From NCBI RefSeq assembly GCF_024345995.1, contig NZ_JAGQCE010000007.1, positions 1 to 64,000 of the forward strand: DNA of 64,000 nucleotides, read 5' to 3'. Shown piece after piece: positions 1-64,000 of this stretch; the first letter of the stretch is position 1, and the number at the start of each line of letters is the position of its first letter. Origin of the DNA: Synechococcus sp. Cruz-7E5. GTDB taxonomy: Bacteria > Cyanobacteriota > Cyanobacteriia > PCC-6307 > Cyanobiaceae. The position numbers and the translations under genes were made by a program. The notes under the pieces were generated by a model that searched no databases, had not been told where the DNA came from, and worked only from the letters and a program-made list of their open reading frames with translations.

Positions 1-260
1 AGAACGACAAAACGGATCAGGAATTCCTGTCCGGTGGGCCCGAAAGCCTGTCGCCTGCTGCAATGTAACAGACCATTGCGGGATGTGTGAAGCGCTTAAG
101 GTTTGCTTCCGGCTTCGGTGGGCTGGCGGCTCGCGGTTTTGAGTGGCACCCGGACTGACCAGGCAATGTGTCGCCCTCACGACATTCCTCGAGAAATCCG
201 TACCGACGCACACCAAACAGGCTTAAGGTTTTCTTCAGCACTTTTCATCGAGGTGATCCC
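1..260. other. Leading stretch without a recognisable gene
   Basis: No open frame here has the codon pattern or a motif I recognise. Reading frames on both strands are short and rich in Cys, Arg and Ser, as expected of chance ORFs. The last bases before 261 carry a GAGGTG-like ribosome binding site for the next small ORF. Confidence 0.4.
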
Positions 261-398
261 ATGGTCCTGATCTGCTGGGATCTGGGCGGTAACCGCTCCA
301 CCGAAACCCTGCCCGTGAACCAGGTGCGCCGGCGCCGCCTTCATCTGGAAAGCCTCGGAGCCGTCATCTACTGGAGCGAGCGTCTGGTCAACGCCTGA
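261..398 (+). CDS. Small hypothetical protein (45 aa)
   Basis: Begins with ATG preceded by GAGGTG about six bases upstream, which is why I chose this start over longer frames. The product is soluble, starts MVLICWDLGGNRS, is basic in the middle (RRRR) and has no signal peptide or membrane segment. I do not recognise a family. It is followed after 47 bases by a lipoprotein gene in the same direction. It could be a genuine small cyanobacterial protein or a chance ORF. Confidence 0.45.
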   Translation: MVLICWDLGGNRSTETLPVNQVRRRRLHLESLGAVIYWSERLVNA

Positions 399-445
399 CG
401 GTCTTGCTAGGAGGTTCAGAAACCTCCTCTTGAACCCCTGCGGAG

Positions 446-775
446 ATGCCCTTGCGTTCACGTGCCTCGAGGCCCCTCTTCGCCGCAGGCCTGGCTCTGC
501 TGGCTCTGGGCCTGGCCGGCTGTCCCGGGACTCCCTCCAAGGAGAGTCAACGCCTGGAGCAACTGGAGCAACGGCTCCAGCAGATCGAACAGCGACTGGC
601 GAGTCCGGCGCGCCCCGATCCCGCTGACCCCTCCGGCAAGCCCCCTGCAGGTGTGGTCAAGTCGCTGACCTTCCGGATGGACAGCCAGGACGACCGCCTG
701 CGGATCTACTGGGCCGATGGCAGCTCGACCGATCTTCCCTGCACCAAGGAGCAGGGGACCTGGGCCTGTGGCTGA
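446..775 (+). CDS. Putative lipoprotein with short coiled coil (109 aa)
   Basis: The N-terminus is basic, followed by a hydrophobic stretch ending in the lipobox LAGC, so the mature protein should be lipidated at about Cys26. Residues about 34-52 (SQRLEQLEQRLQQIEQRL) form a heptad-like coiled coil, suggesting trimerisation or association with a partner. A Pro/Asp-rich linker follows, then a small C-terminal domain with two cysteines (LPCTKEQGTWACG) that may form a disulfide. No catalytic motif is visible. It shares direction with the secreted protein that follows. Function unknown. Confidence 0.7.
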   Translation: MPLRSRASRPLFAAGLALLALGLAGCPGTPSKESQRLEQLEQRLQQIEQRLASPARPDPADPSGKPPAGVVKSLTFRMDSQDDRLRIYWADGSSTDLPCTKEQGTWACG

Positions 776-818
776 TCTGAACACGGCCCGCCCCTGAGCC
801 GAGCACACCTGATCCATC

Positions 819-1250
819 GTGGATGGCATGCGCCCATTTCTTGCTCTTACGGCCTGCCTCGCACTCCTGGCGGCCAGACCATCCGTGGCCCAGGACAGCT
901 ACGAGCTCTTCCCCTTCACCCGCCAGCGGGCCACCAATGTGGCCCGCATGTACGCCGAGCGACTCAATGGTGGCCTTACCGTCTACAGGCCGGACGCCTG
1001 CATGTACAACCGTGGTGGTGGCGCCTGCCTGGTCAGGGGCGACACCAATGGCTACATCTTCCGCTTCCTGGGGGGGCCTCCGGGCTGGCAGATTCTCGGG
1101 CTGGCTCCAACGGCCGAAAGCGAAATCGAAGTCTCAGCCGATGGACGCTCCGTTGTGAAGCTGATCTACAACGGTGCCCCCCGGCCTGGGGGGCAGAGCC
1201 CCCAGCAGACACCAACGGCTGAGCCTGACCCAGGCAGGCCTCCCATCTGA
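819..1250 (+). CDS. Secreted hypothetical protein (143 aa)
   Basis: A GTG start at 819 or an ATG at 828 are both possible; the ATG gives a standard signal peptide (MRPFLALTACLALLAA) with likely cleavage after SVA. The mature part has two Cys (DACMYN and GACLV) that could pair, and a Pro/Gln-rich tail. The phrase RATNVARMYAERLNGGL resembles short secreted proteins of picocyanobacteria, but I cannot name a domain. It probably acts in the periplasm or is exported. It lies tail to tail with the aspartoacylase-like gene, only 11 bases apart. Confidence 0.65.
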   Translation: MDGMRPFLALTACLALLAARPSVAQDSYELFPFTRQRATNVARMYAERLNGGLTVYRPDACMYNRGGGACLVRGDTNGYIFRFLGGPPGWQILGLAPTAESEIEVSADGRSVVKLIYNGAPRPGGQSPQQTPTAEPDPGRPPI

Positions 1251-1261
1251 GCGCTGGCCGC

Positions 1262-2200
1262 TCAACCAGGTGCTGCGATCAGCTGTTTAGCTAGCTGCTG
1301 CAGCCCATCTGCCCAGGCTGACTCGCATGGCCAGCGTTCTCGTCTGGTGAGGCTGAGGGCAATACCCTTTTCGCCGTAGGCCGCTTCGTTGATGAATACC
1401 GGCCAGAGCGGGCCGGGATCGGTGGACTCATAACCAATGGTTTCACCGCCTGCTGTGACGAAGAGGGGATCGCCGGGGCGGATCGCTTGCCAGTCGCGGT
1501 GCTGTCGCAGCGGATGCAGGCAAGCGGCCGGGCGGCCATCGGGGTGTCGCGGCAGATCAAGGCTGCCCAGGTGGAGGTGCACCGTGAGGCCCCGGGGCAG
1601 GACCAGATCACCCCGCCTGGCTGAGGCCAGGACCATCAGGGCCGCCTCCAGGGCCAGCTGGGTCTGGTGGCAGATAGCGGAGTTGACAACCCCCTGCGGT
1701 ACCGGACCCACCTCGATCACCAGGCCACAGGGCCAGCGTTCCAGCAGAAACCCCTGCTGGTTGGCATCGTCCTCATGCAGATAGATCGGCAGGCCAAGCA
1801 GCGCCTGGATGCCCGCCGCCAGAGCCAGATCCGCTGGTCGCCGCCCATACAAGACAAGGGAATTGCCCATGGCGGCTGTGGTGCTGTGCAGATCAAGCAC
1901 AAGGGCACAGGGCTGGGTTCCGGCCGGCCCGTGCAGGGCCAGCAGCTCACGGGCCCGCCGCACTTCCCGGTCAGCTGGGCCAGGGGCCTCGAGCAGGGCG
2001 CTGGTGAATGAGCGGTTCAGGTCGCGATCGAGGTAGCGACGTCCTGCCGCGAAAGCTGCTGGATTGCCGATCACCAGCTGCAGCCCTAGGCCAGAGCTAT
2101 CGAGAGCGCCGGGGTGAGCCAGCCAGTGCTCCAGCAGCCAGGGGGCGTTGCGCTCATTGCCATGGGTGCCGGCCACCACCAGAACCTGTGCCGCGCCCAT
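1262..2200 (-). CDS. Aspartoacylase-like zinc hydrolase (M14 AspA/AstE family)
   Basis: At 312 aa this matches the aspartoacylase/succinylglutamate desuccinylase family, zinc enzymes that cleave N-acyl amino acids. The zinc site is visible at the N-terminus (AGTHGNERN, with His and Glu), followed by [20 protein letters not shown], the substrate-binding RxxxxDLNR segment. DLHSTT supplies the third metal ligand and [11 protein letters not shown] the catalytic Glu. All key residues appear intact. Cyanobacterial members are annotated as probable aspartoacylases; true substrate unknown. The gene diverges from the GST gene across about 90 bases that must hold both promoters. Confidence 0.85.
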
Positions 2201-2290
2201 TGCAACGCCTCCTGCGGAACATAGTTTCCCCAGCCTGGCGCAGCTTGAGGCCGCTGCGGGTCAGAGTCGGAGGCAGCGCTGAACACTGCC

Positions 2291-3262
2291 ATGGCCGTCC
2301 CCCCCCTTCTGGTCGCCAGCGTGCGTTCAGCCTGGCGCTGCCAGTGGCGCCAGCTGATGAAGGGCCTGGGCCCAGCCGACGCCGCCGGGAACTACCGGCG
2401 CCCTGAGAGCGCCTTCGCCGCAACCCCGGAACTGCCGGCCACAGCCGCCACAGCTGGCGTCCATGGGCTGATCGTGGGGCGCAGCTGCCCCTGGGCCCAC
2501 CGGGCCTGGCTGGTGTGGAGCCTGCGCCAGCTCGCCGACAGCCTGGAGCTGGTGGTGGTGGAACCCGATCCCAAGGCAGGCCGCTGGCGCTTCGACACCC
2601 CCTACGAGGGGGCCGACGCCCTGGTGGAGCTCTACAGACGCAGTGGCGGTGACCCGAAAGCCCGTGCCACGGTGCCCGCCCTCTACGACCGCCCCGGCCG
2701 CCGGATCCTTGTGAACGAAAGCGCCCGGCTGATCGAACTGCTCAACCGCTGGCCCGCCCCAGAGGGGGCTCCGGATCTGCTGCCAGAGGAGCAGGCAGAG
2801 GCGATCAGCCACTGGCGGCAGCGGCTGCAGGGGACGGTGAACGATGGGGTCTACCGCTGCGGTTTCGCACGCACCCAGGCCGCCTACGACCGGGCCGAAG
2901 CTGAACTGTTCGCCAGCCTGGAGGCGGCGGAGACAGCCCTGGAGCATGGAGGTCCCTGGCTGTGCGGTGAGCGGCTCACCCTGGCGGATGTGGTGCTCTT
3001 TCCCACCCTGATCCGCCTGGAGCTGGTCTATGCCCCCCTGTTCGGCTGCAGCCGTCGCCCCCTCTGGAGCTTCCCTGCCCTGATGAGCTGGCGCGCCCGA
3101 CTCCACGCCCTCCCCGGGGTGGCGGCCACCTGCTTTGACAAGTCATGGCGCCGCGACTACTTCGGGGCCCTCTTTCCCCTACACCCATCAGGGATCGTTC
3201 CGGCAGGGGCGGATCTGGCCACACTGGTGGCAGGCCCAGCTCCCTCGCGACCCCAGCCATGA
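2291..3262 (+). CDS. Omega-type glutathione S-transferase / glutathionyl-hydroquinone reductase-like protein
   Basis: The 323-aa protein carries the CPWAHR active-site motif (GRSCPWAHRAWLVW, about residues 64-77), typical of omega/Xi-class enzymes that use a catalytic cysteine to remove glutathione from quinone conjugates. An all-helical C-terminal GST domain follows, with RLTLADVVLFPTLIRLE matching the conserved N-capping region. It likely acts in the cytosol in thiol or quinone detoxification. It begins an operon: its stop overlaps the next start in ATGA, and an ABC-F gene follows by another overlap. Confidence 0.85.
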   Translation: MAVPPLLVASVRSAWRCQWRQLMKGLGPADAAGNYRRPESAFAATPELPATAATAGVHGLIVGRSCPWAHRAWLVWSLRQLADSLELVVVEPDPKAGRWRFDTPYEGADALVELYRRSGGDPKARATVPALYDRPGRRILVNESARLIELLNRWPAPEGAPDLLPEEQAEAISHWRQRLQGTVNDGVYRCGFARTQAAYDRAEAELFASLEAAETALEHGGPWLCGERLTLADVVLFPTLIRLELVYAPLFGCSRRPLWSFPALMSWRARLHALPGVAATCFDKSWRRDYFGALFPLHPSGIVPAGADLATLVAGPAPSRPQP

Positions 3263-3917
3263 CCGATCAATCCCAGAACGAGGGCAGCCCAGACGATCCA
3301 GTGTTCGAGGGCGTCTATGGACCGTTCACGATCACGTCCCTCGACCGGCGCGAGGTGCTTGGCTACCGCCTGGCCCTGCTGGGGTTGGCACTGGCCCAGG
3401 CGGGGCTGCTGCTGCAGTGGGCGCTCTGGGGCAGCCAGGGGCTCTGGCCGTGGCTGGTGCTGATGGCCGTTGGGCTGGGGCTGGCCCTGCGCTGGATTCA
3501 CATCTACCTGCGGCCGCTGCACCGCGCCCTGCAGCTGTTCTGGTTGCTGGGCTGTGCCGGCGGGGTGGCCCTGGCCCTGCTCTCGGGACAGGACGCCATG
3601 CTCGAAACCCTGGCGGCAGACTCCCGCTGGATCTGGGCTGTGGGGCCGTTCTTCGCGGCCCTGGCGGGGGTGGGCTTCAAGGAATTCTTCTGCTTCCAGC
3701 GGCCCGAAGCGATCGGGGTGACCCTGTTGCTGCCGGTGGCGCTGCTGGGCCGCCTGGTGGGCCTGCTCGATGACCGCTCCACCTTCACCCTGTTGTCCAT
3801 CGAAGCGGCGCTGCTGCTGATCCTGACCCTGCGCAAATTCCCGATGCAGGCCGCCGCGGATGTGGGTGATAAGAGCGTCTTTGCTTATCTGGAGAGCCAG
3901 AGGCCTCCCTCGCGAGC

Positions 3918-3921
<4 letters not shown>
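3259..3921 (+). CDS. DUF2301-like integral membrane protein
   Basis: I place the start at the ATG overlapping the GST stop (ATGA), giving about 220 aa beginning MTDQSQNEGSPDD. After a soluble N-terminus (PVFEGVYGPFTITSLDRREVLGYR) there are six or seven hydrophobic helices. The segment FFAALAGVGFKEFFCFQRPEA is the conserved core of cyanobacterial DUF2301 membrane proteins. Function is unknown. Translational coupling to the GST upstream and the ABC-F ATPase downstream suggests co-expression rather than a shared pathway. Confidence 0.75.
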
Positions 3922-5858
<1,937 letters not shown>

Positions 5859-5947
5859 TCAGCTCTGGATCACATTGCCCCCAGAGCCCGGGAGGCGCCC
5901 CGTATGGTGGACTCGATAAGCCCCGGTAGCCGAAGGCCGGCCTTCCT

Positions 5948-6166
5948 ATGACTTCCATCGACGAGCACATCCGCAAGGATCAGATCGAAATCGAAACGGC
6001 GAAGGCCGTCGGCAACGTGGCGAAAGTTCGCCACCTTGAAGACGAGCTCAAGTCGCTCGAGGAATACAAATCGCATCACCCCGAAGACGATCACGATCCC
6101 AATTCCCTTGAGGTCTATTGCGACCTCAACCCCGAAGCTCCCGAATGCCGGGTCTACGACGACTGA
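5948..6166 (+). CDS. cp12: CP12 family Calvin-cycle regulator
   Basis: This 72-aa acidic, probably disordered protein ends in CDLNPEAPECRVYDD, the CP12 C-terminal signature whose two cysteines form the redox disulfide that inserts the tail into GAPDH. CP12 bridges GAPDH and phosphoribulokinase in the dark and switches off the Calvin cycle. The N-terminal cysteine pair that binds PRK in plant CP12 is absent; the N-terminus MTSIDEHIRKDQIE matches the form I recall from picocyanobacteria. A strong terminator follows and obgE converges from the other side. Confidence 0.9.
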   Translation: MTSIDEHIRKDQIEIETAKAVGNVAKVRHLEDELKSLEEYKSHHPEDDHDPNSLEVYCDLNPEAPECRVYDD

Positions 6167-6215
6167 TCAGACTTCTTTTCCACCAGGTCGCCAGACCTGT
6201 CGCCATGCGGCCATC

Positions 6216-6238
6216 AACCCCCTGAACGGGGGTTTTTT
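6216..6238 (+). terminator. Rho-independent terminator of cp12
   Basis: The arms AACCCCC (6216-6222) and GGGGGTT (6228-6234) surround a five-base loop and run into a six-T tract. The hairpin lies 50 bases after the cp12 stop and faces the end of obgE. On the minus strand it has no U-run, so it serves mainly cp12. Confidence 0.85.
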
Positions 6239-6264
6239 GATGGAACCCCGTGCTCTTCTGGCGT

Positions 6265-7257
6265 TCACTGGATACCCAGCTCTTTCCAGACCTCAGCAAG
6301 CAGTCCATCAAGGCCCCAGTTGGTGGCTGCCGAGATCAGCAGCACCTCGCCTCCCCAGAGAGCAGCCAGGGCGGCGCGGGCTGCCTCAAGCTGATCGGGC
6401 AGCAGCAGCTCACATTTGTTGAGGGCCAGGATCCTGGGGCGCTGATCGAGGCCATGGCCGTAAGCCACCAGTTCCTGCTCCACCACCGCCAGGTCGCTGG
6501 TGACATCGGTGCTGGAGGCATCCACCAGATGCACCAGCAGGCGGGTGCGCTCGATGTGGCGCAGGAAGTCGTGGCCCAGACCGGCTCCCTGGGCAGCGCC
6601 GGCGATCAGGCCGGGGATGTCGGCGAAGACGGTGCCATCGCCACTCGGGCGGCGCACAACCCCCAGGTTGGGCACCAGGGTGGTGAAGGGGTAGTCAGCG
6701 ATCTTGGGCTTGGCGGCTGAGAGCACACTGATCAAGGTGCTCTTACCGGCATTGGGCAGGCCGATGATGCCCACTTCCGCCAGCAGCTTGAGCTCCAGTT
6801 GGAGCTGGCGCTCCTCTCCGTCCTTGCCTTCGGTGCATTTCTCCGGCGCCCGGTTGCGGTTGCTGAGGTAGTGGGCATTGCCCAGGCCGCCGCGGCCCCC
6901 GGCCGCCACCCGCAGCCGGTCGCCGGGTTCGGTGAGGTCACCGAGCAACTGCTCGCTCTCCTGCAGACGCACCTCGGTGCCGCAGGGAACCCGGATCACC
7001 AGGTCGTCGCCGCTGGCACCACTTCGTCTGTTTGGTCCTCCGCGGCGACCTTCCGGGGCTTCGAACAACCGTTTGTATTTGAAGTCCAGCAGGGTCTGCA
7101 GGTTCGGATCGGCCTCGAGCCACACGGTGCCGCCATTGCCCCCGTCACCGCCGGATGGGCCACCGGCGGGCACATACTTTTCACGTCGGAAGGCGACGAT
7201 GCCATCTCCGCCACGGCCGCCCTGGACCGCGATGCGGGCTTGATCAATGAACTGCAA
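6265..7257 (-). CDS. obgE: GTPase Obg (ribosome assembly)
   Basis: The 330-aa protein begins with the glycine-rich Obg fold ([29 protein letters not shown]), followed by the G domain: G1 GLPNAGKST, switch region [12 protein letters not shown]3 [10 protein letters not shown]4 NKCE. It binds the 50S subunit during assembly and responds to guanine nucleotide levels. It lacks the long variable C-terminal extension of some homologues, as is common in cyanobacteria. It converges on cp12 and diverges from the ABC ATPase gene across about 67 bases. Confidence 0.95.
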
Positions 7258-7324
7258 GGGAAGACCGCAGGAACTGGGCCAGATGGATCACCAACCCTAG
7301 GATCGGCCGGTCGGAGGGCTGATC

Positions 7325-8593
7325 TTGGCTGAGGTGCGCTTCCAGAAGGTCAGCAAGACCTTCCCTCCCCGCCGGGGGAGTGCGCCGGTGGAGGTGCTGC
7401 GGCAGCTGGATCTGACCGTGAACGACGGCGAATTCCTGGTGCTGGTGGGTCCCTCGGGCTGTGGCAAGAGCACCCTGCTGCGCATCCTGGCGGGCCTGGA
7501 AACTCCCAGCAGCGGTGAGATCCGGGTGGGAGAGCGCGCCGTGAGCGGCTTACGGCCGGCCCAGCGCGATGTGGCGATGGTGTTTCAGAGCTACGCCCTC
7601 TACCCCCACCTGAGCGTGGCCGACAACATCGGCTTCGGGCTGCGGCGCAGCCGACCCAGAAACACCGTCCAGCAGCTGCAGGACGGACTTCACAAGTTCA
7701 CGCGGCGCCTGCCCGCCGGGCTTCGGGTCCCTTCCGAGCGGGAGCGGCGGATTGAGGAGCGGATCAAGGCCGTGGCCGAACAACTGGAGCTCACCCCGCT
7801 GCTTGAGCGTCTGCCCAAGGAGCTCTCCGGCGGCCAGAAGCAGCGGGTGGCCCTGGGCCGGGCCATCGCCCGCCAGCCGAAGGTGTTCCTGATGGATGAA
7901 CCGCTCAGCAACCTCGACGCCAAGCTGCGCACCGGAACCAGGGCCCAGATCGTGGCGCTGCAGCGTGAACTGGGCATCACCACCCTCTACGTCACCCATG
8001 ACCAGGTGGAGGCGATGACCATGGGCCACCGCATCGCCGTACTGAACCAGGGACGGCTCCAGCAACTGGGAACGCCGATGGAGCTCTACCAGCATCCCGC
8101 CAACCTGTTCGTGGCCCAGTTCATCGGCAGCCCGCCCATGAACCTGCTGCCTGTGGAGCAGGTCGGAGCCGATCAGGTACAGCTCGCCGGTCGTCGGTTT
8201 CTGGTGGAAGGGGAGATGGCCCTGGCCCTTGAAGCCCGTGCCGCTAGCGGAGGGGGCGGCAGTCTCACGGCCGGGCTGCGGGCGGAGCACTTCAAGCTGG
8301 CGCCCGCCACCAACCGCAACCTGGCGGCGGAAGTCACCCATCTCGAGGCCCTTGGTAACGAACTGCTGATCAGCTGCCGCCTGATCGATGGCAGCCATCT
8401 GATTCAGGTGCGCACGGACCCGGACCAGCGCCTGAAGGCAGGTCAGAGGATCCACCTGGAGATCGATCCGCAGGGATGGCGCTTCTTTGAGGCCAACGGC
8501 GAGGCCCTGCCCAGGCCCGAGCCCACACTTGTAAAGGGCGGCGCTAAGGGACACCAGGACGAGATGGAGGTGGTGTTGCCGGAATTGGGTTGA
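7325..8593 (+). CDS. UgpC/MalK-type ABC transporter ATPase
   Basis: A TTG start at 7325 gives MAEVRFQKVSKTF, aligning with the normal N-terminus of the sugar-importer ATPase family. Motifs: Walker A GPSGCGKSTLLRILAG, Q-loop VFQSYALYPHLSV, signature LSGGQKQRVALGRA, Walker B VFLMDEPLSNLD, H-loop YVTHDQVEAMT. A TOBE-type regulatory domain follows (FIGSPPMNLLP). About 35 extra basic residues sit between the Q-loop and signature (RRSRPRNTVQQLQDGLHKF onward). The solute could be a sugar, glucosylglycerol or glycerol-3-phosphate; no permease or binding-protein gene is adjacent. Confidence 0.88.
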   Translation: MAEVRFQKVSKTFPPRRGSAPVEVLRQLDLTVNDGEFLVLVGPSGCGKSTLLRILAGLETPSSGEIRVGERAVSGLRPAQRDVAMVFQSYALYPHLSVADNIGFGLRRSRPRNTVQQLQDGLHKFTRRLPAGLRVPSERERRIEERIKAVAEQLELTPLLERLPKELSGGQKQRVALGRAIARQPKVFLMDEPLSNLDAKLRTGTRAQIVALQRELGITTLYVTHDQVEAMTMGHRIAVLNQGRLQQLGTPMELYQHPANLFVAQFIGSPPMNLLPVEQVGADQVQLAGRRFLVEGEMALALEARAASGGGGSLTAGLRAEHFKLAPATNRNLAAEVTHLEALGNELLISCRLIDGSHLIQVRTDPDQRLKAGQRIHLEIDPQGWRFFEANGEALPRPEPTLVKGGAKGHQDEMEVVLPELG

Positions 8594-8602
8594 GGCGACG
8601 CC

Positions 8603-11023
8603 TCATTTCGGCCAGATCACGCTGCAGCCCTGGCCGCCATCGCCACGCTCGGCATCACTGACCCGCTCCACCCAGGGCACGGTGGCCAGCCACTGGCGCA
8701 GTCCGCGTTTGAGCTTGCCTGTACCGATGCCATGGATCACCCAGAGCGGGCCATTGGCGTTGCGCAGTTGCTCCTCCACAGCGGCTTCCGCCTCATGCAC
8801 CCGCATCCCGCGCACATCGACGGTGTTGCGTTCGCCGCGCACCTGGGGGCCTGAGCCGCCCAGGTGGCGCCCGCTGGCGCGCACCTCGATCACAGGCTGA
8901 GCCGGCTCTGGCGGTGCGGGCTTCTCCCCCTGCAGGCTCTCGATGCCGGAGAGATCCACCTGCAGCCGCAGCACGCCGCAGCGCACGCTCAGTTCGCGGC
9001 CATCGGCGCTGATCGCCAGCACCTGGGCCGCCTTGCCCAGGGAAAGCAGGCGAATGCGCTCCCCCACCACCGGCCGCCAGCCGCTGGTGGCCCGGCGCTG
9101 GGGCTGGGGGGTGTGCTCCAGCTGGAGCTGCTTGAGCCGCATGCCCGCCTGGCGTGCTCGCTCGCCATCGCCACCGCCCTGGCGCAGGCGCCGGATGATC
9201 CGGCGTACCTCCTGCTGCCCGTCGCGGATCGAGTGCTCCAGTGCCTGACGCCGCTGCTCCTGCAGTTCCACAGACTGCTCCTGCTGCTGCTGCCAGCGCT
9301 GCAGCAACTCCTCATGCAGCAGTTCGGTGCGCGCCAGCAGGGCCGCAGCCTCCTCTGCCGCCTCCTGCTGGCGGCGGCGCTGATCTTCGAGGCCACGGAT
9401 CACCTGGTTCAACTCCCCCTCGCCCCTGGGTGCGAGCAGGCTGTTGGCCTCGGCGATCACCTCCGAATCCAGCCCCAGCCGCTTGGCAATCGCCAGGGCG
9501 TTGCTACGGCCGGGGATGCCCCATTGCAGGTGATACGTGGGGGAGAGGGTGTCGCTGTCAAAGGCCACTGAGGCGTTCTCGAAGCGACTGTCGGCGTACT
9601 TGAGCGCCTTGAGTTCACCGAAGTGGGTGGTGGCGATGGTGAGTCGGGCCCGCTCCGCCAGGTGGCGCAGCAGGGCGATAGCCAGGGCTGTGCCTTCGGT
9701 GGGATCGGTGCCGGCCCCCACCTCATCCAGAAGCACCAGAGTGGCTCCAGGCGACGACGGGGGGGCATCCAGAGCTTCGAGGATGCGGGCGATGCGACGG
9801 ACGTGGCCGCTGAAGGTGGAGAGGTTCTGCTGCAACGACTGCTCGTCACCGATGTCGGCCAGCACCAGGGAGCACCAGGGCAGTTGAGGAGTGCCGGAGC
9901 AGGGCAGGAACAGCCCGGCCCGCGCCATCAGGGCAGCAAGGCCCACACTCTTGAGGGTCACGGTCTTGCCGCCGGTGTTGGGGCCGGTGATCGCCACCAC
10001 CCGCAACTCCGCGCTCACGGACACCGTGACGGGCACCACCCTGGCCTCCCCGCCGCGGTGCTCCTGCCAGAGCAGCAGCGGGTGGCGCAGATCACGCAGC
10101 AGAACCGGCGCCTGAGGGTCGGCGGAGAGTTCCGGGCGCACGGCACCCAGCCATCGGCCGTAGCGGGCTCTGGCAAGGGCGACGTCGAGGGCCACCAGCA
10201 CCCGGTGCAGCTCCTCAAGGGCTGGCACCTCTTCGGCCACCAGGGCACTGAGGCTGGAGAGCACCCGCCATTCCTCCTGGCGCTCCCGTCCTTCCAGCTC
10301 CCGGATCTGGTTGCCGAGAGTGATCACAGCCTTCGGCTCGATGAACACCGTGCTGCCCGAGGCGGAACTGTCATGCACCAGCCCCGGCAACTGGGAGGCG
10401 GCTGTCACCTTCACTGCCAGTACCGGGCGGCCATTGCGCTCGGAGATAACGCTGTCCTGCAGCAGCCCCCCCTGGCGGCGCATCAACTCCTGGAGGCGAT
10501 CCCGACGCTGCTGACGCAGGCCAGCCAGCTGCTGGCGCACGCCGGCCAGCTCGGGGCTGGCGCGGTCCGCCACCCGGCCGCCCTCCTCCAGGCAGAAGCG
10601 CAGGCGCTGCTCCAACTCCGGCAGTGTGCGCAGATCGCGCATCAGCCGGCCGCAGACGGGGCGAAGCTCGGGAGCCTCGATCTGTCGGCGCAGGCGTCGG
10701 GCCACCGCTTGGGTGGAGGCCACCGCCAGCAGGTCTTCGCCTCCGGCCGTGCCTCCCTTGGCGCAGTGGCGCAGGGTGCCGCTGAGATCGGCGGCACCCT
10801 GGAAGCTGAGCCCGCCCTCGATCAGGCCATCGAGTTCCAGCAGCTCGCTGGTTTCCTTGAGCAGGCGCAGACTCTCGGCGCGATCATCAGCGAGGAGCAG
10901 AGCCCGGCAGTGGGCAGCGCCGGCGCTGGTGCTCGCGAAGCTGGCCAGGTGCTGCCCCAGACGCTCCCACTCGAGCAGCTCCAGGGTTTCGGCGGCAATC
11001 GCCGCCGTGGCGGAGGGGCTCAA
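8603..11023 (-). CDS. mutS2: MutS2 (ribosome-rescue / anti-recombination ATPase)
   Basis: The 806-aa protein has the MutS core and ATPase (Walker A TGPNTGGKTVTLKSVG, Walker B LVLLDEVGAGTDPTEGTAL), a long Gln/Glu/Arg-rich coiled coil and a C-terminal Smr nuclease domain (VDVRGMRVHEAEAAVEEQL, VIHGIGTGKLKRGLR). The mismatch-recognition domain of MutS is absent, which defines MutS2. Family members split collided ribosomes and suppress recombination. Its ATG overlaps the stop of the VOC gene by four bases, so the two are co-transcribed, and it ends nine bases from the converging ABC ATPase gene. Confidence 0.93.
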   Translation of the reverse strand: MSPSATAAIAAETLELLEWERLGQHLASFASTSAGAAHCRALLLADDRAESLRLLKETSELLELDGLIEGGLSFQGAADLSGTLRHCAKGGTAGGEDLLAVASTQAVARRLRRQIEAPELRPVCGRLMRDLRTLPELEQRLRFCLEEGGRVADRASPELAGVRQQLAGLRQQRRDRLQELMRRQGGLLQDSVISERNGRPVLAVKVTAASQLPGLVHDSSASGSTVFIEPKAVITLGNQIRELEGRERQEEWRVLSSLSALVAEEVPALEELHRVLVALDVALARARYGRWLGAVRPELSADPQAPVLLRDLRHPLLLWQEHRGGEARVVPVTVSVSAELRVVAITGPNTGGKTVTLKSVGLAALMARAGLFLPCSGTPQLPWCSLVLADIGDEQSLQQNLSTFSGHVRRIARILEALDAPPSSPGATLVLLDEVGAGTDPTEGTALAIALLRHLAERARLTIATTHFGELKALKYADSRFENASVAFDSDTLSPTYHLQWGIPGRSNALAIAKRLGLDSEVIAEANSLLAPRGEGELNQVIRGLEDQRRRQQEAAEEAAALLARTELLHEELLQRWQQQQEQSVELQEQRRQALEHSIRDGQQEVRRIIRRLRQGGGDGERARQAGMRLKQLQLEHTPQPQRRATSGWRPVVGERIRLLSLGKAAQVLAISADGRELSVRCGVLRLQVDLSGIESLQGEKPAPPEPAQPVIEVRASGRHLGGSGPQVRGERNTVDVRGMRVHEAEAAVEEQLRNANGPLWVIHGIGTGKLKRGLRQWLATVPWVERVSDAERGDGGQGCSVIWPK

Positions 11024-11454
11024 ACCGGCTCCTGCCCTGGCGCGGCCTGCCTTCGCGCCTGGAGTGGCATCACCGGTTGGCCGGTGTTGGAGGCGATACC
11101 GGCGGGTGGCTCGTAAAGCATCTCCAGCCAGTTGCCCTCGGAATCCTGCAGATAAAAGGAGGCGGTGCCGTCGCGATGGTCATGAATGGGCCCGACCCGG
11201 TGCCCTGAGGCCTCCAGCTGGGCATGGACCTGATCCACCCCGGCGCGGTCCTCGAAGTGGAACGCGAAGTGTGGTCCAGCCTGGCGGTAGCTGGGGGCGA
11301 GCAGGGCGATGCCATCGCCGGATTCGGGCGACTGGAGATAGGCCCAGTCGTCGGCATCCCAGGTGACACGCAGACCGAGCGCCTCGTAAAAGGCCTTGGC
11401 CCGGGCCATGTCCTGCACCTGCACGGCCACATGGCCCAGTCGCTGTACAGCCAT
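11020..11454 (-). CDS. VOC (glyoxalase/dioxygenase) family protein
   Basis: The 144-aa protein has the paired beta-alpha-beta-beta-beta units of the vicinal oxygen chelate fold. Putative metal ligands are His8 (RLGHVAVQVQD), the HFAFHFED segment and the Glu near WLEMLYEP. Length and motifs suit a lactoylglutathione-lyase-like or other metal-dependent VOC enzyme; the substrate cannot be assigned. The C-terminal 25 residues are basic and probably disordered. It is translationally coupled to mutS2. Confidence 0.75.
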   Translation of the reverse strand: MAVQRLGHVAVQVQDMARAKAFYEALGLRVTWDADDWAYLQSPESGDGIALLAPSYRQAGPHFAFHFEDRAGVDQVHAQLEASGHRVGPIHDHRDGTASFYLQDSEGNWLEMLYEPPAGIASNTGQPVMPLQARRQAAPGQEPV

Positions 11455-11536
11455 GGCCCATCCCTGTCGCTGGCGCCATTCTGATCGGCCGGTGGGCCCG
11501 ACGGGGCTGGTCCGTCGTCTCTGCCCGCTGCCGTGC

Positions 11537-12538
11537 TCAGCCTTCCCGCAACCAGCGGGCTGCCTCGCAGGCGTGATACGTGAGGATCAGATCTGCCCCA
11601 GCCCGTTTGAAGCAGAGGAGGGTTTCCAGCACCACAGCCCGCTCGTCGATCCAGCCCCGCTCGGCGGCCGCCTTGACCATGGAATATTCACCACTGACGT
11701 TGTAGGCGGCGATCGGCAGTTCGGTTTCACCGCGCAGGCGGTGGATGATGTCGAGGTAGGCCAGGCCGGGCTTCACCATCAGAATGTCGGCCCCCTCCTG
11801 TTCGTCAAGCAGGGCTTCGGTAAGCGACTCCCGACCATTGGCCGGATCCATCTGGTAAGTGCTCTTGTCCTTTGGAATGGGCTTGCTGGAGTCGGTGCGC
11901 GGGGCGGAATCCAGGGCCTCACGGAAGGGGCCGTAATACGCGGAGGCGTACTTGGCGGTGTAACTGATGATCCCCACGTGCTCGAAACCCTCCTCATCAA
12001 GGGCTTCGCGGATGGCGCCGACACGGCCATCCATCATGTCGCTGGGGCCGATCAGATCAGCTCCTGCCCTGGCCTGTGCAACCGCCTGACGGCAGAGGAT
12101 CGCGACGGTGTCGTCGTTGAGCACCACGCCTTCAGAGCTGACGATGCCGTCATGGCCGTCGCAGGAGTAAGGGTCAAGGGCAACGTCGGTCATGATCGCC
12201 ATGCCGGGTTGGTCCTGCTTGAGCCGCCGGATCGCCCGGGGGATCAGACCACCCTCGTTGAAGCATTCAGCGCCGTCCTCGGTCTTCAGGCCGTCGGCGA
12301 CCTTGGGAAAGAGCACCACGCAGCGGATGCCTAGATCCCAGGCACGGCCCACCTCCTCCACCAGCCCGTCCAGGCTCCAACGCTGGGCACCGGGCATGGC
12401 CGCGATCGGCTCGTTGCTGGCCCCCTCATGCACGAACAGGGGGTAGATGAAATCGGCGGGGCTGAGCTGGAACTCGCGCACCATGGCCCGCAAAGCGGGT
12501 GTGCGGCGGAGGCGCCGTGGACGGTAGGTCAGCTCCAT
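11537..12538 (-). CDS. hemB: Delta-aminolevulinic acid dehydratase (porphobilinogen synthase)
   Basis: The 333-aa HemB condenses two 5-aminolevulinate molecules into porphobilinogen for haem, chlorophyll and bilin synthesis. The Schiff-base lysines are visible in YTAKYASAYYGPFREA and LMVKPGLAYLDI. The metal segment reads DVALDPYSCDGHDG, the Asp-rich magnesium type rather than the triple-Cys zinc type, although one cysteine remains. MDPANGRES and YNVSGEYSM are further family motifs. The 175 bases upstream, before the preceding dnaJ-type gene, are AT-richer and should hold its promoter. Confidence 0.95.
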   Translation of the reverse strand: MELTYRPRRLRRTPALRAMVREFQLSPADFIYPLFVHEGASNEPIAAMPGAQRWSLDGLVEEVGRAWDLGIRCVVLFPKVADGLKTEDGAECFNEGGLIPRAIRRLKQDQPGMAIMTDVALDPYSCDGHDGIVSSEGVVLNDDTVAILCRQAVAQARAGADLIGPSDMMDGRVGAIREALDEEGFEHVGIISYTAKYASAYYGPFREALDSAPRTDSSKPIPKDKSTYQMDPANGRESLTEALLDEQEGADILMVKPGLAYLDIIHRLRGETELPIAAYNVSGEYSMVKAAAERGWIDERAVVLETLLCFKRAGADLILTYHACEAARWLREG

Positions 12539-12713
12539 GCAGTCGAATCACCTGAAAACATCGTAAAGCCCAGGCTTCCGCGCCATTTCGGACATCAAAT
12601 TCGACAACAATTCTGCTGCCGAAAGCCATTTGCAGCGGCAACCAATAGGGCGCAGGTAATCACCACAGTCAGATGATTCCTTTCTATTCAATCCTGTGAT
12701 TCATGGATAGCGA

Positions 12714-13703
12714 TCAAAGCTGAGCCGCCCGCATCCACTCACGGCGAGGATCAAGGCTGCGGGCCTCACGCAGCTTCTCCAGCAGCTGCAGCTCTGTGTC
12801 GCTGAAGCGCTCCGGCAGCTTGAGGGTGAGGCTGAGCAGGAGATCACCCCGCCCATCCTTGATTGGCCAGCCCTTGCCTTTGAGGCGCAGGCTGCGGCCC
12901 AGGGCCACACCGGGGGGTACCTGCACGGTGGCTTCCCCATCGGGGGTGGCCACCCTCACCTCACCACCAAGAGCCAGCTCATCGAGGCTGAGAGGCAGAT
13001 CGGCGCGCAGCTGATCGCCATCCAGGCGCCAGATCGGGTGGTCCTGGAGCTGAAGATTGAGGTAGAGATCGCCGCGGCGGCCGGTGCCGGGCTGCAGGTT
13101 GCCCTTGCCCTTGAGCCGCAGGCGGCTGCCGCTCCGCACCCCGGCCGGAACACGTACCTGCACCCGCTCTTCGTTGACGGCCAAGGTGCGCTCGCAGCCA
13201 CGGAAGGCTTCAGCGAAGCTGAGGCTGATGGTGGCTTCCGCATCCAGATTGAGGACGCCGCTTCTACCTGTCGCTGGCCCGCCGAAACCGCTGGCGAAGC
13301 CTCCGGGGAAACCGCCCGAGAACCCGAAACCACCGGGGCCTGCCCCGAAACCGGTATTTCCCTGGGCCCCGCCGAAGCGGCCGAGCAGGTCGTTTATGAA
13401 TTCGTCGAAGTTGCCGTAGCGGCCGAAATCCACATCGAAGCCCGGGGCGGCGCCGGCAGCTGCACCGGCCTGGCTCCAGTACTGGCCGAACTGCTCGTAA
13501 CGCCGACGCTTGTCAGGGTCGGAGAGCACCTCATAGGCCTCACTGATCTCCTTGAACTTGGCCTCGGCCGTGGCATCACCGGGGTTCACATCCGGGTGGT
13601 ACTGGCGGGCCAGCTTGCGAAACGAGCGCTTGACGGCATCGGCATCAGCACTGCGCTCGACGCCCAGCACCTTGAAGTAGTCGCGGTAGCCGTTGGCATT
13701 CAT
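12714..13703 (-). CDS. CbpA-type DnaJ co-chaperone
   Basis: The 329-aa protein begins with a J domain ([22 protein letters not shown] at [10 protein letters not shown]) that stimulates DnaK. A Gly/Phe/Ala-rich linker follows (about residues 85-145), then two C-terminal beta domains for substrate binding ([38 protein letters not shown]). The four CxxCxGxG zinc repeats of classical DnaJ are missing, so this is the CbpA/DnaJ2 class. It is transcribed toward hemB and diverges from the thioredoxin-like gene. Confidence 0.9.
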
Positions 13704-13839
13704 CGAGGCAAGCCCATCGGTGCGCGCGTCGTCGCATGAGTTCCAGTGTCCCAGCCAAAGGCTCGAACAGGTGTCCCCTGAAAGGGCGGAAGCCCGAACG
13801 CAGCCCTAATCTCGGGGCACCTGAGACTGGTATTTCTCC

Positions 13840-14322
13840 ATGCCTGATGCCACCCCGGGATCCCGCCAGCCCATTCGGCTGCTCCCCTTGGTGCTGATAA
13901 GCCTGAGTCTGGCGTTGGTGGGCGCAGTCGGCAGCAGCCGCAACCTGGCCCTCGCCCGTGGTGGCAGTCCATCGGGCAGCAGCAGCGGCAGCCTGGGAGA
14001 AGCCGTGAGCCCCTCCACGACTGAGCAGAACGCGCTGGTGGAGCACCTGCGCACCCGAGGAGCGATCTTCTATGGCGCCTGGTGGTGTCCCGCCTGCTTT
14101 AACCAAAAGAATAAGTTCGGCACTGAAGCGGGTCGGCGCTTGCCCTACGTGGAGTGCGACAAGGATCAGGCTGGGCGTGAACGCTGCCAGGCGGCAAAGA
14201 TCCGCGCTTTTCCCACCTGGGATCTTGGTGGCGAGCGCCGTGAAGGCACGTTGACCATCGAGGAACTGGCTATCTGGAGTGGCTTCAAGACCAAGGCCGG
14301 GGGCAGCTCCAGCAGCCGCTGA
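13840..14322 (+). CDS. Membrane-anchored thioredoxin-like protein with CPAC motif
   Basis: The 160-aa product has an N-terminal hydrophobic anchor or signal (IRLLPLVLISLSLALVGAVG), a Gly/Ser linker and a compact thioredoxin-like domain with active site GAWWCPACFNQKNKFG. YVECDKD and FPTWDLGG resemble the thioredoxin module fused to cyanobacterial VKOR proteins of the LTO1 type. It probably acts in the thylakoid lumen or periplasm in disulfide formation. No VKOR membrane domain is attached, so a separate partner is likely. It ends five bases from the converging cNMP-binding gene. Confidence 0.8.
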   Translation: MPDATPGSRQPIRLLPLVLISLSLALVGAVGSSRNLALARGGSPSGSSSGSLGEAVSPSTTEQNALVEHLRTRGAIFYGAWWCPACFNQKNKFGTEAGRRLPYVECDKDQAGRERCQAAKIRAFPTWDLGGERREGTLTIEELAIWSGFKTKAGGSSSSR

Positions 14323-14327
14323 AACGA

Positions 14328-14762
14328 TCAGCTGTAGCCGTAAGGAGCGGTGGTGTCGCGCAGCCGCTGGGCCAGCTCCTTGATCACGGCCTGAACAATC
14401 TCGGGGTGATCGGCCATCAGGGCCTGCAAGGTGGTCTGCTCGATGCGATAGAGCGTGGTGGGATCGATCGCGCTCACGGAAGCCGAACGAGGTTCCGGAT
14501 CGAGGGCAGCCAGCTCTCCCACGATTTCACCATCGTCGAGTTCCACCACGGTCTGGTCACCGATGTGGATGCGAACTTTGCCGGCCACAATCACATACAT
14601 GGAGGTGCCGAGATCCCCCTTGGCAAAAAGCTGCTCACCGGCTGCGAGATGCACTTCCTCCAGCGCTTCAGCCAGCTGGAGCAAAACCTCAGCCGGTGTG
14701 GCCGAGAAAATACCGACGGATTGAAGCCTCTGCAGCTTTTCTTGCGTGGCCGCGCTGGTCAT
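14328..14762 (-). CDS. Cyclic nucleotide-binding domain protein
   Basis: I use the ATG at 14762 (MTSAATQEKLQRLQSVGIF), because the longer frame adds a basic stretch unlike the family. The 144-aa protein is a single cNMP-binding fold: GEQLFAKGDLGTSMYVIVAGKVRIHIGD, then the phosphate-binding cassette GEIVGELAALDPEPRSASV with GE and RS residues that contact the cyclic phosphate. There is no DNA-binding HTH, so it is a stand-alone sensor or regulatory subunit rather than a Crp regulator. It converges with the thioredoxin-like gene. Confidence 0.8.
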   Translation of the reverse strand: MTSAATQEKLQRLQSVGIFSATPAEVLLQLAEALEEVHLAAGEQLFAKGDLGTSMYVIVAGKVRIHIGDQTVVELDDGEIVGELAALDPEPRSASVSAIDPTTLYRIEQTTLQALMADHPEIVQAVIKELAQRLRDTTAPYGYS

Positions 14763-14884
14763 GGGGTTGGGGGGATGGCGGCCTGAAGCCTGATCAGACC
14801 GTTGTGTGCGGAAGCGATGTCGCTGCCCTGCCGCCAAGTATGTCGTCAAAGTGGAGGCTCTTCCAGCTGGTGAGCGGCTGCGGC

Positions 14885-15061
14885 TCAGCCTGATTCAGTG
14901 AGAGCATGGCGGATGGTGATCAATAACCGCTCAAAACCATCGCTGTCCTCCAGCCCCTTCCAGAACCACTGGGTTTCAGGATTGCACTGCTCCACCTGCT
15001 CCCTGAGGTCTGCCGGCAGGGCAGACCAATCAGGAAGGTGGGGCAGCTCAGGGCAGCTCAT
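14885..15061 (-). CDS. Small acidic hypothetical protein (58 aa)
   Basis: Translation of the minus strand from the ATG at 15061 gives MSCPELPHLPDWSALPADLR, then EQCNPETQWFWKGLEDSDGF and an end in ITIRHALTESG. Codons are GC-ending and the composition is protein-like (Trp, Asp, Glu and Leu in a balanced pattern). The direct repeat GGGCAGCTCA just inside the start creates a second possible Ser-Cys-Pro-Glu-Leu. No domain is recognised. It lies between the cNMP protein and the DUF2092 pair, all on the minus strand. Confidence 0.5.
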   Translation of the reverse strand: MSCPELPHLPDWSALPADLREQVEQCNPETQWFWKGLEDSDGFERLLITIRHALTESG

Positions 15062-15076
15062 GGCGGGCCGATGGTT

Positions 15077-15283
15077 TCAGCAGTCGTAGACGCCAACGGC
15101 ACAGCGACGCACGGTGCGGCGGCCCACTCCGGCCACGCTGACGGGCGTGAGCGGACGGCCTACGCGGGCCTGCGCCGACGGCACCAGGGCATTCAGGAGT
15201 TGACCTGGGAGGGTCAGCAGCGGGCCTGAGCCAGCCAGGGCCAGGGCAGCAAGCAGAGCAGCAGTCTTGCGGGTGGTCGTCAT
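15077..15283 (-). CDS. Small secreted protein downstream of DUF2092 gene (68 aa)
   Basis: The ATG at 15283 overlaps the stop of the upstream DUF2092 gene, and a near-perfect AAGGAGGA ribosome site sits six bases ahead inside that gene. The N-terminus is a signal peptide (MTTTRKTAALLAALALAGSG), with likely cleavage near AQA. The mature part is short and basic (GVGRRTVRRC) with two cysteines near the end (RRCAVGVYDC). I recall similar small secreted proteins next to DUF2092 genes in proteobacteria. Function unknown, but coupling suggests the two products work together outside the cytosol. Confidence 0.7.
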   Translation of the reverse strand: MTTTRKTAALLAALALAGSGPLLTLPGQLLNALVPSAQARVGRPLTPVSVAGVGRRTVRRCAVGVYDC

Positions 15284-16110
15284 GGAGTTCCTCCTTGAAC
15301 GAAGTGACTGGGCAGTTCGCCCATGGACTTGATCGTCTTCAACTCATCCTTGCTGATGGCCCTGGCCCCCTGGGGTGGCACAAAAGTGAAGTTTTGGCCG
15401 ATAGCCGCCGATCCCGTCTGAAAGTTGCTGATCTGAACCCTGTACTGAGGTGAGCCAGGCACCGCCGTAGAGGTGATCATGTAGCGGCAGGGATAGGGGC
15501 GCTGTCCCTGGGCAATCCAGATCTGGAAATCTACATCCTTTTTGCGGAACGCAAGGTGATCACACTCCACACCACCAACCACGCCGCTGCCTAGATCCTT
15601 GACATCCGTGACGCCCTCGGTGAGTTCGGCGTAGGCCTTCGGCAGCAGCAAATCAGCGGCGGGGAGAGGCCTGCGGTACTTGTCCTTGAGCTCATCCACC
15701 AGGGTTTCGATCGTGCCTTTGAACGGAACCTGCATGTAGACGTTGGCCCTTTTGCCCAGCAGGGTGAAAGTCGAGCCATCGAAGACCGTTTCGATGTCGG
15801 CGAAACCGGTGGAACGGGTGGAACGGATGCGACCGGGGCGAGTCAGCGACACCGTTCCAGAGCTGGCCAACGTGAGTCGTTGCTGTTCCGTGGTAACGAC
15901 ATCAAGATCGGCGTCGTAACGGAATGACATGGCCTGCTGAGCCGCCATGTAGGTGGTCATCCCCTTGAGCAACGCCAGGGCTTCAGGCTCTGCCGCGCTC
16001 GCCCCGGGGAGGCCAACCGCCCCTGCAGCAATAGCAAGTAAACCTGCACAGGCTCCAGCACGGAGGCCACGGCCAGACTGGTTGAACACTCTCAAAAATC
16101 TTCTTGACAT
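15280..16110 (-). CDS. DUF2092 family secreted protein (LolA-like fold expected)
   Basis: I choose the ATG at 16110 because AAGGAG lies 13 bases upstream; an ATG at 16137 would add nine residues. The N-terminus is a signal peptide ending near ASAAE. The mature domain follows the DUF2092 pattern: early MTTYMAAQQAMSFRYDAD, then repeated beta strands (RLTLASSGTVSLTRPGRIR), FDGSTFTLLGKRANVY, GVECDHLAFRKKDVDFQIWI and YRVQISNFQTG. The family is predicted to bind hydrophobic ligands in the periplasm like LolA/LppX. It forms a two-gene operon with the small secreted protein. Confidence 0.8.
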   Translation of the reverse strand: MSRRFLRVFNQSGRGLRAGACAGLLAIAAGAVGLPGASAAEPEALALLKGMTTYMAAQQAMSFRYDADLDVVTTEQQRLTLASSGTVSLTRPGRIRSTRSTGFADIETVFDGSTFTLLGKRANVYMQVPFKGTIETLVDELKDKYRRPLPAADLLLPKAYAELTEGVTDVKDLGSGVVGGVECDHLAFRKKDVDFQIWIAQGQRPYPCRYMITSTAVPGSPQYRVQISNFQTGSAAIGQNFTFVPPQGARAISKDELKTIKSMGELPSHFVQGGTP

Positions 16111-16209
16111 TATTCTCGATTGACTCCTTGAGGGCATGATGACCCTGGCCTCAGTGGAACACTGTGAGCGGAGTCAAGCTCAGCCTAGGCCGCTGGAGCG
16201 CCCCGCCAA

Positions 16210-16226
16210 CAAAATGCTGCATTTTG
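16210..16226. promoter_or_regulatory. 17-bp perfect palindrome upstream of DUF2092 gene
   Basis: The arms CAAAATGC and GCATTTTG flank a single central T, about 100 bases before the DUF2092 start. A symmetrical AT-rich site of this size is typical of a dimeric repressor or activator operator. No candidate regulator gene is adjacent. Confidence 0.45.
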
Positions 16227-16227
16227 G

Positions 16228-16276
16228 TGAAATAAAGAAAAATGTTCGCGATGAATGAAACCTGTTCATCGCGAAC
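16228..16276 (-). terminator. Intrinsic terminator on minus strand without an obvious upstream gene
   Basis: GTTCGCGATGAA (16244-16255) and TTCATCGCGAAC (16265-16276) form a perfect 12-bp stem with a nine-base loop. Read on the minus strand it is followed by ATTTTTCTTTATTT, a good terminator tail. The neighbouring gene at 16742 runs the other way, so any transcript ended here would start within 16277-16741. Confidence 0.6.
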
Positions 16277-16741
16277 GCATCGGCTGGCAGTTTCTGGTTG
16301 CGCCTGCGAACCGTGCGTGCCGGCCCGGTGTTGATGGCTGCAACAACTCCCATTGAAAATTGCAGCAGGGCAGCAAACAACCAAACTCTCAGTACTCCTG
16401 CAAATGCCGAAGACCTCGTCAAAGTTGAGACATTCGATGATCGGCCATGCAGGCTCAGTTGCCGCCCTTAATTCCTGCGTCATGACTGGGCCCATGCCAT
16501 CAAGTGTCTTCGCTGATGTCCTGAGAGCTTTCACCCATTCCTCCGCCAACACCTTCCTGTGATTCTGATCAAAAGCCAAGGAGCACCTGCGACCATCCGG
16601 GCAACCCTTCCGCTCACCCCGTCCAAGCTGGCCCTGGCAGATGTTCTGAGATTGGTGGGCCAATGCCCATCTGATGTGGGCCGGTACTCCCTTGAGTAGA
16701 CCAGTGCGCGACACCATGAAGGATCAAGGGGGCCGATCGCG

Positions 16742-17512
16742 ATGGTGATGCGCCGCTTGGGCATGCTGCTGAAGCTGGTCCTGGTTCTGGTGCCCCTGGT
16801 AGCACTCAAGGTGCTGGCCATGGCCCAGGGCTGGGAGGTGCTCGCGGCCACACCCCTGTTCGCCGGATTGATCACCTCCAATGTCTTTCTGATCGGCTTC
16901 CTGTTCAACGGCGTGCTCACCGACTACAAGGAAAGTGAGAAGTGTCCCGCCCAGCTCGCCCAGACCCTGTTGAGCCTGGTTGCGGAGTTAGAGGCGCTGC
17001 GCTGGGCACGGCCAGAAGCCGACCCGTCAGCGGCCCTGGCGACCCTGGCTCAGCTCGGGCCAGGCTTCCTGAGCTGGTTCCATGGCACCACCTGCTCCAA
17101 CGAGCTGTTCGAGCTGATTGATCGGCTCAATGCCGACCTGGCTCAGCTCCGCGACAACTGTGAGTCACCCTTCATGACACGGTTGCTTCAGCAGCTGGCT
17201 TCGCTTCGGAGCCAGCTGCTGCGCATGGAGACGATCCGTTCGATTCCCTTCGTCCCCACGGTGTACTGGTTATCAGCCACCAGCACCACCGTGTTGTGCG
17301 CCGGCCTGGTGCTGACCCACATGGAGGGCTGGGCGGAGATCTTCTTCTATTTCGGTGCGATCGCCTTTCTGATGGTGTTCATCCTGCTGATGATCTGGGA
17401 TCTGGACAATCCCTTCGGCCATGGCGATTTCTCCTCCTGCGAGAACATCAGCCTGGCGCCCCTGGAGCGGACGCTGGCCCGGATCATCAACCCCCAGAAC
17501 CCCGAGGGTTGA
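16742..17512 (+). CDS. DUF4239-like (bestrophin-like) membrane protein
   Basis: The 256-aa protein has two N-terminal hydrophobic segments (LLKLVLVLVPLVALKVLAMA and the stretch after TPLFAGLITSNVFLIGF), a helical soluble middle (about residues 65-165) and two C-terminal helices (SATSTTVLCAGLVL, IFFYFGAIAFLMVFILLMI). It ends near DLDNPFGHGDF, which matches the DUF4239 signature of bacterial bestrophin-like proteins. No transport activity can be assigned. A small membrane ORF follows. Confidence 0.65.
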   Translation: MVMRRLGMLLKLVLVLVPLVALKVLAMAQGWEVLAATPLFAGLITSNVFLIGFLFNGVLTDYKESEKCPAQLAQTLLSLVAELEALRWARPEADPSAALATLAQLGPGFLSWFHGTTCSNELFELIDRLNADLAQLRDNCESPFMTRLLQQLASLRSQLLRMETIRSIPFVPTVYWLSATSTTVLCAGLVLTHMEGWAEIFFYFGAIAFLMVFILLMIWDLDNPFGHGDFSSCENISLAPLERTLARIINPQNPEG

Positions 17513-17560
17513 GGGGTGGCGGGCCGCGCTCCGGCAGCATGATCTCCCGCACCTGGCTCG

Positions 17561-17692
17561 ATGGCTTCACGCCGCTGCAATCCCTGGCCAATACTGGCCC
17601 TACTGCTCCTGGGAGTGGGGCTGGCGGTGCAGGTATTTCACGGGCAGAAGGGCACCCAGCGCGATCCCCGCCGGGAATTGCGGAAGTTCTGA
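17561..17692 (+). CDS. Very small single-pass membrane protein (43 aa)
   Basis: Read from ATG 17561 the product is MASRRCNPWPILALLLLGVG, then LAVQVFHGQKGTQRD and an end in PRRELRKF. It has one hydrophobic helix of about 16 residues, a short positive N-terminus and a strongly positive tail. This layout resembles small thylakoid or plasma-membrane peptides, but I cannot name it. It lies 48 bases after the DUF4239-like gene. Longer overlapping frames here are less protein-like. Confidence 0.4.
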   Translation: MASRRCNPWPILALLLLGVGLAVQVFHGQKGTQRDPRRELRKF

Positions 17693-17751
17693 TCGCTGGG
17701 GGCGAGGGCAAGCGACCCTGATCAACTGAATCTTGCCCTCTTCTCCTTGCG

Positions 17752-18063
17752 CAGGTTTTCCGCCGAGAGCTGCACCATCTCGGCGGCAAAGCGCTCCAGC
17801 GAATCGATCGTGTTCAACAGTGGCCGGCGGAACTCAAGGCATGGTTTATTCACCCGTTCGTCTTGTTCGACCAGCTGATGAGTGCCCGACACCACCTCTG
17901 CCTCTGGCAAGAACAACCGTCCCATCGCATGGGAACTACCCGCGCGGCCATTTCACGATTGGAGAGCGGAAGAAAGCATGAGCTCTGCCTGGGCCTTCTG
18001 TGCCGCTATGCGGAGGTCGTCAACTTCGAGCTGCCGGTGGCCATCGAACTTCTGCCCCACTGA
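17752..18063 (+). pseudogene. Relic of a HigA-type XRE antitoxin (HTH)
   Basis: The frame ending at 18063 contains MGTTRAAISRLESGRKH, the recognition-helix region of XRE/HigA antitoxins, then LLCRYAEVVNFELPVAIEL, which fits the usual end of such proteins. The preceding helix is eroded (HHLCLWQEQPSHR where TQEQLA-type residues are expected) and no proper start is seen; TTG 17863 is the best in-frame candidate. In-frame sequence further upstream (from about 17752) reads as an odd leader. No partner toxin gene is intact nearby. It lies just beyond the 3' end of the tmRNA gene. Confidence 0.6.
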
Positions 18064-18077
18064 CCCTGGCCATCGCC

Positions 18078-18103
18078 AATAAAATGGGGGCCTTCCAGCC
18101 CCC
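18078..18103 (-). terminator. Terminator of the tmRNA gene
   Basis: On the minus strand GGGGGC (18103-18098) pairs with GCCCCC (18091-18086) around a six-base loop and is followed by ATTTTATT. It directly follows the coding piece of the permuted ssrA gene. Confidence 0.8.
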
Positions 18104-18350
18104 GTGAGTCAATTGGGTGATAAGGCTGACTTACCCCATCTCCCTAAGGAGTCAGGCGGCCACAGGGGCGGGCTGACGGGAGAAAGCAACGATGTTGTTC
18201 GCTGTTACGGATTTGCTCTTACCGAGCAGGCTTCAGTCACCCTCCTCATACCCCGTCGAAACCATTGCAGCCCCGTGAAGTGGAGCTGAGCGGAATCGAA
18301 CCGCTGTCCGAAGAACCGGTGTGAGCCACCTAGTCCGCCCGAAGACGGAC
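18104..18350 (-). ncRNA. ssrA: Two-piece (circularly permuted) tmRNA
   Basis: On the minus strand the acceptor piece comes first (about 18350-18281). Its T arm is AGCGGTTCGATTCCGCT and its 3' end is CAGCTCCA. Six bases later the coding piece starts at 18274 with GGGGCTGCAATGGTTTCGAC. The two ends form a seven-pair acceptor stem with a G-U third pair, the alanine identity mark; CCA is not encoded. The tag frame runs from GCG at 18202 to TGA at 18152-18154 and encodes ANNIVAFSRQPAPVAA. tmRNA with SmpB frees stalled ribosomes and tags the unfinished protein. Split tmRNAs are known from alpha-cyanobacteria; the outer 5' limit is estimated. Confidence 0.95.
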
Positions 18351-18438
18351 AAATGCATTGTGGCACCTGCGGCTGCTGAGCGCCCACCGCCGGGCAGGTG
18401 GGAATCCCCGAACCGAGGCCGAAGGCCACCATGGAGCG

Positions 18439-19683
18439 ATGGAGACCCCACGCCCCGATCTGCCTTTCGATGTGGTCGCCGTGGTGCCGCCTGGTCTGGA
18501 GGAGGCGAGCGCCATCGAGCTGGCGGCCCTCGGCGCTGAAGCGGTGCAGCCGCTGCGGCGTGCCGTGGCCTGCCGTACGGACCTGGCCAGCTTCTACCGC
18601 CTGCATCTGCAGGCACGGCTGCCTTTCCGGTTCCTGCGCGAGCTGGCCCGCTTTCCCTGCCGAGGCCGCGAGGATCTCCACGCCGGCGTGCAGCGGGCGG
18701 CCGACTGGGATCAATGGCTGCCCCCGGAGCGCAGCTTCAAGGTGGAAGCCAGCGGCAGCGCACCAGGGCTCAGCCACAGCCACTTCAGCGCCCTGCAGGT
18801 CAAGAACGCCCTGGTGGATCTGCAGAGGCAGCACTGGGGGCAGCGATCATCCATCGACCTGGACGACCCCGACCTTGTGCTCCACCTGCACCTTGGCACC
18901 CCCAGAGGGGGCACCTCCAGAGGAGGCGGCGGTCCCTGGGGGGGGGCGGCAGAAGCGGTGCTCAGCCTCGATGGAGGTGGCGCCAGCCTGCACCGCCGCG
19001 GCTACAGGGCCGCCATGGGTCTGGCCCCGCTCAAGGAAAACCTGGCCGCTGGGCTGATCGCCCTCACTGGCTGGGATGGCCGTGTGCCCCTCGCCGACCC
19101 CCTCTGCGGCTCAGGCACCCTGCTGATCGAGGCGGCCTGCATGGCCCTGGGCCGCTCTGCAGGCCTGGAGGGCGGCGGGGCGAACCGGCCGGGACGGGCC
19201 AGGAGTTTCGCTCTGCAGCGTTGGCCGGATTTCAATCCGATTCTCTGGCAGCAGGAGGTGGAAGCCGCCACAGCCCTGGCCCGCGACGGGCTGGCCGATG
19301 GTCACCCGCTGGCCCCGATCGTGGGCATGGAGGCGGAAGCAGCTGTGCTGGAGCAGGCCCGGACCAATGCTGATGCAGCCGGCGTGGGGCCCTGGCTGGA
19401 CCTGCGCCTGGGCGATTTCCGCAGCTTCGAGCCGCCCAGCGGTGCCCCGGGGCTGCTGGTGTGCAATCCCCCCTACGGCGAGCGGCTCGGCGATGGGGTG
19501 GAGTTGGAGGCGCTTTACTCCGATCTGGGGCGAATGGCCAAGGAACGCTGTTCCGGCTGGACCCTCTGGCTGCTGAGCGGGAACCCCGAACTCACTGGCG
19601 CGTTGCGCATGAAGGCCAGCCGCAGGGTCCCGGTTAGCAACGGCGGCATCGACTGCCGCTGGCTGAAGTACGAACTGCGTTGA
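18439..19683 (+). CDS. RlmL/RlmN6A-like THUMP-domain RNA methyltransferase (UPF0020)
   Basis: ATG 18439 (METPRPDLPFDVVAVVPPG) gives 414 aa with the usual N-terminus; the longer frame would run into the tmRNA promoter region. A THUMP-like RNA-binding domain covers about residues 1-165, then the Rossmann methyltransferase with LADPLCGSGTLLIEAACMA (SAM site) and the catalytic NPPYGERLG of base-N methylation. Family members methylate 23S rRNA guanines (RlmL/RlmK type). A Gly/Arg-rich insertion sits between the domains (about residues 155-170). It diverges from ssrA and overlaps the next start by four bases. Confidence 0.85.
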   Translation: METPRPDLPFDVVAVVPPGLEEASAIELAALGAEAVQPLRRAVACRTDLASFYRLHLQARLPFRFLRELARFPCRGREDLHAGVQRAADWDQWLPPERSFKVEASGSAPGLSHSHFSALQVKNALVDLQRQHWGQRSSIDLDDPDLVLHLHLGTPRGGTSRGGGGPWGGAAEAVLSLDGGGASLHRRGYRAAMGLAPLKENLAAGLIALTGWDGRVPLADPLCGSGTLLIEAACMALGRSAGLEGGGANRPGRARSFALQRWPDFNPILWQQEVEAATALARDGLADGHPLAPIVGMEAEAAVLEQARTNADAAGVGPWLDLRLGDFRSFEPPSGAPGLLVCNPPYGERLGDGVELEALYSDLGRMAKERCSGWTLWLLSGNPELTGALRMKASRRVPVSNGGIDCRWLKYELR

Positions 19684-20423
19684 GCTCCCTGATCGTCACC
19701 GGGGCAGCGATCCTCTCCCTGCTGGGGCTGGCCGCGTTGATCGTGCTGTGGCCAACGCTGGTGATCCGCCACGTGATCGCACCGTTGAGCCCGGGCGTGC
19801 TGTTCCGCGTTCAAACCCGGCAGCGACTGCTGGCGCTCACGATCGATGACGGACCGAGCGGCGTGGGCTCCGACGCCCTGCTGGATCTGCTGGGGGAGCT
19901 GGGGGTGCCGGCCACCTTCTTTCTGATCGGATCCAACCTGCGCCGAAATCCCCAGTTCGCGCGGCGGGCGGTGGCCGAGGGACACCAGCTGGGGAACCAT
20001 CTCTGGGTGGATTCGCGCTCGGCCCTTTTGCCGAGGCGAGAGTTCCTGCGCCAGTGCGACGGCACCGAGCGCCGCATCCGCCGCTGCGCCGCGCCGCTGA
20101 TGCCCGCACTGCACTGGCTGCGTCCTGGCGGTGGCTGGTTCCATCCACCACTGCTGGCCTGGGCGGCGGCGCTGCACTACCGCCTGGTGCTGGGATCGAT
20201 CTTTCCCTGGGACACCTTTCAACCGCCGGCCTGGTTTCTGCGCTGGTTCATCCTCGCCAACGCCCACCCCGGCGGGATCCTGGTGCTGCACGACACGCCC
20301 GAGCTCAGCAGGCAGACCCTCGCCACGCTGCGCCAGGTGGTGCCGGAGTTGAAGCAGCAGGGGTATCGCTTCGTGGACCTCGACACTCTCAGCGGCCCAG
20401 CAGGGCCCGGGTGGTCTTGCTGA
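19680..20423 (+). CDS. Polysaccharide deacetylase-like protein (NodB fold)
   Basis: The 247-aa protein starts at TTG 19680, overlapping the methyltransferase stop. One N-terminal membrane helix precedes the NodB domain: TIDDGPSG (motif 1 with catalytic and metal Asp), FFLIGSNLRRNP, GHQLGNHLWVD (motif 2) and LHWLRPGGGWF (motif 3). In motif 2 the second metal ligand, normally His four residues after the first, reads Asp. GGILVLHD ends the domain. The substrate may be an envelope polysaccharide. The last 35 bases overlap the converging holin-like gene. Confidence 0.78.
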   Translation: MSSLIVTGAAILSLLGLAALIVLWPTLVIRHVIAPLSPGVLFRVQTRQRLLALTIDDGPSGVGSDALLDLLGELGVPATFFLIGSNLRRNPQFARRAVAEGHQLGNHLWVDSRSALLPRREFLRQCDGTERRIRRCAAPLMPALHWLRPGGGWFHPPLLAWAAALHYRLVLGSIFPWDTFQPPAWFLRWFILANAHPGGILVLHDTPELSRQTLATLRQVVPELKQQGYRFVDLDTLSGPAGPGWSC

Positions 20424-20802
20424 GACCGGCGGTGGTCTGGGGCAGGTAGGGGCCCTTGATCAGCTGCCCGCCGATACGCAGCAGCACACCCGCCAGCACG
20501 AGATCCCCCACCAACAGCAGCAGCACCGCCTGCAGCCACCCCCAGCCAAAGCTCTGGTGCAGCCACAACACCAGGGCGACATGGCCGGCAACCGAGGCCA
20601 GCAGCATCAGCGTGCCGCCGGCCGCCAGCAGAACGCCTCCGCTGATCAGCCGTCGCTTCTCCTGGTCCACCTCCTGCAGGGCGATGCGCACATGCAGGTC
20701 CATCACAGACGTCACCAGGGCCGTGACGCGACCCGCTGCCACTCGGCCCACACCGGCGCCGGCGGAGCGCCGCCCCCGGCGCTCGTCGTCGGCCGAACTC
20801 AT
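20389..20802 (-). CDS. Phage-holin-III/DUF1469-like membrane protein
   Basis: The 137-aa protein has a Gly/Arg-rich N-terminus, an amphipathic helix (VTALVTSVMDLHVRIALQEV) with an Asp-Gln-Glu-Lys-Arg stretch, two long hydrophobic helices (LLAAGGTLMLLASVAGHVAL, LQAVLLLLVGDLVLAGVLL) and a basic tail. This is the layout of the cellular holin-X/YqjE family rather than a lytic phage holin. It is the second gene of a pair, its ATG overlapping the preceding stop by four bases, and it overlaps the converging deacetylase gene by 35 bases. Confidence 0.72.
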   Translation of the reverse strand: MSSADDERRGRRSAGAGVGRVAAGRVTALVTSVMDLHVRIALQEVDQEKRRLISGGVLLAAGGTLMLLASVAGHVALVLWLHQSFGWGWLQAVLLLLVGDLVLAGVLLRIGGQLIKGPYLPQTTAGLSKTTRALLGR

Positions 20803-21248
20803 GAGGAACGCCGGCCCGGAGCCAGCAGCAGCCCGACGATCAGGCCCACCGCCGCCGCGACACCGACCGCCAGCAGGGGGCGCTCGCGCACGGGCTTCTC
20901 GATCCGGGGCCTGAGGCTGGCGTTGAGTTCGTCCAGAAGATTCTCAAGCTGCTCCTCAAGCGGGCCGATGCGATCCACCAGGTCGCGGGTGCGGTCACCG
21001 GCCACATGGACCAGGTCGAGCAGTTGCTCCTGCACACCGTGGGCGGTCCGGCCGGTCTGCTCGGCGATCACCGACACCACCTCATCAAGGCTGCCGCGGG
21101 TGGCCTCCAGAGTTTCGCGGGCCACCTGTGGCCATTCACGCTGGATGGTGGGCAGCAGGGCGTCGAAGCGCTCCCGGAAGCGATCCCGATTGATGGTGGG
21201 GGTTTCAGGTTCCATGACGTGACGATCCGTAGGGGACTCTTGCTCCAA
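20799..21248 (-). CDS. DUF883/YqjD-like membrane-anchored protein
   Basis: The 149-aa product (or 138 aa from an internal ATG at 21215) is mainly charged helices (RDRFRERFDALLPTIQREWP, GPLEEQLENLLDELNASLR) and ends in one hydrophobic helix, LLAVGVAAAVGLIVGLLLAPG. E. coli YqjD, with the same layout, ties ribosomes to the inner membrane in stationary phase. Pairing with the YqjE-like gene downstream copies the yqjD-yqjE order, which supports the assignment. It diverges from smc. Confidence 0.7.
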   Translation of the reverse strand: MEQESPTDRHVMEPETPTINRDRFRERFDALLPTIQREWPQVARETLEATRGSLDEVVSVIAEQTGRTAHGVQEQLLDLVHVAGDRTRDLVDRIGPLEEQLENLLDELNASLRPRIEKPVRERPLLAVGVAAAVGLIVGLLLAPGRRSS

Positions 21249-21319
21249 CGATAGGTAGGGGCTTGAGATCGTCAGCAGCTCCGCTAGGTTTCAGCTGCTC
21301 AGCACTGCACGCGGGCCTG

Positions 21320-24300
21320 TTGGTTTACATCAATCAGGTCGAACTCGCCCAGTTCAAATCGTTCGGTGGAGCGATGGCGATCCGGCTGGAGCCAGCCTTC
21401 ACGGTGATCACCGGTCCGAACGGCTCTGGCAAGAGCAACATCCTTGATGCCGTTCTGTTCTGCCTGGGCCTGGCCAGCAGCCGCGGCATGCGCGCCGAAC
21501 GACTTCCCGACCTGATCAACAGCGCCACGGTCCGCCAGGGCAAAGCTGCCGAAACGGTGGTGAGTGTGCGCTTCGACCTCAGCGACTGGCAGCCCGACCC
21601 AGCTGAAGCGGGGCTGGAGGCCCCGGCGGAGGGGCCCTGGATCCAGACTGGGCAGAAGGAATGGACAGTGAGCCGGCGGCTGCGGCTTGCCCCCGGCGGG
21701 ACCTACAGCAGCAGCTTCAGCTCCGACGGGGTCCCCTGCAACCTGCAGCAGCTGCAGACCCAGCTGCGCCGGCTGCGGGTGGATCCCGAGGGCAGCAACG
21801 TGGTGATGCAGGGGGATGTGACCCGGATCGTGTCGATGAGTGCCCGCGACCGCCGCGGCCTGATCGATGAACTGGCCGGGGTTGCCCTGTTCGATTCCCG
21901 CATCGAGCAGACCCGCGCCAAGCTCGATGAGGTGCAGGAGCGCCAGGAACGCTGCCGGATCGTCGAGCAGGAGCTGCTGGGGAGCCGCCAGCGGCTGGAG
22001 CGCGACTGCGCCAAGGCCCGCACCTACCAGGAGCTGCGCCTGCGCCAGCAGCTCGGCCGCCTGCAGGAGCAGGTGCTCGCCCATGAGCAGGCTGGCGCCC
22101 AGCTGGAGGCCCTGCGCCGGCGTCAGCAGGCCCTCGAGGCCCAGGAGCAGAGCGACCGCACGGCCATGGCCACTGCCCAGGCAGCCATGGAGCAGGCCAG
22201 CAGTGAGCTCGCCCTGCTCCAGGCCGAAGTCAAGGCTCTCGGAGAAGACAGCCTGCTGGTGGTGCAGGCGGAGCTCGCCGGCCTGGAGACCAGCGCCCGC
22301 GAGCTGCAGCGCCAGGCGGAGCGACAGCAGCAGCAGGCTGAGGCGCTGCAGGGCCAGCGCCAGGACCTGCAGCGCCAGCGCCAGGAACTGCAGCGTCAGC
22401 GGCTGGAGCTCAGCGCCGATGAGCAGCACGCCGCCGCCCTGGATTCAGCTGCTCAGGCCTGCCTGAGCGCCGAAGGTGCCGTGGAGCTCTCCCGCCGGCG
22501 GCTGGGGGAGGTGGCGGGCCGCTCCGGCACCTGGCTGGAGGAGCAGAAGCGCCGCAGCCAGCGGCGGCAGGAGCTGCAGCAGGCGGTGGCTCCCCTGCTG
22601 GCGGAACAGCAGCAGCTCACCGAGAGGCTGCGCCAGGCCGAGGAACGCCTGATGGAACTGGAGGCGGAGCTGGCCAGCGGCGACAGCGCCGACCACGACC
22701 AGCAGCGGCGCCTGCAGGAGCTGTTGAGCGAAGCCGAAGCCGTCCAGGACCTGGTGGACCAGCAACAGCGCCAGGCCCAGGACCTGGCCGAAGCCCTCGC
22801 GCTGCAGCAACGCACCCGCACCCGACTGGAGCAGGAGCAGACCCAGTTGGAGCGGGAGATTGCCCGGATCGAAAGCCGCCGCGACACTCTCCAGGAAACC
22901 CGTGGCACCGGCGCCCTGCGCCTGCTGCTGGAGGCCGGCCTCAGCGGGCTGCATGGTCCAGTGGCCCAGCTCGCCGAGGTGGAGGAGCGCTTCCGGCTGG
23001 CCCTGGAGGTGGCCGCCGGCGGCCGCCTGGCCCAGGTGGTGGTCGACGACGACCGCATCGCTTCAGAGGCGATCGAGCTGCTCAAAAGCCGCCGGGCCGG
23101 TCGACTCACCTTTCTGCCACTCAACAAGATCCGCGGCGGCGGCAGTGGCAGCAGCAGTGGCGGCAGCGGCAGCGCCGCCCTGGAGCGGGGCGGAGGCGGT
23201 GGGCGCTCCGGCGGTGGCGGACTGTTGGGGCGCGCAGTCGATCTGCTCCGCTTCGAGCCCGTCTACACGGAGGTCTTCCGCCACGTCTTCGGCGACACCC
23301 TGGTATTCGAAGACCTGGCCAGCGCCCGCCGCGAGCTCGGCCGCTGCCGGGCCGTGACCCTGGAGGGGGAACTGCTTGAGCGCAGCGGGGCCATGACCGG
23401 CGGCAGCCTTCAGCAACGCTCCGGCCAGCTCAGCTTCGGGCGAGCGGGGGAGCAGGACGAGGCGGAGCCCCACAGGCAGCGCCTGCTGGAACTGGGGGAG
23501 AGCCTGGTGGCCTGCCGTCGCCGCGAGGCCGACCTGGCCCGCCAGCTGGAGCAGCTGCGCCCGGCGCTGCAGGAGGGCCAGCAGCGCCGGGCCGCTCTGG
23601 CGGCGGAGCGGGCGGCGGCAGAGCGCGCCCTGGGGCCCCAGCTGCAACGGCTTGAGCAGCTCCAGCAACGGTGCAGCCATCACCAGACCAGCCTGGAGAG
23701 CGGCCGTCAGCGCAGCCAGCAGCTGGAGCGCGAGCTGGCCCCCTTGCTGCTGGAGCTGGCCGGACTGGAAGTGGCCGAAGCCCAGGCCCAGGAGTCGGGA
23801 GACAGTGCCCGCTGGCAGGGCCTGCAGCACGACCTGGAGACGGCCGATCAACGGCTGGCCGCCGCCCGCGAGCAGCGGGACGGACTCCTGCTGGCCCAGC
23901 GGGAACGCAGCTTGAGCCTCACCCGTCTCGGGGATCAACTCGAAGCTCTCAAGCTGGAGGAAGCGCGGCTGCAGCAGGCCGTGGTCAACCTGGCCGAGGA
24001 ACACCGCCTGCGCCGCGAGCAGGAATGCCAGGGCCAGAAGCGGCGGGCGGAACTGGAGGTGCAACAGCAGCAGTTGCAGGAACGCTTCGGCGAACGGCGC
24101 CGGGCTCGCGATGCCGCCGAATCCCAGCTGGGCCAGCAGCGGCAGGCCGTCCAGCAGCGGCAGTGGGAGCTGCAGCGGCTGGGGGAGGAGCGCCTGTCGC
24201 TCAGCGAGCAGGAGCGGGCGCTGGCCCTGCGGCTGGAGGCAATGGAACGGGCCCTGCCCGATCCTCTCCCCGAGATCTCCGAGGAGCTGCGCTCAGCAGG

Positions 24301-24946
24301 CCTGGAGGCGCTGAAGCAGGAGTTGCAGCGGCTGCAGCAGCGCATGGAAGCCCTCGAGCCGGTGAACATGCTGGCCCTGGAGGAACTGGAGCAGCTGGAG
24401 CAGCGCCTGGCCGACCTGGCCGGTCGGCTGGAGGTGCTCTCCAGCGAACGGGAGGAGCTGCTGCTGCGCATCGAAACCGTTGCCACCCTGCGCCAGGAGG
24501 CTTTCCTGGAGGCCTTCCACGCCGTGGATGGCCATTTCCGCACAATCTTCGCCGGGCTCTCCGAAGGCGAGGGACACCTGCAGCTGGAGAACGAGGCCCA
24601 GCCCCTTGAGGGCGGTCTCACCCTGGTGGCCCACCCCAAGGGCAAGACCGTGCGCCGCCTGGCTTCGATGTCGGGCGGGGAAAAATCGCTCACAGCCTTG
24701 AGCTTCCTGTTTGCCCTGCAGCGCTTCCGCCCCTCTCCCTTCTATGCCCTCGATGAAGTCGACAGCTTTCTCGATGGGGTCAATGTGGAGAGGCTGGCCG
24801 CCCTGATCGCCAGCCAGGCCGACCAGGCCCAGTTCCTGGTGGTCAGCCACCGCCGGCCGATGATCGCCGCGGCCACCCGCACGGTGGGGGTGACCCAGGC
24901 CCGCGGCGCCCACACCCAGGTGGTCGGGATGCCCACCGCCGCCTGA
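21320..24946 (+). CDS. smc: Chromosome segregation protein SMC
   Basis: TTG 21320 gives MVYINQVELAQFKSFGGAM, the normal SMC N-terminus; the longer frame adds 19 unrelated residues. The 1208-aa protein has Walker A GPNGSGKSNILDAVLF, long Gln/Glu/Arg-rich coiled coils, a central hinge (about residues 530-690), the signature LASMSGGEKSLTALSFLFAL and Walker B FYALDEVDSFLDG. It organises and separates chromosomes with ScpA/ScpB. A Gly/Ser low-complexity insert interrupts the hinge at about residues 605-633. It heads a run that continues with the PRC-barrel gene. Confidence 0.95.
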   Translation: MVYINQVELAQFKSFGGAMAIRLEPAFTVITGPNGSGKSNILDAVLFCLGLASSRGMRAERLPDLINSATVRQGKAAETVVSVRFDLSDWQPDPAEAGLEAPAEGPWIQTGQKEWTVSRRLRLAPGGTYSSSFSSDGVPCNLQQLQTQLRRLRVDPEGSNVVMQGDVTRIVSMSARDRRGLIDELAGVALFDSRIEQTRAKLDEVQERQERCRIVEQELLGSRQRLERDCAKARTYQELRLRQQLGRLQEQVLAHEQAGAQLEALRRRQQALEAQEQSDRTAMATAQAAMEQASSELALLQAEVKALGEDSLLVVQAELAGLETSARELQRQAERQQQQAEALQGQRQDLQRQRQELQRQRLELSADEQHAAALDSAAQACLSAEGAVELSRRRLGEVAGRSGTWLEEQKRRSQRRQELQQAVAPLLAEQQQLTERLRQAEERLMELEAELASGDSADHDQQRRLQELLSEAEAVQDLVDQQQRQAQDLAEALALQQRTRTRLEQEQTQLEREIARIESRRDTLQETRGTGALRLLLEAGLSGLHGPVAQLAEVEERFRLALEVAAGGRLAQVVVDDDRIASEAIELLKSRRAGRLTFLPLNKIRGGGSGSSSGGSGSAALERGGGGGRSGGGGLLGRAVDLLRFEPVYTEVFRHVFGDTLVFEDLASARRELGRCRAVTLEGELLERSGAMTGGSLQQRSGQLSFGRAGEQDEAEPHRQRLLELGESLVACRRREADLARQLEQLRPALQEGQQRRAALAAERAAAERALGPQLQRLEQLQQRCSHHQTSLESGRQRSQQLERELAPLLLELAGLEVAEAQAQESGDSARWQGLQHDLETADQRLAAAREQRDGLLLAQRERSLSLTRLGDQLEALKLEEARLQQAVVNLAEEHRLRREQECQGQKRRAELEVQQQQLQERFGERRRARDAAESQLGQQRQAVQQRQWELQRLGEERLSLSEQERALALRLEAMERALPDPLPEISEELRSAGLEALKQELQRLQQRMEALEPVNMLALEELEQLEQRLADLAGRLEVLSSEREELLLRIETVATLRQEAFLEAFHAVDGHFRTIFAGLSEGEGHLQLENEAQPLEGGLTLVAHPKGKTVRRLASMSGGEKSLTALSFLFALQRFRPSPFYALDEVDSFLDGVNVERLAALIASQADQAQFLVVSHRRPMIAAATRTVGVTQARGAHTQVVGMPTAA

Positions 24947-25011
24947 ACGGGTGCCGTGGGCCACAATGACCTGAGCACCCACCTTGCCGACACCCGCCCG
25001 GGAACTGGCCT

Positions 25012-26025
25012 TTGACCTCTTCTTTCCCTCCGTCCGCCGACCCTTCCGGCGGCGCCCCCAGCGACAGGCTCTGGCTGCGCTCCGAGCTGATGGGGACTCA
25101 GGTGATCACCCGCGACACCGGCCGCCGGCTGGGGGTGGTGGGCGAAGTGGTGGTCGACATCGACCGGCGTGAGGTCGTGGCACTCGGCCTGCGCGACAAC
25201 CCCCTCACCCGCTTCCTGCCGGGCCTGCCCCGCTGGATGCCACTGGACCGGATACGCCAGGTGGGCGATGTGGTGCTGGTGGACTCCGCCGATTCCCTGG
25301 CCGAGGGGTTCAACCCCGACCGCTACAGCAAGGTGATCAACTGCCAGGTCATCAGCGAATCGGGCGAACAACTGGGCCGGGTGCTCGGCTTCAGCTTCGA
25401 CATCGAGACCGGCGAGCTCACCACCCTGGTGCTGGGAGCCCTCGGTGTTCCCCTGCTCGGCGAAGGGGTACTGAGCACCTGGGAACTGAACGTCGAGGAG
25501 ATCGTCAGCAGCGGCCCTGATCGGATCATTGTCTACGAGGGCGCCGAAGAGAAACTCAAGCAACTGGGCAGCGGCCTGCTCGAGAAACTGGGCATCGGTG
25601 GCCCCAGCTGGGAGCAGGAGGAGCGGGATCGCTTCCGCCAGACCATGGTGCCGGTGGAGAACCAGCTGGCCTCCGGACAGCCCAGCGTGCAGGAGCAACG
25701 CCGAATCCAGCCCGCCTCCAGCCGCGCCGTGCAGGTGGAGGAACAGGAGGAACTGGAATATGTGGAGCTGGAACGCCGCCGGCAGGAACCCCTGCGCCAG
25801 CGTCGCTACCTCGACGAGGACGAGTACGACGACGAGCCGCGCCGCCGCAGCCCCTTGCCCCAGCAGCCCCGCCAGGCGTCATTGCGTCCCAGGGAAGACG
25901 AACGCCAGCCCCTTGATGTGGAGCCCGAGCCCTACCGGGAAAGGCAGGACCCGGAAGCGGAGGTGCTGGATCCCCCAGCAGCCCGGCCGCGCACGAATGA
26001 GGAGCGGTTCAGCGATCCCTGGTGA
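25012..26025 (+). CDS. PRC-barrel domain protein with charged tail
   Basis: TTG 25012 gives 337 aa. Two PRC-barrel units are visible: residues about 20-85 (RSELMGTQVITRDTGRRLG, VVDIDRREVVALGLRDNP) and about 100-170 (YSKVINCQVISESGEQLG, FDIETGELTTLVLGALGVP). The second half is rich in Glu, Arg, Gln and Pro and is probably disordered. PRC barrels bind proteins or RNA (RimM, photosynthetic H subunit). The gene follows smc, as I recall for picocyanobacteria. Its partner is unknown. Confidence 0.82.
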   Translation: MTSSFPPSADPSGGAPSDRLWLRSELMGTQVITRDTGRRLGVVGEVVVDIDRREVVALGLRDNPLTRFLPGLPRWMPLDRIRQVGDVVLVDSADSLAEGFNPDRYSKVINCQVISESGEQLGRVLGFSFDIETGELTTLVLGALGVPLLGEGVLSTWELNVEEIVSSGPDRIIVYEGAEEKLKQLGSGLLEKLGIGGPSWEQEERDRFRQTMVPVENQLASGQPSVQEQRRIQPASSRAVQVEEQEELEYVELERRRQEPLRQRRYLDEDEYDDEPRRRSPLPQQPRQASLRPREDERQPLDVEPEPYRERQDPEAEVLDPPAARPRTNEERFSDPW

Positions 26026-26048
26026 GTCCAGGATCGGCCGGTCAATCC

Positions 26049-26465
26049 TTACAGGGCCGGCTTGAAGTTCAGAGAAGCCGAGTTGACGCAGTAGCGCAGG
26101 CCCGTGGGACCGGGACCGTCGTGGAAGAGGTGACCCAGGTGAGCCTCACACTTGGCACAGCGAATTTCCGTTCGCACCATGCCGTGGCTGCGGTCCTCGA
26201 TCGTGGTGATCGCCGCGGGATCGAGCCCGTCCCAGAAGCTGGGCCAGCCAGTGCCGGAATCAAACTTTGCATTGGAGCCGAACAGGGGAGACCCGCAGCA
26301 GATGCAGTCGTAGCGGCCCTCCTGCTTGGTGTTCCAGTAGGCGCCGGTGAAGGCCCGCTCGGTCCCTCCGCAGCGTGCCACCTGGTACTGCTCCGGAGTG
26401 AGGCGCTCGCGCCAGTCGGGATCTGAGGGGGATGGCGAGGCGGCGACCGTGTCAGGGCTGTTCAT
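26049..26465 (-). CDS. msrB: Peptide-methionine (R)-S-oxide reductase
   Basis: I use ATG 26465 ([13 protein letters not shown]) rather than the TTG three codons earlier. The 138-aa MsrB repairs the R form of methionine sulfoxide. Zinc-binding CxxC pairs are CICCGSPLF and [22 protein letters not shown] lines the active site and RYCVNSASL carries the catalytic cysteine. No signal peptide, so it should be cytosolic. It lies tail to tail with the PRC-barrel gene, 23 bases apart. Confidence 0.95.
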
Positions 26466-26492
26466 GGTGCGCAAGGTTCCGTTGATGTCAAT

Positions 26493-27776
26493 TTAGGCAG
26501 CGGGCAGAAGCTCCTGCACCATCGCCGCCAGGGCCGCCACAGCCCCGGGCTGACCCCGCAGACTGCGCAGATCGTCGCGCTGACCCCGCAGCCGCTCGGG
26601 ATGGGCCAGCCACTCGTTGGCCTCGGCGGCGATCTCCGCCGGCGTGATCGCCCCGACCCGCTCAGGCACCACGGCACGGCCAGCCGAGATGTTCGGCCAG
26701 GCCAGAAAGCCCCGCTGGCGCATGCGCCAGGCCGTCAGCGCCAGGCCCAGCAACCAGCGCAACAGGGGCAGGCGCGCCACCAGACCGAGCCAGCCGTCCC
26801 AGGCCTGCATCACCTGCAGATGCTGGGTGGGCACCAGAACGATCATCGGCACCCCGAGGGCCCCCAGCTCGGCGGTGTTCGCACCAACGGTGGTGAGCGC
26901 CAGAGCGCACTGGCTGAGGGCGGCGTGGGCCGGGTGCTGCTCGAACAGCAGGATGGGCGTGCCGGCACCGCTGATCAGCCAGCGTTGGCCGGAATCCGGC
27001 TCCGGCACCAGCAGCCGCGGCGGCTGGCCGCCGTAATAACGCTGAATCGGGTTACCAGTGTCTCCGTAGGCCAGCAGATCGGTCACGCTGGTGGTGGGCG
27101 CCACCGGCAGCAGGAACCGACACCCCGGCCGCAGGCGGGCAAGGCGATCGGCTGTGTCGAGCAGGAAGGGAACACCCACCTGCAACTTGGCCCGTTTCGA
27201 GCCGGGCAGCAGGGCCACCCATTCCCCTTCGGGCAGGGGGGCCACCGCCCGCGCCTCCTCGGAGAGATCAGCCATCAGATCACCCACCACGGTGCAGCGC
27301 TGACGCCAGCGGGGAGGCAACCGGGCAGCGGCCTGGGGACCCATCGCGGCGATGCGGTCGTTCCAGCGCGGCCACCGGGCCACCCATTCGGCGTAGGTGA
27401 GGTGGCGGTAACCCAGGCGAGCCGAAAGCAGCACGGTCCAGAACTGATCACCCCCCAGGAACACCACCACCCCATGGGCCGGCCAGGGCCCATGGCGGCG
27501 GGGGCTGAGCAGCAGTCCCCAGAACCGGCGGGCGGGCACGATGCGGGAGAAGAAACCAAGGTCGCGCGCCACCCGAGCCTCGGATCCGGTGGCGTTGGGA
27601 CAGGGCACGAGCACCAGCTCCAGGGAGCAGGCCGCTCCAGGAACAACGGGCTGAAGCGCCAGCTGCCTGTGCAGGCGCTGGGCCAGGGGCCGAACCCAGG
27701 TTGTGAGCTCGCCCGGTCCGTTGCACACCAGCACGATCGCTGTGGTGGGCGGGAGGCTCGGGGGCGGCTCTCTCAA
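26493..27776 (-). CDS. Lipid-A-disaccharide synthase-related glycosyltransferase-like protein
   Basis: The 427-aa protein starts at TTG 27776 and opens with VLVCNGPGELTTWVRPLAQ, a nucleotide-sugar-site pattern shared with LpxB (GxxGE). Later features are RVARDLGFFSR, VVGDLMADL, VALLPGSKRAKLQVGVPF (the LPGSR motif of LpxB/GT-B folds) and ALTTVGANTAELGALGVPM near the end. Cyanobacteria carry this LpxB-related paralogue besides true LpxB; its product is not known to me. It lies between msrB and tRNA-Leu, all on the minus strand. Confidence 0.75.
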   Translation of the reverse strand: MREPPPSLPPTTAIVLVCNGPGELTTWVRPLAQRLHRQLALQPVVPGAACSLELVLVPCPNATGSEARVARDLGFFSRIVPARRFWGLLLSPRRHGPWPAHGVVVFLGGDQFWTVLLSARLGYRHLTYAEWVARWPRWNDRIAAMGPQAAARLPPRWRQRCTVVGDLMADLSEEARAVAPLPEGEWVALLPGSKRAKLQVGVPFLLDTADRLARLRPGCRFLLPVAPTTSVTDLLAYGDTGNPIQRYYGGQPPRLLVPEPDSGQRWLISGAGTPILLFEQHPAHAALSQCALALTTVGANTAELGALGVPMIVLVPTQHLQVMQAWDGWLGLVARLPLLRWLLGLALTAWRMRQRGFLAWPNISAGRAVVPERVGAITPAEIAAEANEWLAHPERLRGQRDDLRSLRGQPGAVAALAAMVQELLPAA

Positions 27777-27793
27777 ATTGTGGAAAAGAAAAA

Positions 27794-27875
27794 TGCGGAT
27801 GGCGAGACTTGAACTCGCAAGGCCGAAGCCACACGCCCCTCAAACGTGCGTGTCTACCAATTCCACCACATCCGC
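27794..27875 (-). tRNA. trnL-GAG: tRNA-Leu (anticodon GAG)
   Basis: The minus strand begins GCGGATGTGGTGGAATTGGT and ends GCCATCCGCA, pairing in a seven-base acceptor stem. The anticodon stem CACGT/GCGTG encloses TTGAGGG, giving anticodon GAG for CTC/CTT codons. A long variable arm (GTGGCTTCGGCC) and T arm GCGAGTTCAAGTCTCGC mark a class II leucine tRNA. CCA is not encoded. Confidence 0.95.
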
Positions 27876-28001
27876 GTGGCCGTCAGGAGTCTGCACTCCC
27901 TCCGGCTCGTCAATATACCCATCACCCGTTCCGGACTCCGCCCCACTGAGGCGGCAAGGGTCAGCGCTGATACAGTCCGCAGCGGCCTGGACCAACCACG
28001 G

Positions 28002-29354
28002 ATGCCCATCGGCAAGCTGCTGATCGCCAACCGTGGCGAAATCTCTCTCCGCATTTTGCGGAGCTGCCGCGAAATGGGCATCAACACGGTGGCGGTCTAC
28101 AGCACCGTCGACCGCAACGCCCTGCACGTGCAGCTGGCCGATGAAGCGGTCTGCGTGGGGGAAGCTCCCAGCAGCAAGAGCTATCTCAATATCCCCAACA
28201 TCATTGCCGCGGCGATCTCCCGGGGCGCCGATGCGATCCACCCCGGTTACGGCTTCCTGGCCGAGAACGACCGCTTCGCGGAGATCTGCGCGGCCCATGG
28301 CCTCACCTTCGTCGGTCCCTCCCCAGAGGCGATCCGGGCCATGGGGGACAAATCCACCGCCAAGACCACCATGCAGCGGGTGGGGGTTCCCACCATCCCC
28401 GGTAGCGAAGGTCTGCTGGAGGACAGCCAGGAGGCCTCCGTTCTGGCGGCACGCATGGGTTTCCCCGTGATGATCAAGGCCACGGCCGGCGGCGGCGGCC
28501 GTGGCATGCGCCTGGTGCAGGAGCCCGAGCAGCTCGAGGGCCTGTTCAAGGCTGCTCAGGGTGAAGCGGAAGCGGCCTTCGGCAACCCGGGGCTCTACAT
28601 GGAGAAGTTCATCGAGCGGCCCCGCCATGTCGAGGTGCAGATCCTGGCCGATCGCCACGGCAACGTGGTTCACCTGGGCGAGCGCGACTGCTCGATCCAG
28701 CGGCGCCACCAGAAGCTGCTTGAGGAAGCCCCAAGCCCAGCCCTGGATCCGGAACTGCGTCGGCGCATGGGCGAGGCAGCTGTGGCTGCGGCCCGGAGCA
28801 TCACCTACGAAGGCGCCGGCACCGTTGAGTTTCTGGTCGATCGCAGCGGCAGCTTCTATTTCATGGAGATGAACACCCGCATCCAGGTGGAGCATCCCGT
28901 CACCGAGATGGTCACCGGTTTCGATCTGATTGCCGAGCAGCTGCGCATCGCCGGAGGTGAGCCCCTGAGCATGCGCCAGGAGGACGTGCAGCTGCGGGGC
29001 CATGCGATCGAATGCCGCATCAATGCCGAGGATCCCCAACAGAATTTCAGGCCGGCCCCGGGGCGCATCACCGGCTGGTTGCCACCGGGGGGGCCAGGCG
29101 TGCGGGTCGATAGCCACGTGTACACGGGCTACGAAATCCCCCCCTTCTACGACTCGCTGATCGGCAAGCTGATTGTCTGGGGGGTCGATCGAGAGGCGGC
29201 CATCAAGCGCATGCGCCGGGCCCTGAGTGAATGTGCGATCACGGGCATCCCCACCACGATCGAGTTCCATCTGGCCCTGCTGGATCGGCCCGAGTTCCAG
29301 CGCGGCGATGTGCACACGAAGTTCGTGGAGCAGGAGATGCTGCCGCCCAGCTGA
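28002..29354 (+). CDS. accC: Biotin carboxylase subunit of acetyl-CoA carboxylase
   Basis: ATG 28002 ([19 protein letters not shown]) gives 450 aa, the standard AccC length; the longer frame would run through the tRNA gene. The ATP-grasp domain shows [49 protein letters not shown] and [15 protein letters not shown]. AccC carboxylates biotin on AccB to supply malonyl-CoA for fatty acids. It opens the conserved accC-yggT-psbX-ycf66 block, although yggT converges on it. Confidence 0.96.
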
Positions 29355-29388
29355 TCCACGAGCTCGATTCGGTCACGAAACGCCAGGC

Positions 29389-29715
29389 TCAGGCCAGGGA
29401 CTGGCTGTGGCGCAGCACCTGGGTGAGCAGTCCCTGCTGACCCACAACCAGTTCCCGCAGCAGGCTGATCAACCCCACCCAGATCACCGGGGTCACGTCG
29501 ACACCGCCGATGGCGGGGATCAACCGCCGGCTGAAGCGCAGCAGCCCCTCCGTCGGCCAGCCGATCAACTGCATCGCTCCCCGATTCAGGTCAACCTGCG
29601 GATACCAGGTGAGCACGATGCGGAACAGGAACAGCAGGGTCCAGGCCGCCAGGGCCAGGGCCAACACGGCATGCAGCAGCGGCAGGCCAGAGGCCAGCAC
29701 GGAAACGGCCGTCAC
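29389..29715 (-). CDS. YggT/Ycf19 family membrane protein
   Basis: The 108-aa protein has two hydrophobic blocks (LLHAVLALALAAWTLLFLF and VTPVIWVGLISLLREL) around FRIVLTWYPQVDLNRGAMQL and TEGLLRFSRRLIPAIGGVD, the YggT repeat signature. The cyanobacterial and plastid homologues (Ycf19, CCB3) are linked to cytochrome b6 maturation or thylakoid membrane organisation. It lies divergent from psbX across 77 bases. Confidence 0.88.
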   Translation of the reverse strand: MTAVSVLASGLPLLHAVLALALAAWTLLFLFRIVLTWYPQVDLNRGAMQLIGWPTEGLLRFSRRLIPAIGGVDVTPVIWVGLISLLRELVVGQQGLLTQVLRHSQSLA

Positions 29716-29792
29716 AAAGCGGTAAGCAGGGGCCGGTCCATCGTAGGAAGTGAGCGCTGCTGCCTAAGATCCCAACCGGATCTCATGGCGCC

Positions 29793-29915
29793 ATGACCCC
29801 CTCCCTCTCCAACTTCCTGAGCAGCCTCGTCTACGGAGCGATGATCGTGGTGATTCCGATCAGCATCGCCTTGGTTCTGATCAGCCAGAACGACCAGGTT
29901 GATCGCAAGCTCTGA
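29793..29915 (+). CDS. psbX: Photosystem II subunit PsbX
   Basis: The 40-aa product begins [20 protein letters not shown], continues [18 protein letters not shown] and ends KL. MTPSL.NFL..L.YGA.IVVIP is the PsbX signature, with a single transmembrane helix. PsbX is a small subunit of the PSII core near cytochrome b559 and influences quinone exchange. Its place between the YggT-type gene and ycf66 matches picocyanobacterial order. It is easily missed because of its size. Confidence 0.93.
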
Positions 29916-30008
29916 GCTGAGGCTGGTATCGCGGGTCAAGGTCCCTAAACTGGGATCAACCGTTCACCCCTGGCGGACGGAACAAGTCGTTCGCCTGAGG
30001 TTTCAGAC

Positions 30009-30959
30009 GTGGTCAATGCCAGCCTGAACTGGGCCAGCATCGTCGGCATCGTATTGGCCGTCGGTGGTGCGTTCCTCTATTTCATGAGGAGCTTCAAGCC
30101 AGCCCTTGCCCGTGACTACGACGTCTTCTTCGCCGCCATCGGTCTGTTGTGCGGCGGGATTCTCTTCTTCCAGGGCTGGCGGCTCGATCCGATCCTTCAG
30201 TTCGGCCAGTTCCTGCTGGCAGGTACCACGGTCTTTTTCGCTTACGAAAGCGTTCGTCTGCGGGGCGTCACCACTGAGCAGGCCAGGCGCTCCTCCTATT
30301 TCGACGACGACGAACCCTTGCCTGCCAAGCCCAGGATGGGCGGCCGCGCCGGCTGGGATGACGACGCAGACCGCTTTGAGGAACCCCAGCCCCTGCGTCG
30401 ACGAATCCGCTCCCCCCTCAACGAAGAAGCGGAAGACGATGCCAGTTTCTACCGGCCCCGTCGTGAGGCGGCCAGGCCTGCCATTCCCGAGCGGGCCGCC
30501 AGCCGTCGCCCCCCAACCGACAGCAACTGGGATGCAGCCGAGCCCAGCCCCCGCCGTGAACCGGAGTCCTACGGCAGTCGGAGCGTTGCGGCGTCCAGTG
30601 CCGCAGCCTCGGGAGCGGCCTTCGGCTCCCGCCGGCGCGAGCGCGACAGCGGATTAGAGCCCCGCCGCGGCAGCCGTCCGATGCCCAGCTCCGAGTCCAT
30701 GCCCCGCTCCAGCCGCCGACCTGGTCCTGCGGGTGCCACGGAACCGTCCCTCGGCACCCCCCCTGGTGTTCCCCAGGGCACACCGATCCGCAGCCGCCCC
30801 AGCACCGCAGCCAACAACAGCCCGATCTCAAGCTCCGCAACTGGCGCCGGCCCTGCATCCAGCCCCGCCACCCCCGTGAGCGACGCCGACTACACCCCCC
30901 TGCGGCCCGCCCCCTCCAGCAGCCGCCCTCGGGACAACAGCTCCCGATTCGACAGCTGA
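30009..30959 (+). CDS. ycf66: Ycf66 family protein
   Basis: GTG 30009 starts 316 aa. Residues 1-85 are the Ycf66 domain with three hydrophobic segments (LNWASIVGIVLAVGGAFLYF, VFFAAIGLLCGGILFFQGW, ILQFGQFLLAGTTVFFAYE) and the characteristic short loop FKPALARDYDVF. The remaining 230 residues are Arg/Pro/Ser-rich and disordered, far longer than in plastid Ycf66. It is an integral membrane protein of unknown function found in cyanobacteria and plastids. A possible -10 box TAAACT lies about 40 bases upstream. Confidence 0.88.
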   Translation: MVNASLNWASIVGIVLAVGGAFLYFMRSFKPALARDYDVFFAAIGLLCGGILFFQGWRLDPILQFGQFLLAGTTVFFAYESVRLRGVTTEQARRSSYFDDDEPLPAKPRMGGRAGWDDDADRFEEPQPLRRRIRSPLNEEAEDDASFYRPRREAARPAIPERAASRRPPTDSNWDAAEPSPRREPESYGSRSVAASSAAASGAAFGSRRRERDSGLEPRRGSRPMPSSESMPRSSRRPGPAGATEPSLGTPPGVPQGTPIRSRPSTAANNSPISSSATGAGPASSPATPVSDADYTPLRPAPSSSRPRDNSSRFDS

Positions 30960-30994
30960 TCACACTGCCCAGGACCGCCTTCCTGGCGGCGATC

Positions 30995-31525
30995 GTGTCA
31001 GCAGCCCTGGCAACTTTTCTGGGTTCTTGCTCACTGCCCTGGTCCGGCCGTTCCCGTCCGGCTCCATCGCCTGGCTGGCAATCGAACCTCAGCCGTCAGG
31101 ATCCAGCCCTGAGCGGTGACGGTCGCCTCCTGGCCAGCGTGATCGAACGCCAAGGCCGATCGACAGTGCTGCTGCAGGAGCGCATCAGTGGGCGGGTGCT
31201 GCCTCTGCGCCACCTCAGTCGCTGGCAGCCGCACAGCTCCCCTTCCCTCAGCTGGAGGGGCCGCTATCTGGCCCTGATCGTGCAGCGGGGTGACCGGCGC
31301 CTGGCGGTGATTGAAGACCGCCTGACCAATCGGCTTGTGCCTTTGCCCCTGCCGGGCGGACTGGAGCCGGTGAAGCTGAGCCTGGCGCCCGACGGCCAGC
31401 GCCTGGCCCTTCAACTGGTGGCCGCTGGCCGCTGGCAAGTGGAGCTGTTCGATCTGGGCGGGGTCCTTGAGATCGACCCGCCGGCTGGGGAGGTGCTGCG
31501 CACTCCAGCTTTGGCGGCGCCGTGA
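30995..31525 (+). CDS. TolB-like beta-propeller lipoprotein, first of a pair
   Basis: GTG 30995 is the only usual start; it leaves only 11 residues before a lipobox-like LGSC, so the true start may be a rare codon slightly upstream (hydrophobic in-frame residues precede it). The mature 165 residues hold about three TolB/WD-like blades: QDPALSGDGRLLASVIERQG, SLSWRGRYLALIVQRGDRR and LSLAPDGQRLALQLVAAGR. It resembles the next gene in size and repeat pattern. A periplasmic protein-binding role is likely by fold only. Confidence 0.68.
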   Translation: MSAALATFLGSCSLPWSGRSRPAPSPGWQSNLSRQDPALSGDGRLLASVIERQGRSTVLLQERISGRVLPLRHLSRWQPHSSPSLSWRGRYLALIVQRGDRRLAVIEDRLTNRLVPLPLPGGLEPVKLSLAPDGQRLALQLVAAGRWQVELFDLGGVLEIDPPAGEVLRTPALAAP

Positions 31526-31540
31526 CACCCCTGGGGCGCC

Positions 31541-32050
31541 ATGACCGTGACATCTGATATCGCCCAGGTAAGGCTGGCGCAGCTGGGCCTGTCCCTCATG
31601 GCACTCGGCCTGCTCGGAGCCTGTGCGTTCAATCCCATGCGGCCCCTGCCCGCCATCAACCAAAAGCTGGAGCAGAATGGCGGCAACCGCGATCCTTCCC
31701 TGAGCGGTCGCTGGCTGGCCCTCATCAAAGGCCGCGACGGGCGCGAGCGGATTGAGCTGGTCAACCTGGATCAGAACCGGCCAATATCCCTGCCGGGCCT
31801 GAACCGCCCAGATGCCCAGCCCCTGAACGTAAGTGTCGATGCCGCAGGGGAGCGCATGGCCCTGATCCGCCAGCGCGACGGCCGCACCGAACTGGCACTC
31901 TATCGACGCAGCAGGGAAAGTCTCCAGCCGCTGCCGCTGGAGCCGCCAGGGGTGCCCAGACAGGTGCAGCTCAGCGCTGATGGCCGCGTGCTGGCCGTTC
32001 AGGTCAGCCGCGGCGGCCTCTGGCAGGTGGACCTGATTGAGCTGCCCTGA
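31541..32050 (+). CDS. TolB-like beta-propeller lipoprotein, second of a pair
   Basis: The 169-aa protein has a hydrophobic leader ending in LLGAC, a lipobox, and about three propeller-blade repeats: DPSLSGRWLALIKGRDGRE, VSVDAAGERMALIRQRDGR and VQLSADGRVLAVQVSRGG. The layout matches the preceding gene, pointing to tandem duplication. A full propeller needs six or so blades, so the two may assemble together. It ends three bases before the converging hli gene. Confidence 0.7.
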   Translation: MTVTSDIAQVRLAQLGLSLMALGLLGACAFNPMRPLPAINQKLEQNGGNRDPSLSGRWLALIKGRDGRERIELVNLDQNRPISLPGLNRPDAQPLNVSVDAAGERMALIRQRDGRTELALYRRSRESLQPLPLEPPGVPRQVQLSADGRVLAVQVSRGGLWQVDLIELP

Positions 32051-32053
32051 AGA

Positions 32054-32254
32054 TCAGGGCACCAGGCCCGCCCAGTGCAGGAAGGTGTCGCCGCTGAGGG
32101 CCTCAATCAGCAGCACGGCAGCAAAGCCGAGCATCGCGAAGCGCCCGTTCACCCGCTCCGCGTATCCACTCCAGCCGAACGCCGGGACGTCAGGCGTGGT
32201 GGCACTGGTGGTGGGGATGGCCTCAGGTTCACTGGCAGGGACTGGGGAAGACAT
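32054..32254 (-). CDS. High-light-inducible protein (Hli/SCP)
   Basis: The 66-aa protein has a Pro/Thr/Ser-rich N-terminus and one transmembrane helix with the chlorophyll-binding motif ERVNGRFAMLGFAAVLLIEA, where Glu, Asn and Arg are the LHC-type ligands. Hli proteins dimerise, bind chlorophyll and carotenoid and dissipate energy around PSII assembly. The ATG at 32254 directly abuts the stop of the ABC exporter gene, suggesting co-transcription. Confidence 0.93.
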   Translation of the reverse strand: MSSPVPASEPEAIPTTSATTPDVPAFGWSGYAERVNGRFAMLGFAAVLLIEALSGDTFLHWAGLVP

Positions 32255-34282
32255 TCAGGTCTCACGGTTGCGGCCAAAGTCATAGCCGTCGGTTGGCAGC
32301 AGCCGCCAGCCGCCCTGGCCGTCGAGCTCGAGAACGGTGTCGTGAAAGGCCACCAGAGTGGGCCTGTGACCCACACTTACGAAAGCGATCTCCCGCTCCA
32401 CAAGCAGCTCGTAGAGGGCCTTCTCGGTGGCCACGTCAAGGGCGCTGGTGGCTTCGTCGAGGACCACGAAGCGGGGGGAGTTGAGCAGCAGCCGGGCAAA
32501 GGCGAGGCGCTGCTGCTCGCCGAGAGAAAGCAAACGGGGCCAGTCCTGCTTGATATCCAGATCGGGGTAGCGCCCCACCAGTTCGGGCAGGCGCACCTCC
32601 TCAAGCACATGGCGCAGCTGTTCGTCGCTGAAGCGATCGGCGGGCTGGGGGTAGCAGAGCTGCTCCCTGAGGCTGCCCAGCAGCATGTAGGGCTTCTGGG
32701 GAATGAACATCAGCTCGCCCACCGGAGGGCGCTGCACATGGCCCGCGGCCGGAGGCCAGAGCCCACTCACCAACCGGAGGAAGGAGGTCTTGCCGCAGCC
32801 CGAAGGCCCTACCACCAGCAGCCGCTGGTTGGCAGTCACCTCCAAGCTGAGATCTCTCACCAGCAGACGGTTGGTGCGGGGCGGCACCAGATCCACATGG
32901 CTCACAAGGATCGACTCGGGCCGCACTGCACCGGCCCCGGCGCCAATGGCACCACCAGCGGAGGCCTGCTCGGCGGCCACGAACTCGGCCATCTCGGCAC
33001 TGATCGCCTCCACCTTGCCCTGGAAGCCTTCGAGGCGGCTGATGGAGGCGGAGAAGGCGGCCAGCCGATCGATGTTGTTGACGATGTAGCTGACCGAGAA
33101 CAGCACCTGTGAGAAGGCGATGCTGGCCTGGCCGAAGACACCGAAGTCGACCTCCTTGGCGAAGTAGATGGGCGCAATCACCAACCAGGGAAGAAAGCGG
33201 GAGAAGTAGTCGTAGGAGCGCTGGATGACGCTGATCAGCGCCTCCCAGATGATCAGCCTGTTGTAGTTGACAATAACCCCGTCAAGGCGGCGTTCGCCCT
33301 CCTTCTGCTCCTGGCGCTCGCCCTGGTAGAAGGCGATCGATTCGGCATTGTCACGGATGTGAACCAGACCGTAGCGGAAATCCGCCTCCAGTTTCAGCTG
33401 CTGATAGTTCAGGTTCACCAGCTTGCGGCTGGCGAATACGATCAGGGCCGTGCCACCCACCGAATAGCCCAGCAGCCACAGTGCCAGAGTCTGGTTGATG
33501 CTCCAGAGAACGATGATGAAGCTGAAGAAGGTGAGCAAGGCGGAAATGATCTCCACCGTCACGCTCAGGCTGGTGGCGGTGAAGCTGGCCGCGTCCTGGG
33601 AGATCCGCTGGTCTGGATTATCGATCTCCTCAACGCTTTCATCGTTGGGGTTGAGAACGTAGTAGGCCCGGTTGGTGAGGTAGCGGCCCAGCATGCGGCC
33701 GCTGAGCCACTCCCGCCACAGCAAACCCAGCTTGGGAATCAGATAGCTCTGGATGGCGCGTATCGGCAGGGCCAGCACCAGGCAGAAGGCGTAGATCGCG
33801 ACGATCTTCCAGAACTCCTCCTCCTTGTAGCCCACCAAGGCGTTTTCGATGTTCCTGGCGATGAAGCTGATGCCCACGTTGATGCCGTTGATCACCAGGA
33901 TCAGCAAGGCGATCACACCGAGCAGCAACCAGGGCAGCCAGCGCCCCTGGCGCAGCTTGGCCCGCAGGCTGATGAAGGCGGCAATCCCAGCGGCAAACAG
34001 AACCATCACCGCGATGCCGATCGGCCCGCTCCAGACCGCGGCCACCTGCTCGGGCACCCCAGGCAGGAAGCGGTTGCGCAGTTCGGGTATCCAGGCGCCG
34101 GCCGCGGCGACCACACCGGTGAGCAGCAGCAGGGTGAAACCCACCACCACCGCCAGCAGGGCCACCACCAGAAGCAGGAACTGGCCGCTGCCACCGCCGC
34201 CTTCGTCAAGAGGCAGGAAGTAGGGCTGGGCCAGGCGCTGCAGCTTGGCCAACTGCTCGCGAAGGGCCTTGAGGGGTCGCAT
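32255..34282 (-). CDS. ABC exporter of the ABCD/SbmA-YddA type
   Basis: The 675-aa protein fuses about six membrane helices (residues about 30-400) with one ATPase domain: Walker A GPSGCGKTSFLRLVSGL, signature LSLGEQQRLAFARLL (SLGEQQR is typical of the ABCD family), Walker B FVVLDEATSALD. Two such subunits make a complete transporter. The conserved segment after the helices (FRYGLVHIRDNAESIAFYQG) is the EAA-like motif of ABCD proteins. Substrate unknown; homologues move vitamin B12, fatty acyl groups or peptides. It sits beside hli, as in marine relatives. Confidence 0.87.
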   Translation of the reverse strand: MRPLKALREQLAKLQRLAQPYFLPLDEGGGGSGQFLLLVVALLAVVVGFTLLLLTGVVAAAGAWIPELRNRFLPGVPEQVAAVWSGPIGIAVMVLFAAGIAAFISLRAKLRQGRWLPWLLLGVIALLILVINGINVGISFIARNIENALVGYKEEEFWKIVAIYAFCLVLALPIRAIQSYLIPKLGLLWREWLSGRMLGRYLTNRAYYVLNPNDESVEEIDNPDQRISQDAASFTATSLSVTVEIISALLTFFSFIIVLWSINQTLALWLLGYSVGGTALIVFASRKLVNLNYQQLKLEADFRYGLVHIRDNAESIAFYQGERQEQKEGERRLDGVIVNYNRLIIWEALISVIQRSYDYFSRFLPWLVIAPIYFAKEVDFGVFGQASIAFSQVLFSVSYIVNNIDRLAAFSASISRLEGFQGKVEAISAEMAEFVAAEQASAGGAIGAGAGAVRPESILVSHVDLVPPRTNRLLVRDLSLEVTANQRLLVVGPSGCGKTSFLRLVSGLWPPAAGHVQRPPVGELMFIPQKPYMLLGSLREQLCYPQPADRFSDEQLRHVLEEVRLPELVGRYPDLDIKQDWPRLLSLGEQQRLAFARLLLNSPRFVVLDEATSALDVATEKALYELLVEREIAFVSVGHRPTLVAFHDTVLELDGQGGWRLLPTDGYDFGRNRET

Positions 34283-34322
34283 GAATATTTACGAGTCCGC
34301 TCATTGTCGCCGCTGGCGGGCG

Positions 34323-34667
34323 TCAGCCGGGGGGCCAGAGCAGGGGCCGGCCACCGATCACGTGCACATGCAGGTGAAAGACCGTCTGTCCGGCCTCAGC
34401 TCCGTTGTTGATGACCATGCGCCAGCCGACAAGACCCTCCTGCTTCGCCACCTGAGCCGCCACCAGCAACAGATGGCCCAGCAGAGCCTGATGGCGAGGC
34501 TCGGCGTCGGCGAGGTTCACCAGGGGCTCGCGCGGAATCACGAGCACATGCACCGGTGCCTGGGGCTGGATGTCGCGGAAGGCCAGGCACAGCTCATCGG
34601 CATGAACCTGATCACAGGGGATTTCACCGCGCAGGATGCGCGCAAAGATCGTCTCGCTCTCGGCCAT
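34323..34667 (-). CDS. HIT family nucleotide-binding protein (HinT-like)
   Basis: ATG 34667 gives MAESETIFARILRGEIPC, the standard HinT N-terminus, and 114 aa. The catalytic histidine triad is FHLHVHVIGGRPL. HinT-like proteins hydrolyse purine nucleoside phosphoramidates and acyl adenylates. The earlier ATG at 34718 would add 17 atypical residues. It is 40 bases upstream of the ABC exporter and diverges from comM. Confidence 0.9.
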   Translation of the reverse strand: MAESETIFARILRGEIPCDQVHADELCLAFRDIQPQAPVHVLVIPREPLVNLADAEPRHQALLGHLLLVAAQVAKQEGLVGWRMVINNGAEAGQTVFHLHVHVIGGRPLLWPPG

Positions 34668-34740
34668 GGCGACTCCGCCGGAACCCGGCAACGAATGGGG
34701 ATGAGACAGGCAGGGCACTCACTGGGTATCCGATGCCCCA

Positions 34741-36339
34741 ATGCCGATGTTGGCACGCTGCAGCAGCGCCGCCCTCCAGGGACTGGAAGGCCGAGAGGTT
34801 GCGGTGGAGGTGGACATCGCCCCAGGTCTCCCCGGGCTCCAGATCGTTGGTCTGGCGGAAGCGACTGTGCGCGACGCCCGCGAGCGGGTGCGAGCCGCCC
34901 TGCGCAACAGCGGCTTTCGCGTGCCCCTCACCCGGGTGATCGTGAGCCTGGCCCCGGCGGATCTGCGCAAGGAGGGGCCGGCTTTCGATCTGCCGATCGC
35001 CCTGGGGCTGCTGCTGGCTTCGGGCCAGCTTCCGCCCGAGCGAATGAAGGGGATCTGGAGCGCCGGAGAGCTGGGCCTCGACGGCAGCCTGCGGCCCGTG
35101 CGAGGGGTGATGGCCCTGGCCCTGGCCGCCAGGCGTGGCGGAGCTCGGGCCCTGGTCGTGCCCCAGGCCAATGGCGGCGAGGCGGCGCTGGTGACGGAGC
35201 TGGCGGTGTGGCCGGCGAATGATCTGGCGCAGCTGATGGGCTGGCTGGCGGATCCACGGGGCATTCCGGTCCCGGTGCCCGCCCTGGCCCAGCCGGGGGC
35301 AGGCCTACCCGACCTCGCCGAGGTGATCGGTCAGGCCCACGGCCGGCGGGCCCTGGAGATCGCCGCGGCCGGTGGCCACCACCTGTTGCTGGTGGGTCCA
35401 CCGGGCAGCGGCAAAACGATGCTGGCTCGACGCCTGGCGGGTCTGCTGCCGCCCCTGCCACGCCAGGAGGCTCTGGAGCTCACCCAGCTCTATTCGGTGG
35501 CAGGGCTGCTGCCTGAGGGTGGCGCCCTGATGGGCTCAAGGCCCTTCCGCGCGCCCCACCACAGCTGCACGGCCACTGCCCTGGTGGGCGGCGGCGCCAC
35601 GCCAAGACCGGGGGAGCTGTCGCTGGCCCACCACGGCGTGCTCTTCCTCGATGAACTGGCGGAGTTTCGCCGCGAGGTGCTTGAGCAGCTGCGCCAACCC
35701 CTGGAGGAGGGAGAGGTGTGGATCAGCCGCTCAAGGCAGCAGAGCCGCTTCCCCTGCCGCGCAACCCTGGTGGCAGCCACCAACCCCTGTCCCTGCGGCT
35801 GGTTCGGCGATCCTGAGCGGACCTGTGTCTGCGGCGAGGCTCAGCAGCGGCGCTACTGGTCACGGCTCTCAGGCCCTCTGCTCGATCGCCTCGATCTGCA
35901 GGTGGTGATGGGCAGGCTGGAGCCCGGCGCCCTGGCAAGCAGCTACGGCTTGGGAGCAGAGCGGGCGGCCGGGAGGGGGAAGCGGCCCGAGAACTCGGCC
36001 GAGGTGGCAGCGCGGGTACTGAAAGCACGACAAAGGATGCTCCGTCGCAATCCTGACGGCAGGGCCAATGGCCAATTGACTGGCAGGTGCCTCAGGAGCG
36101 TGGTGCAGCTCAGTGAAGGGTCCCTGCAGCTCTGGCAACAGGCGATCACCCGTCGGGGTCTGAGTGCACGGGCTGGAGAACGCCTGCTGCGGGTGGCCCT
36201 CACCTTGGCGGATCTGGAGGACACCCAGGCAGTGAGCGCTCAGCACCTAGGGGAAGCGCTGTCGTACCGATCGTTCGACCAGATCGGCAACGACTCGTCG
36301 TTGAAAACGGCTGGAGGGGCTGAAGCCGAGTGCAAATGA
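34741..36339 (+). CDS. comM: ComM/YifB family AAA+ Mg-chelatase-like ATPase
   Basis: The 532-aa protein has an N-terminal Lon-protease-like S5 domain (VEVDIAPGLPGLQIVGLAEA), then a AAA+ domain with Walker A GPPGSGKTMLARRLAG and Walker B VLFLDELAEFRREVL, a Cys-rich segment (NPCPCGWFGDPERTCVC) and the C-terminal Mg-chelatase domain. ComM is a hexameric branch-migration helicase that aids integration of transformed DNA. Its presence is consistent with natural competence, common in cyanobacteria. It converges on rpsU across a strong hairpin. Confidence 0.93.
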   Translation: MPMLARCSSAALQGLEGREVAVEVDIAPGLPGLQIVGLAEATVRDARERVRAALRNSGFRVPLTRVIVSLAPADLRKEGPAFDLPIALGLLLASGQLPPERMKGIWSAGELGLDGSLRPVRGVMALALAARRGGARALVVPQANGGEAALVTELAVWPANDLAQLMGWLADPRGIPVPVPALAQPGAGLPDLAEVIGQAHGRRALEIAAAGGHHLLLVGPPGSGKTMLARRLAGLLPPLPRQEALELTQLYSVAGLLPEGGALMGSRPFRAPHHSCTATALVGGGATPRPGELSLAHHGVLFLDELAEFRREVLEQLRQPLEEGEVWISRSRQQSRFPCRATLVAATNPCPCGWFGDPERTCVCGEAQQRRYWSRLSGPLLDRLDLQVVMGRLEPGALASSYGLGAERAAGRGKRPENSAEVAARVLKARQRMLRRNPDGRANGQLTGRCLRSVVQLSEGSLQLWQQAITRRGLSARAGERLLRVALTLADLEDTQAVSAQHLGEALSYRSFDQIGNDSSLKTAGGAEAECK

Positions 36340-36364
36340 GAGCACACGGTCAGAGGAAGGTTCG

Positions 36365-36395
36365 GAGCTGATCAGCTTCCGGGGCTGATCAGCTC
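36365..36395. terminator. Perfect 12-bp hairpin between comM and rpsU
   Basis: GAGCTGATCAGC (36365-36376) and GCTGATCAGCTC (36384-36395) pair perfectly around a seven-base loop. It sits between two converging genes, as expected for a shared bidirectional terminator, but neither strand has a clear U-run. Each arm contains the self-palindrome CTGATCAG. Confidence 0.6.
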
Positions 36396-36419
36396 TTGCC
36401 GAGCACAGTTGGAAGGTGA

Positions 36420-36590
36420 TCAGCGACGACGACGGCGCTGCTGGGCCTTGCGCTTGTACTTCTCGGTGGGTGTCTCATGGTGACGCAGGCGCTTTAGATC
36501 GGCGAAGATGCCGGCTTTGGACACCTGCCGCTTGAAGCGGCGCAGGGCCGATTCGATGCCTTCGTTTTCGCCGACGGTGACCTGGGTCAT
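36420..36590 (-). CDS. rpsU: 30S ribosomal protein S21
   Basis: The minus-strand ATG at 36590 gives 56 aa: [20 protein letters not shown], then [20 protein letters not shown] and a basic tail ending QQRRRRR. Length, the [12 protein letters not shown] core and the Arg-rich tail identify S21, which lies at the 30S platform near the anti-Shine-Dalgarno region. It is short enough to be missed by length-limited gene calling. Confidence 0.95.
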
Positions 36591-36648
36591 GAACCACGCA
36601 GTGGGGCAAGTTGAACGTCAATGTAGCAATCGGCTCAGCGGGTCCCAA

Positions 36649-37431
36649 TCACGGCTGGGCCTTGATGCTGGGGATGGGCATCGGTGAAGGGGCAACCGGG
36701 GTAACAGGGGCCCCAGGCGCGACGGGAGCAGGAGGATTGGTTGCTGAAGCACCAACGACAGGCGGAATGGTTGCGGGAGCCTGACTGGAGGGAGTGGTGA
36801 AGGCTGGGGCCTGAGCCTCGGGTAAGGAGGTCTCCTGGCCGGGCCAGGTGTCCCGGTAGATGTAGACGTGGCCGAGGGCGCGGTTGCCGTAGTGGCGGCG
36901 CATGAGCTTCCAGCCCGGTTCGGGAACGAACTGCAGAAACCCATCGCTGTGACCCTGGGTGCGGGCCACCACCACCTCGGGACCCGCCTGGTTGCGGCCC
37001 GGTGCCGCCAGCAGGATGTTGTCGCTGCCCTGCCGCACCACGCTCAGCCTGTACACGGTGGCCAGATCGCTGCCGCCCACCCGCAGGGAGTAGCCGTTGG
37101 CATCCATGTAGCGGGAGCAGATTCCGGTGAAATCAAAGCTGCCCAGCAGGGGCTCCACCCGGGCCGGGGACGAGCCGCTGGTGGAAAAACAGGGGCGGCG
37201 ATCGCTCACCTGCTCGTAGATGTTCAGCTGGGCGCGCACACCATCACCGATCGGTGCCGCCACCAGCACGAACTTCGACTGATCCAGATCACGGGCACTG
37301 AAGAGAGCCCCCTGGGCCGCAACGGGTCCAACAGCCGCGAGGCCCAGCAACACCGGCAGGGACGGCACCAGCGAGCTGAGCGATCGCAGGAGGAGCGGCA
37401 ATGGCGCGACGCGCATCGGTGGACGAGACAA
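36649..37431 (-). CDS. DUF3747 secreted protein
   Basis: The 260-aa product has a long signal peptide (cleavage near VAAQG) and a mature domain starting LFSARDLDQSKFVLVAAPIG, the DUF3747 signature of cyanobacterial exported proteins, with NIYEQVSDRRPCF and a second Cys at GICSRYMDANGYSLRVGGSD. The last 75 residues are Pro/Ala/Thr-rich and disordered. It probably resides in the periplasm or cell envelope; function unknown. It precedes rpsU on the same strand and follows the def pair. Confidence 0.8.
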   Translation of the reverse strand: MSRPPMRVAPLPLLLRSLSSLVPSLPVLLGLAAVGPVAAQGALFSARDLDQSKFVLVAAPIGDGVRAQLNIYEQVSDRRPCFSTSGSSPARVEPLLGSFDFTGICSRYMDANGYSLRVGGSDLATVYRLSVVRQGSDNILLAAPGRNQAGPEVVVARTQGHSDGFLQFVPEPGWKLMRRHYGNRALGHVYIYRDTWPGQETSLPEAQAPAFTTPSSQAPATIPPVVGASATNPPAPVAPGAPVTPVAPSPMPIPSIKAQP

Positions 37432-37476
37432 GGTGAGCCCGATCGTAGAAGTGAGATCCAGCGACGCCAGGGGGGG

Positions 37477-37674
37477 TCAGCTGGCCTTGTTGAGACGAAT
37501 TGCGACCAGCAGGCTGATCACCGTGCCCGGCAGACAGGCCGCCAGGATCAGCCTGGTGGTGAGGACACCCAGGTCGGGGTCGCCGTAGGAGAGCTCGAAG
37601 ACGGAACCGGTGGCGGCGATGCCAAGCAGGCAGGCCAGTCCGAGAAAGACCCCGGCGAGGGGTTGCATCGGCAT
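37477..37674 (-). CDS. Small two-helix membrane protein (65 aa)
   Basis: The product has two hydrophobic helices, MPMQPLAGVFLGLACLLGIA and LILAACLPGTVISLLVAI, joined by a loop (ELSYGDPDLGVLTTR), and ends RLNKAS. I do not recognise a family, but the pattern and codon use look genuine. It begins seven bases after the def stop, so the two are probably co-transcribed. Confidence 0.6.
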   Translation of the reverse strand: MPMQPLAGVFLGLACLLGIAATGSVFELSYGDPDLGVLTTRLILAACLPGTVISLLVAIRLNKAS

Positions 37675-37680
37675 GGGGGA

Positions 37681-38286
37681 TCAGCGCTGGGAGTGGACAT
37701 CATCACGGCGGAACCCGTGATCCTTGAGCTCCTCGTTGAGGCTGAGCTCATCGCTGACCAGATCGACGAAAAGCACACCTTTGAGGTGGTCCATCTCGTG
37801 CAGGATGCAGCGGGCAAGCAGGCCATCGGCCTTGATGCGACGAGGACGGCCCTGCTCATCGCGATAACTCACCTCCGCCTCGCTCGGGCGCACCACAGAG
37901 AGGTACACGCCGGGGATGCTCAGACAGCCCTCCTCGTAGGTATTGAGCGCAGCGCTGGTGGAGTTGATTTCCGGGTTCACCAGCACCATCGGCGGCGTGG
38001 CCGCATTCTCCGGATCGAGGTCGATCACCAGAAGTTGCTTGTGAACGCCCACCTGGGGAGCGGCCAGGCCGATGCCGTGGGCGCTGTACATGCTGCGCAG
38101 CATGTCGCGGGCCAGTTCACGCACCGCTTCATCCACCTTGCTGATGCGCTTTGCGGGCTGGCGCAACACCTGATCACCGAGCTTGTGGATCGTCAGCGGT
38201 GGTGCATCCAGCACCTGCTTGGGAACCTGGACCGTGCGGCTGGTCTGCTCCGCCTGACGGGCCATCTTGGCGAAGCTGCTGGCCAA
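37681..38286 (-). CDS. def: Peptide deformylase
   Basis: A TTG at 38286 gives MASSFAKMARQAEQTSRT, which matches the N-terminus I expect for picocyanobacterial deformylases; the longer frame from 38616 would run into the divergent peptidase gene. The 201-aa enzyme removes the formyl group from nascent proteins. Motif 1 GIGLAAPQVGV, motif 2 EEGCLSIPG with the metal Cys, and motif 3 HEMDHLKGVLF with both metal His are intact. It diverges from the S9 peptidase across about 100 bases. Confidence 0.93.
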   Translation of the reverse strand: MASSFAKMARQAEQTSRTVQVPKQVLDAPPLTIHKLGDQVLRQPAKRISKVDEAVRELARDMLRSMYSAHGIGLAAPQVGVHKQLLVIDLDPENAATPPMVLVNPEINSTSAALNTYEEGCLSIPGVYLSVVRPSEAEVSYRDEQGRPRRIKADGLLARCILHEMDHLKGVLFVDLVSDELSLNEELKDHGFRRDDVHSQR

Positions 38287-38383
38287 AGCGTCACCTGAAA
38301 CTATGGGGTGATTGTAGGAGCCGCTGGTGGGGCACGGTTCAAGCCAGGGTTCAGACGCCAACCCGGGTCGCCCCCTGCCGGCA

Positions 38384-40294
38384 ATGGCTGTGGTGGGTCG
38401 CACACCCCGGATCAAGGAGCCCCAGCTGCACCGAGACCGGCTGTTCTGGCTGGAGCAACGCCCCGCCGAGCAGGGGCGAACCACCTTGATGCTGAGGCCC
38501 TCGCCGGAAGCGGCGGCCATCGAGCTCACCCCCGGCGAGTGGAACCTGCGCAGCCGCGTCCATGAGTACGGCGGCGGGGTGGTGGCCGTGGACCGAGGGA
38601 CCGCCGGAGCTGGCACTGGAGAGCTGGTGGTGGTGGTAAACGATCACGATCGCTGCCTCTGGCGGCTGGAGAGCGGCCAGCCGGGAAGGGAGCCCAGGCG
38701 GCTCACCGAGCCGGGGCAGCGGGCCTTCGCCGATGGGCTGATCGATGGACGGCGGAGGCGCTGGATCGGAGTGATGGAGGCCGGTGGGCTCGATCAGCTG
38801 GTGGCCGTGCCGCTGGAGGGGGGTGAACCGCAGCTGCTGCGCCAGGCCCTCGACTTCTGCGGCTATGCCGCGCTCAGCCCCGATGGCGCCCAGCTGGCCT
38901 GGGTGGAGTGGCAGCAGCCGCACATGCCCTGGGACCGCAGCCAGTTGTGGCTGGCGGACGTGGAGCCCGGGGGAGGACTGGGCCCTGCTCGCCTGGTCGC
39001 CGGCTCAGGCGCATCTGGGCAGCCGGAGGCCTGTTCGGTCTTCCAGCCCCTGTGGCTGCCGAACGGGGATCTGGTGGTGGCAAACGACCGGCATGGCTGG
39101 TGGAACCTCGAGCGGCTGGAGGCCGCTGGCTCGGGTCCATGGCAGCGGCTGTTGCCGATGGAGGCGGAGTTCGCCATGCCGCAGTGGGTGTACGGGATGC
39201 GCACCACCGTCTGTGATGGCCAGCAGCTGGTGGCTGCCGCCTGCGTGCAGGGCCGCTGGCAGCTGGGCCGCGTGCTGCTCAACGACCCAGGCCCAGGTGG
39301 CTCGAAGGATGGGCCCCTGGCGCGCTGGGAGCCGATCCCCTGTCCCTTCGATGATCTCGAGGCGCTCTGGGCCGATAACGGCCAGCTGGTGGCGGTGGCC
39401 GCCAACGGCAGCACCGAGGCTGGCCTGCTCAGCCTTGATCTGAAAAGCAACCGCTGGCGGCACCAGCCGGCCGCCGAGCTGACGGCTGTGCCCGCCGCGC
39501 GGGGCCAGGCAGCGGTTAGCGGCAGCCCGGCGGAGGCGCTCTGGTTCGAGGGCTACGGCGGCCGCCCCACCCATGCCTGGTATCACCCGCCCCAGGGGGG
39601 GGACCACGCCGACGCGCCACTGCTGGTGAAGGGTCACAGCGGACCCACGGGCATGGCCCACACCGGCCTCAACCCCGCGATCCAGTACTGGACCAGCCGG
39701 GGCTGGGGCGTGGTGGATGTGAACTACGGCGGCTCCACGGGTTTCGGGCGGGCCTATCGCGAACGGCTCGATGGGCTCTGGGGCGTGGTGGATGTGGCCG
39801 ACTGCGCGGCGGCGGCCCGCGCCCTGGTGGCGGCGGGCCGTGCCAGCTCAGAGCGGATCGCGATCGAGGGGGGGAGCGCCGGCGGATTCACAGTGCTGGC
39901 CGCCCTCTGCTTCAGCGATGGGTTCCGTGTGGGTGCCTGCCGCTACGCAGTGGCCGACCTCGCCGGCCTGGCCAGCAGCAGCCACCGCTTCGAGGCCCGC
40001 TACCTGGATGGTCTGGTGGGACCGTGGCCGGCGGAGCGGTCCACCTATGAGGCTCGCTCGCCCCTGCGCCATGCCGATCGGATCCGCTGCCCGGTGATCT
40101 TCTTTCAGGGACTCCAGGACCAGGTTGTGCCCCCGGAGCAGACCGAGCGGATCGTCGCGGCGCTCGCCGCCAACAGGATTCCGGTGGAGCTGCATCGATT
40201 TGCCGCTGAAGGGCATGGATTCCGCAGCGGCGCCGTGCAGATTGAGGTGTTGGAGTCCACGGAAGCCTTCTTCCGGAAACACCTCGCCCTCTGA
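38384..40294 (+). CDS. Prolyl-oligopeptidase-like S9 serine peptidase
   Basis: ATG 38384 (MAVVGRTPRIKEPQLHRDRL) gives 636 aa. The first 370 residues form a beta-propeller gate (LNWLEQR-type repeats, ALSPDGAQLAWVEW), followed by an alpha/beta-hydrolase domain. The catalytic triad is readable: Ser in EGGSAGGFTVLAAL, Asp in LQDQVVPPEQ, His in AEGHGFRSG. It likely trims short peptides in the cytosol, since no signal peptide is seen. The stop overlaps the gltS start (TGATG), linking the two. Confidence 0.87.
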   Translation: MAVVGRTPRIKEPQLHRDRLFWLEQRPAEQGRTTLMLRPSPEAAAIELTPGEWNLRSRVHEYGGGVVAVDRGTAGAGTGELVVVVNDHDRCLWRLESGQPGREPRRLTEPGQRAFADGLIDGRRRRWIGVMEAGGLDQLVAVPLEGGEPQLLRQALDFCGYAALSPDGAQLAWVEWQQPHMPWDRSQLWLADVEPGGGLGPARLVAGSGASGQPEACSVFQPLWLPNGDLVVANDRHGWWNLERLEAAGSGPWQRLLPMEAEFAMPQWVYGMRTTVCDGQQLVAAACVQGRWQLGRVLLNDPGPGGSKDGPLARWEPIPCPFDDLEALWADNGQLVAVAANGSTEAGLLSLDLKSNRWRHQPAAELTAVPAARGQAAVSGSPAEALWFEGYGGRPTHAWYHPPQGGDHADAPLLVKGHSGPTGMAHTGLNPAIQYWTSRGWGVVDVNYGGSTGFGRAYRERLDGLWGVVDVADCAAAARALVAAGRASSERIAIEGGSAGGFTVLAALCFSDGFRVGACRYAVADLAGLASSSHRFEARYLDGLVGPWPAERSTYEARSPLRHADRIRCPVIFFQGLQDQVVPPEQTERIVAALAANRIPVELHRFAAEGHGFRSGAVQIEVLESTEAFFRKHLAL

Positions 40295-41721
40295 TGCCCT
40301 ATCTACCCGCAAGCATCAGGATCCTGGTGGAGGCTGTCGAGACTCCCGCCGTGGCGCTGGTGGCGCTGGGCCTGGTGCTGGTGGTGGGCCGCAGCCTGGG
40401 CCACGTGCTGGGGCTGCGCCACTGGGGCATCCCCGAAGCGCTCCTGGCCGGAGTGCTGGGCCTGCTGGTGGCACCGGCTGGGCTGGTGCCCCTGCTCAGC
40501 CAACCAGTGATCGGAATCTGGGAGCAGCTGCCGATGGTGCTGCTCACCCTGGTGTTCGCCACGCTGTTGCTGGCCAAACCCCTACCCAGGCTGGCGGGGC
40601 TCTGGCGGCCGCTGTCAGCCCAGGTGCTGCTGGCCCTCACTCTTGCCTTCGGCCAGTACATGGTGGGAGGACTGGTGGTGCTGCTGGTGCTGCAGCCATG
40701 GCTGGGAGTCCATCCCCTCATGGCCTGCCTGATCGAAGTGGCCTACGAGGGGGGGCACGGCTCGGCTGCCGCGATGGGCGCCAGTTACGCCAGCCTGGGT
40801 TTCGAAGGCGGCGAGGCCCTGGGTCTGGCCATGGCCACAGTGGGATTGCTCATCTCCACGGTGGTGGGGGGGCTGGTGGTGCTGCTGGCCCGCAGCCGGG
40901 GCTGGTTGATGGGGGGCTCAACGATCGCCTCAGGAGTGACGCCCCCCCCCGAAGCAGAACCCGGTGCAAGCTCCGATCAGGGGGAGGCCGCTCCAGCCCA
41001 GGCCATGTTGCCGCTGCCACCACCGCCGGAGCTTAGATTTCCGGCCCTGGCCCTGAACCTGGCCCTGACGGGGATCGCCGTGGCGATCGGCGTGGTGGCT
41101 CTGGCCGGCTTGCGCCTGGTGGCCGACCACGTGGGCGGTGGACTGGCGCTGGTGGTCGATGTGTTTCCGGTGTTCCCCCTGGCCCTGGTGGGATCGCTGC
41201 TGGTGCGCTGGCTGCTGGAGCAATTCGGCAAGGACCACTGGGTCTCGACCCAGGTGCAGAACCGCCTGGCAACGGTGTCGGCTGATCTGCTGATCGCGGC
41301 GGCCACTGCCTGCCTGGATCTGTCCCTGCTGGCCCACGACTGGAAGTCGCTGACGGCCCTGGCCGTGGCAGGCCTGGCCTGGAATCTGGGGGTCGTGCTG
41401 CTGCTGGGTCCGCGGATCCTGCCCTCGGCCTGGTTCGAGCGGGGGATCCTCGAATTCGGCCAGGCCACCGGCGTGGCGGCCAGCGGCTTGCTGCTGCTGC
41501 GCATGGCTGATCCACTCGATCAGAGCGAGGCCTTGCAACCGTTTTCGATCAAGCAACTCCTGCTGCAACCGTTCGTGGCCGGCGGGTTGATCACCGTGGT
41601 GGCGCCGCTGGCGGTGAGCAGCTGGGGGCTGCCGGCCTGGACCGGACTCTGCCTTGTCCTGGTGCTGATCTGGGTTGGCCTGGGCCTGGGCCTGATTGCC
41701 AGCTCCCGAAGCGTCAGCTGA
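40294..41721 (+). CDS. gltS: Sodium/glutamate symporter GltS
   Basis: The 475-aa protein has about eleven hydrophobic helices in two halves. Family hallmarks are EVAYEGGHGSAAAMG in the first half and EFGQATGVAASGLLLLRMADP in the second, the two re-entrant Gly-rich loops. A Pro/Glu/Gln-rich linker of about 40 residues in the middle makes it longer than E. coli GltS (401 aa). It imports glutamate with sodium across the plasma membrane. One-base overlap with the S9 peptidase gene suggests coupling of peptide hydrolysis and glutamate uptake. Confidence 0.88.
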   Translation: MPYLPASIRILVEAVETPAVALVALGLVLVVGRSLGHVLGLRHWGIPEALLAGVLGLLVAPAGLVPLLSQPVIGIWEQLPMVLLTLVFATLLLAKPLPRLAGLWRPLSAQVLLALTLAFGQYMVGGLVVLLVLQPWLGVHPLMACLIEVAYEGGHGSAAAMGASYASLGFEGGEALGLAMATVGLLISTVVGGLVVLLARSRGWLMGGSTIASGVTPPPEAEPGASSDQGEAAPAQAMLPLPPPPELRFPALALNLALTGIAVAIGVVALAGLRLVADHVGGGLALVVDVFPVFPLALVGSLLVRWLLEQFGKDHWVSTQVQNRLATVSADLLIAAATACLDLSLLAHDWKSLTALAVAGLAWNLGVVLLLGPRILPSAWFERGILEFGQATGVAASGLLLLRMADPLDQSEALQPFSIKQLLLQPFVAGGLITVVAPLAVSSWGLPAWTGLCLVLVLIWVGLGLGLIASSRSVS

Positions 41722-41739
41722 GGCTTTGACCGCATCATC

Positions 41740-43821
41740 TCAGCGCACCATCGCCGCCACGTTGCCCCCATCGACGGTGAGCACCGCGCCTGTGGTCCGC
41801 TCCAGCAGGGCCAGGGCCACGAAGGCCTCGGCCACATCGCTGGCCCGCACCTCTTCGCCCAGCAGGTTTCCGGCCATGTAGGCCTCCTCGCTGACGCCCC
41901 GGGCAGCGGATCGCTGCTGGATCATGACCTCATCCAGCAGGCCGGAGCGGATGCGATCGGCATTGATGGCATTGGCACGCACCCCTTCGCTGCCACCCTC
42001 AAGGGCGTACTGGCGCATCAGGGCCAGCAGGGCCGCCTTGGCGATGCCGTAGGCGCCGAAGCCGGGACCGGGGTTGAGCGCCTGCTTGCTGACATTGAAG
42101 AGCAGCTGACCACCCATACCCTGGGCCCGGAAGATGGCCATCGCCGCCTGGGCGACGCTCTGGTGGGCGAAGAGGTTGAGCTCGAAGCTGGCGCGCAGGT
42201 CGGCGTCGCTGAGCTCGGCGATGGCACCACTCCAGGCGGCACCGGCATTGCTGACCACGATGTCGAGGCCACCGAAGTGGGCCGCGACCGCCGCCAGTGC
42301 CTGACGCACCGCCTGGGGATCGGTGAGATCACAGGCCAGACCAAGGGCGCGGCGCCCGCAGGCGGCGGCCACCGCCTGCGCCTGCTCCCCCTGGCGATCC
42401 AGCACCGCCACATCGGCGCCGCGCTGGGCGAAGGCGCGGGCGGTGGCCCCGCCGATGGCGCCGGCGCCCCCGGTCACCAGCACCACCCGGCGGGCCAGAG
42501 GAAGCTCCCTGGCCTTGCCGAGCTTGGCCTGCTCCAGGCTCCAGTACTCCATGTCGAAGGTGTCGTCCTCGCCGACGGGCTGGAAGCGGCCGAGCGCCTC
42601 CGCCGCCAGCAGGGTGCGGGCCCAGGCTTCGGCGATGTCGGCGGTGACGGCGGCCTCCTGGGCGGAGCGGCCCAGGCCCACCAGGCCCAGACCCGGCAGC
42701 GCCAGCACCCGCGGCAGCGGATCCAGCGGCGTGCGGCCGCCGCCGACCCGCTGGTTCTGGCGGGCCACATACGACTTGTAGTCAGCGATGAATGCGTCGA
42801 GCGCCGAGGCCGCGGCCGCCGTCCAGCCGGCCAGATCGTCGCAGGCGGCCGGCAGCACCAGGGGCTGGGCCTTGGTGCGGATCACATGGTCGGGGGTGGC
42901 CACGCCGCGGCTGGCCCACCCATGCAGGCGCTGATCGTTGACCACCGCCAGGGCGGGTTCTGAAGCGCGGAGATCAAGCAACCAGCGAAGGGGAGCAGCA
43001 TTGGCCTCGGCGGCCCGGCTGAGCAAGCCGCGCAGCACCGGCAGCACAGCCGCCGCGGGAATGGGGGGCTTCGGCATGGCTATCGGCTGGGCCTGGGCGC
43101 TCACCCGGGCCAGGCGCGCCTCGGCCTCCCCCACCAGGGCCAGCATCCGCCCGTAGCTCTGCTCCGCCGTGGCGCCGAAGGAGAAGAGCCCATGCTGCAG
43201 CAGCACCATGCCCTCCAGCTCCACCCCGGCGGCCCTGGCCCGCTGCTCGGCCGCCTCGTAAGCCTCAGCCGCCGCCAGGGCCAGGGCGAAGCCGGGCATC
43301 ACATAGGGAACGAGGGCAACGCGATCGCCGTAGACCTCTCGGCAGAGGGCTGCGGCATCAGGCTGATCGGCCAGGGCCAGCAGGGCGATCGAGTGGGTGT
43401 GATCGACGAACTTGTGGGGCAGGAACGCGTGGAGGAGGGCCTCCACCGAAGGGTTGGGGGCGGCGGGATCGATCAGGTTGCGGCGCTGGGCGGCCACCAT
43501 GTCCTCGTCGCTGAGGCGCTCGAGAACCCGCAGGCCCTGCAGGGGCTCCAGGCGCACGGCCGGGTGGCCCGGGGGCTCGATGGTGGCCAGGTCCCAGCCG
43601 CTGCCCTTGACACACAGCACCGGGATGGTCTCCCCCAGCAGTCCGGTGACCGTGGTTTTCACCGAGGTGTTGCCACCACCATGCAGCACCAGATCTGGGT
43701 CGGCGCCAAGCAGGCGGGCGCTGTAGGTGCGCAGGGCCAGGTCTGCGCTGACGCCCTCGGCGCTGTAGCGGGCCACGGCGGCCTCGGCCTCAGCCTGCGA
43801 CCAGCGGTTCTGACTCGGCAT
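41740..43821 (-). CDS. Bifunctional class II aldolase / short-chain dehydrogenase
   Basis: The 693-aa fusion has an N-terminal class II aldolase/adducin domain (GGGNTSVKTTV, VKGSGWDLATIEPPG, metal histidines in LHAFLPHKFVDHTHS) and a C-terminal SDR domain (VLVTGGAGAIGGATARAFAQ, active site YGIAK, SNAGAAWSG). Size and order match RhaEW-type rhamnulose-phosphate aldolase/lactaldehyde dehydrogenases. No rhamnose isomerase or kinase is nearby, but mtnA lies 1.2 kb away, so a role in a DHAP-shunt-like salvage is an alternative. Substrate unproven. Confidence 0.87.
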   Translation of the reverse strand: MPSQNRWSQAEAEAAVARYSAEGVSADLALRTYSARLLGADPDLVLHGGGNTSVKTTVTGLLGETIPVLCVKGSGWDLATIEPPGHPAVRLEPLQGLRVLERLSDEDMVAAQRRNLIDPAAPNPSVEALLHAFLPHKFVDHTHSIALLALADQPDAAALCREVYGDRVALVPYVMPGFALALAAAEAYEAAEQRARAAGVELEGMVLLQHGLFSFGATAEQSYGRMLALVGEAEARLARVSAQAQPIAMPKPPIPAAAVLPVLRGLLSRAAEANAAPLRWLLDLRASEPALAVVNDQRLHGWASRGVATPDHVIRTKAQPLVLPAACDDLAGWTAAAASALDAFIADYKSYVARQNQRVGGGRTPLDPLPRVLALPGLGLVGLGRSAQEAAVTADIAEAWARTLLAAEALGRFQPVGEDDTFDMEYWSLEQAKLGKARELPLARRVVLVTGGAGAIGGATARAFAQRGADVAVLDRQGEQAQAVAAACGRRALGLACDLTDPQAVRQALAAVAAHFGGLDIVVSNAGAAWSGAIAELSDADLRASFELNLFAHQSVAQAAMAIFRAQGMGGQLLFNVSKQALNPGPGFGAYGIAKAALLALMRQYALEGGSEGVRANAINADRIRSGLLDEVMIQQRSAARGVSEEAYMAGNLLGEEVRASDVAEAFVALALLERTTGAVLTVDGGNVAAMVR

Positions 43822-43895
43822 CAGGCGGAGTGGCGGCGAATGGCCAGGAGGCTAGGGAAGGGCGCAGCGGCTCAACCATGCCAGCATCAGATTGA

Positions 43896-45020
43896 TTGAG
43901 GCCTGCAGCAGCAACCGCGGCGATGGGGCGATCCAGCAGGTCCAGGCGGCGCCGCGAGGCACGCACGGTTGGCAGCAGCACCAAGGCCGGGCTGTCGCCG
44001 GGAACCATGGTGTTCGTGGGCGAGCGCAAGTGCGCGCGCTCGCGGGTCGACATCATCGATTACAACGTCGAGCAGGTGAGTGAAGCCCAGGACGTGGAGG
44101 TGGACCAGTGCTTCCAGCTGGCCCTCGCTGACAACAGCGTGACCTGGATCAACGTCAACGGCATCCACGATGTGGCCTTGATCGAAAGTCTCGGCCAACA
44201 CTTCGGCCTGCACCCGATGACGCTGGAAGACCTTGTGAACACGACCCAGCGCCCCAAGGTGGAGGAGTTCGGGCACTACCTCCTGATTGTGATGAAGATG
44301 ATGGAGTTCGATCGCAGCAACTCGGCAATCAGCATCGAACATGTGAGCCTGATCCTGGGCGATAACGTGGTGCTCTCCTTCCTGGAGGATGAGGGGGATG
44401 TCTTCAATTCCCTGCGTCAGCGGCTGCGAACAGGGATGGGGCGCATCCGGCACATGAAGGCCGACTACCTCGCCTACGCGCTGATGGACGCGGTGGTGGA
44501 CCACTACTTCCAGGCGATCGAGCAGATCGGTGATCGCATCGAGGAAATCGACGACAAGATCCTCGAAGATCCAAGCCCGGACGACATCCAGGACATTCAC
44601 TACCTCAAGCGCGACGTGCTGACCCTGCGCAAGGCGGCCTGGCCCTGCCGCGAAGTGATCAGCGCGATCGAAAAGGGTGAGTCGCCTGTGCTCACTGCCA
44701 GCACCAAGGTGTACTGGCGCGATCTCTACGACCACACCATCCAGGTGATCGACATGGTGGAGACCTACCGCGACATCCTCGGCGGCATGCACGACACCTA
44801 TCTCTCAAGCCTGAGCAACCGCATGAATGAGGTGATGAAGACCCTCACGATCATTTCCTCGATCTTCATCCCGCTCACTTTCATCGCCGGGGTTTATGGC
44901 ATGAATTTCGAGCACATGCCGGAACTGCGCTGGCGCCTGGGCTACCAGGGCGCTCTGGCCTTGATGTCCCTGATTGGCGTGAGCCTAGTGATCTACTTCC
45001 GCCGCAAGCGATGGCTCTGA
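43896..45020 (+). CDS. corA: CorA family magnesium/cobalt transporter
   Basis: The 374-aa protein has a basic N-terminus, a large cytosolic alpha/beta domain (VTWINVNGIHDVALIESLGQ, HPMTLEDLVNTTQRPK), a long helix and two C-terminal membrane helices. The pore signature YGMNFEHMPEL lies between them. It forms a pentameric Mg2+ (possibly Co2+/Ni2+) channel in the plasma membrane. The start could also be the ATG at 44007, but residues before it (SSTKAGLSPGT) resemble other CorA proteins. Its last 36 bases overlap the end of the converging mtnA gene. Confidence 0.92.
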   Translation: MRPAAATAAMGRSSRSRRRREARTVGSSTKAGLSPGTMVFVGERKCARSRVDIIDYNVEQVSEAQDVEVDQCFQLALADNSVTWINVNGIHDVALIESLGQHFGLHPMTLEDLVNTTQRPKVEEFGHYLLIVMKMMEFDRSNSAISIEHVSLILGDNVVLSFLEDEGDVFNSLRQRLRTGMGRIRHMKADYLAYALMDAVVDHYFQAIEQIGDRIEEIDDKILEDPSPDDIQDIHYLKRDVLTLRKAAWPCREVISAIEKGESPVLTASTKVYWRDLYDHTIQVIDMVETYRDILGGMHDTYLSSLSNRMNEVMKTLTIISSIFIPLTFIAGVYGMNFEHMPELRWRLGYQGALALMSLIGVSLVIYFRRKRWL

Positions 45021-46139
45021 GCACTCCGGAGCCTGCCCGTAGAGGCCCAGCAGGCCGGCTTCGCTGGCTGGTGCCACGCCACGCTCGGTGATCAGGGCCG
45101 AGACCAGCCGCGCCGGGGTGACATCGAAGGCGGGGTTGAAGCCCTCGCTGCCCTGAGGCGGGAGCTGGACCGTGACGAGCTCACCTGCGGACGATCCAAC
45201 TGAGGACAGCCCCTGGATGTGGGTCACCTCCTCGGAGGAGCGGGCCTCGATCGGGATCTCGGCCACGCCATCGGCGAGGGTCCAGTCGATGGTGGAGGCG
45301 GGCAGGGCCACGTAGAAGGGCACGCCGTTATCGAAGGCAGCGAGGGCCTTGAGGTAGGTGCCGATCTTGTTGCAGACATCCCCCGTGCGGGTGGTGCGGT
45401 CGGTGCCCACGATCACCGCATCCACGAGTCCGTGCTGCATCAGGTGGCCGCCGGCGTTGTCAACGATCACGGTGTGGGGAACCCCCTCGCGGCCGAGTTC
45501 GAAGGCCGTGAGGTTGGCTCCCTGGTTGCGGGGGCGCGTTTCATCCACCCACACATGGATGGCCAGGCCGGCCCTGTGGGCCTTGTAGATCGGTGCCAGG
45601 GCGGTGCCCCAGTCGACGGTGGCCAACCAGCCGGCGTTGCAGTGGGTGAGCACTCTGAAAGGCTCCTGCTGCCGCTCGGGAGGCCGCACCGCCGCCAGCT
45701 GCTGGAAGAGCGCCAGACCGTGATCCCCGATCGCCTCGCACATGGCCACGTCGGCGTCGGCGATGGCGGCTGCCTCCAGCGCAGCGGCTGCGGCCCGCTC
45801 GGCCGGGGGCAGCGGCGCCACCCGATCGCGCACCCGCTCCAGCGCCCAGCGCAGGTTGATGGCGGTGGGGCGGGTGGCGTTGAGCTGCTCAAAGGCGGCA
45901 GCGAGCGAGGCATCACCTGGATCAGCCTGCAGGGCCAGCATCAGCCCATAGGCGCCGGTGACACCGATCAGGGGGGCGCCGCGGACCACCATGGTGGAAA
46001 TCGCTTCGGCGGCCTGATCGAGCGTGGCGAGCGAGCGCGTGCTGAAGCGGTGGGGCAGCTGGGTCTGATCGATCACCCCCACCGAGCGGCCACCCTGCTC
46101 CAGCCAGATCGTGCGCCAGGCCTTGCCGTCGATGTTCAT
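44985..46139 (-). CDS. mtnA: S-methyl-5-thioribose-1-phosphate isomerase
   Basis: ATG 46139 (MNIDGKAWRTIWLEQGGRSV) gives 384 aa, matching the family N-terminus; the longer frame is not protein-like. MtnA converts methylthioribose-1-P to methylthioribulose-1-P in methionine salvage. Motifs: STMVVRGAPLIGVTGAYGL, catalytic Cys in LTHCNAG, ETRPRNQGANLTAFEL, and the catalytic Asp in VGTDRTTRTGDVCNKIGTY. Later salvage genes (mtnB, C, D) are not in the window. It overlaps corA by 36 bases. Confidence 0.94.
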   Translation of the reverse strand: MNIDGKAWRTIWLEQGGRSVGVIDQTQLPHRFSTRSLATLDQAAEAISTMVVRGAPLIGVTGAYGLMLALQADPGDASLAAAFEQLNATRPTAINLRWALERVRDRVAPLPPAERAAAAALEAAAIADADVAMCEAIGDHGLALFQQLAAVRPPERQQEPFRVLTHCNAGWLATVDWGTALAPIYKAHRAGLAIHVWVDETRPRNQGANLTAFELGREGVPHTVIVDNAGGHLMQHGLVDAVIVGTDRTTRTGDVCNKIGTYLKALAAFDNGVPFYVALPASTIDWTLADGVAEIPIEARSSEEVTHIQGLSSVGSSAGELVTVQLPPQGSEGFNPAFDVTPARLVSALITERGVAPASEAGLLGLYGQAPECSEPSLAAEVDH

Positions 46140-46291
46140 CGGATGCCGCGTGCCACCAGAAGCCGGTTCATGCTGACAAACAGTCCGCCAGCGCCCTGGT
46201 GAGCCCGGCCCAGCTGGAGGGCGGACAGCACCTGGGACCAAAGGGTCTCAAAACGCCGCTTAGGCTGATCCTGCCCCTGGCCAGACGAGCG

Positions 46292-46663
46292 ATGCCGATC
46301 AATCCCGTCACCTGGTTCGAGCTGAACGTGCACGACATCGAACGTGCCAAGGCCTTCTACGGAGCCGTGTTCAAGGTGGAGTTCCAGGACATGTCGAACC
46401 CGGAGATGGACTACTGGTGCTTCCCGATGGACGACAAGCAGGTGGGCGCCGGCGGTGCGCTGATGCGCATGGCCGGCTGCGAGCCCGGCAAGGGCGGAAC
46501 GATGGTGTACTTCAGCTGCGAGGACTGCGCCGTGGAAGAAAGCCGCGTGGTGCCGGCCGGCGGCCAGGTCTGCCGCCCGAAAATGGCGATCGGCGAATTC
46601 GGCTTTATCTCCGTGGTGCTCGACACGGAGGGCAATCCGATCGGGCTCCATTCCATGCGTTGA
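46292..46663 (+). CDS. VOC (glyoxalase-like) family protein
   Basis: ATG 46292 (MPINPVTWFELNVHDIERAK) starts 123 aa with two VOC repeats: FYGAVFKVEFQDMS and GGALMRMAGCEPGKGG, then VYFSCEDCAVEESRVVPAGG and GEFGFISVVLDTEGNPIGLH. Metal ligands may be Glu14 and the terminal His, but a full four-ligand set is not obvious. This sub-group is often annotated as predicted enzyme related to lactoylglutathione lyase. Substrate unknown. Confidence 0.8.
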   Translation: MPINPVTWFELNVHDIERAKAFYGAVFKVEFQDMSNPEMDYWCFPMDDKQVGAGGALMRMAGCEPGKGGTMVYFSCEDCAVEESRVVPAGGQVCRPKMAIGEFGFISVVLDTEGNPIGLHSMR

Positions 46664-46680
46664 TCGCGTGTGTCGCGTCT

Positions 46681-48648
46681 TCAGAGCACGCTGGCTGGAT
46701 CCCACGCCTCGGGACCGATCACGAAGAGGATGTCGCCCGCCAGCAGGAGGGTGTGGCCGTGGGGATGCGTGATGGGGTCCCCTGCGCGGGTGATCGCCAG
46801 GATCGTGACGTTGTGGTCCGCCCGAAGGCCGCAGCTGGCAATGGTGTGGCCCACCAGCAGTGACTTCTCGCCCAGACGCAGGGAATGGGTGGTGAGGTGG
46901 GGAACCGCCACACGCAGGTCGCTCACGGCCGTGGACTCCGGCGAGAGGCTGCGGGCCATCTGGCGCCAGTCGCCGCGCACTTCACCGATCAGACGCTTGA
47001 TGTCGTCGCGGGGCACGAGCATCCGCGCCAGCACGCGGGAGAACACCTCGATCGACACCTCCAGTTCATCGGCGATCACCTCATCGGCTCCCAGGGCCAG
47101 CAGGGTTTCCACCTCGCGCAGGTAGCGGCTGCGCACGAGGATGAAGGCATCGGGAGCAAAGCGGCGCGCCAGTTCCACGATGCGCCGGGCACCGGCTGGA
47201 TCATCGATCACCACCACGATGGCGCGGGCCTGATCGGCATGCACCAGACGCAGGATCGGCTCCTGGCTGGCATCGCCGTAGTGAATCGGCTCGCCAGCGC
47301 TGAGGGCGTCGCGCACGATCGCGGCATTCACATCCAGTACGGCATAGGGGATGTCGCAGCGCCGGGCCGTGCGGGCCAGGTTGGCGCCGGTGACGCCGAA
47401 GCCGACGATCAGGATGTGGCCGCTGAGGCCATCGGTCCTGCCTGAGCTGACTGGCACCAGGCGACGGCGCTCGAGCCGCCGCAGAGGGGTGCTGGCCACC
47501 CAGGCGGCCAGCCTGGGACCACCGGCCACCAGCGCTGGGGTGAGCATCATGCTGAGCACGGCCACATCGAGCACGGTCTGAAAGATGTCGGGCCCGAGCA
47601 AGCCGGTGCTCACGCCCGCCTTGGTGGCCACCAGGGAGAATTCACCCACCTGGGCGAGCGCCAGGCCGGTGAGCACCGAGCCGCCCAGGGGCAGGCCAAC
47701 CACCAGGGCCGAGGCGGCGGCCACCAGGGGTTTGATTAGCACCACCCCCAGGGTGAGGAGCAGCAGATCGAGCGGGTGGGCGAGCATGAACTGGATGTCG
47801 AGCAGCATGCCGATCGACACGAAGAACAGGCTCATCAACACATCACGGAAGGGCAGCATCACCGCCACCGCCTGATGGGAATACTCCGACTCCGAGAGAA
47901 TGAAACCCGCCAGAAAGGCACCCAGTGCCAGCGACAATCCCAGCGACTGAGTCATCATCGCGATGCCCACGCAGAGACTGAACACACCGAGCAGAAAGGC
48001 TTCCGAACTGCGGGTGCGGGTGATGCGCTCGAGCAGCCAGGGCACGATCCAGCGCCAGGCCAGCCAGGCCACGATGGCCACCAGGGCAATCCTCCCCAGC
48101 AGGGCCGCGATCGCCCCTACTCCCGATGCCGCTCCCACCCCCGCGAGCAGGGGGGCCATCAGCATCACGGGAACAACGCCCACATCCTGATAGATCAGGA
48201 TCGCCAGGGTGGTGCGCCCATGCGGTGTTTCCAGTTCGGCGCGCTCCTGCAGCATGCGCAGCACGATGGCGGTGCTGGAGAGCGCCACCACGAAGCCCAC
48301 ATACATCCCCTGTCCCTGGGAGAGCCCTAGCCCGGTGCAGATCGCCCCCACCAGGGCTGCTGTTCCAAAGAACTGCAAGGATCCACCGATCAGAAAGTGA
48401 CGTCGCAGACGCGCCACATCCGCCAGGGAAATCTCCAGCCCGATCACGAACAGCAGCAGCACCACGCCGATCTCGGCCAGTAGTTCGATCTCGTGCACGT
48501 TCTGCACCAGCTTGAACAGATCCGGCCCGGCGAGCACACCCGCCAGCAGCAGACCGATCGAGCTGGGAATGCTGAAGCGGTGACAGACCACCACCGCCAC
48601 GGCCGACATCGTGAAGATCACGACAATGTCGAGCAAGAGGGATGTCAT
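46681..48648 (-). CDS. CPA2 family monovalent cation:proton antiporter with TrkA domains
   Basis: I place the start at ATG 48648 (MTSLLLDIVVIFTMSAVAVV), which follows the preceding stop by one base. The 655-aa protein has about 12-13 membrane helices with the Na/H exchanger core (SLGLSLALGAFLAGFILSES), then a TrkA-N NAD-binding domain (ILIVGFGVTGANLARTARR) and a TrkA-C domain (ending GHTLLLAGDILFVIG). KefB/C and YbaL share this layout and export K+ or Na+ for protons. It forms an operon with the small gene upstream. Confidence 0.9.
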   Translation of the reverse strand: MTSLLLDIVVIFTMSAVAVVVCHRFSIPSSIGLLLAGVLAGPDLFKLVQNVHEIELLAEIGVVLLLFVIGLEISLADVARLRRHFLIGGSLQFFGTAALVGAICTGLGLSQGQGMYVGFVVALSSTAIVLRMLQERAELETPHGRTTLAILIYQDVGVVPVMLMAPLLAGVGAASGVGAIAALLGRIALVAIVAWLAWRWIVPWLLERITRTRSSEAFLLGVFSLCVGIAMMTQSLGLSLALGAFLAGFILSESEYSHQAVAVMLPFRDVLMSLFFVSIGMLLDIQFMLAHPLDLLLLTLGVVLIKPLVAAASALVVGLPLGGSVLTGLALAQVGEFSLVATKAGVSTGLLGPDIFQTVLDVAVLSMMLTPALVAGGPRLAAWVASTPLRRLERRRLVPVSSGRTDGLSGHILIVGFGVTGANLARTARRCDIPYAVLDVNAAIVRDALSAGEPIHYGDASQEPILRLVHADQARAIVVVIDDPAGARRIVELARRFAPDAFILVRSRYLREVETLLALGADEVIADELEVSIEVFSRVLARMLVPRDDIKRLIGEVRGDWRQMARSLSPESTAVSDLRVAVPHLTTHSLRLGEKSLLVGHTIASCGLRADHNVTILAITRAGDPITHPHGHTLLLAGDILFVIGPEAWDPASVL

Positions 48649-48649
48649 G

Positions 48650-49057
48650 TCACTGCCACTTGCGGCCATCGGTGCTGCGGTACGTTCCTCCACCCTGGTT
48701 GCCGCCGCCGGCACCCAGGGCCTGCATCAGCAGGAACACCTCCAGCCTGTCTCCCTTGCGCTCGATGCTCTGCTCGAAGCAGAAAGCAAAGGGATAGAAG
48801 TCGGGCTTGAGCACAAGCTCCCGGCGGAGACTGCGGCGGGTGACCTCAAGCTTGTAGAGCTTGCAATCCTGCAGCAGAAACGCCAGCTCCTCGCCGCTGA
48901 GGGTGGTCTGGAACACGCGGCCGCCCTTCGGGGCCACCTTCTGCTGCAGCCGCTCCAGCCGCCAGGCGGGTGAGTTCCAGATGTGCCGCGCCGTGATCAG
49001 GGCCAGAACAAGGCCGCCCGCCAGGGCCAGGGCGGGGAGGGGCCTGAATGCAGCCAT
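48650..49057 (-). CDS. Hypothetical membrane-anchored protein (135 aa)
   Basis: ATG 49057 (MAAFRPLPALALAGGLVLAL) begins with one membrane helix or signal, then a soluble domain (RLERLQQKVAPKGGRVFQTT, LQDCKLYKLEVTRRSL) with two cysteines. The C-terminus contains a Gly-rich run (GAGGGNQGGGTYR). No family recognised. Its stop is one base from the antiporter start, so the two are translated from one mRNA and the product may be an accessory factor. Confidence 0.6.
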   Translation of the reverse strand: MAAFRPLPALALAGGLVLALITARHIWNSPAWRLERLQQKVAPKGGRVFQTTLSGEELAFLLQDCKLYKLEVTRRSLRRELVLKPDFYPFAFCFEQSIERKGDRLEVFLLMQALGAGGGNQGGGTYRSTDGRKWQ

Positions 49058-49162
49058 GGGCGATGCCCGGGCGAAGAAGCAGGTTACCGGGGGTCCGGTG
49101 GGAGCCCTGAGACGATGGTTACGGCACCGGACCAGCCGGGTCACGTCGTCTGGATGGAAGGG

Positions 49163-49741
49163 TCAGGCAGTGCCTGGCCGCCGCTGGAACAAGACTGCAT
49201 AACCCATGGCCATAAGCCCACTGTTTCGGAGCGCACTACCGATCGTCTGAAGGATGTCTGGCGAGGGAATGAGCGCCAGAAGCAGATTCAGGGAGAGACC
49301 CGATGCAAAGAGCAGCAGGGGCCACCGGGGCCGCCAGCCCGCAAGCAGTGCCGACCAGACGAACAGGAAGCCTCCGATCACCATGACGGCACCGTGGACC
49401 GTGTACAGGGTGCCCAAACGAGACCACAAGGCCTCGTAGGTGGGAATTCCCTCAGCGAGGGCATACAGAGTTGTGTGGGCAAAGTAAGTGAAAGCAACTC
49501 CATAGAGACCTGCACCGATGAGGCCCAGCAGGTTTTGCCGCGGTTCATACACGGCGTAGAGACCGAGAAGCAACCAGGGCATCGGCAGGAAGGCGACGTA
49601 GTTGAGCCAGAGCTGGGCTGTCGAGAAGCCGCCGTGGAACCACTCCAAGACGTCCGTGGTCAAGTGCAGCGCTGGTGCGACAACAGCGGCGATGCCCACG
49701 GCCATGGCCAACTGGGACCGGGGAGGTTCACGATGGTTCAT
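49163..49741 (-). CDS. Hypothetical five-helix membrane protein (192 aa)
   Basis: Five hydrophobic segments are visible (MAVGIAAVVAPALHLTTDVL, WLNYVAFLPMPWLLLGLYAV, GLIGAGLYGVAFTYFAHTTL, GAVMVIGGFLFVWSALLAGW, PLLLFASGLSLNLLLALIPS). The pattern resembles proteobacterial or cyanobacterial DUF-type membrane proteins but I cannot name it. It follows the next upstream membrane gene by 12 bases, so both form an operon. Start: ATG MNHREPPRSQLA. Confidence 0.6.
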   Translation of the reverse strand: MNHREPPRSQLAMAVGIAAVVAPALHLTTDVLEWFHGGFSTAQLWLNYVAFLPMPWLLLGLYAVYEPRQNLLGLIGAGLYGVAFTYFAHTTLYALAEGIPTYEALWSRLGTLYTVHGAVMVIGGFLFVWSALLAGWRPRWPLLLFASGLSLNLLLALIPSPDILQTIGSALRNSGLMAMGYAVLFQRRPGTA

Positions 49742-49753
49742 CGGCAGAAAGGA

Positions 49754-50179
49754 TCAGGCCACATGCTCCTGGCTGGCGAAGGCCTGATGCCTGGAAAGGC
49801 GAAGCCTTGGCATGGCGGCGAAGACGAACAGCATGACCATGTAGACCGAGCCTGAGACTTGATCTCGGCTGCTGATGTACTGCGCGATGGACCGTTCCTG
49901 AAGCATCATGGCGAGGGTCAACTCCGCCGCAATGACAAGGACCAGGGCCAGGCCGCCAGTGATCAGCGAGCGGATCGGTGAGCAGATTGCAGGAAAGCGG
50001 CGAAGAATGTGCCCGGCTGCCAAGTAGATGACCACAGCCATGATCGGCATCTCCGCAAGTTCCGCCCATCGTTCACCGATGCGCGGGACAACGAGGGGGA
50101 CCCTGAGCAGGCCGAGCAGGAACCCGGCGCCCAGAACGATGAGGCAATACGCGAAACCAGCTTGGATGACTTTTGACAT
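49754..50179 (-). CDS. Hypothetical four-helix membrane protein (141 aa)
   Basis: ATG 50179 (MSKVIQAGFAYCLIVLGAGF) starts a protein with four hydrophobic segments: after FAYCLIV, at LAEMPIMAVVIYLAAGHIL, at LITGGLALVLVIAAELTLAM, and at VSGSVYMVMLFVFAAMPRL. The motif PLVVPRIGERWAELAEMPIM is distinctive. Similar proteins are found as uncharacterised membrane proteins; no function is known to me. It is the first gene of a two-gene operon. Confidence 0.6.
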   Translation of the reverse strand: MSKVIQAGFAYCLIVLGAGFLLGLLRVPLVVPRIGERWAELAEMPIMAVVIYLAAGHILRRFPAICSPIRSLITGGLALVLVIAAELTLAMMLQERSIAQYISSRDQVSGSVYMVMLFVFAAMPRLRLSRHQAFASQEHVA

Positions 50180-50456
50180 GGCTGCGTATGTCAAGGAAGT
50201 TGGATTGAGAGAAAACCCATGCTCCCATCATCTGACGCCTGAACTCAGCCGCGTCGAGAAGAGGCTCGGCTGGAGTGAGTGGAAAGGACACTTCACGTCA
50301 ACTCCATGAGCGCCATCAAATGCGCCAGCTCCTTGTCCACAAGAGTGACGTGCTCGTCAACGAACTGCCTGCTGAACGCAGGCGGCTGCAAGAAACGCGA
50401 AGACGCGATCCTTCGGGGCTTCAGACTGCACAACAAGCTCAGCCAACCCCAGGGCC
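50180..50456. other. Gap with possible coding remnant
   Basis: On the minus strand, from 50456, MALGLAELVVQSEAPKDRVF and then AFLAAACVQQAVR reads well but stops. A neighbouring frame continues DEHVTLVDKELAHLMALMEL. The joined product looks like a shifted C-terminal fragment of a small protein, but I do not recognise it. Confidence 0.3.
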
Positions 50457-51206
50457 ATGGGTCGACTCTCCCCGCTTGTCAACACCCTGCGCCGCACGCC
50501 ACCGCTGGTGTTCGCCATGGCGGTGCTGGCCACGGGTCTGGTGGTGGCCAGCAGTGTGCTCGTGAAGGGTATCCGCCGCGGCAACGACACCATCACCGTG
50601 ACCGGTTCCAGCACCGAGCGCATCACCAGCGATTTCGTGGACTGGACCGTGGAGGTGGCCCGGAGCGCGCCGACCCTGCAGGCCTCCTATCAGGAGCTGC
50701 AGCCGGAGGTGCAGCGCACCCTCGCCTTCCTGCGGCAGCAGGGCATCGCCGCCGATGCCATCAGCCTCAACCCGATCAAGTCCGAAAAGGCAGACGTGCG
50801 CGACTCCCGCACCGGTGAGCTGCAATTCACCACCTTCACCACCCGCCAGCAGATCCGCATCAGCAGCCCCGAGGTGGAGAAGGTGGCCGCGGTGGCCCGG
50901 CAGATCGGTGAGCTCGTGGGCCAGGGAGTGCCGCTCACCATCAACGATCCTGCCTACACCTACACCAAGCTCCCCGAAAAGCGGGTGGACATGCTCGCCA
51001 AAGCCACCCGTGATGCCCGGCATCGCGCCCGCGAGATCGCGCGTCAGGCCGGCTCCCGCATCGGCGTGATAACCCAGGCCGACACCGGCTCGTTCCAGAT
51101 CACCGTGCCCAACTCCACCGAGATGAGCAGCTATGGCTCCTACGACACCAGCACGATCGAGAAGGACATCACCGCCGTGATGGGTGTGACGTTCCGGGTG
51201 GAGTGA
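50457..51206 (+). CDS. SIMPL (DUF541) domain protein
   Basis: The 249-aa protein has an N-terminal membrane anchor or signal (TPPLVFAMAVLATGLVVASS) and a SIMPL/DUF541 domain: ITVTGSSTERITSDFVDWTV, then LNPIKSEKADVRDSRTGEL, RQQIRISSPEVEKVA and DARHRAREIARQAGSRIGVI, ending MGVTFRVE. SIMPL proteins (BP26, YggE) form oligomeric periplasmic rings linked to oxidative stress resistance. ATG 50457 fits the standard N-terminus. Confidence 0.87.
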   Translation: MGRLSPLVNTLRRTPPLVFAMAVLATGLVVASSVLVKGIRRGNDTITVTGSSTERITSDFVDWTVEVARSAPTLQASYQELQPEVQRTLAFLRQQGIAADAISLNPIKSEKADVRDSRTGELQFTTFTTRQQIRISSPEVEKVAAVARQIGELVGQGVPLTINDPAYTYTKLPEKRVDMLAKATRDARHRAREIARQAGSRIGVITQADTGSFQITVPNSTEMSSYGSYDTSTIEKDITAVMGVTFRVE

Positions 51207-51242
51207 GCCGGGTGGAGTGAGAGGCCGGCCCGGAGTCAGGCG

Positions 51243-51875
51243 TCAGCTCGCCCCTATGGCGACAACGGCCTGCAGGAGTTCTGTCGCCCGCTGAATGATG
51301 GGTGCGGCCATCGGCTCTCGCTGCATGACGGTCATCGGAGCTTCGCCAAAATACAGACCATCGGAGACAAGGAAAGTAAGGCGGATGTTGTCGCGTTTCG
51401 GTGGCGCCAGCCTTGCCTCCTTCCAGGGACCGATGGCGTCGACGACAGGCTGGGACATCGCGAAGAGGTCCTGAACCAGGTGCGTCATCGATGGAACGGC
51501 GTCGACCACGGCGATCCTGCCGCTCTGATTGACGTAGCGAACGCCTCCATTGGAATAAGCGGCAAGCGCATCCAGGCCTCCAGCGAGAGGGACTTCAATG
51601 ATCACGCCGAGCAGTTGCCGGGGAGGAACTGACTCACCGAGATGGCGCAATGCCTGATAAGCCAGGTACCGGACCCTCCCCTCCTGGCGTTCATCCGCCG
51701 CCAGGATGCGAAGCGCCCGGAGATCTGGCGGATCCTGCGCCAGTTCTGCCTGCCACGGTGCTGGTTCCTCCCCTGAACGTGCCAGAAAGGCTGATGCGTC
51801 GTCGCAGAACAGCAGGTTGTATATCGTATTGGCCGCCTCCGAGGGATAAGGGGAATACATGGGTTGAGTAGGCAT
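51243..51875 (-). CDS. Conserved hypothetical protein (210 aa)
   Basis: The soluble 210-aa protein begins MPTQPMYSPYPSEAANTIYN and has helical segments (LRALRILAADERQEGRVRYL) and a beta-rich middle (LGVIIEVPLAGGLDALAAYS, VRYVNQSGRIAVVD). The end (FLVSDGLYFGEAPMTVMQRE) is distinctive. The family is unknown to me by name; similar proteins are found in other bacteria as single genes. No signal peptide or membrane helix. Confidence 0.65.
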   Translation of the reverse strand: MPTQPMYSPYPSEAANTIYNLLFCDDASAFLARSGEEPAPWQAELAQDPPDLRALRILAADERQEGRVRYLAYQALRHLGESVPPRQLLGVIIEVPLAGGLDALAAYSNGGVRYVNQSGRIAVVDAVPSMTHLVQDLFAMSQPVVDAIGPWKEARLAPPKRDNIRLTFLVSDGLYFGEAPMTVMQREPMAAPIIQRATELLQAVVAIGAS

Positions 51876-52009
51876 GATCGCCGCTGGCGGGGAGCCTTCG
51901 CAGGATGTTAGGCCGGGGGGCGGGGCAGGAGTTCAGCCATGGGGAAGCACCCATGGGATGGCGACGCAACCCGTGGCATGGCCGCCGGAGAGCAGAAACC
52001 TGAAACGGC

Positions 52010-52591
52010 TCAAGGAATAGGTTCGAGTGAATGCCGCGGACATTCTCCCTGTGGCTGCATCAGACTGCGTTGCCGAAGCCTCTCAAAATAACTCTCCTGT
52101 AGGATATACATTCTCCTCACATCCTGGTAGCGGCCACCACTGAAGAACTCCTTGACGAAATAACCTTCTTCGGCAAAGCCACAGCTTTCATAGAGATGAA
52201 TCGCTCTTTGATTCTCGATGGCAACCACAAGATAGATCTTATGAAGATTCATGATGCTGAAAGCATAGTCCAGCGCTCTGCCGATGAGATCCCTGGCAAA
52301 GCCCTTCCCTTGATGAACAGGGTCAATGATGATCTGGAATTCAGCCCGGCGGTGGATGTAATCGATCTCGATGAGCTCAACCAGTCCGACAGGCTGCTGC
52401 TGGCTGTCTTCAGCGATGAATCGACGCTCAGCGTTGTCGTGAATATGCCTGCTGTAGAGCTCTTCAAGTTCATCAAAAGATTCATAGGGCTCTTCGAACC
52501 AGTAGGACATGATTTGTCGATTATTGTTCAGGCGATGAACAAAGCGCAGGTCCTTGCGTTCAAGCGCGCGAAGCGAAAGATCACTGCTCAT
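52010..52591 (-). CDS. speG: Spermidine N1-acetyltransferase (GNAT)
   Basis: The 193-aa protein follows E. coli SpeG closely: LRALERKDLRFVHRLNNN, YWFEEPYESFDELEELYSRH, ERRFIAEDSQQQPVGLVELI, HRRAEFQIIIDPVHQGKGFA (acetyl-CoA site) and IHLYESCGFAEEGYFVKEFF. It transfers acetyl groups to spermidine/spermine and relieves polyamine toxicity. Base composition is well below that of its neighbours, which suggests recent transfer from a lower-GC donor. No other polyamine gene is adjacent. Confidence 0.92.
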   Translation of the reverse strand: MSSDLSLRALERKDLRFVHRLNNNRQIMSYWFEEPYESFDELEELYSRHIHDNAERRFIAEDSQQQPVGLVELIEIDYIHRRAEFQIIIDPVHQGKGFARDLIGRALDYAFSIMNLHKIYLVVAIENQRAIHLYESCGFAEEGYFVKEFFSGGRYQDVRRMYILQESYFERLRQRSLMQPQGECPRHSLEPIP

Positions 52592-52631
52592 GGCGACAAT
52601 CTGTCCTGGATGAAAGAGTCATGCCAGTGGC

Positions 52632-52994
52632 TCATTCCGCAGTGCGCACAGGATCGCGGCAGAAGCGGCTGCTGCTGATCGGCCCGGCGGGCAGGTAACC
52701 CCAGGCCGGGTCGGAACCGAAGCTGTACACCTCCTGACCGGCGCGCTCCACCTTGAACAGCGTCCAGCTGTTGCGTTCGCAGCTCAGGCCGATCACCGCC
52801 CGGCCATCGGCCAGGGGCACCTCCACATGCCGGATGCCGTCATACACGTAGAGCAGGCGTACCTTGCCATGCTCCAGCAGCGCCGTCAGAGGCTGCCCCT
52901 GGGTCTGGGGCTCAGGCTGGCCAGCGGCAGCGAGCGGCAGGCACAGCACGATCGCCAGGGGCACCAGCTTCGACACGCCAAGACCAGAAGCCAT
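52632..52994 (-). CDS. Secreted hypothetical protein (120 aa)
   Basis: ATG 52994 gives a signal peptide (MASGLGVSKLVPLAIVLCLP, cleavage near AAAG) and a small domain with two cysteines (VIGLSCERNSWTLFKVERAG, SSRFCRDPVRTAE). A beta-rich centre (KVRLLYVYDGIRHVEVPLAD) suggests a small beta barrel. The longer frame from 53075 is unlikely. Function unknown. High GC resembles the core genome, unlike the speG gene beside it. Confidence 0.6.
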   Translation of the reverse strand: MASGLGVSKLVPLAIVLCLPLAAAGQPEPQTQGQPLTALLEHGKVRLLYVYDGIRHVEVPLADGRAVIGLSCERNSWTLFKVERAGQEVYSFGSDPAWGYLPAGPISSSRFCRDPVRTAE

Positions 52995-53182
52995 GGGAGA
53001 AGCATCCGCGTCCCACCAGCCTGCCAGACCTGTGGCGGCCAGCGCCCCCCGCCATGCCGAACGACATCCCAACACCGGGGCAGGCCGGAGGATCGTCTCC
53101 TCTGCAGGGTGATGCCGTCACCAACCTGCTCTCCACGATGGTGGGCTTTCTGCCGTAGCTGCTGTATTCCACGGGGATCCGG

Positions 53183-53685
53183 TCAGTGCTTGCGGCCCCA
53201 GCAGATCGGCATCAGAACGCCCGCATAGGCCTCGCCCCGGCCCGGCGGTAGGCCTCGAGCCAGGATAGGGCCTGAGGGAGTTCGGCGGAGAGATGCCTGG
53301 AATTGGCATCGATTTCGAACAGGAGATCCGACTCGGCGAACCCGTGGGTGGGCAGCCACACGGCGTCCTGGCGAATGTCGACCAGCCCTGCGTCGGCCAG
53401 GAGGCCCGACAGCTCGAGGCCGATCCACGGGTTCTGAAACGTCCGGAGCCAGTCGTGCTGGTGTCCCGTGTCAATCAGGTTGAACTCGCAGCCGCTCCCG
53501 GTGTGCCGCGACTGCGCCTCAGCGATGAGCGTCCGGCTGCGGTCGACGCCCACGGCCCGCACGCCTCGCGCCTTCATCCGCACCACATCGTCGCCGAGCC
53601 CGCTGGCCACCTCGAGGGCGGAAGCTCCCGGTTCGAGCCCCAGAAGATCAAGTGCGCGCGCCTTGGACGCCCGCCCTGCTGCCAT
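53183..53685 (-). pseudogene. Broken class I SAM-dependent methyltransferase
   Basis: The start matches the family (LEVASGLGDDVVRMKARGVR, VGVDRSRTLIAEAQSR: the SAM-binding motif I with acidic residue). About 80-100 residues that should follow, including the DAVR..RVLHH-type motifs, are missing: FNLIDTGHQ jumps to WLRTFQNPWIGLELSGLLAD, which is the late part. Near the end the frame ARPMRAF stops early, while the -1 frame continues GEAYAGVLMPICWGRKH, a natural C-terminus. An internal deletion plus a frameshift makes this a pseudogene. Confidence 0.75.
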
Positions 53686-53992
53686 CGACTGAAGACAGTC
53701 GAGACAGCGAATGATCCTTTCGGGAGCGGTCGCATCGACATCACGGAATCCGACGGGAAGTGAGTCTGGAGCGGCGTCATTTATGGGAAGGGAGCGTGAT
53801 GATCTGATTATCCGCTCTCGTTAACAACTGAGGACCATGGAATCCGCTGTCACCCAGCAAGTTGACTGAGACACTCAGCCACCACCCATCAACACGGACA
53901 TGGCACTGCCGACAACCAAGGTTCATGAGGATGGATCAGGCACACAGCGAACGCTGGCCATCACCTGTCCGCGAAAAGCCGACCCTTCCGTT

Positions 53993-54109
53993 TCAAGATC
54001 TTGGTGAGAGTACCAAGGCCGAACGACGTCCAGCCTGCTCACCACCAGTCAGTGGTGTGAATGTCAGCAATGCAAGGACCTCTCGATCAGGGACATCAGC
54101 AGGTGACAC
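53993..54109 (-). pseudogene. Truncated MazF-like toxin remnant
   Basis: On the minus strand GTG 54109 opens VSPADVPDREVLALLTFTPL followed by TGGEQAGRRSALVLSPRS and a stop. MazF N-termini read like VPDRGDVVWLTFTPQ.GHEQAGRRPALVLSP, so the match is clear. After the stop at 53993-53995 a shifted frame continues NGRVGF, the next MazF residues, and then degrades. About two thirds of the toxin is lost. The GTG overlaps the antitoxin stop by one base, as in intact mazEF operons. Confidence 0.75.
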
Positions 54110-54360
54110 TAGAAGATCCCCATGCCAACAGCAGATCCTGTGTCAACAAAAGAATGAAGGTTGCTGTCTGTCACTCCCGCCAAAAGATCATCCAAACCAA
54201 GGCGAGGGGCCAGCGCTGGCTTCGCAACAAGTTCACCGTCCTTGGCCCTCAGACTCAATTCAGCACCAACACCAAGCTGAATCTTCTCAGGCAGACCACA
54301 CAGGATCCGTACGCCAAGGCTGGTGATTTCCCCAGTTGTTGACCAAGGTTCACAGGACAA
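54109..54360 (-). pseudogene. MazE-like antitoxin, probably decaying
   Basis: The 83-codon frame matches MazE/AbrB antitoxins after residue 14: SLGVRILCGLPEKIQLGVGA, LSLRAKDGELVAKPALAPRL, GLDDLLAGVTDSNLHSFVDT and GSAVGMGIF. The N-terminus (MSCEPWSTTGEIT from TTG) lacks the RKWGNS-type swapped-hairpin strand, and VRIPKP-type residues are altered, so DNA binding is doubtful. Directly followed by the broken mazF fragment. Confidence 0.65.
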
Positions 54361-54428
54361 CGTCTTGGCTATGGGATGAGTACACTGGCTTTGGGTCGGA
54401 GCTACATTGGCCCCATCTCACGAACAGA

Positions 54429-54797
54429 TCACTCAACGCTGCCCTTGGGAGCCAGCCATGTCGTTTGATTGACGGGCGCAGGCATGAAGGCCAGTTGCCG
54501 CAGCAGGCCGGAACCAAGGTTTCTTAGGGAGTGCGGCGTGTTCGGTGGAATGATCAGCACGCTGCCTTGTTCATACCTCTGCCAGGGTCCACTGTTCAGG
54601 GAGCACTCGGCGACTCCGGAAATGCAAACGATGACTTCCTCGTAGGGGTGCTGGTGAAACGGCACCTCGACCCCTGGGTTCAGCACGTGCTCGTACAGCA
54701 GGGACGCCTGGGTTCCCAAGGCTTTGTCTGCGATGGGGAAGAGAATGCGCTCGGTAGAGGAGGGCGTCTTGCCAAGCATGTTGTGGTGGATCGGCAT
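54429..54797 (-). CDS. Cupin-domain protein
   Basis: ATG 54797 is preceded by AGGAGG at five bases, which decides the start. The 122-aa protein has a single cupin domain: motif 1 FHQHPYEEVIVCISGVAEC with His, His and Glu metal ligands, and motif 2 IIPPNTPHSLRNLGSG with the last His. It probably binds a divalent metal and a small ligand. No pathway neighbour is visible; a free-standing stress or sugar-related function is possible. Confidence 0.8.
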   Translation of the reverse strand: MPIHHNMLGKTPSSTERILFPIADKALGTQASLLYEHVLNPGVEVPFHQHPYEEVIVCISGVAECSLNSGPWQRYEQGSVLIIPPNTPHSLRNLGSGLLRQLAFMPAPVNQTTWLAPKGSVE

Positions 54798-54918
54798 TGC
54801 GCCTCCTAGATGCATTGAGTATGAGGCCTAACGCTCAAGTTCAGAAGCGGGCGAGAAACATAGGCATTGCCGATTTCCTCGGCTCCCGCCTTCTGTATCT
54901 TGATGTTAGAAGGTCCAT

Positions 54919-55182
54919 TCATCGATGGACATCTCCTCTGTGGCCGACCTTAACAACGTCGACAACGCGCGACTTATCATCGACAGAGTAGATTACCCGA
55001 TAGTTGCCTTGACGGACACGATAAAGGTTCTGCCTGCCCGCGAGCTTTTCAGATCCTGAAGGCCGCGGTTGGGCAGCTAGCGATTTGACTTTCTCAATCA
55101 ATCGACCCAGAGTCGCTTTATCAGGTATTGCCTGAAGTTCTTTAGCAGCCGATGGCTTAATCGTGAGGCTATAGTCGGCCAC
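54919..55182 (-). CDS. RelE/ParE family toxin
   Basis: GTG 55182 gives 87 aa: MADYSLTIKPSAAKELQAIP, LGRLIEKVKSLAAQPRPSGS, LAGRQNLYRVRQGNYRVIYS and VVDVVKVGHRGDVHR. These are the RelE superfamily fold and its C-terminal basic residues (Arg of YRVIYSV, GHR) used for mRNA cleavage on the ribosome. The gene overlaps the antitoxin gene by 14 bases and comes second, as usual for relBE-like operons. Confidence 0.88.
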   Translation of the reverse strand: MADYSLTIKPSAAKELQAIPDKATLGRLIEKVKSLAAQPRPSGSEKLAGRQNLYRVRQGNYRVIYSVDDKSRVVDVVKVGHRGDVHR

Positions 55183-55399
55183 AATCTCTTAGGCTTGTGA
55201 CAAACTCTTCGAAGCTAGAGCTTGACTCAGCCTGCCTCTGTTCAGCATCCTTCAAATCGTCCGCATCTTCGACCAATGTCATGCGAACTGCCTCATTGAC
55301 CATGTCCGAAATTGAGCGGTTACATGCAGCGGCTCTCAGTCGCAGTGCACGATGCACATGCGCGTCGAAGTAGATGGTAGCCCGCTTCGTTTCATCCAT
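55169..55399 (-). CDS. Ribbon-helix-helix type antitoxin
   Basis: ATG 55399 is preceded by AAGGA four bases upstream; the earlier frame from 55426 adds nine residues. The 76-aa protein begins MDETKRATIYFDAHVHRAL, a short beta strand for DNA contact, then SISDMVNEAVRMTL, the RHH helices. The acidic C-terminal half (EDADDLKDAEQRQAESSSSF) would wrap the toxin. It should repress its own operon; tandem GTCAAGAC repeats lie upstream. Confidence 0.85.
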   Translation of the reverse strand: MDETKRATIYFDAHVHRALRLRAAACNRSISDMVNEAVRMTLVEDADDLKDAEQRQAESSSSFEEFVTSLRDCGRL

Positions 55400-55421
55400 T
55401 CCTTGAGCCAAGCGCTTTAAC

Positions 55422-55437
55422 GTCAAGACGTCAAGAC
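55422..55437. promoter_or_regulatory. Tandem 8-bp repeat upstream of RHH antitoxin
   Basis: Two adjacent copies of GTCAAGAC begin 23 bases before the antitoxin ATG. On the coding strand each contains TTGAC, so they may form a -35 element and an operator together. RHH antitoxins commonly bind short repeats at this position. Confidence 0.4.
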
Positions 55438-55847
55438 GGTGGCGCTACCGGCTTTCTTCTGATCCTTCGAACACTGCCCCTGAGTGGCAGGCAAGACGCA
55501 ACCGCTATCGAAACCGACTTGACTGTGGTCTTTCTACTCCAGGGGCTTGTTCGACAGGTGTTGCCTCTCCACGGGCATCGTTTACAGGCCTGAGCATCGC
55601 CAGTAGTACTCAGACCGCATCCGCTTCGATTCTCACACTGGTGCTTGATTTCAGCCCTAAGACCATGATCATCTTGTGATTAGTGCCAACACAGAATCCG
55701 AGGGTTCCTGGTATTGGGTGTTACAGTAATTGTTCAACCGGCTGGATTCCTTCCATCCGAGAGCGTTAGCTTCTCCCGCATGATAGTGCCCAACAGCTGA
55801 CATTGACCAAGCCTCGATGCTGGCAGTTTCAGCCGTCACGAAGAGAC
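55438..55847. other. 400-bp intergenic region
   Basis: Between the toxin-antitoxin pair and the His-rich exporter I see no coding frame, RNA structure or repeat that I can support. GC is lower than in the following genes. The 60-codon minus-strand frame at 55669-55851 looks random. Confidence 0.35.
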
Positions 55848-56966
55848 TCAAAGTCCCTGGCTGTGACCATGCCGGTGATGCACATCACTGACGTGGGCGT
55901 GCTCGTGCTCAATCGGGAGATGCTGATGCTCATGGGCATGCCAGTAAGCCCGTTGTGGGTTGGCTGGGCCGTTGTCATCGCCAGGGTGGTTGTGGCTGTG
56001 GTGGGGGTCACCGCCGGCGGGGTCGTGGCGGTGACGGTGGGCATGGTGGAGCGCTTGGTGCCGATGCCAGTGGGAATGGTCTTCCTTGATCAGCAGGGCG
56101 ACGCCGAGCAGCATGGCGGCTGACGCCATCGCCATACCGCTGGTGAAGGCCTCACGCAGCACCAGCAGGGAGAACAGCAGACCCACGAAGGGTGCCGTGG
56201 AAAACACGAGAGCTTCGCGGGCCGCCCCCAGGTGACGAAGCGCCAGCAGATCCAGCCAGATCGAGAGCCCATAGCCGCCACTGCCGATGGCCAGCACCGC
56301 CAACAGAGCTGGCCAGGCTGGCAGCGTCTGGCCGGCCGCTAGGGCCAGCAGGAGCATGGGGCCTGAGGCCCCAATCGCCTTGAGCAGGGCGATCTGCAGG
56401 GGGTCGCGCAGGCTCAGGCGCTGGCTGAGGTTGTTGTCGATCCCCCAGGCCAGGCAGGCGCCGGCGATCAGGACGGTGCCCTGCAGGGTGGCTCCGTGCA
56501 GAGAGCTCTCCGTGAGCAGCACGGCACCGGAGAGGATCAGCACGGCAGCGATCAACCCCCTGCGGCTGAGGTGCTCACGTCCGATCAGCACCGCGATCAG
56601 CAGCGTGAACACTGCTTCCAGGTTCAGCAGCAGCGAGGCGGAGCCCGCCGAAAGCAGGGTGAGACCCTGGACCAGGCAGATCGGACCAACCATCCCCCCC
56701 AGAACGGTGAGCCCCAGCAGCGGTGGCAGGTCACGGCGCTGCACCGGTGACTCCTGCTGCTGATGACCACGGAACCCACGCACCACCAGCAGTGCGAAGG
56801 CGGCCCCGCTGTAGAGGAGCGCCGCGATCATCAGCGGCGAACCTGCTCCGCTCACCACGCTGATCAACGGAGCGCTGAGGCCGAAGAACAGTGCGGCCAG
56901 CAGGCCAGCGATCAGCCCATGCCGCTGGGGGCTTGTGCTGATCACTGTGGGACGGTCGCTCCCCAT
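55848..56966 (-). CDS. EamA/DMT family exporter with histidine-rich C-terminal tail
   Basis: The 372-aa protein has ten predicted helices in two EamA repeats (GLIAGLLAALFFGLSAPLIS; EALVFSTAPFVGLLFSLLVL). The last 79 residues are hydrophilic and contain 24 histidines (HSHWHRHQALHHAHRHRH; HAHEHQHLPIEHEHAH), likely binding Ni2+, Co2+, Zn2+ or Cu2+. Four bases after the RND pump gene on the same strand, it is probably the third gene of a metal-efflux operon and may export metal or a metal complex. Exact substrate unknown. Confidence 0.82.
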   Translation of the reverse strand: MGSDRPTVISTSPQRHGLIAGLLAALFFGLSAPLISVVSGAGSPLMIAALLYSGAAFALLVVRGFRGHQQQESPVQRRDLPPLLGLTVLGGMVGPICLVQGLTLLSAGSASLLLNLEAVFTLLIAVLIGREHLSRRGLIAAVLILSGAVLLTESSLHGATLQGTVLIAGACLAWGIDNNLSQRLSLRDPLQIALLKAIGASGPMLLLALAAGQTLPAWPALLAVLAIGSGGYGLSIWLDLLALRHLGAAREALVFSTAPFVGLLFSLLVLREAFTSGMAMASAAMLLGVALLIKEDHSHWHRHQALHHAHRHRHDPAGGDPHHSHNHPGDDNGPANPQRAYWHAHEHQHLPIEHEHAHVSDVHHRHGHSQGL

Positions 56967-56970
56967 GGCC

Positions 56971-59900
56971 TCAAGCCTCGCGCAGGGCTGGCTTGAGGCG
57001 AGGCAGCAACCAGCCGCCGAAGCGGGCGTAGAGGGCCGGCAGCACCAGCAGGGTGAGGATGGTGGAGGTGATCAAGCCACCGAGCACCACAATCGCCAGC
57101 GGTTGCAGGATCTCGTTGCCCGCCCCGAAGGCCAACGCCAGCGGCAACATGCCCAGGGCGGAGGTGAGAGCCGTCATCAGGATCGCGTTGAGGCGCTGCA
57201 GGCTGCCGGCGCGGATCACCTCCTTGAGCTCCATGCCTTCGGCGTGTCTGCGGTTGTAGTTGTCCACCAGCAGCAGGCCGTTGCGCACTGCCACCCCGAA
57301 CAGGGTGATGAACCCAATCAGGGAGGCCACCGAAAGCACACCGCCGGTGAGCAGGATGGCCACCAGGCCACCGACAAGGGCCAGGGGCAGATTGATCAGG
57401 ATGGCAATCGTGGCCGGCAGAGATTTGACGGACACGAACATCAACACGGCAATTACCACCGTGGCCAGCAAGCTGTAGAGCACCAGGTTGGCGGTGGCAC
57501 GCTCCTCTGATTCGAACTGCCCGCCGTAGCGGATCAAGTAGCCGCTTGGCAGCTTGATCTTGTTGTCGATCGTCTTTTGAATGTCGCCGACGACAGTGCC
57601 CAGTGGCCGGCCACTGACGTTGGCAGACACCACGATCAAGCGGGATACATCCTCCCGGTTCACCACATTGGCGCCCAGTCCGTTGTCAATCCGGGCAAGG
57701 GATCCAAGCGGCAGCATGGTGCCCGCGGGGGTAGTGATCGGAATAGCCCGTAGGGCATCGAGGCTGTTACGGGATTGCTCTGGCAGCATCACCACCACAT
57801 CGGTCCGATCGGTGCCGTTGCTCACCACCTGGCCCACCGTCTTGCCGTTGAGGGCGATCTCCACCGCATCAGCGAGTTGCTGCATCGTCAGTCCGTTGGC
57901 GGTGGCGGCCTTGCGATCGAAAGCGATCTGCACCTGCTGGATGGGCAACTGGGGTTCGAGCTGCAGATCCACGACTCCCTCGATCGGCTCGATCGCATCA
58001 CGCACCTGCTCGCCGATCCTGCGCAGCTCCGCCAGGTCGGGCCCGTAGATCTTGATCGCGATGGCGCTGCGCACCCCCGAGAGAACCTCATCCATGCGGT
58101 GGGAGATGAAGCCGCCGATGTTGGGTGCCACGCCGGGCAGCTTCAGGAAGGCTTCACGGAGTGCGGCGATGGCGGCAGGGCGATCCTGCATCGCCGCATC
58201 GCTCAACTCCACATCCACATGGGCCAAGTTGACGCCTGCCCCATCGGCATCTCCCGGGGCCCGGCCGGTACGCACCTGCACCCACTCAAACAGTGGACTG
58301 GCCTTGAGGGTATTGGACAAGGCCAAACCGGCGCGGTTGGTCATCTCAAGGGAGACCCCGGGGTAGAGCACCATCGAGTTCACCAGGGATTTCTCGCGGA
58401 ACTCCGGCAGGAACACCCGCCCGAGGCTGGGGAGGATGGCGCAGGCCAGCACCACCACGGCCAGGGCCACGGCCAGCACCCGCTTGGGTGAGATCAGCGC
58501 CATCTCCAGCATTGGCCGATAGGCCCTCTCGGCCCAGTTGGCGATCCAGGTGTTCTCGGCGGGGAGCCGTGTGTTCGCCAGCAGAATCCCGCAGAGCGCT
58601 GGCGAGAGGGTGAGTGCCACCAGGGTGGAGGCGGCGATCGAAAGCAGATAGGCCAGGCCCATCGGCGCGAAGATCCGCCCTTCCACTCCGGTGAGGCTGA
58701 AGATCGGCGCGAACACCACCGCTATGATGACGGTGGAGAGAATCACCGGCTGGCGCACCTCCACCGAGGTTTCGTACACCACCTGCAGGGGATTCTTTGG
58801 CTGGTTGGACACCTGGTTGCGGCGCAGCCCGCTGTAGCAGTTCTCCATGTCCACGATCGAATCGTCGACCACAGAGCCGATCGCCACCACCAGGCCACCG
58901 AGGGTCATGGTGTTGATCTCCAGCCCAAAGGCGCGCATCAGCATCAGGCCGATCAGCAGCGACAGGGGGATGGCGCTGAGGGTGATCACGGCGGTGCGCC
59001 AGTTCATCAGGAACAGCACCATCACCACCGAGACGATCGCGATGCCTTCGATCAGAGAACCACTGACGTTCTTGATCGCCGTATCAATGAAACTGGCCTG
59101 CCGGAAGGTGCGCTGCACCTGAATATCGCTCGGCAGGGTCTTGCTGAGGGCGGCGATTCGCTCTTCCACCTCGCGGGTCACCCTTGGCGTGTCGATATCG
59201 GGCTGCTTGTTGATCATCAGCACCACGGCCGGCTTGCCGTTGAAGCTGCCATCGCCGCGCTTGAGGGCGCTGGCCAGCTGAACTTCGGCGACATCACCGA
59301 GCCGGAGCGATTGGCCATTGCTGCCTGTCACCACGGAATCGGCGAGATCCTCGGGACTGCTGGCCTGGCCGCTGGCGCGGATCAGCTTCTCCTGCCCGCC
59401 CGCGATCAAAAAACCGCCGGGTGCATTGGAGCTTGCTGCTGCAGCCGCCTCAGCCACGGCCTGCAGCGAAACATTACGTGCCTGCAGTTGCTTGGGATCG
59501 ATCTGAATCTGCTGCTGGGCCTCCTCACCGCCGTAGAGGGTCACCTGGGAGACACCGGGCACCGCCAGGATCTGGTGGTTGAAGGTGGTGGCGACGATTC
59601 GCCGCAGCTCCATCGGCGTGGTGGGACCGCCACCCTTCAATGTGAATGCGTACTGCAGGATCGTGCCCAGCGGCGACACCAGCGGCGAGATGGCCGGGGC
59701 GCTGGCATTGGCGGGCAGCTCCGCCTCAATCTGTTGCAGGCGTTCCGCCACCGATTGGCGGGCCCGGTTGATGTCGGCGTTCTGATCAAACACCACCTGA
59801 ACCATCGAGAGCCCCACCTTCGAGGAGGAGCGCACGGTTTCCACTCCCGGCAGTCCGTTGACGGCCGATTCGATCGGCACGGTGATGCGCTGCTCCACCT

Positions 59901-60090
59901 CTTCCGGTGCCAGGCCATCGGCGGTGGTCTGCACATCTACCTGGGGAGGGGCGAACTGGGGGAAGACATCCAGGGGCATGCGGCTGAGGATCGAAAGGCC
60001 CCAGAGCGTGATCAGGATGGCGGCCACAACCACCAGCCAACGTCTGGCGATCGATGTGCGCAGCGTCTGGTTGAGCAGGCTTTCAAACAT
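56971..60090 (-). CDS. Heavy-metal efflux RND pump (CusA/CzcA family)
   Basis: The 1039-aa inner-membrane pump has the HME-RND layout: helix 1 (RRWLVVVAAILITLWGLSIL), large periplasmic loops (ADGLAPEEVEQRITVPIESA, LPGVETVRSSSKVGLSMVQV) and helix 4 with GSVVDDSIVDMEN, whose acidic residues relay protons. It exports Cu/Ag, Co/Ni/Zn or Cd ions driven by protons. Metal specificity cannot be read with confidence. The adaptor-like gene precedes it and the His-tailed exporter follows; no TolC-like gene is present. Confidence 0.93.
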   Translation of the reverse strand: MFESLLNQTLRTSIARRWLVVVAAILITLWGLSILSRMPLDVFPQFAPPQVDVQTTADGLAPEEVEQRITVPIESAVNGLPGVETVRSSSKVGLSMVQVVFDQNADINRARQSVAERLQQIEAELPANASAPAISPLVSPLGTILQYAFTLKGGGPTTPMELRRIVATTFNHQILAVPGVSQVTLYGGEEAQQQIQIDPKQLQARNVSLQAVAEAAAAASSNAPGGFLIAGGQEKLIRASGQASSPEDLADSVVTGSNGQSLRLGDVAEVQLASALKRGDGSFNGKPAVVLMINKQPDIDTPRVTREVEERIAALSKTLPSDIQVQRTFRQASFIDTAIKNVSGSLIEGIAIVSVVMVLFLMNWRTAVITLSAIPLSLLIGLMLMRAFGLEINTMTLGGLVVAIGSVVDDSIVDMENCYSGLRRNQVSNQPKNPLQVVYETSVEVRQPVILSTVIIAVVFAPIFSLTGVEGRIFAPMGLAYLLSIAASTLVALTLSPALCGILLANTRLPAENTWIANWAERAYRPMLEMALISPKRVLAVALAVVVLACAILPSLGRVFLPEFREKSLVNSMVLYPGVSLEMTNRAGLALSNTLKASPLFEWVQVRTGRAPGDADGAGVNLAHVDVELSDAAMQDRPAAIAALREAFLKLPGVAPNIGGFISHRMDEVLSGVRSAIAIKIYGPDLAELRRIGEQVRDAIEPIEGVVDLQLEPQLPIQQVQIAFDRKAATANGLTMQQLADAVEIALNGKTVGQVVSNGTDRTDVVVMLPEQSRNSLDALRAIPITTPAGTMLPLGSLARIDNGLGANVVNREDVSRLIVVSANVSGRPLGTVVGDIQKTIDNKIKLPSGYLIRYGGQFESEERATANLVLYSLLATVVIAVLMFVSVKSLPATIAILINLPLALVGGLVAILLTGGVLSVASLIGFITLFGVAVRNGLLLVDNYNRRHAEGMELKEVIRAGSLQRLNAILMTALTSALGMLPLALAFGAGNEILQPLAIVVLGGLITSTILTLLVLPALYARFGGWLLPRLKPALREA

Positions 60091-60132
60091 GGGAATGGGT
60101 TGAGTGGCGGTAGAAAGCGCAGGCTTCGGGTG

Positions 60133-60726
60133 TCAGTTCTTCTTCCCAAGGCGGGAGGCCACGACCACACCGCCCACCACCACCACCGCAGCACCGGCCC
60201 CAATCACCAGGGGGTTGAGGCCTGCGGCGGTCGAGGGCGCGGCCGCGGCTGGGTTGGCTGGGGCATCAGAAGCAGCAGCGGGGGGTTCCCCACTGGCGGC
60301 CACGGCGCTCTGGCTCTTCTTCGATTCCGCGTAGAGCGAGAGGGCCCCCTGGGTCACCACGTTGTCTCCCGGCGAGATGCTGCCGTCGGTGATTTCGATC
60401 TGATCGCCCTTGCTGGCGCCGGTCTGGAGGAACACCGGGTCGTAGGTGGTGCCGCTTTTCACGAACGCCAGGGGCTTGCCATCGGCATCCACCACCGCAG
60501 CGACCGGAATCGAAATCACACCGCCGACTTCCGTGGCAGGGGCGGTGGTGATACCCAGCATGGAATCGATCTCGGCGCTGGCCTTCACCTGGCGCACATT
60601 CCCCTGCTGCTGAAACTCATCGCCATGGCCCACATGGGCCATTGCTGGTTGGATACTGCCGAGGGCCAGGATGCCGAGGGTCATGGTTCCGAGGCTGAGG
60701 CTGGTGGCCAGAAGAAGGGCGCGCAT
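60133..60726 (-). CDS. Minimal RND adaptor-like protein with C-terminal membrane anchor
   Basis: ATG 60726 (MRALLLATSLSLGTMTLGIL) has a signal peptide cleaved near AMA, leaving a mature N-terminus HVGHGDEFQQQG. Residues about 65-130 match only the membrane-proximal domain of CusB/CzcB adaptors (ISIPVAAVVDADGKPLAFVK, ITDGSISPGDNVVTQGALSL). The alpha-hairpin, lipoyl and beta-barrel parts are absent. An Ala/Pro linker leads to a C-terminal helix (PLVIGAGAAVVVVGGVVVAS) ending in KKN. At 197 aa it is about half normal size. It is the first gene of the pump operon. Confidence 0.75.
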   Translation of the reverse strand: MRALLLATSLSLGTMTLGILALGSIQPAMAHVGHGDEFQQQGNVRQVKASAEIDSMLGITTAPATEVGGVISIPVAAVVDADGKPLAFVKSGTTYDPVFLQTGASKGDQIEITDGSISPGDNVVTQGALSLYAESKKSQSAVAASGEPPAAASDAPANPAAAAPSTAAGLNPLVIGAGAAVVVVGGVVVASRLGKKN

Positions 60727-60849
60727 GCTGCTGCTGCCGCGAGGGCAGGACAAGGACCCGCCGAGGATGCCGCAAGGGGGATGAAAAACAGGTGAAACCG
60801 TTTGTGCTGCCTAGGATCAGCCCCGATCTCTGTCCCATTGCCCAGGCCT

Positions 60850-61554
60850 ATGCCCCAGCGCATCCTGTTGGTCGAGGACGAAGAGGAGCTGGCCGCTGCG
60901 ATCCAGGCGGTGCTCAGGGCTAAGCAGCATGTCGTTGATCACGTGGCGGAGGGCCTGGGGGCCTGGAGCTTGATCCGCAGCGAGCTGGCCACCTACAACC
61001 TGCTGATCGTCGATTGGATGCTGCCGGGTCTTTCAGGACCTGAACTCTGCCGTCGGGTGCGCGGGGCAGGCCTCACCCTGCCGGTGCTGATGCTCACGGC
61101 CCTGGCCGACACCAGCCACCGGGTGCAGGGCCTTGATGCCGGCGCCGACGACTACCTGAGCAAGCCCTTCGCCATGGAGGAACTGCTGGCGCGGATCCGG
61201 GCGCTGCAGCGGCGTCAGCCCAACTACCGCGAGCTGCAGCTCAGCTGCGGGCCCTATGTGCTGGATCCGGCCGAGGGCTGTCTCACCGTGCAGCAGGGAG
61301 ATGAAACCAGCAGGATCACGTTGTCCGCCAAGGAACTCCAGCTGATGGCCTACTTCATGGAGCATCCGCAGGAGATCATCTCGGGATCACGGCTGCGGAC
61401 CCAGCTCTGGTCGCTGGATGAGGATCCGATCAGCAATGTGGTCGCGGCCCAGGTGCGTCTGCTGAGGCGCAAGATCGCCAGCCACGGGCTGGCATCTCCG
61501 ATCGAGACCGTGCCCTCCAAGGGCTATCGCTTCGATCCCGATCCGGAGCCATAG
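60850..61554 (+). CDS. OmpR-family response regulator (NrsR/RppA-like)
   Basis: ATG 60850 (MPQRILLVEDEEELAAAIQA) gives 234 aa. The receiver domain has the acidic pair at ED, the phospho-Asp in LLIVDWMLPGLSG, and conserved Thr/Ala and Lys (TALADTSHRVQGLDAGADDY, LSKPFAMEEL). A winged-helix OmpR domain follows (TLSAKELQLMAYFMEHPQEI, SNVVAAQVRLLRRKI). It diverges from the pump operon by about 120 bases and precedes its kinase, so it most likely controls the metal-efflux genes. Confidence 0.92.
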   Translation: MPQRILLVEDEEELAAAIQAVLRAKQHVVDHVAEGLGAWSLIRSELATYNLLIVDWMLPGLSGPELCRRVRGAGLTLPVLMLTALADTSHRVQGLDAGADDYLSKPFAMEELLARIRALQRRQPNYRELQLSCGPYVLDPAEGCLTVQQGDETSRITLSAKELQLMAYFMEHPQEIISGSRLRTQLWSLDEDPISNVVAAQVRLLRRKIASHGLASPIETVPSKGYRFDPDPEP

Positions 61555-61565
61555 GAAGGCTCACC

Positions 61566-62942
61566 ATGGCCAAGCCTGGACCCATCCCCCGCAGCCGCCT
61601 GCGACTGGCGGCTGTCTACCTGGGGGTGATCGGGGTGATTCTCTATGGCGCGGGCCTTGGCATGTTTGGCCTGCTGATGCGTGCCAACTGGTCCGCCCTC
61701 GAGCGCGAGGTGGAAACCCTGGCCGGCACCTTGCATGACAGTCTCAAGCCGTTGTTGCCGGAAGAAGCCAGGCCCTCTCCCCAGCTGGCTGCGGTGCTTC
61801 CCGGCCTTTGTCTGGTAAGCGATCCCTGTCCGTCACCCCCCTCACTGATCTCGCGCCATGCAGTGAGCGTCACGGACCCGGAGCGGTTCTACCTGCGCCT
61901 GCTGGATCCCCGTGGCGTTCTGATCGCCCATTCCCCGGGATCGCCAAGTCGTTCGCCCCGAGCCAAGGCTGAACGCCTCGACCCCGCCTGGTCGGTGGAG
62001 GAGGGGCCAGGGGGCGATCGCTTTCTCCAGTATTCGATCCACCTGCACCGTTCCCACACACCAAATCATTCAGGCGCGAATGCACTGGAGCTGGATTGGG
62101 GCTATCTGGAGATCGGGCGCAGCCTGCGCGGACTGGACGCGGAACGGGAACGGCTCTGGTGGGCAACCCAGACGATTGTGGTGCTCGCCCTGCTGGTGGC
62201 GGGCCTGGCCAGCTGGTGGCTGTCTGGTCTGGCGATGCGGCCACTGCTGGCGGCGTACCGGCAGCAGGAGCAGTTCACCGCCGATGCAGCCCACGAACTG
62301 CGCGCACCTCTGGCCAACCTGCTGGCCGTTGTGGAAGCCCACAGGGCGCAGCCTCCGGCTGACGCCGTTGCCAGGGAGCAGATGCTGGCGGCGGTCCACG
62401 GGCAGGGTCTACGGCTGAGCCGTTTGATCGCTGACCTGCTGCTGTTGGCCCGGCTCGATGGTCACGAGGCCGCAGCGGCAGTGCAGCCCTGCTCCTTGGC
62501 TGAGATCGCGCACGATCTGCAGGAGGAGACCAGCGAGGCGGCGGCGACAGCACAAGTGCAGCTGCGTCTGCTGGGTGGTGAAGTGGATCTCCATGTGTTG
62601 GGAGTGGAATCGGAGCTCTATCGGCTCGTGTCCAACCTGCTCCTGAACGCGATCCAATACACGCCCCCAGGCGGAGAGGTGTTGCTGAGACTCAGTCGCG
62701 AGGGAACCTATGGGTGGTTGCAGGTACAGGACAGCGGTATCGGCATTACCCCGGCGGATCAAGAACGTATCTTCGATCGCTTCTTTCGCAGTGATCCCGG
62801 TCGTTCCCGCCGTCAGGGCGGCACCGGCCTTGGTCTCTCAATCGTGGCCGCGATCGTGCGCCGCCATCACGGACAGATCTCGGTGGACTCCAAGGTTGGC
62901 TCCGGCAGTGTCTTTTCCGTGAAGCTCCCACTGGCTGGCTGA
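61566..62942 (+). CDS. Sensor histidine kinase (NrsS/RppB-like)
   Basis: The 458-aa kinase has helix 1 (LAAVYLGVIGVILYGAGLGM), a periplasmic sensor region of about 140 residues with CLVSDPC and several His (HLHRSHTPNHSG) that could bind metal, helix 2 (TIVVLALLVAGLASWWLSGL), HisKA with the phospho-His in DAAHELRAPLANLL, and an ATPase domain (N box NLLLNAIQYTPPGG, G1 DSGIGITPADQERIF, G2 GGTGLGLSIV). It pairs with the regulator 11 bases upstream. Confidence 0.9.
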   Translation: MAKPGPIPRSRLRLAAVYLGVIGVILYGAGLGMFGLLMRANWSALEREVETLAGTLHDSLKPLLPEEARPSPQLAAVLPGLCLVSDPCPSPPSLISRHAVSVTDPERFYLRLLDPRGVLIAHSPGSPSRSPRAKAERLDPAWSVEEGPGGDRFLQYSIHLHRSHTPNHSGANALELDWGYLEIGRSLRGLDAERERLWWATQTIVVLALLVAGLASWWLSGLAMRPLLAAYRQQEQFTADAAHELRAPLANLLAVVEAHRAQPPADAVAREQMLAAVHGQGLRLSRLIADLLLLARLDGHEAAAAVQPCSLAEIAHDLQEETSEAAATAQVQLRLLGGEVDLHVLGVESELYRLVSNLLLNAIQYTPPGGEVLLRLSREGTYGWLQVQDSGIGITPADQERIFDRFFRSDPGRSRRQGGTGLGLSIVAAIVRRHHGQISVDSKVGSGSVFSVKLPLAG

Positions 62943-63447
62943 GGTCCGTGGATGGCTGAGAAGACCCTGCCTCCTCCCAAAGAGATGGAAACCCGATCAC
63001 ATTGGCGTGGTACAGATCTCTATGAAGCCATGGAATGATGCATCTCTTTCAATAAGTGATTGGGCGCAATACCTGCAGAGAGGCATAGAGACCACTTTTT
63101 ACCCTATCTTTCAGGCTCATTATCCTGTTTCACAGGGGACAGAAGTCGGAGATGCTTCCATGAACGGGAATTGCAACGCCATGGGTACCGCAGATTAGAT
63201 GTTCTATTCTGGATGAGCCCAAGGTCTCAGATTATAAAGAGTATCGAGCCATTGGGTGACCCGCCTTACTGCCTGGCCAAAGGCATGTTGGCAGCAGAGC
63301 CAAGGAAAGGCAGAGTTTCCTTTTTGGATTTCATGGCATGACTCACATCCCTCGAACGCCCAAGATCAGCGGAGGGAAGCCCAATCATTCTTCAGCCATC
63401 TTTGGCTCCGGCCGCTGAATCTTGATGTTGGACAGCCGTTGAGTTCG
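62943..63447. other. 500-bp lower-GC gap without a supported gene
   Basis: Between the histidine kinase and hicA the composition drops to roughly even GC. The short frames on both strands (for example 63007-63198 and 63060-63341, plus strand) show no motif and differ from genes in codon use. I see no inverted repeat or transposase motif. It may be eroded foreign DNA attached to the hicAB pair. Confidence 0.35.
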
Positions 63448-63672
63448 TCATAGAAGGTCTTGCAATTCAGTTCTTGAGAGCTTGACATCACGAACGATGC
63501 TTGCCAAGAGGCCAGGCCCCAACGTTTCATTCGAATGAACGGGAACAACTGTCGTTCTTCCATCCAGGTGCTTAAGGAAATGGTGGCTCCCTCTTACCCT
63601 GATTTCTTCAAAACCAATTCTCTTCAAGGCTGCGATGAGAGTCTTTCCTGAAATCGCAGAATATCTCGTCAC
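63448..63672 (-). CDS. hicA: HicA mRNA interferase toxin
   Basis: The 74-aa protein opens MTRYSAISGKTLIAALKRIG and has FEEIRVRGSHHFLKHLDGRT with the catalytic His of the dsRNA-binding fold (GSHH), then VVPVHSNETLGPGLLASIVR, a common HicA ending. It cleaves mRNA independently of the ribosome unless bound by HicB. The start overlaps the hicB stop by four bases. The order antitoxin-then-toxin is the reverse of the most common hicAB order. Confidence 0.92.
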   Translation of the reverse strand: MTRYSAISGKTLIAALKRIGFEEIRVRGSHHFLKHLDGRTTVVPVHSNETLGPGLLASIVRDVKLSRTELQDLL

Positions 63673-63884
63673 ACTTCAACGGTAACCCGTTGTACTCCTA
63701 CAAAATCAAGCGACTCAGGATGAGTGCCCGCAACTTCCAGGCAAAGCTCAATGGCTTCCTTGATTCGCTCCATTAATTGATCCAAAGATTTAGCTTGCGT
63801 ATGGCAACCGGGAAGAGCAGGGACGGTCGCCACAAAGAAGCCTTCTGAATCTTTTTCGACTACTACATCAAACTGTCTAGACAT
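63669..63884 (-). CDS. hicB: HicB antitoxin
   Basis: ATG 63884 has a near-ideal GGAGGTGA six bases upstream, which decides the start over the longer frame from 63935. The 71-aa protein is MSRQFDVVVEKDSEGFFVAT, then VPALPGCHTQAKSLDQLMER and IKEAIELCLEVAG, the partial RNase H-like HicB fold. No C-terminal DNA-binding domain is present. It neutralises HicA and is the first gene of the pair. Confidence 0.92.
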   Translation of the reverse strand: MSRQFDVVVEKDSEGFFVATVPALPGCHTQAKSLDQLMERIKEAIELCLEVAGTHPESLDFVGVQRVTVEV

Positions 63885-64000
63885 TGAAGTCACCTCCTCA
63901 ACCCATTGTAGCTGCTTAGCCGCAGACTGGTTCATGTCCCGCGTTTACCGGTCGGTCCAACGCCCGCGATCACCTGGCCACAGAGAGTTGGGACTAGAGG

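Follow-up and report, generated by a model that had tools for sequence, protein, structure and literature searches.

The minus strand upstream of the DUF2092 gene of Synechococcus sp. Cruz-7E5 carries a hairpin that resembles a transcription terminator, at a place where no protein gene is recognised directly upstream of it on the same strand. Which transcript, if any, would end there? We addressed this question within the window, that is the whole stretch of 64,000 nucleotides analyzed here, and by comparison with related genomes.

A hairpin with a T-rich tail on the minus strand

The hairpin occupies 16244-16276. Read along the minus strand, the 5’ arm (16276-16265) is followed by a loop (16264-16256) and the 3’ arm (16255-16244), forming a stem of 12 perfect pairs with a 9-nt loop. 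A T-rich tail is present on the minus strand only (16230-16243, ATTTTTCTTTATTT) and is nearly unchanged in the relatives J7-Johnson and 1G10 described below; the U-tract directly 3’ of the stem, ATTTTTCTT, has 7 T in 9 positions. When counting perfect stems of 12 bp or longer with loops of 3-12 nt we found four in the 64-kb window, and judging from the printed flanks only the hairpin at 16244-16276 has a T-tail. Thirty dinucleotide shuffles gave two such stems altogether (mean 0.07), none of them with a T-tail. A strict terminator scan of the 64 kb returned two sites, this hairpin and the end of the tmRNA, while five shuffles returned 0, 0, 0, 2 and 0. A stock terminator scanner does not list the hairpin because its loop limit is 8 and the loop here has 9 nt. 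Together with its flanks the hairpin folds with a z-score of -2.3 (4 of 200 shuffles were equally good). Within the window the plus-strand RNA folds slightly better (-18.5 kcal/mol) than the minus-strand RNA (-16.3 kcal/mol). The own genome holds a single copy, allowing up to 3 mismatches, which rules out a repeat family.

The initial annotation of this DNA had described a perfect 12-bp stem with a T-rich tail on the minus strand and had read it as a terminator of that strand. Stem, tail and shuffle comparison agree with this description, and the terminator reading is also supported by folding in J7-Johnson and 1G10. Judged from its sequence the hairpin is likely a minus-strand intrinsic terminator.

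Conservation of the hairpin in related genomes

A search of 99 genomes with the DNA of 16140-16760 gave matches in 4, one of them the own genome. Two congeners match over most of the length with 91% and 89% identity. These are Synechococcus sp. J7-Johnson (J7) and 1G10, and both carry the hairpin at the same place. The fourth genome, from the same family, matches the last 73 bases only, including the start of the bestrophin-like gene. When 400 genomes of the family were searched with 16200-16600 (E ≤10), the matches listed span the full length only in the own genome, J7 and 1G10; the remaining listed ones are shorter than 40 bases, the best spanning 29 bases (E 8.8e-4, genome G372).

In J7 and 1G10 the minus-strand RNA keeps 11 of the 12 stem pairs, two of them as G-U, and the outermost pair is lost; as DNA the palindrome is broken at 3 of 12 positions. 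At two positions, substitutions common to both relatives make G-U pairs out of G-C pairs in the minus-strand RNA, and the plus-strand RNA has A-C mismatches there. The minus-strand RNA folds at -10.6 (J7) and -12.4 (1G10) kcal/mol, the plus-strand RNA at -5.6 and -4.5 kcal/mol. This strand asymmetry rests on two substitutions, and by our own estimate chance would give the same result about one time in four.

A decaying gene and a fast-changing interval upstream of the hairpin

The initial annotation had found no protein gene supported in 16277-16741. This holds on both strands for 16277-16590, but what follows to the right is the remains of a dead gene on the plus strand. In 1G10 this gene is intact: it lies on the plus strand, encodes 187 aa and starts with an ATG after AAGGAG at the position equivalent to 16591 (L004:1952-2515). 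The window retains a relic of this secreted-protein gene at 16591-16700 (plus strand); AAGGAG is kept ahead of it at 16578-16583 and the ATG is lost, three bases being missing including two of the start codon. About 640 bp are missing in both the window and J7, a gap that takes in most of the gene along with part of what follows it. The 198-aa frame of 1G10, which includes 11 codons before the ATG, served as a query: its residues 2-38 were matched in the window and its residues 1-47, with one stop, in J7. The protein match of the relic ends at 16672, beyond which scraps resembling the last codons of the gene are recognisable by eye only. Because pieces of the gene are left over, we infer a deletion in the window and J7 and not an insertion in 1G10.

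The 1G10 gene looks like a real gene, since tblastn of its protein matched 14 plasmid records; the eight of these 14 that were listed belong to Sinorhizobium and Bradyrhizobium and show 46-62% identity. Thirteen of the 14 records come from genera which we take to be alphaproteobacterial, and one is from Photobacterium. The comparison set contained two non-cyanobacterial DUF2092 loci only, those of Methyloceanibacter and Sinorhizobium, and as both of them belong to the bacterial group in which most relatives of the relic are found, there is a hint of gene transfer. We rejected a mobile or phage origin of the interval, whose DNA matched no phage or plasmid DNA; viral contigs contained no relative of the 1G10 protein. 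A search of 292 genomes of the phylum gave no match and carries no weight, as the sample holds no genome known to match, and PDB gave no match beyond a chance-level one (E 0.68).

The stretch 16277-16590, upstream of the relic gene, holds no supported gene. The drop in GC content that the initial annotation reported for the interval was confirmed but is modest, as 200-base windows have values of 0.51-0.57 and the surroundings about 0.60. Compared to J7 the stretch 16277-16590 shows 26 differences in 311 positions (8.4%) plus 8 gapped ones, and compared to 1G10 39 in 313 (12.5%) plus 1 gapped. This divergence is close to the synonymous one of the two flanking genes, for which dS is 0.091 and 0.070 (J7) and 0.234 and 0.101 (1G10). 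In four genes further left dS is higher, at 0.16-0.41 (J7) and 0.27-0.51 (1G10); because divergence of the stretch is below these values, mild constraint is possible. The least conserved part of 16100-16630 adjoins the hairpin, where the 40-column windows that start at 16260 and 16280 show 62-78% identity across the three species; the one at 16260 takes in half of the hairpin. The stretch that changes fastest before the deletion immediately precedes the hairpin in the minus-strand direction.

Candidate reading frames were rejected on both strands. The minus-strand ORF 16151-16717 has pN/pS values of 1.05 and 0.84, one stop in 1G10 and single-base indels in J7. This ORF and its 1G10 and J7 counterparts gave chance-level matches at most in Pfam, NCBIfam and PHROG, and the 1G10 minus frame found nothing at E ≤0.001 outside the three species in 201 family genomes (best 0.006). 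Plus-strand frames of 16280-16590 show pN/pS of 0.56-1.49 and all have stops in the window. A minus frame interrupted by 5 stops had values of 0.29 (J7) and 0.56 (1G10), which we read as small-number noise.

The next intact gene encodes a bestrophin-like membrane protein (16742-17512, plus strand; PF14023, E 3.6e-05, below the curated cut-off) and is conserved in J7 and 1G10. It contains a further perfect 12-bp inverted repeat at 17189-17221 without a T-tail. The tmRNA follows on the minus strand at 18087-18366, where the cyanobacterial and the permuted tmRNA models of Rfam both match, and has its terminator-like hairpin at 18103-18086.

Does the terminator end a small RNA?

The initial annotation had proposed that the hairpin ends a small RNA and that its transcript can only begin in 16277-16741. 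The latter is too strong a claim, because antisense starts within the bestrophin-like gene (16742-17512) or read-through from the tmRNA (18087-18366) could also feed the hairpin. The former could take the form of a young, dedicated minus-strand small RNA which starts within 16277-16600 and exists only in the clade of the three species. Such an RNA would be expected to look like this locus, a strong terminator that lacks a supported coding gene ahead of it, and the only other site of the strict scan indeed ends the non-coding tmRNA. Moreover, the interval is kept in three species and the minus strand of 16228-16430 folds with a z-score of -2.2. However, the segment beside the hairpin is the least conserved, and across the body of the putative RNA we did not find conservation above neutral, given 8.4% and 12.5% divergence plus indels. 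A comparison for covarying stems, which the initial annotation had called for, found compensatory changes in 0 of 57 predicted pairs, although three sequences give it low power. In Rfam, three hits at the gathering threshold lie in the window and none in the interval, and the relaxed threshold added one chance-level hit nearby (viral snoRNA, E 0.87); the other congeners have no DNA match. We found no minus-strand sigma-70-like promoter site in the interval, with scans that are insensitive here: this is weak evidence because the consensus scan also misses the proposed DUF2092 promoter. Conserved -10-like hexamers in 16277-16590 amount to a single weak one, compared to 1.8 expected from column shuffles. 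No transcript map of the J7/1G10 clade was apparent from titles in the literature searched. Given the fast divergence by the hairpin, the lack of compensatory changes and the dead gene at the right, the small-RNA proposal is left unsupported, and we consider a dedicated RNA of this kind unlikely, though still a serious contender.

A more specific and more speculative version would be that decay of the plus-strand gene supplied the raw material for a new clade-specific regulatory RNA on the minus strand and that the terminator was perfected in the lineage of the window. If the J7/1G10 state is the older one, all three stem changes in this lineage would lead from a wobble or mismatch to a Watson-Crick G-C pair. 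We give this scenario a small chance. Should an RNA be found in the interval, it would exemplify the birth of a new small RNA in a decaying intergenic region.

To gauge the frequency of orphan terminators we ran a looser terminator scan over 464 kb of the own genome (about 15%), made up of the window and 20 further stretches of 20 kb each. Of the 62 sites, 31 fall within crudely called genes, 15 lie at gene ends and 9 next to an opposite-strand neighbour; 4 are far from any same-strand gene and 3 are undecided. Since the gene calls are rough, the survey says only that orphan terminator sites are not rare. Scans of the same 20 stretches for tRNAs and with Rfam returned tRNAs and one cyano-S1 leader. 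An orphan terminator in raw sequence is to be taken with caution as weak evidence for a small RNA. Comparison with near relatives showed that a dead opposite-strand gene accounts for part of the seemingly empty interval, and that the remainder changes roughly like neutral sequence.

The DUF2092 gene and its likely promoter

Downstream of the terminator the DUF2092 gene (PF09865, E 8.6e-63) is located at 15280-16137 on the minus strand, with an ATG at 16137 or 16110. It is followed by two short minus-strand ORFs of 68 aa (15077-15283) and 58 aa (14885-15061), which are conserved as proteins (pN 0.03-0.04 vs pS 0.13-0.37) and look like real genes; Methyloceanibacter and Sinorhizobium likewise have the 68-aa ORF after DUF2092. 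Ahead of DUF2092 the sequence varies among congeners in the manner of an insertion/deletion hot spot (16140-18087; L010-L014).

DUF2092 was matched in seven of eight congeners, namely J7, 1G10 and five others, G006 being without it. We compared nine upstream regions: those of the window, of the seven congeners and of SynAce01. The motif CTA[AG]GCTG occurs at eight of the nine loci. Five of the six loci lacking the hairpin show TTGCC[AG]-N16-TA[AG]GCT; the exception is SynAce01, whose upstream region has neither a -35-like nor a -10-like box. This full arrangement is absent from the window, J7 and 1G10, which keep the -10-like TAGGCT and have a degenerate -35 (TTGGCG in the window, the weaker TGGGCG in J7 and 1G10). 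In the window the likely promoter spans 16182-16209 on the minus strand, consisting of TTGGCG at 16209-16204, a 16-nt spacer and TAGGCT at 16187-16182; a consensus promoter scan covering 16182-16209 does not list it. The strip 16111-16243 changes slowly, with 5 differences in 133 positions compared to J7 and 8 in 133 compared to 1G10.

Because the shared promoter-like box (16187-16182) is downstream of the hairpin, the DUF2092 start site is probably past the hairpin, which would leave the latter outside the 5’ UTR. The initial annotation had named conservation placing the hairpin inside this 5’ UTR as grounds against the small RNA, and the comparison does not show this either. It might still be argued that the hairpin acts as an attenuator within a long DUF2092 leader with a promoter to the right of 16276, since DUF2092 comes next on that strand, no supported gene separates the two, and this synteny is kept in three species. 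We regard such an attenuator as quite improbable. Within 600 nt upstream of DUF2092 no comparable terminator was found in the five other congeners and SynAce01, with CZS48M showing one weak unrelated candidate (-9.0), so that the hairpin is present at three of the nine loci compared; in addition the box from which we infer the start site lies downstream of the hairpin.

Least probable is that the hairpin reflects an operator palindrome in the DNA, or the remains of a terminator left by a lost minus-strand gene and now without a role: a perfect 12-bp inverted repeat could serve as an operator and the upstream sequence of DUF2092 does vary among congeners, but in J7 and 1G10 the palindrome is broken while the minus-strand RNA pairing is mostly kept, there is no second genomic site at up to 3 mismatches, and the open minus frame evolves at the pN/pS values given above (1.05 and 0.84).

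Proposed insulation of the likely DUF2092 promoter and comparison with known systems

The explanation we favor, by a modest measure and from sequence evidence, is an ordinary intrinsic terminator that shields the DUF2092 promoter from upstream transcription within a decaying intergenic region. The hairpin lies 34 bp upstream of the -35-like box. Polymerase would enter on the minus strand from the right, coming from antisense or stray starts in the intergenic region, the relic or the bestrophin-like gene, or alternatively by read-through of the tmRNA. It would then make the 12-bp hairpin and the U-tract and be released before crossing the DUF2092 promoter. What is observed are the hairpin, its tail, the strand asymmetry in the relatives and the position relative to the shared -10-like box; beyond these observations we presume that termination takes place in vivo, that the box is a promoter and that the terminator is not fed by a small-RNA gene of its own. 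The contrast between the slow strip 16111-16243 and the faster 16277-16590 supports insulation, as do the dead plus-strand gene and the lack of a supported minus-strand gene. Counting against it are the weak -35 in the window, which is weaker still in J7 and 1G10, the boxless SynAce01, the blindness of the consensus scan to the box, the small number of substitutions behind the strand asymmetry, the slightly better folding of the plus-strand RNA in the window and the possible mild constraint on 16277-16590. According to one report, cyanobacteria are without Rho, and canonical intrinsic terminators close 22% of the transcription units of S. elongatus PCC 7942 (PMC13289151). With Rho absent from the phylum, insulation is the simplest use of the terminator, and a new kind of system is not required.

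A leader attenuator likewise has its hairpin on the coding strand upstream of the gene, as seen here with DUF2092; the present hairpin differs in lying upstream of the likely promoter and in not being found at the other DUF2092 loci compared. Cyanobacterial small RNAs such as Yfr1, Yfr2 and Yfr10 would also end in such a hairpin. The interval differs from these three RNAs in having no Rfam match and in being found in three species only, while Yfr1 and Yfr2 are described as almost universal in cyanobacteria (PMC6778093). Compared to an intrinsic (Rho-independent) terminator, the hairpin differs in its 9-nt loop and in the lack of a recognised gene directly upstream on the same strand. It shares with this class a perfect stem containing G-C pairs, followed by a U-rich tail on one strand, and a folding energy under -10 kcal/mol.
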